DNA of 9,574 nucleotides from Clostridia bacterium (GTDB lineage Bacteria > Bacillota_A > Clostridia > Christensenellales > UBA1242). This document shows, piece by piece, positions 1 to 9,574 of the stretch. The notes beneath the pieces are model-generated. The model was not told the origin of the DNA and ran no database searches. It saw nothing but the letters and a program-made list of their open reading frames with translations. The position numbers and the translations under genes were made by a program. The stretch covers positions 1 to 9,574 of the forward strand of contig JAFTCZ010000081.1 in NCBI GenBank assembly GCA_017454425.1, read 5' to 3'. The first letter of the stretch is position 1, and each line of letters starts with the position of its first letter.

Positions 1-206
1 AATCTCGCCGCTTAAAAATCACATACAAAGACAAAGCTGGCAAAAAACAATACATCAATACCCTTAACGGAACAGCAATTGCCCTTACCCGCACAATGCT
101 TGCAATTATGGAAAACTATCAACAAAAGGATGGAAGTATAAAAATTCCTGAGGTTTTGCAAAAATACACAGGTTTTGATGTTATTAAAAATACAAAAAAT
201 AAATAA
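1..206 (+). CDS. serS: Seryl-tRNA synthetase, C-terminal fragment (5' truncated by window edge)
   Basis: The reading frame starting at base 3 is open from the left edge and ends at TAA 204-206, giving 67 residues. It reads through a segment with [20 protein letters not shown], which matches class II aminoacyl-tRNA synthetase motif 3 as found in SerRS (usually TLNGSGLAVGRTLVAILEN). This is followed by [14 protein letters not shown], the standard SerRS C-terminal signature, and a short Lys/Asn-rich tail. The motif 3 Arg contacts ATP. The enzyme charges tRNA-Ser (and tRNA-Sec where present) in the cytoplasm. The catalytic core and N-terminal coiled-coil arm lie outside the window. A strong hairpin terminator follows directly, so serS ends its transcription unit here and is not co-transcribed with the next gene. 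Confidence 0.95.
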
Positions 207-211
207 TCTTC

Positions 212-241
212 AAAAATACACAATTTGTGTATTTTTTGTTT
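212..241 (+). terminator. Rho-independent terminator of serS
   Basis: A perfect 11-bp stem (212-222 pairing with 226-236) with a 3-base loop sits 5 bases after the serS stop codon. The stem is A/T-rich apart from the central ACACA/TGTGT, and its right arm runs into a T tract (232-237, then GTTTTT). It would stop serS transcripts before the promoter of the next gene. Confidence 0.85.
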
Positions 242-261
242 TTACAAACTTTTTGTGCTTA

Positions 262-290
262 TTGACAAGATGCCCTTAACATGTTAACAT
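262..290 (+). promoter_or_regulatory. Sigma-A-type promoter of the 310-1320 gene
   Basis: A perfect -35 hexamer TTGACA (262-267) is followed by a 17-base spacer and a -10 hexamer TAACAT (285-290). The TG at 282-283 makes it an extended -10 element. Transcription should begin near 296-298, on or next to the Shine-Dalgarno bases AGAGG (298-302), so the leader upstream of the ribosome binding site would be almost absent. The spacer and -10 region are covered by palindromes (listed separately), which suggests regulation by a bound protein; that is inference. Confidence 0.75.
276..290. promoter_or_regulatory. Overlapping palindromes over the -10 region (possible operator)
   Basis: TTAACATGTTAA (276-287) is a perfect 12-bp palindrome. 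ATGTTAACAT (281-290) is a second perfect 10-bp palindrome that overlaps it and shares the -10 hexamer. Together they also read as two TTAACAT units 8 bases apart. Symmetric sites in this position are typical of dimeric repressor operators, but A/T-rich palindromes arise easily by chance and no regulator gene is adjacent. Confidence 0.35.
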
Positions 291-309
291 TATAAAAAGA
301 GGTAGTGCT

Positions 310-1320
310 ATGGGGAAATATAAAATTAAAAACAGTAACATAAAAACTGTTTCAAAAAAGGTTGTGGCAACAACAAAAATGGTAGATGAAGTACACACAT
401 CTTCAATATGGGATGTAATAGATTGCAGTAAATCACCAACCTATGTATCAGCACTTACTAGCCAGTTAAAACTTGATAAAAATGACCCAAAAATAATTCA
501 AATAGAAAAATATAAGGCACCAATTAATATTTTGCACTCTGTGTGTCGCGTTAGGTTAAATTATACATTGGCAAACCTGCCAAAATTGAAAGATTGGGAC
601 CACCACAGGCTGAACTTTAGTTTTGGAAAGACCAAAAATGAACAAAAAACCATTTATGATGCAATGTTAAGTACTCCAAAAGTGATTGTGCGAGCATATG
701 CACACAGTTATGAGGAAGATAACAATAAATATATTGTGGTACACTTTTATGCTTTGGCAGCACAAAAAACCGCTGAGGGTTTGCCAATAATTTATCGTCT
801 TGATATACTCACCTCACCCGACAAACCATATTTTTATGGTGTAAAATGTTTGGCAAGTATTGGGGGTTATGTTGACGGAGATTGCCCACTTGTGCAAATT
901 GCCACCGCACAAACAGGGATGGCAAAACAATATAACTATAAATCTGATTACACCTCATATAATGTAAACTATGACGATGACACGCCAAAACTTATGTATG
1001 ATGTAAAAACTGTTGACAACATAAATAATATTTACGATGTGTGTGATTATGCCTTCAAATTATTTAATGTTACCCATTCTATTGCATCTCCTTTAATGAC
1101 AAATAATGTTTATGAAATAATTACACTTTTAAGAAAAAATCCAAAATATCAAAAACCAATTAAGGGTGGACAATTTATTAAAGAATTTTTGGACCGTGGC
1201 ATATCACCAAATGATGGCTGCGAAAGACAATATATCTATTCAAACGAAGGTGTTATAAAAACCTCAAACATACATGGCAAAAAAATCAATCCCGCTTACA
1301 ACAAACCAGATACATTATAA
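310..1320 (+). CDS. Unrecognised cytoplasmic protein, 336 aa, relative of the 1410-2591 product
   Basis: I do not recognise this family. The ATG at 310 is supported by AGAGG at 298-302, 7 bases upstream, and by the promoter just before it. The protein is soluble, with no signal peptide or membrane segment. Residues 1-25 are Lys-rich and the C-terminal 50 residues are again basic. A central region of about residues 70-195 looks like an alternating beta/alpha fold with YTLANLP (85-91), KVIVRAY (124-130), GLPIIYRLDI (157-166) and IGGYVDG (184-190). A C-terminal helical part includes FKLFNV (249-254). The same landmarks occur in the same order in the convergent 393-residue protein, so the two are diverged paralogues. 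Six cysteines are scattered without a CxxC pattern, which argues against a zinc ribbon. No catalytic motif is evident. It lies between serS and a bidirectional terminator and is probably monocistronic. It is surely coding, but its function is unknown. Confidence 0.85.
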   Translation: MGKYKIKNSNIKTVSKKVVATTKMVDEVHTSSIWDVIDCSKSPTYVSALTSQLKLDKNDPKIIQIEKYKAPINILHSVCRVRLNYTLANLPKLKDWDHHRLNFSFGKTKNEQKTIYDAMLSTPKVIVRAYAHSYEEDNNKYIVVHFYALAAQKTAEGLPIIYRLDILTSPDKPYFYGVKCLASIGGYVDGDCPLVQIATAQTGMAKQYNYKSDYTSYNVNYDDDTPKLMYDVKTVDNINNIYDVCDYAFKLFNVTHSIASPLMTNNVYEIITLLRKNPKYQKPIKGGQFIKEFLDRGISPNDGCERQYIYSNEGVIKTSNIHGKKINPAYNKPDTL

Positions 1321-1364
1321 AAATTTTTAATCATCATTGTTTATAAAAAAACAACCAATAAAAC

Positions 1365-1393
1365 AAAAAGCCTTTAGTATTTAAGGCTTTTTT
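1365..1393. terminator. Bidirectional terminator between the two convergent paralogues
   Basis: A 10-bp stem, AAAAAGCCTT (1365-1374) pairing with AAGGCTTTTT (1383-1392), closes an 8-base loop. Read rightward it ends in TTTTTT; read leftward the arm runs into TTTTTGTTTTATT. It therefore serves both the rightward gene ending at 1320 and the leftward gene ending at 1410. Confidence 0.85.
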
Positions 1394-1409
1394 ATTTTTG
1401 ATATGGTTT

Positions 1410-2591
1410 TTATTTATTATAGTTATATTTGTATGCACGCATTAACATTTTTCGTTCTTTGTTTTGATATTTTGGGCTGCGAAAAACATCGTTTCTTATG
1501 GTGCGAGGTTTTGCTGGCTTTAATTCTTCTTTTGTTATTTCTTTTATAAATTTGGGCCTATTTTCGCGATAAATACTATTAATTTTACCCAACAGTTTGT
1601 ACGGATTTGGGATTTTGTTAATGTGAATTATCTTAAATTCTTCTTTCATAATATTTGCAATGGTGTCATTTTGAAATCTTAAATGCGGTTGATCACTAAT
1701 ATTAAAAATCTTCATCATGTATTGCAAGTTTGCTTCAAAATTATTGTATGCACAATTGCGCAAAAATTTTGGGCAACTTTTTTCGGGCTTTTCACCTATC
1801 TCATAATTAAAACTTGGCTTGTGCATGTGTGGAAAAGGTATGCAATACAAGTCATGCAACATGCCACAATTATCTTTTTGATATTTTTCCATTATATTTT
1901 TTTGCGCTTGCGTAAGACCTTTCGTAAGCACGGCATTTGTGCGCTTTGCCTCGGTTTTGCTAACATCTGAGGCGACAAAAGAATGTGGTGGCGTTGTGTC
2001 ATTATCTAGTCTTCCCAAAAACAACCAGCCATCTTCTTTGCCGCCAACTATTGCATACATGCTTATGCTGTAATGCTGTGGGTTTTTGAGGTCGATTGAC
2101 ACACTAAAACGATAAAGCGCCGGAATGCCTTTGCGCGCATTTGCATGAGGTGCTATGGCAAAAAAACTTGTACGCTGAACTTTACCATTTGAAGTATCAA
2201 ACATGTTGTAATGCAAATCAACAATTATTTTTGTTGAAGTGTACATCTCTCGCAATTGTTCGGGAGTGTAAACAAAATGATATTGCTGAAGGCTTGCGTT
2301 CTCGCAATAATCGGGAATGTTATCTAGTGTATATCCCTTCTTTAATGCAACAATACTTTCAACCAGTGGAATGTTAATTTGATGTGTGTCTTTGTTTATT
2401 GCATGAATTTGATGGTTGTTAAGCAACCTGTCTTCGTTTTGGGCAACTTCTTCCAAAATAAACAGCGAATCTTCGTCCTGAGCCAACAACACTTCCTCTG
2501 CGGTGTCTTTTGCATCTTTGGATAAAACATCGTCGTCGCTTGTGTTTAACATGCTTTGCACCACATGTCTTATGCTGTTGTTCTCTGCCAT
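1410..2591 (-). CDS. Unrecognised cytoplasmic protein, 393 aa, relative of the 310-1320 product
   Basis: I do not recognise this family. The ATG at 2591 has a G-rich ribosome binding site (GGGGG, 7 bases upstream) and a good promoter at 2621-2649. Residues 15-60 are strongly acidic, with runs such as SDDD, AQDEDS and EEVAQNED, and are probably a flexible or helical extension lacking in the 336-residue relative. The core (about residues 70-195) has INI (72-74), YTLDNIP (87-93), KIIV (121-124), GIPALYRF (155-162) and VGGKEDG (182-188), aligning almost gap-free with the convergent gene. A middle insert of roughly 50-60 residues rich in Lys, His and Cys follows, then MMKIFNI (292-298). The last 65 residues are very basic (many Lys/Arg, Pro-rich around 359-363), suggesting binding to nucleic acid, ribosome or another acidic surface; this is inference. 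There are no signal peptide or membrane segments. The gene is monocistronic, flanked by terminators on both sides. Confidence 0.85.
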   Translation of the reverse strand: MAENNSIRHVVQSMLNTSDDDVLSKDAKDTAEEVLLAQDEDSLFILEEVAQNEDRLLNNHQIHAINKDTHQINIPLVESIVALKKGYTLDNIPDYCENASLQQYHFVYTPEQLREMYTSTKIIVDLHYNMFDTSNGKVQRTSFFAIAPHANARKGIPALYRFSVSIDLKNPQHYSISMYAIVGGKEDGWLFLGRLDNDTTPPHSFVASDVSKTEAKRTNAVLTKGLTQAQKNIMEKYQKDNCGMLHDLYCIPFPHMHKPSFNYEIGEKPEKSCPKFLRNCAYNNFEANLQYMMKIFNISDQPHLRFQNDTIANIMKEEFKIIHINKIPNPYKLLGKINSIYRENRPKFIKEITKEELKPAKPRTIRNDVFRSPKYQNKERKMLMRAYKYNYNK

Positions 2592-2620
2592 AATTATGCC
2601 CCCAATATTTTGTTAAATAT

Positions 2621-2649
2621 ATTTTATCACAAAACAAGACATTTTTCAA
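2621..2649 (-). promoter_or_regulatory. Promoter of the 1410-2591 gene
   Basis: On the minus strand, the -35 element TTGAAA (2644-2649), a 17-base spacer and the -10 element TAAAAT (2621-2626) precede the gene. TGA directly upstream of the -10 gives an extended -10. The start point would fall near 2614, leaving a short leader of about 20 bases that carries the G-rich ribosome binding site. Confidence 0.75.
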
Positions 2650-2680
2650 TAGCAAAGTTAAAATTTTGTGTTTATAGTAC

Positions 2681-2708
2681 AAAAATAAAAAAGAGTGATA
2701 ATCACTCT
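2681..2708 (-). terminator. Rho-independent terminator of acpP, overlapping its stop codon
   Basis: A 7-bp stem AGAGTGA/TCACTCT (2692-2698 with 2702-2708) with a TAA loop is followed, in the minus direction, by a TTTTTTATTTTT tail (2681-2691). The TAG stop of acpP (2707-2709) lies in the first arm of the hairpin, so a ribosome at the stop codon would cover the stem. Confidence 0.8.
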
Positions 2709-2940
2709 ATTTTTTAATATTCTTATCTACATATTCAGCAATTGCGCCTACTGTATTAAGACCTTTTGCATCTTCGTCCGGAACGCTTATATGAAATTCA
2801 TCTTCTAGTGCAATAAGCATTTCTACTACATCTAATGAATCAGCGTGCAAATCCTCAACAATGCGAGTGTCTTTTGTAATTGTTGCCTTATCTACATTTA
2901 GTTGTTCTGCCAACAACTCAATAACCTTATCTATTGTCAT
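2707..2940 (-). CDS. acpP: Acyl carrier protein
   Basis: This 77-residue acidic protein is the carrier of fatty-acid synthesis in the cytoplasm: acyl intermediates are held as thioesters on a 4'-phosphopantetheine arm. The attachment site is Ser35 in DSLDVVEM (34-41), at the start of helix 2, exactly where expected. The flanking EDLHADSLD and ALEDEFHISVPDED segments are typical of type II ACPs, and the length is normal. The start is set by AAAGGAG (2948-2954), 7 bases upstream of ATG. The gene stands alone with its own promoter and terminator rather than inside a fab cluster, which fits a protein needed at high level. No fatty-acid repressor site was recognised in the promoter. Confidence 0.97.
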   Translation of the reverse strand: MTIDKVIELLAEQLNVDKATITKDTRIVEDLHADSLDVVEMLIALEDEFHISVPDEDAKGLNTVGAIAEYVDKNIKK

Positions 2941-2977
2941 TGCGATACTCCTTTACTGCTTTTGTGATTATGCCTAT

Positions 2978-3007
2978 ATTATAACACAGGTTTTAACAAA
3001 ATGTAAA
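2978..3007 (-). promoter_or_regulatory. Promoter of acpP
   Basis: On the minus strand, a perfect -10 TATAAT (2978-2983) with an upstream TGT (extended -10) is preceded by a -35 TTTACA (3002-3007) at an 18-base spacing. Transcription would start near 2971, about 30 bases before the acpP start codon. This is a strong promoter, as expected for an abundant carrier protein. Confidence 0.8.
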
Positions 3008-3039
3008 GCAAAAAATATCACAACATATCAAAGATTGTA

Positions 3040-3630
3040 TTATTTGTTTTCAAGATCAAGATAAATGCTTGGGTCTACATTTTGGTCATCAAGCCAAACC
3101 TCAAGGTGCAAATGTGCGCCATCGCTAGATTCACTTTTTGCGGTATTGCCAACTTTGCCAATAACATCGCCACGCTTGACAACATCTCCGGCCTTTACGG
3201 GAATATCATTTTGAAGTGAGGCATAAACAACAATCATGCCATTGCCTACATCAAGTTTTAATATATTGCCCATAAGATAACTGTAAGTTACTTCTTTTAT
3301 TGTTCCATCAAGAACGGCAAAAACATCAGTGCCCTCTTCTGCCAAAAAGTCAATTGCCTTGTGTGATTGCCAAAGATTGAGGGTTTTGTTGTATTGCAAA
3401 GCAGAATTGCTATATTCTTTGGCAACCGTTGCACTTGTTATCGGCATTGCAAAAGTCACTTCTTTAACACTTGTTTGCTCGGCCGGCTGGGTTTGTTCAT
3501 CTTCTAGCGCAACATTGCCAGCATTAACACTTAATGCAATAATGGTAACAAGCAACGCAAACGCCGCCACAAGCACCAACCAATATCCGTGTTTTTTGAA
3601 AAATGTAACTAATTTAATTCCTGTTTTCAT
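3040..3630 (-). CDS. Membrane-anchored M23/LytM-domain protein, SpoIIQ-like
   Basis: This 196-residue protein has a short basic cytoplasmic N-terminus, one membrane helix (about residues 16-36), an acidic linker (42-56) and an extracytoplasmic LytM/M23 domain (about 75-190). The zinc-site residues are present: His90 and Asp94 in HKAID, and His173/His175 in HLHLEV. M23 enzymes cut peptidoglycan cross-bridges. The segment LQYNKTLNLWQSH ahead of the first motif, the GD-VV-GDVIG lysostaphin-like strand pattern and VDPSIYL at the end resemble SpoIIQ, the forespore protein that joins SpoIIIAH in the mother-cell channel. The B. subtilis SpoIIQ has lost the first motif, while clostridial forms keep it, as here. 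The start has a very strong AAAGGAGG (3636-3643). It lies 65 bases after the secreted-protein gene with no terminator between, so the two are probably co-transcribed. No clear terminator follows before acpP. It could instead be a vegetative cell-wall hydrolase or amidase activator. Confidence 0.8.
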   Translation of the reverse strand: MKTGIKLVTFFKKHGYWLVLVAAFALLVTIIALSVNAGNVALEDEQTQPAEQTSVKEVTFAMPITSATVAKEYSNSALQYNKTLNLWQSHKAIDFLAEEGTDVFAVLDGTIKEVTYSYLMGNILKLDVGNGMIVVYASLQNDIPVKAGDVVKRGDVIGKVGNTAKSESSDGAHLHLEVWLDDQNVDPSIYLDLENK

Positions 3631-3695
3631 GATTTCCTCCTTTGCCTTAAATGATTGACAATACTTTGTAAATTAAACATATAATTTTTATTTTT

Positions 3696-4148
3696 TCAAA
3701 AATCACCTAGTATTGCAGGAAATCCTACATACAACATACCACTATTTTGACTAATTTGAACATTGTATATTTTGCCATCAATTTTTATGTTGTACGGAAT
3801 TTGTGGCGAATAGGCAATTGTGTCTAAATCATTTTTTGTTTTATACAATATATTTAATTTTTTTAATAAAACATTAATATCATTTTGTTTACTATTTACC
3901 ACAAAACTTTCACCAAGCAACATATTGCTGTTTAATGATTTGCGCACAAGCGGTGCATGTTGTATATTACATCTAACAACATACCCTTGCCCATTTTTGA
4001 CACAAGTTGTTAATGCACTTTCATAATTTTGAGTTGTATAAAAATAATAATTACCTTCTTGTTCTTGTGCATAGTATTGTGGTGCAGGCAAATTTATTGT
4101 GCATATCATTATGCATAATACTAACAAAAACACAAAAAACCTTTTCAT
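3696..4148 (-). CDS. Small secreted protein, possibly a short YwmB-like protein
   Basis: This 150-residue protein begins with a signal peptide (MKRFF followed by a hydrophobic stretch to about residue 20, with likely cleavage near YYAQEQ). The mature part has two cysteines (about 49 and 60), a GESF motif and a C-terminal pattern N-x-QI ... VG-x-PAI ending in LGDF. In my recollection, YwmB-type proteins (DUF1779) end with a similar NLQI ... GTPII pattern; B. subtilis ywmB lies in the ywmB-murAA-spoIID-spoIIQ region. Here the gene directly precedes a SpoIIQ-like gene, which strengthens the link. Length is well below the usual roughly 240 residues, so it would be a shortened form. The ATG is supported by AAGGAT (4155-4160) at 6 bases. 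It ends in TGA. No convincing promoter was found in the A/T-rich gap upstream. It is surely coding, but the family assignment is tentative. Confidence 0.7.
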   Translation of the reverse strand: MKRFFVFLLVLCIMICTINLPAPQYYAQEQEGNYYFYTTQNYESALTTCVKNGQGYVVRCNIQHAPLVRKSLNSNMLLGESFVVNSKQNDINVLLKKLNILYKTKNDLDTIAYSPQIPYNIKIDGKIYNVQISQNSGMLYVGFPAILGDF

Positions 4149-4202
4149 TTTTTTATCCTTAACATTTTTTTATAATAATTATTAACACATAATGTTTTGG
4201 AT

Positions 4203-4235
4203 AAACAAAAAAAATAGCCGTTACCAGCTATTTTT
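4203..4235 (-). terminator. Rho-independent terminator of the aspS-ABC-F-cysS operon
   Basis: A 9-bp stem AAAAATAGC/GCTATTTTT (4210-4218 with 4227-4235) with an 8-base loop continues in the minus direction into TTTTTTTTGTTTAT. The cysS TAG stop (4228-4230) lies inside the first arm, so termination begins within the end of the coding sequence. Confidence 0.85.
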
Positions 4236-5670
4236 GTTTTATTATTTTGTATGAGGTTGTGCCATCTTTGTTATCGAAAATTTCGACCCCCATTGCAATA
4301 ATTTGCGCTTTTATTTTGTCCGCCATTTGATAGTCTTTTGATTGGCGATATTTGTTTCTTTCGTCAATAAGTTTTTGCACTTGTGCGTCTTTATCATTTT
4401 TGTTTTCTTTTTGTTCGTACAAAAAATCAAAACACTTAAACACTTTATCAATCTTTGCAAAATACCCAACAATTTCTTCTACATTTTTGTTGTTGTATTG
4501 TCCGGTTGCTATGACTACATTTGCTTGTTTTACAAAATCATAAATATACCCTATTGCACTTGGGGTGTTTAGGTCGTCATTCATTTCTTGAACAAAATAT
4601 TTTTGCAAAGTTTGCAATTCTTTTGAAAGTAATGTGCTGTAAGTTTTGCCAACATTTTTGCGAAGGTTGAAAAACATATTTTCAATTCTTTCTAATCCTG
4701 CATCAGTTGCCTCAAGGGCATCTTGGGTTATGTTGCGGGTAGAGTTGTATTTGCAGTTTACAAAAAACCATCTTAGGTTAACTGCTCCCCATTTTTTAAT
4801 AGCATCTTCAACAGTTATATAATTGCCCAAAGATTTGCTCATCTTAACACCATTTATTGTCAACATTCCTGAATGTACCCAATAGTTGGCAGGAATTTTG
4901 CCGTTTATTGCCATGCTTTGTGCTATTTCATTTTCGTGGTGCGGAAAAGCCAACTCTCGCCCGCCCCCGTGAATGTCAAAGGTTTGGCCCAAATATTTTG
5001 TTGACATAACGCTACATTCGATATGCCAACCCGGATAACCAAGTCCCCAAGGGCTGTCCCATTTTAATACACTATTTGTCTTTGCTTTTTTCCATACAGC
5101 AAAATCGTTTGGATTGTGTTTTTTGCTGTCAATATCTAGTCTTGCTCCGGCCTCTAGTTTATCAAGTGTGTTACCACTTAATACACCATAGTTTTTAATT
5201 TTTGATACATCACAATAAACATCGCCATCTACTTCGTAGGCATAGCCACGATTAATCATTTGTTGCACTGCCTGAATAATCTCGAGTATATGCATTGTTG
5301 CCCTTGGGCTTATGTTTGGGCGGGCACAGCGAACACTGTCAAGGCCTTCCCACATACCTTTTATGTTTTGGTCAACAAGTTCTAGTGGGTGCAACTTTTG
5401 CTCTTTGGCCTTTAATTCTATTTTGTCTTCACCCTCGTCAGCATCACCCACAACCGAACCAACATCAGTGATGTTGCGCAAATGAAAAACCTTATATCCC
5501 AAAAATTCTTTGAAGTATTCGGCCATACAATCGTACGCAATATATGTGCTAATATGCCCCATGTGCAAAGGTGCATAAACAGTTACGCCACACACATACA
5601 TGCGCACTTCATTTTTGTGTATTGGCACAAATTCTTCTTTTTGTCTTGTAAGTGTATTATACAATTTCAT
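4228..5670 (-). CDS. cysS: Cysteinyl-tRNA synthetase
   Basis: This class Ia synthetase charges tRNA-Cys in the cytoplasm. The 480-residue length is normal. Visible motifs are the HIGH-type HMGH (36-39) and KMSKS (276-280), which bind ATP. The catalytic zinc ligands that select cysteine are Cys27 (YVCG), Cys219 (ECSVMS), His244 and Glu248 (HHENE). GYPGWHIECS, FPHHENEIAQ and the anticodon-binding helices after residue 310 (NDDLNTP at 364-370) complete the family pattern. After NITDV the protein has a SVVGDADEGEDKIE segment, the longer variant of the common ITDVDDKI motif found in a subset of bacterial CysRS. The start has GGAG 8 bases upstream (5679-5682) and lies 26 bases after the ABC-F stop, so it is translated from the same transcript. 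No T-box leader is present. Confidence 0.97.
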   Translation of the reverse strand: MKLYNTLTRQKEEFVPIHKNEVRMYVCGVTVYAPLHMGHISTYIAYDCMAEYFKEFLGYKVFHLRNITDVGSVVGDADEGEDKIELKAKEQKLHPLELVDQNIKGMWEGLDSVRCARPNISPRATMHILEIIQAVQQMINRGYAYEVDGDVYCDVSKIKNYGVLSGNTLDKLEAGARLDIDSKKHNPNDFAVWKKAKTNSVLKWDSPWGLGYPGWHIECSVMSTKYLGQTFDIHGGGRELAFPHHENEIAQSMAINGKIPANYWVHSGMLTINGVKMSKSLGNYITVEDAIKKWGAVNLRWFFVNCKYNSTRNITQDALEATDAGLERIENMFFNLRKNVGKTYSTLLSKELQTLQKYFVQEMNDDLNTPSAIGYIYDFVKQANVVIATGQYNNKNVEEIVGYFAKIDKVFKCFDFLYEQKENKNDKDAQVQKLIDERNKYRQSKDYQMADKIKAQIIAMGVEIFDNKDGTTSYKIIKQK

Positions 5671-5696
5671 AATACTATCTCCATATTTTTTATATA

Positions 5697-7295
5697 TTAA
5701 TATATTTCGCCAGCGTTCTTTTTTTCCAAGTATTCATCATAATTTAACATTCTGTCAATCAATTTTCCATCTTTAATTTCAAATATTCGATTTGCGACAG
5801 TAGAAACAAGTTCGTGATCGTGTGATGAAAATATTATTCCGCCCTTAAAAGCAGTCATGCCATCATTTAGGGCACTTATGCTTTCCATATCTAGGTGGTT
5901 TGTTGGCTGGTCAAATATAAGAAAGTTTGAGTTGCTAACCATCATGCGGCTAAGCATACATCGCACCTTTTCTCCACCAGATAATACATTTACAGGCTTT
6001 AGGGCATCATCACCGCTAAATAGCATACGCCCCAAAAACCCGCGCAAGAAAGTATAGTCTTTTTCGGTGCTAAAATTTGCCAACCATTCAATAATGTTGT
6101 CTTTTGAAGTAAAATAGCTTGAAATATCTTTTGGCAAATCAACTTTTTTTACCGTACTGCCCCAGCGGACTTCGCCTTTGTCGGGCACAATGCTTCCTGA
6201 CAAAACAGACAACAAGCCAGTAACAGCATTTTCGTTGGCACCAAGCACAACAACTTTGTCATCTTTGTTTAATCTAAACGAAATATTGTCAAGCAACTTT
6301 ACGCCATCATGAGTAAGTGTTAGGTCACTGACTTGCAAAACATCTTTGCCAAGCTCTTTTTCGAAACTAAAGTTTACATAAGGATATTTTCGGTTTGACG
6401 CAGGCATTTCGTCAAGCTGAATTTTATCAAGCATTTTCTTTCGGCTGGTGGCTTGGCGCGCCAAACTCTTTTTTGCACCAAAGCGACGAATGAATGCCTT
6501 TAATTCTTCTATTTTTTCTTCTTTCTTTTTGTTTTGTTGTTTTGTAAGCTTTTGCATCAATTGGCTAGATTCGTACCAAAAATCATAGTTTCCTACATAA
6601 AGGCTGATTTTGCCAAAATCGATATCAACAATATGTGTGCAAACTGTGTTAAGAAAGTGTCGGTCATGTGACACAACAATAACAGTACCTTCAAAATTAA
6701 TTAAAAACTCCTCAAGCCACGCAATACTGCGGTCGTCCATGTGGTTTGTTGGCTCGTCAAGAAGCAAAATGTCGGGGTTGCCAAACAACGCTTGGGCAAG
6801 CAATACCTTAACTTTTATGCTTCCGTTTAGGTCTGCCATGTTTGCATAATGAAGTTCTGCCGGAACGCCAAGTCCGTTTAACAATTTTTCGACTTCGGTT
6901 TCGGAATTATAGCCGTCCATTTCAGCAAATTCACTTTCTAATTCAGAGGCGCGAATACCGTCTTCTTCACTAAAATCGGGTTTTTGATAAAGTGCATCTT
7001 TTTCTTTCATAATATCATAAAGATGCTTGTTTCCGTATATAACAGTATCCATAACAGTAAAACTATCAAATTGGAAATGGTCTTGCTTAAGAACAGACAT
7101 GCGGTCTTGCGGTGGTATTTCAATATTCCCTTTTGTTGCATCTAGGTCACCACTTAATAATCTTAAAAAAGTGGACTTACCTGCACCATTTGCGCCAATA
7201 ACACCATAGCAATTGCCCGGTGTAAACTTAAGATTGACATCTTTGAATAATGGTGTGCCATCAAAAGATAACTCAAGGCCCGTAACTGTAATCAT
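5697..7295 (-). CDS. ABC-F family ATPase, YkpA-like, with one degenerate ATPase site
   Basis: This soluble protein has two fused ABC domains and no membrane part, as in the ribosome-binding ABC-F translation factors. NBD1 has Walker A GANGAGKST (34-42), a degenerate signature LNGSIK (156-161), Walker B LLLDEP (177-182) and switch His210. A charged linker of about 70 residues (245-310), which in this family reaches toward the P-site tRNA, follows. NBD2 has a degenerate Walker A GANENAVTG (352-360), an intact signature LSGGEK (438-443), Walker B LIFDQP (459-464) and switch His492. FLRGFLGRMLFSG and LSGGEKVRCMLSRMM are typical of the YkpA/YbiT group, and 532 residues is the normal length. Site I (NBD1 Walker motifs plus NBD2 signature) is intact; site II is degenerate in all three elements. 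The start is set by GGGAGG (7301-7306). It sits between aspS and cysS in a translation operon, which favours a housekeeping ribosomal role over antibiotic resistance. Confidence 0.93.
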   Translation of the reverse strand: MITVTGLELSFDGTPLFKDVNLKFTPGNCYGVIGANGAGKSTFLRLLSGDLDATKGNIEIPPQDRMSVLKQDHFQFDSFTVMDTVIYGNKHLYDIMKEKDALYQKPDFSEEDGIRASELESEFAEMDGYNSETEVEKLLNGLGVPAELHYANMADLNGSIKVKVLLAQALFGNPDILLLDEPTNHMDDRSIAWLEEFLINFEGTVIVVSHDRHFLNTVCTHIVDIDFGKISLYVGNYDFWYESSQLMQKLTKQQNKKKEEKIEELKAFIRRFGAKKSLARQATSRKKMLDKIQLDEMPASNRKYPYVNFSFEKELGKDVLQVSDLTLTHDGVKLLDNISFRLNKDDKVVVLGANENAVTGLLSVLSGSIVPDKGEVRWGSTVKKVDLPKDISSYFTSKDNIIEWLANFSTEKDYTFLRGFLGRMLFSGDDALKPVNVLSGGEKVRCMLSRMMVSNSNFLIFDQPTNHLDMESISALNDGMTAFKGGIIFSSHDHELVSTVANRIFEIKDGKLIDRMLNYDEYLEKKNAGEIY

Positions 7296-7310
7296 ATTAT
7301 CCTCCCAAAC

Positions 7311-7334
7311 AAAATGTAGATGTGTCCATCTACA
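7311..7334 (-). promoter_or_regulatory. Intercistronic hairpin with short U tail between aspS and the ABC-F gene
   Basis: A perfect 8-bp stem TGTAGATG/CATCTACA (7315-7322 with 7327-7334) with a 4-base loop is followed in the minus direction by TTTTGTTT, and then immediately by the GGGAGG ribosome binding site of the ABC-F gene. It has the form of a weak intrinsic terminator. Because no promoter is seen between it and the next gene, it probably acts as a partial terminator/attenuator or processing site that lowers downstream expression relative to aspS. Confidence 0.55.
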
Positions 7335-7340
7335 AATTGA

Positions 7341-9104
7341 TTATTTTTGTTGTTCGTCAATTTTTATGTGCAATTCACGAAGTTGCTCTCGCGTAACTTG
7401 TGTTGGTGCACCAGTAAGAGGGTCGTATGCTGATTTGTTTAGTGGGAAAGCAATAACTTCGCGCACATTTGGTTCATCAAGCAACAACATTATTGTTCGG
7501 TCAAGCCCAAGTGCCATGCCAGCGTGTGGCGGAGCACCATATTGGAAAGCACCATAAAGTGCGCCAAACTTGTTTTCGACAACACTTTCGTCATACCCTA
7601 ATACTTCAAACATTTTTTTCATAACTCTTGGGTCGTGGTTGCGCACAGCACCTGACAATAATTCAATACCATTGCCAACAAGGTCCCACTGGTCTGCCTT
7701 AATATCTAGTGGGTTTTGCTTAAATGCATCAAGCCCGCCCTTTGGTTGTGAGAATGGGTTGTGTGCAAAATCTAATTTTCCATCATCTGTTAATTCATAA
7801 AGAGGAAATTCGGTTATCCAGCACAATTCAAACTTGTTTTCATCAATAAGGCCAAGTCTTGCGCCCAATTCGTTACGCAAAATGCCCGCAAGTTTTGTTG
7901 TAAGTTTTTCTTTGCCCGCAAGCAAGAATATGCTGCCGCCCTCACGTACCTGCAAAACATCAATTAAACCTTTTATTTCTTCTTCGCTCAAAAATTTTGC
8001 AATAGGACTTACGAACTCGTTGTTTTGCTCTACTTTTATCCACGCAAGGCCCTTGCTGCCGTTGTCCATCATAAATGATGTAAGGTTGTCATAAAAAGAG
8101 CGAGGCTGTGCAACATTTGGCACAAAAATTGCTTTTACTGTGCTATCCTTAAAGGCATTAAAGTTTGTGTTTTCAAATATCTTTGTGCAGTCTTTTATTA
8201 TTAATGGGTTGCGCAAATCTGGCTTGTCTGTTCCATAATCTCTCATACTGTCGCTAAATGGTATGCGTCTAAATGGAGCGGAAGAAACTTTCTTTTTGCC
8301 AAAATCTACAAAAAGGTCATAAAATACTTTTTCGCCCACCTTAAACAAATCTTCTTGTGTTGCAAAAGCCATTTCCATATCCAACTGATAAAACTCACCT
8401 GCTGTGCGGTCTGCCCTTGCATCTTCGTCCCTAAAGCATGGTGCAATTTGGAAATATCTGTCAAAGCCACCTGCCATCAAAAGTTGTTTGAACATTTGAG
8501 GTGCCTGAGGCAATGCATAAAACATTCCGGCGTGCAATCTGCTTGGCACAAGATAGTCGCGCGCGCCCTCGGGGCTGCTTGCCGTAAGAATTGGTGTTGT
8601 TATTTCGGCAAAGCCCAAAGATTCCATTTTTTTGCGTAAATATGAGTTAATTTTACTGCGGAAAAGTATGTTAGAAAATACTTGTGGGTTGCGCAAGTCA
8701 AGATAACGATATTTTAGGCGGACATCTTCTCTCACTTCTTTGCTGTTTTCAACTTCAAAAGGCAATTGGCTTGTCACAGGGCCCAAAATAGAAATTTTTT
8801 GCACTTCTATTTCAATTTCACCTGTTTTTAATTTTGGGTTGATGTTGCCTTCCCCACGAGAACGCACCAAACCTTGAGCACAAATAACACTTTCTTTTGT
8901 TATACCTTTTATACTGTTGTTGTCGTTAACCACAAGTTGAACAATACCTGTTTGGTCACGAACATCAATAAAGGTAACTCCTCCATGATCACGGATAGTG
9001 TTTACCCAGCCCGCAACCTTAACAGTTTTTCCTATGCTGTCTTTTGTAAAACTATCACACATACCGCTACGATATGTAGTTTGCAAATCTAATTTTTCTT
9101 GCAT
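7341..9104 (-). CDS. aspS: Aspartyl-tRNA synthetase, alphaproteobacterial-type, probably non-discriminating
   Basis: This class IIb synthetase of 587 residues has normal bacterial length. In order it shows an OB-fold anticodon domain (about 15-115) with [11 protein letters not shown]; class II motif 2 as [19 protein letters not shown] (about 225-243); the bacterial GAD insertion (about 310-420); and motif 3 [13 protein letters not shown] (about 530-542). [55 protein letters not shown] and the C-terminal QLRELHI are features I associate with alphaproteobacterial AspRS rather than the usual Bacillota type (YGSDKPDTRF, DRQPEFTQ). His40 in RDHGG and Gly87 in the GEGNIN segment correspond to positions linked to relaxed tRNA recognition (His31 and Gly81 in Pseudomonas aeruginosa), so it may charge both tRNA-Asp and tRNA-Asn. 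The ATG follows AAAGGAAA (9113-9120). It is the first gene of the aspS-ABC-F-cysS unit. Confidence 0.96.
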   Translation of the reverse strand: [587 protein letters not shown]

Positions 9105-9142
9105 TTTAATTATTTCCTTTATAAAAGAGATTGTACATGTTG

Positions 9143-9171
9143 ATTATATACTAAAACAAACTATTTTTCAA
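9143..9171 (-). promoter_or_regulatory. Promoter of the aspS-ABC-F-cysS operon
   Basis: On the minus strand, -35 TTGAAA (9166-9171), a 17-base spacer and a perfect -10 TATAAT (9143-9148) are present. The start point near 9136 leaves a leader of only about 30 bases before aspS, too short for a T-box riboswitch, so the operon is probably expressed constitutively. Confidence 0.85.
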
Positions 9172-9220
9172 GTGCTAATGCAGATTTTTTGATTATTTGG
9201 GGCAAAGATTAAGCACAAAT

Positions 9221-9251
9221 AAAACAAAAAAAGCGTATATTTCGCTTTTTT
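9221..9251 (-). terminator. Rho-independent terminator of the MFS permease gene
   Basis: A 9-bp stem AAAAAAGCG/CGCTTTTTT (9227-9235 with 9243-9251) with a 7-base loop lies just past the permease stop codon. In the minus direction it continues into T-rich sequence (TTTTTTTGTTTT). It separates the permease from the aspS promoter. Confidence 0.8.
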
Positions 9252-9257
9252 GTTTTT

Positions 9258-9574
9258 TTAATTGTGTTTTTGTGGACGATAAAACAAGAAAACCAAAAGT
9301 GCTATGCCAGAGAAAATAACAGCATATGGGAACAAGAATTGATAGCCCAAAACACCAAATAAGAAACCAATAAATATTGGAGTTATGCTTTGTGCCAACA
9401 TACTTGCTGCATAATACCAACCTGTTAATTTGCCTATGTTTTTCTTGCTTGCCATTTCAACAACCATTGGATATGAGTTAACATTTATCCATGCCCAACC
9501 AACACCTGCAAGGCCAATAAGAATATAGTAAAGCCAAGCAAGTTTTGTGCCAAGTGTAAATGCCATAATAGAAG
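9258..9574 (-). CDS. MFS permease, C-terminal fragment (SLC45-like), truncated by window edge
   Basis: About 104 residues are visible, ending at TAA 9258-9260. The frame stays open through the right edge (upstream codons read Ser-Ile before the first visible Met), so that Met is most likely internal. The sequence shows three hydrophobic helices, probably TM10-12: LAWLYYILIGLAGVGWA; a segment around WYYAASMLAQSITPIFIGFLFG; and one around PYAVIFSGIALLVFLFY. The GxGWAxINVNSYPMVVEMA motif and the IGKLTGWYYAASM loop are characteristic of bacterial SLC45-type major facilitator proteins, whose relatives are linked to sugar-proton symport. The substrate cannot be deduced here. The short polar tail (RPQKHN) is cytoplasmic, and a terminator follows directly. 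Confidence 0.88.
   Translation of the reverse strand, partial: SIMAFTLGTKLAWLYYILIGLAGVGWAWINVNSYPMVVEMASKKNIGKLTGWYYAASMLAQSITPIFIGFLFGVLGYQFLFPYAVIFSGIALLVFLFYRPQKHN

Follow-up and report, generated by a model that had tools for sequence, protein, structure and literature searches.

Two diverged paralogues of an uncultured Clostridia bacterium, with and without a conserved R-x-D ... H-x-H motif, and their remote kinship with a phage and plasmid cassette

Introduction

What are two convergent neighbouring genes whose products resemble each other, and what may they do for their host? The question is raised by a stretch of 9,574 nucleotides (called below the window) from a Clostridia bacterium, an uncultured bacterium of gut type. 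In a sequence-only reading the two products, named here protein A and protein B, were taken for diverged paralogues of an unrecognised family. The computational analysis described below places them as distant relatives of a gene that stands first in a little-studied phage and plasmid cassette; the second gene of that cassette was not found after either of them.

The locus and its genes

Both open reading frames were confirmed, one of 336 aa on the forward strand and one of 393 aa on the reverse strand (Table 1). The gene order of the window is serS-like end, A, B, acpP, M23 peptidase, a 150-aa protein, cysS, ABC-F-type, aspS and an MFS fragment. The names cysS, aspS and ABC-F were taken from Pfam domains; the segment 3-206, with no Pfam result above cut-off, is presumably the end of serS according to our own reading of the sequence. 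When the eight other window proteins were scanned against Pfam, the best match was in no case a defence domain. The 150-aa protein (3696-4148, reverse strand) is without a Pfam match; in genomes G023 (55% identity) and G008 (33%) it occupies the same place, with the M23 peptidase gene on one side and cysS on the other.

Genes A and B converge on one hairpin. A shared bidirectional terminator had been claimed; the hairpin was found, and terminator-like sites numbered 7 against 2.0 in shuffled sequences (sd 1.5). Each gene was also said to have its own strong promoter. Promoter-like sites are located where expected, but "strong promoters" stays an impression, because the number of such sites is at the level of chance (14 against 14.4 in shuffles).

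Table 1. Positions of the two genes and of their local elements in the window
Feature	Position	Strand	Remark
Protein A gene	310..1320	+	336 aa, motif-less (A-type) paralogue
Protein B gene	1410..2591	-	393 aa, motif-bearing (B-type) paralogue
A-type signature GG-Y-V-DG-D-C-P-L (A residues 185-194)	862..891	+	row alignment
Codons R194-L195-D196 of B (R-x-D of family motif)	2004..2012	-	motif alignment
Codons H255-M256-H257 of B (H-x-H of family motif)	1821..1829	-	motif alignment
Bidirectional intrinsic-terminator-like hairpin, common to A and B	1365..1392	both	between A and B
Promoter-like site TTGACA-17-TAACAT, upstream of A	262..290	+	site count at chance
Promoter-like site TTGAAA-17-TAAAAT, upstream of B	2621..2649	-	site count at chance
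serS-like gene end	3-206		only sub-threshold class II synthetase match

Homology of A and B

Proteins A and B are homologous. They are aligned by BLASTP with E 1e-9 and 26% identity over 136 columns, and the profile-profile check proposed with the sequence-only reading gave a significant match: profile A1, built from four A-type proteins, and profile A2, built from 26 B-type proteins, are matched by hhalign with probability 98.7% and E 4.5e-16. The two are therefore diverged homologues, as had been supposed. The motifs on which that supposition was based sit inside the aligned core; [KI]-x-FN-[VI] falls beyond the BLASTP and hhalign ranges and is nevertheless aligned in an alignment of 39 rows.

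Confident AlphaFold2 models were obtained for A (pLDDT 86.6, pTM 0.83) and for B (pLDDT 83.3, pTM 0.79). Core elements come in the same order with an offset of 2-3 residues, the strands being 124-136/139-149/161-168/176-183/191-201 in A and 121-133/136-146/159-167/174-181/189-197 in B, a comparison of strand order made without superposition. The two models are not independent, because the input alignment for A contained B and that for B contained A. No solved fold in the PDB matched A or B at E <= 0.001.

Retention and loss of the family motif

A difference which the sequence-only reading had not claimed is that B retains the most conserved motif of the family and A is without it. In an alignment of 73 rows the residues R, D, H and H (R194, D196, H255 and H257 of B, forming R-x-D ... 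H-x-H) are present in all 62 non-A rows, which represent 60 distinct sequences, with some further P rows nearly duplicating loci. Among the 11 A-type rows the aligned R and both H occur in none and the D in one (L088), and H-x-H was found nowhere in these 11 proteins; protein A itself lacks all four residues at the aligned positions and is without an H-x-H string. Of ten remote members beyond the alignment (L146-L155), nine carry R-x-D and H-x-H strings, found by text and not aligned column by column; L146 has neither. Five members of a longer group (417-468 aa) with an R-W-D-Y and H-x-H string were noticed: L151:4758-6161, L152:63-1337, L153:4020-5288, L154:4479-5729 and L155:4604-5866.

The A-type proteins possess invariant residues of their own. 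In 11/11 rows G185, G186, G190, C192 and L194 are kept, T215 and K124 are further invariant positions, and K124 and G186 are common to the rest of the family. The idea that A is a decaying pseudogene is disfavoured, since the reading frames are intact and these residues are invariant in all 11 rows.

Phylogeny and origin of the pair

The split between the paralogues A and B is an old one. The 11 A-type rows come together in a single clade (99/94); its sister is a C-type clade of five rows in which the motif is retained, and B belongs to a separate clade of 24 rows (97/86; 93/75 with 25 rows when that of G031 is included). A recent duplication was rejected on these grounds, A grouping with the C-type branch and B in another clade, and the earlier opinion that the arrangement is not a simple tandem duplication agrees with the supported separation. 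When a further tree was built to include L175 and L146, support was 95/88 for 12 A-type rows including L175 and 95/89 for the B clade of 24 rows. L175 of genome G092 was recognised as A-type by profile and by absence of the motif and then fell inside the A clade on a very long branch. L146 was placed outside the A and C clades (97/78), a position that is unsure because of its long branch; other details of the tree are likewise unsure, several rows being on long branches.

Given this topology, the A clade as a whole probably owes its missing motif to one loss in its common ancestor, with a further loss perhaps in L146. This member (L146:4512-5525, reverse strand, 338 aa, genome G024) may thus represent a second, independent loss; a B-like gene was not found in its genome.

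Placement beside DUF6978

A and B both fall short of the curated cut-offs of Pfam and NCBIfam, no clear match was obtained in PHROGs and PADLOC, and the Pfam DUF6978 model (PF22398) matches neither at E <= 1. The family had been called unrecognised, which is true of curated cut-offs; it can nevertheless be placed beside DUF6978/PDC-M24A by way of intermediates. The bridging group, A6, is an alignment of 15 distant members from the same lineage. It is matched by the B-type profile with E 1.4e-16 and itself matches the DUF6978 alignment with E 4.7e-11, and seven of its 15 members are matched by the Pfam model of DUF6978 at E <= 1, the best of them at 5.6e-6. The placement rests on such intermediates, because the direct comparison of B-type with DUF6978 by hhalign is not significant (E 0.04) and that of A with A6 is weak (probability 3.7%; 27% with E 6.7e-4 in the reverse direction).

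The DUF6978 proteins of loci L120 and L122 are PADLOC PDC-M24A (4.9e-48 and 3.7e-41). Just 2 of 39 family members matched PDC-M24A, with best E 0.016, and at E <= 0.1 PADLOC gave no match for the A6-type protein L105 or for the partner protein at L117. The homology of A and B and this placement are considered very probable.

The DUF1828-type partner gene

In the phylum, eight of 299 genomes have a DUF6978 match above the cut-off of that model. In all eight chromosomal loci the next gene encodes a protein of 252-262 aa, and the eight align mutually; the identity in PADLOC is known from two scanned pairs, the neighbours of the L120 and L122 DUF6978 genes being PDC-M24B (1.5e-97 and 7.6e-97). The same arrangement is seen on mobile elements. 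Seven phage or plasmid records were matched, and in 5/5 of those examined a gene of 771-789 bases follows the DUF6978 relative; these five followers match the DUF1828 profile with E 4.5e-46 to 2.6e-86, and one is annotated as DUF1828. The cassette lies near an integrase gene in all three phage or satellite records examined (L158, L159 and L160, from temperate and satellite phages), with annotated HTH genes in two of the three.

A DUF1828-like gene comes directly after 14 of the 17 A6-type genes with downstream room, although 12 of these 14 partners are rows of the search profile A8 and match by construction, L148 and L149 being independent. The 17 loci include L118, L147, L148 and L149, those without a partner are L104, L113 and L147, and L115 and L099 were excluded for insufficient downstream room. 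Profile A8 matches the DUF1828 profile (A9) with E 1.1e-6, and in Pfam two of seven A6-type partners scanned matched DUF1828, both below cut-off. Remote members L150-L152 stand outside both the 17 A6-type and the 29 A-, B- and C-type loci: the partner signal of L150 is weak at 409 bases, L151 overlaps a gene that passes the DUF1828 cut-off (24.8 bits against 22), and L152 has no room. Immediately next to L155, one of the longer members, there is a partner-like ORF (A8 E 9.6e-7).

After A-, B- and C-type genes the partner-profile search found such a gene in 0 of 29 loci, and in the window there was no match downstream of A or B. In C-type loci L103, L106 and L109 a same-strand protein of 191-195 aa comes next (cluster c47, without a convincing Pfam match in the one scanned); it is a possible different partner of C-type members. 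At L100, L107 and L110 the family protein diverges fast (54% identity) in comparison to its DUF1828-like partner (87%) and other nearby genes (80-93%).

Distribution and co-occurrence

Protein searches returned 4 relatives of A and 26 of B, counts that include near-identical sequences; no precomputed Pfam domain was assigned to any of these proteins. A scan of species genomes gave eight loci, all labelled Clostridia, Clostridiales or Christensenella. Within a family of small-genome uncultured Clostridia, members (E <= 0.001) were detected in 50 of 309 genomes, at most two per genome, which bears out the suspicion of a lineage-specific family with further copies. A sample of the order yielded matches in four of 200 genomes; G001, G009 and G025 were already in the family search and G668 is weak, with two stops. 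Since only this weak match is added, the family is, within these samples, largely confined to one lineage.

Genes of the A clade are present in seven genomes (G001, G004, G009, G023, G146, G155 and G092), that of G092 having been found by a later search with an A-type profile, from which nine weak rows with E 9.4e-4 to 9.2e-3 and frames of 426-1230 aa were left out of the member count. Six of the seven also have a B-like gene, a type found in 17 of the 309 genomes. By Fisher's test, kinship being ignored, the co-occurrence has p 7e-8 over 309 genomes and 0.004 among the 50 with any member; without G092, kinship again ignored, it is 5/6 genomes with p 1.6e-6 and 0.014. For all motif-less members including that of G024 a B-like gene accompanies 6/8 (p 2.8e-7 and 0.013), and all these tests disregard kinship and assembly gaps and rest on a profile search that went further for A-type than for B-type genes. 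The window itself adds another case with both types. In G023, with an A-type gene, a B-like gene was not detected, and in 11 of the 17 B-like genomes an A-type gene was not detected. In the six genomes with both, the two genes are located on different contigs. For the A-type protein P0003 and the B-type protein P0009 the longest contig has the same length, 13,810 bases, and these two genes may therefore lie on one contig. The co-occurrence fits the earlier suggestion of A and B as interacting partners and does not show it.

Neighbourhoods, divergence and selection

Conservation of the serS-acpP position, raised by the sequence-only reading, proved to be only loose, the acpP cluster being present in 2 of 40 neighbourhoods compared. 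In G023 the order is mscL, the A-type gene, folD and acpP, and in G008 a B-like gene lies near acpP; mscL and folD, like rpmA below, are names that we presume from our own reading of the sequences, no Pfam results being above cut-off. Subgroups of the family keep their place in the genome. In L096 and L098 the A-type gene comes directly after the gene read as rpmA (L27); in L096 the next two genes are of the OGG/HhH-GPD and NYN-domain kinds, and in L098 the same clusters come after one more ORF. In L084 the start of the A-type gene lies inside the stop codon of thiI.

Six window proteins are 55-90% identical to their counterparts in G023, whereas A and the A-type protein of that genome share just 30% identity. 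A value for the family protein was obtained in 24 of the 26 locus pairs tried, and in all 24 it was below the median identity of the neighbours, the extremes being 54% against 91% and 89% against 89.5%; single neighbours were often lower still. In four of four close pairs, none of A-type, dN/dS was 0.04-0.16, with synonymous change near saturation in L091/L094 and some neighbours as high. These related genes, outside the A type, are under purifying selection.

Near the B-like genes of L086, L087, L090, L091, L094 and L095 SpoIIID-like regulators (cluster c5) were seen, one of them, in L086, confirmed by Pfam. Their occurrence in assemblies of about 1-1.2 Mb suggests that sporulation genes are present in small genomes.

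What the pair may be

As the best explanation it is proposed, tentatively where the whole is concerned, that A and B represent two branches which separated long ago within one protein superfamily. The usual form of this superfamily would be the first gene of the DUF6978-DUF1828 cassette, which is listed in PADLOC as phage-defence candidate PDC-M24 and occurs in prophages, satellite phages and plasmids as well as on chromosomes. In a single family of uncultured Clostridia with small genomes this first gene would have become a vertically inherited chromosomal gene, the B-type, C-type and A-type branches of which would no longer stand beside a DUF1828-type gene. Protein B, with R-x-D ... H-x-H retained, is best read as a toxin-like enzyme that descends from the DUF6978 type and has no partner gene; most likely it works as enzyme or effector in a toxin or defence role, and its conserved residues may form an active site. 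The branch of A would have lost the motif and has conserved residues of its own; A is most likely a non-catalytic paralogue that could restrain B or its target by binding, or else have another role. Catalysis, toxicity and an interaction of A with B are in this proposal predictions from sequence. Against it speak the stable synteny, unlike that of a mobile defence cassette, the A-type gene of G023 without a detected B-like gene and the motif-less L146 of G024, also without one.

The same facts may be read as domestication of both genes, which would then have an ordinary chromosomal role (e.g. RNA- or ribosome-linked regulation), no toxin or defence function and no dependence on each other. This is a serious though doubtful candidate. 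It would account for stable synteny within subgroups, for A-type genes after rpmA with the OGG/HhH-GPD and NYN-domain genes beyond, for the start within the thiI stop codon, for the low dN/dS of the four non-A pairs, for the absent partner and for a motif-less member in a genome without a B-like gene; identity below the neighbour median in every locus pair with a value, down to 54% against 91%, and patchy presence in 50/309 genomes are at odds with it. Rapid divergence would fit an active phage-defence or toxin pair, with B as effector and A as sensor or antidote in place of DUF1828, and the ancestry in DUF6978/PDC-M24A, the cassettes near integrase and HTH genes and the co-occurrence in six of seven genomes are in line with this. 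Such a pair is nevertheless unlikely, as the genes are on different contigs in other genomes and in the window converge without forming one operon, G023 and G024 do not conform, and the eight other window proteins have no defence domain as best match.

Less probable again is a combination, namely that a motif-dead A replaced DUF1828, B being an effector freed from the cassette and A an antidote or sensor made from a decayed sister effector (a "dead sibling" antitoxin) and lying apart from B in most genomes. That B could be a TumE-like (DUF6516) translation-inhibiting toxin, its R-x-D-N / P-H-x-H motif being common by descent, seems improbable, and it is the least probable of these readings. 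Membership of B in TumE, prompted by a resemblance of motifs, was tried and the profile tests did not support it. TumE and DUF6978 are matched by hhalign with E 0.0011, which is below 60/60 column-shuffled controls (lowest 0.039), a lenient control because column shuffling breaks local order; on the other hand the probability is only 20%, and in reverse 6% with E 0.006. The TumE profile gave no significant match to A6 (E 0.12) or to B-type (E 0.27), and because of these failures B is not filed as TumE.

With the preferred reading, B as toxin-like enzyme and A as its possible modulator, a dark, lineage-specific family gains an identity that can be tested, together with predicted key residues, and the phage-defence candidate PDC-M24 is tied to chromosomal, partner-free descendants. 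If it is true that motif-less A controls B, a toxin-like gene would have been tamed by its own inactive relative.

Comparison with known systems

TumE (DUF6516, PF20126) inhibits translation and, as far as its description in PMC10584680 goes, has an alpha+beta fold of two helices on a seven-stranded antiparallel sheet, with no confident PDB match. Its W-D-N-x-x-H ... P-H-H-x-H resembles R-L-D-N ... P-H-M-H of B; its partners, in the same description, are TumA antitoxins and not DUF1828.

The PDC systems are presented in a passage of a paper on the B. cereus group (PMC11811056) as unpublished candidates from Payne et al. 2021, and a literature search by the name PDC-M24 found no experimental test of it. 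PDC-M24 is a two-gene candidate system in which M24A is followed by M24B (DUF1828, PF08861). M24B or its DUF1828-type equivalent comes after DUF6978 and A6 genes; in the window none was found behind A or B, and A and B likewise lack a DUF6978 match of their own. DUF6978 reading frames have 141-174 aa in 7/8 loci (153 aa in the open frame of the eighth) in comparison to 336 aa of A and 393 aa of B, and A differs further in being without R-x-D ... H-x-H. Nevertheless, DUF6978/PDC-M24A and the family have in common this motif, whole in 6 of 8 DUF6978 rows (L119 is without R-x-D and L125 without H-x-H at that place), a conserved lysine early in the core and the link to B through A6.
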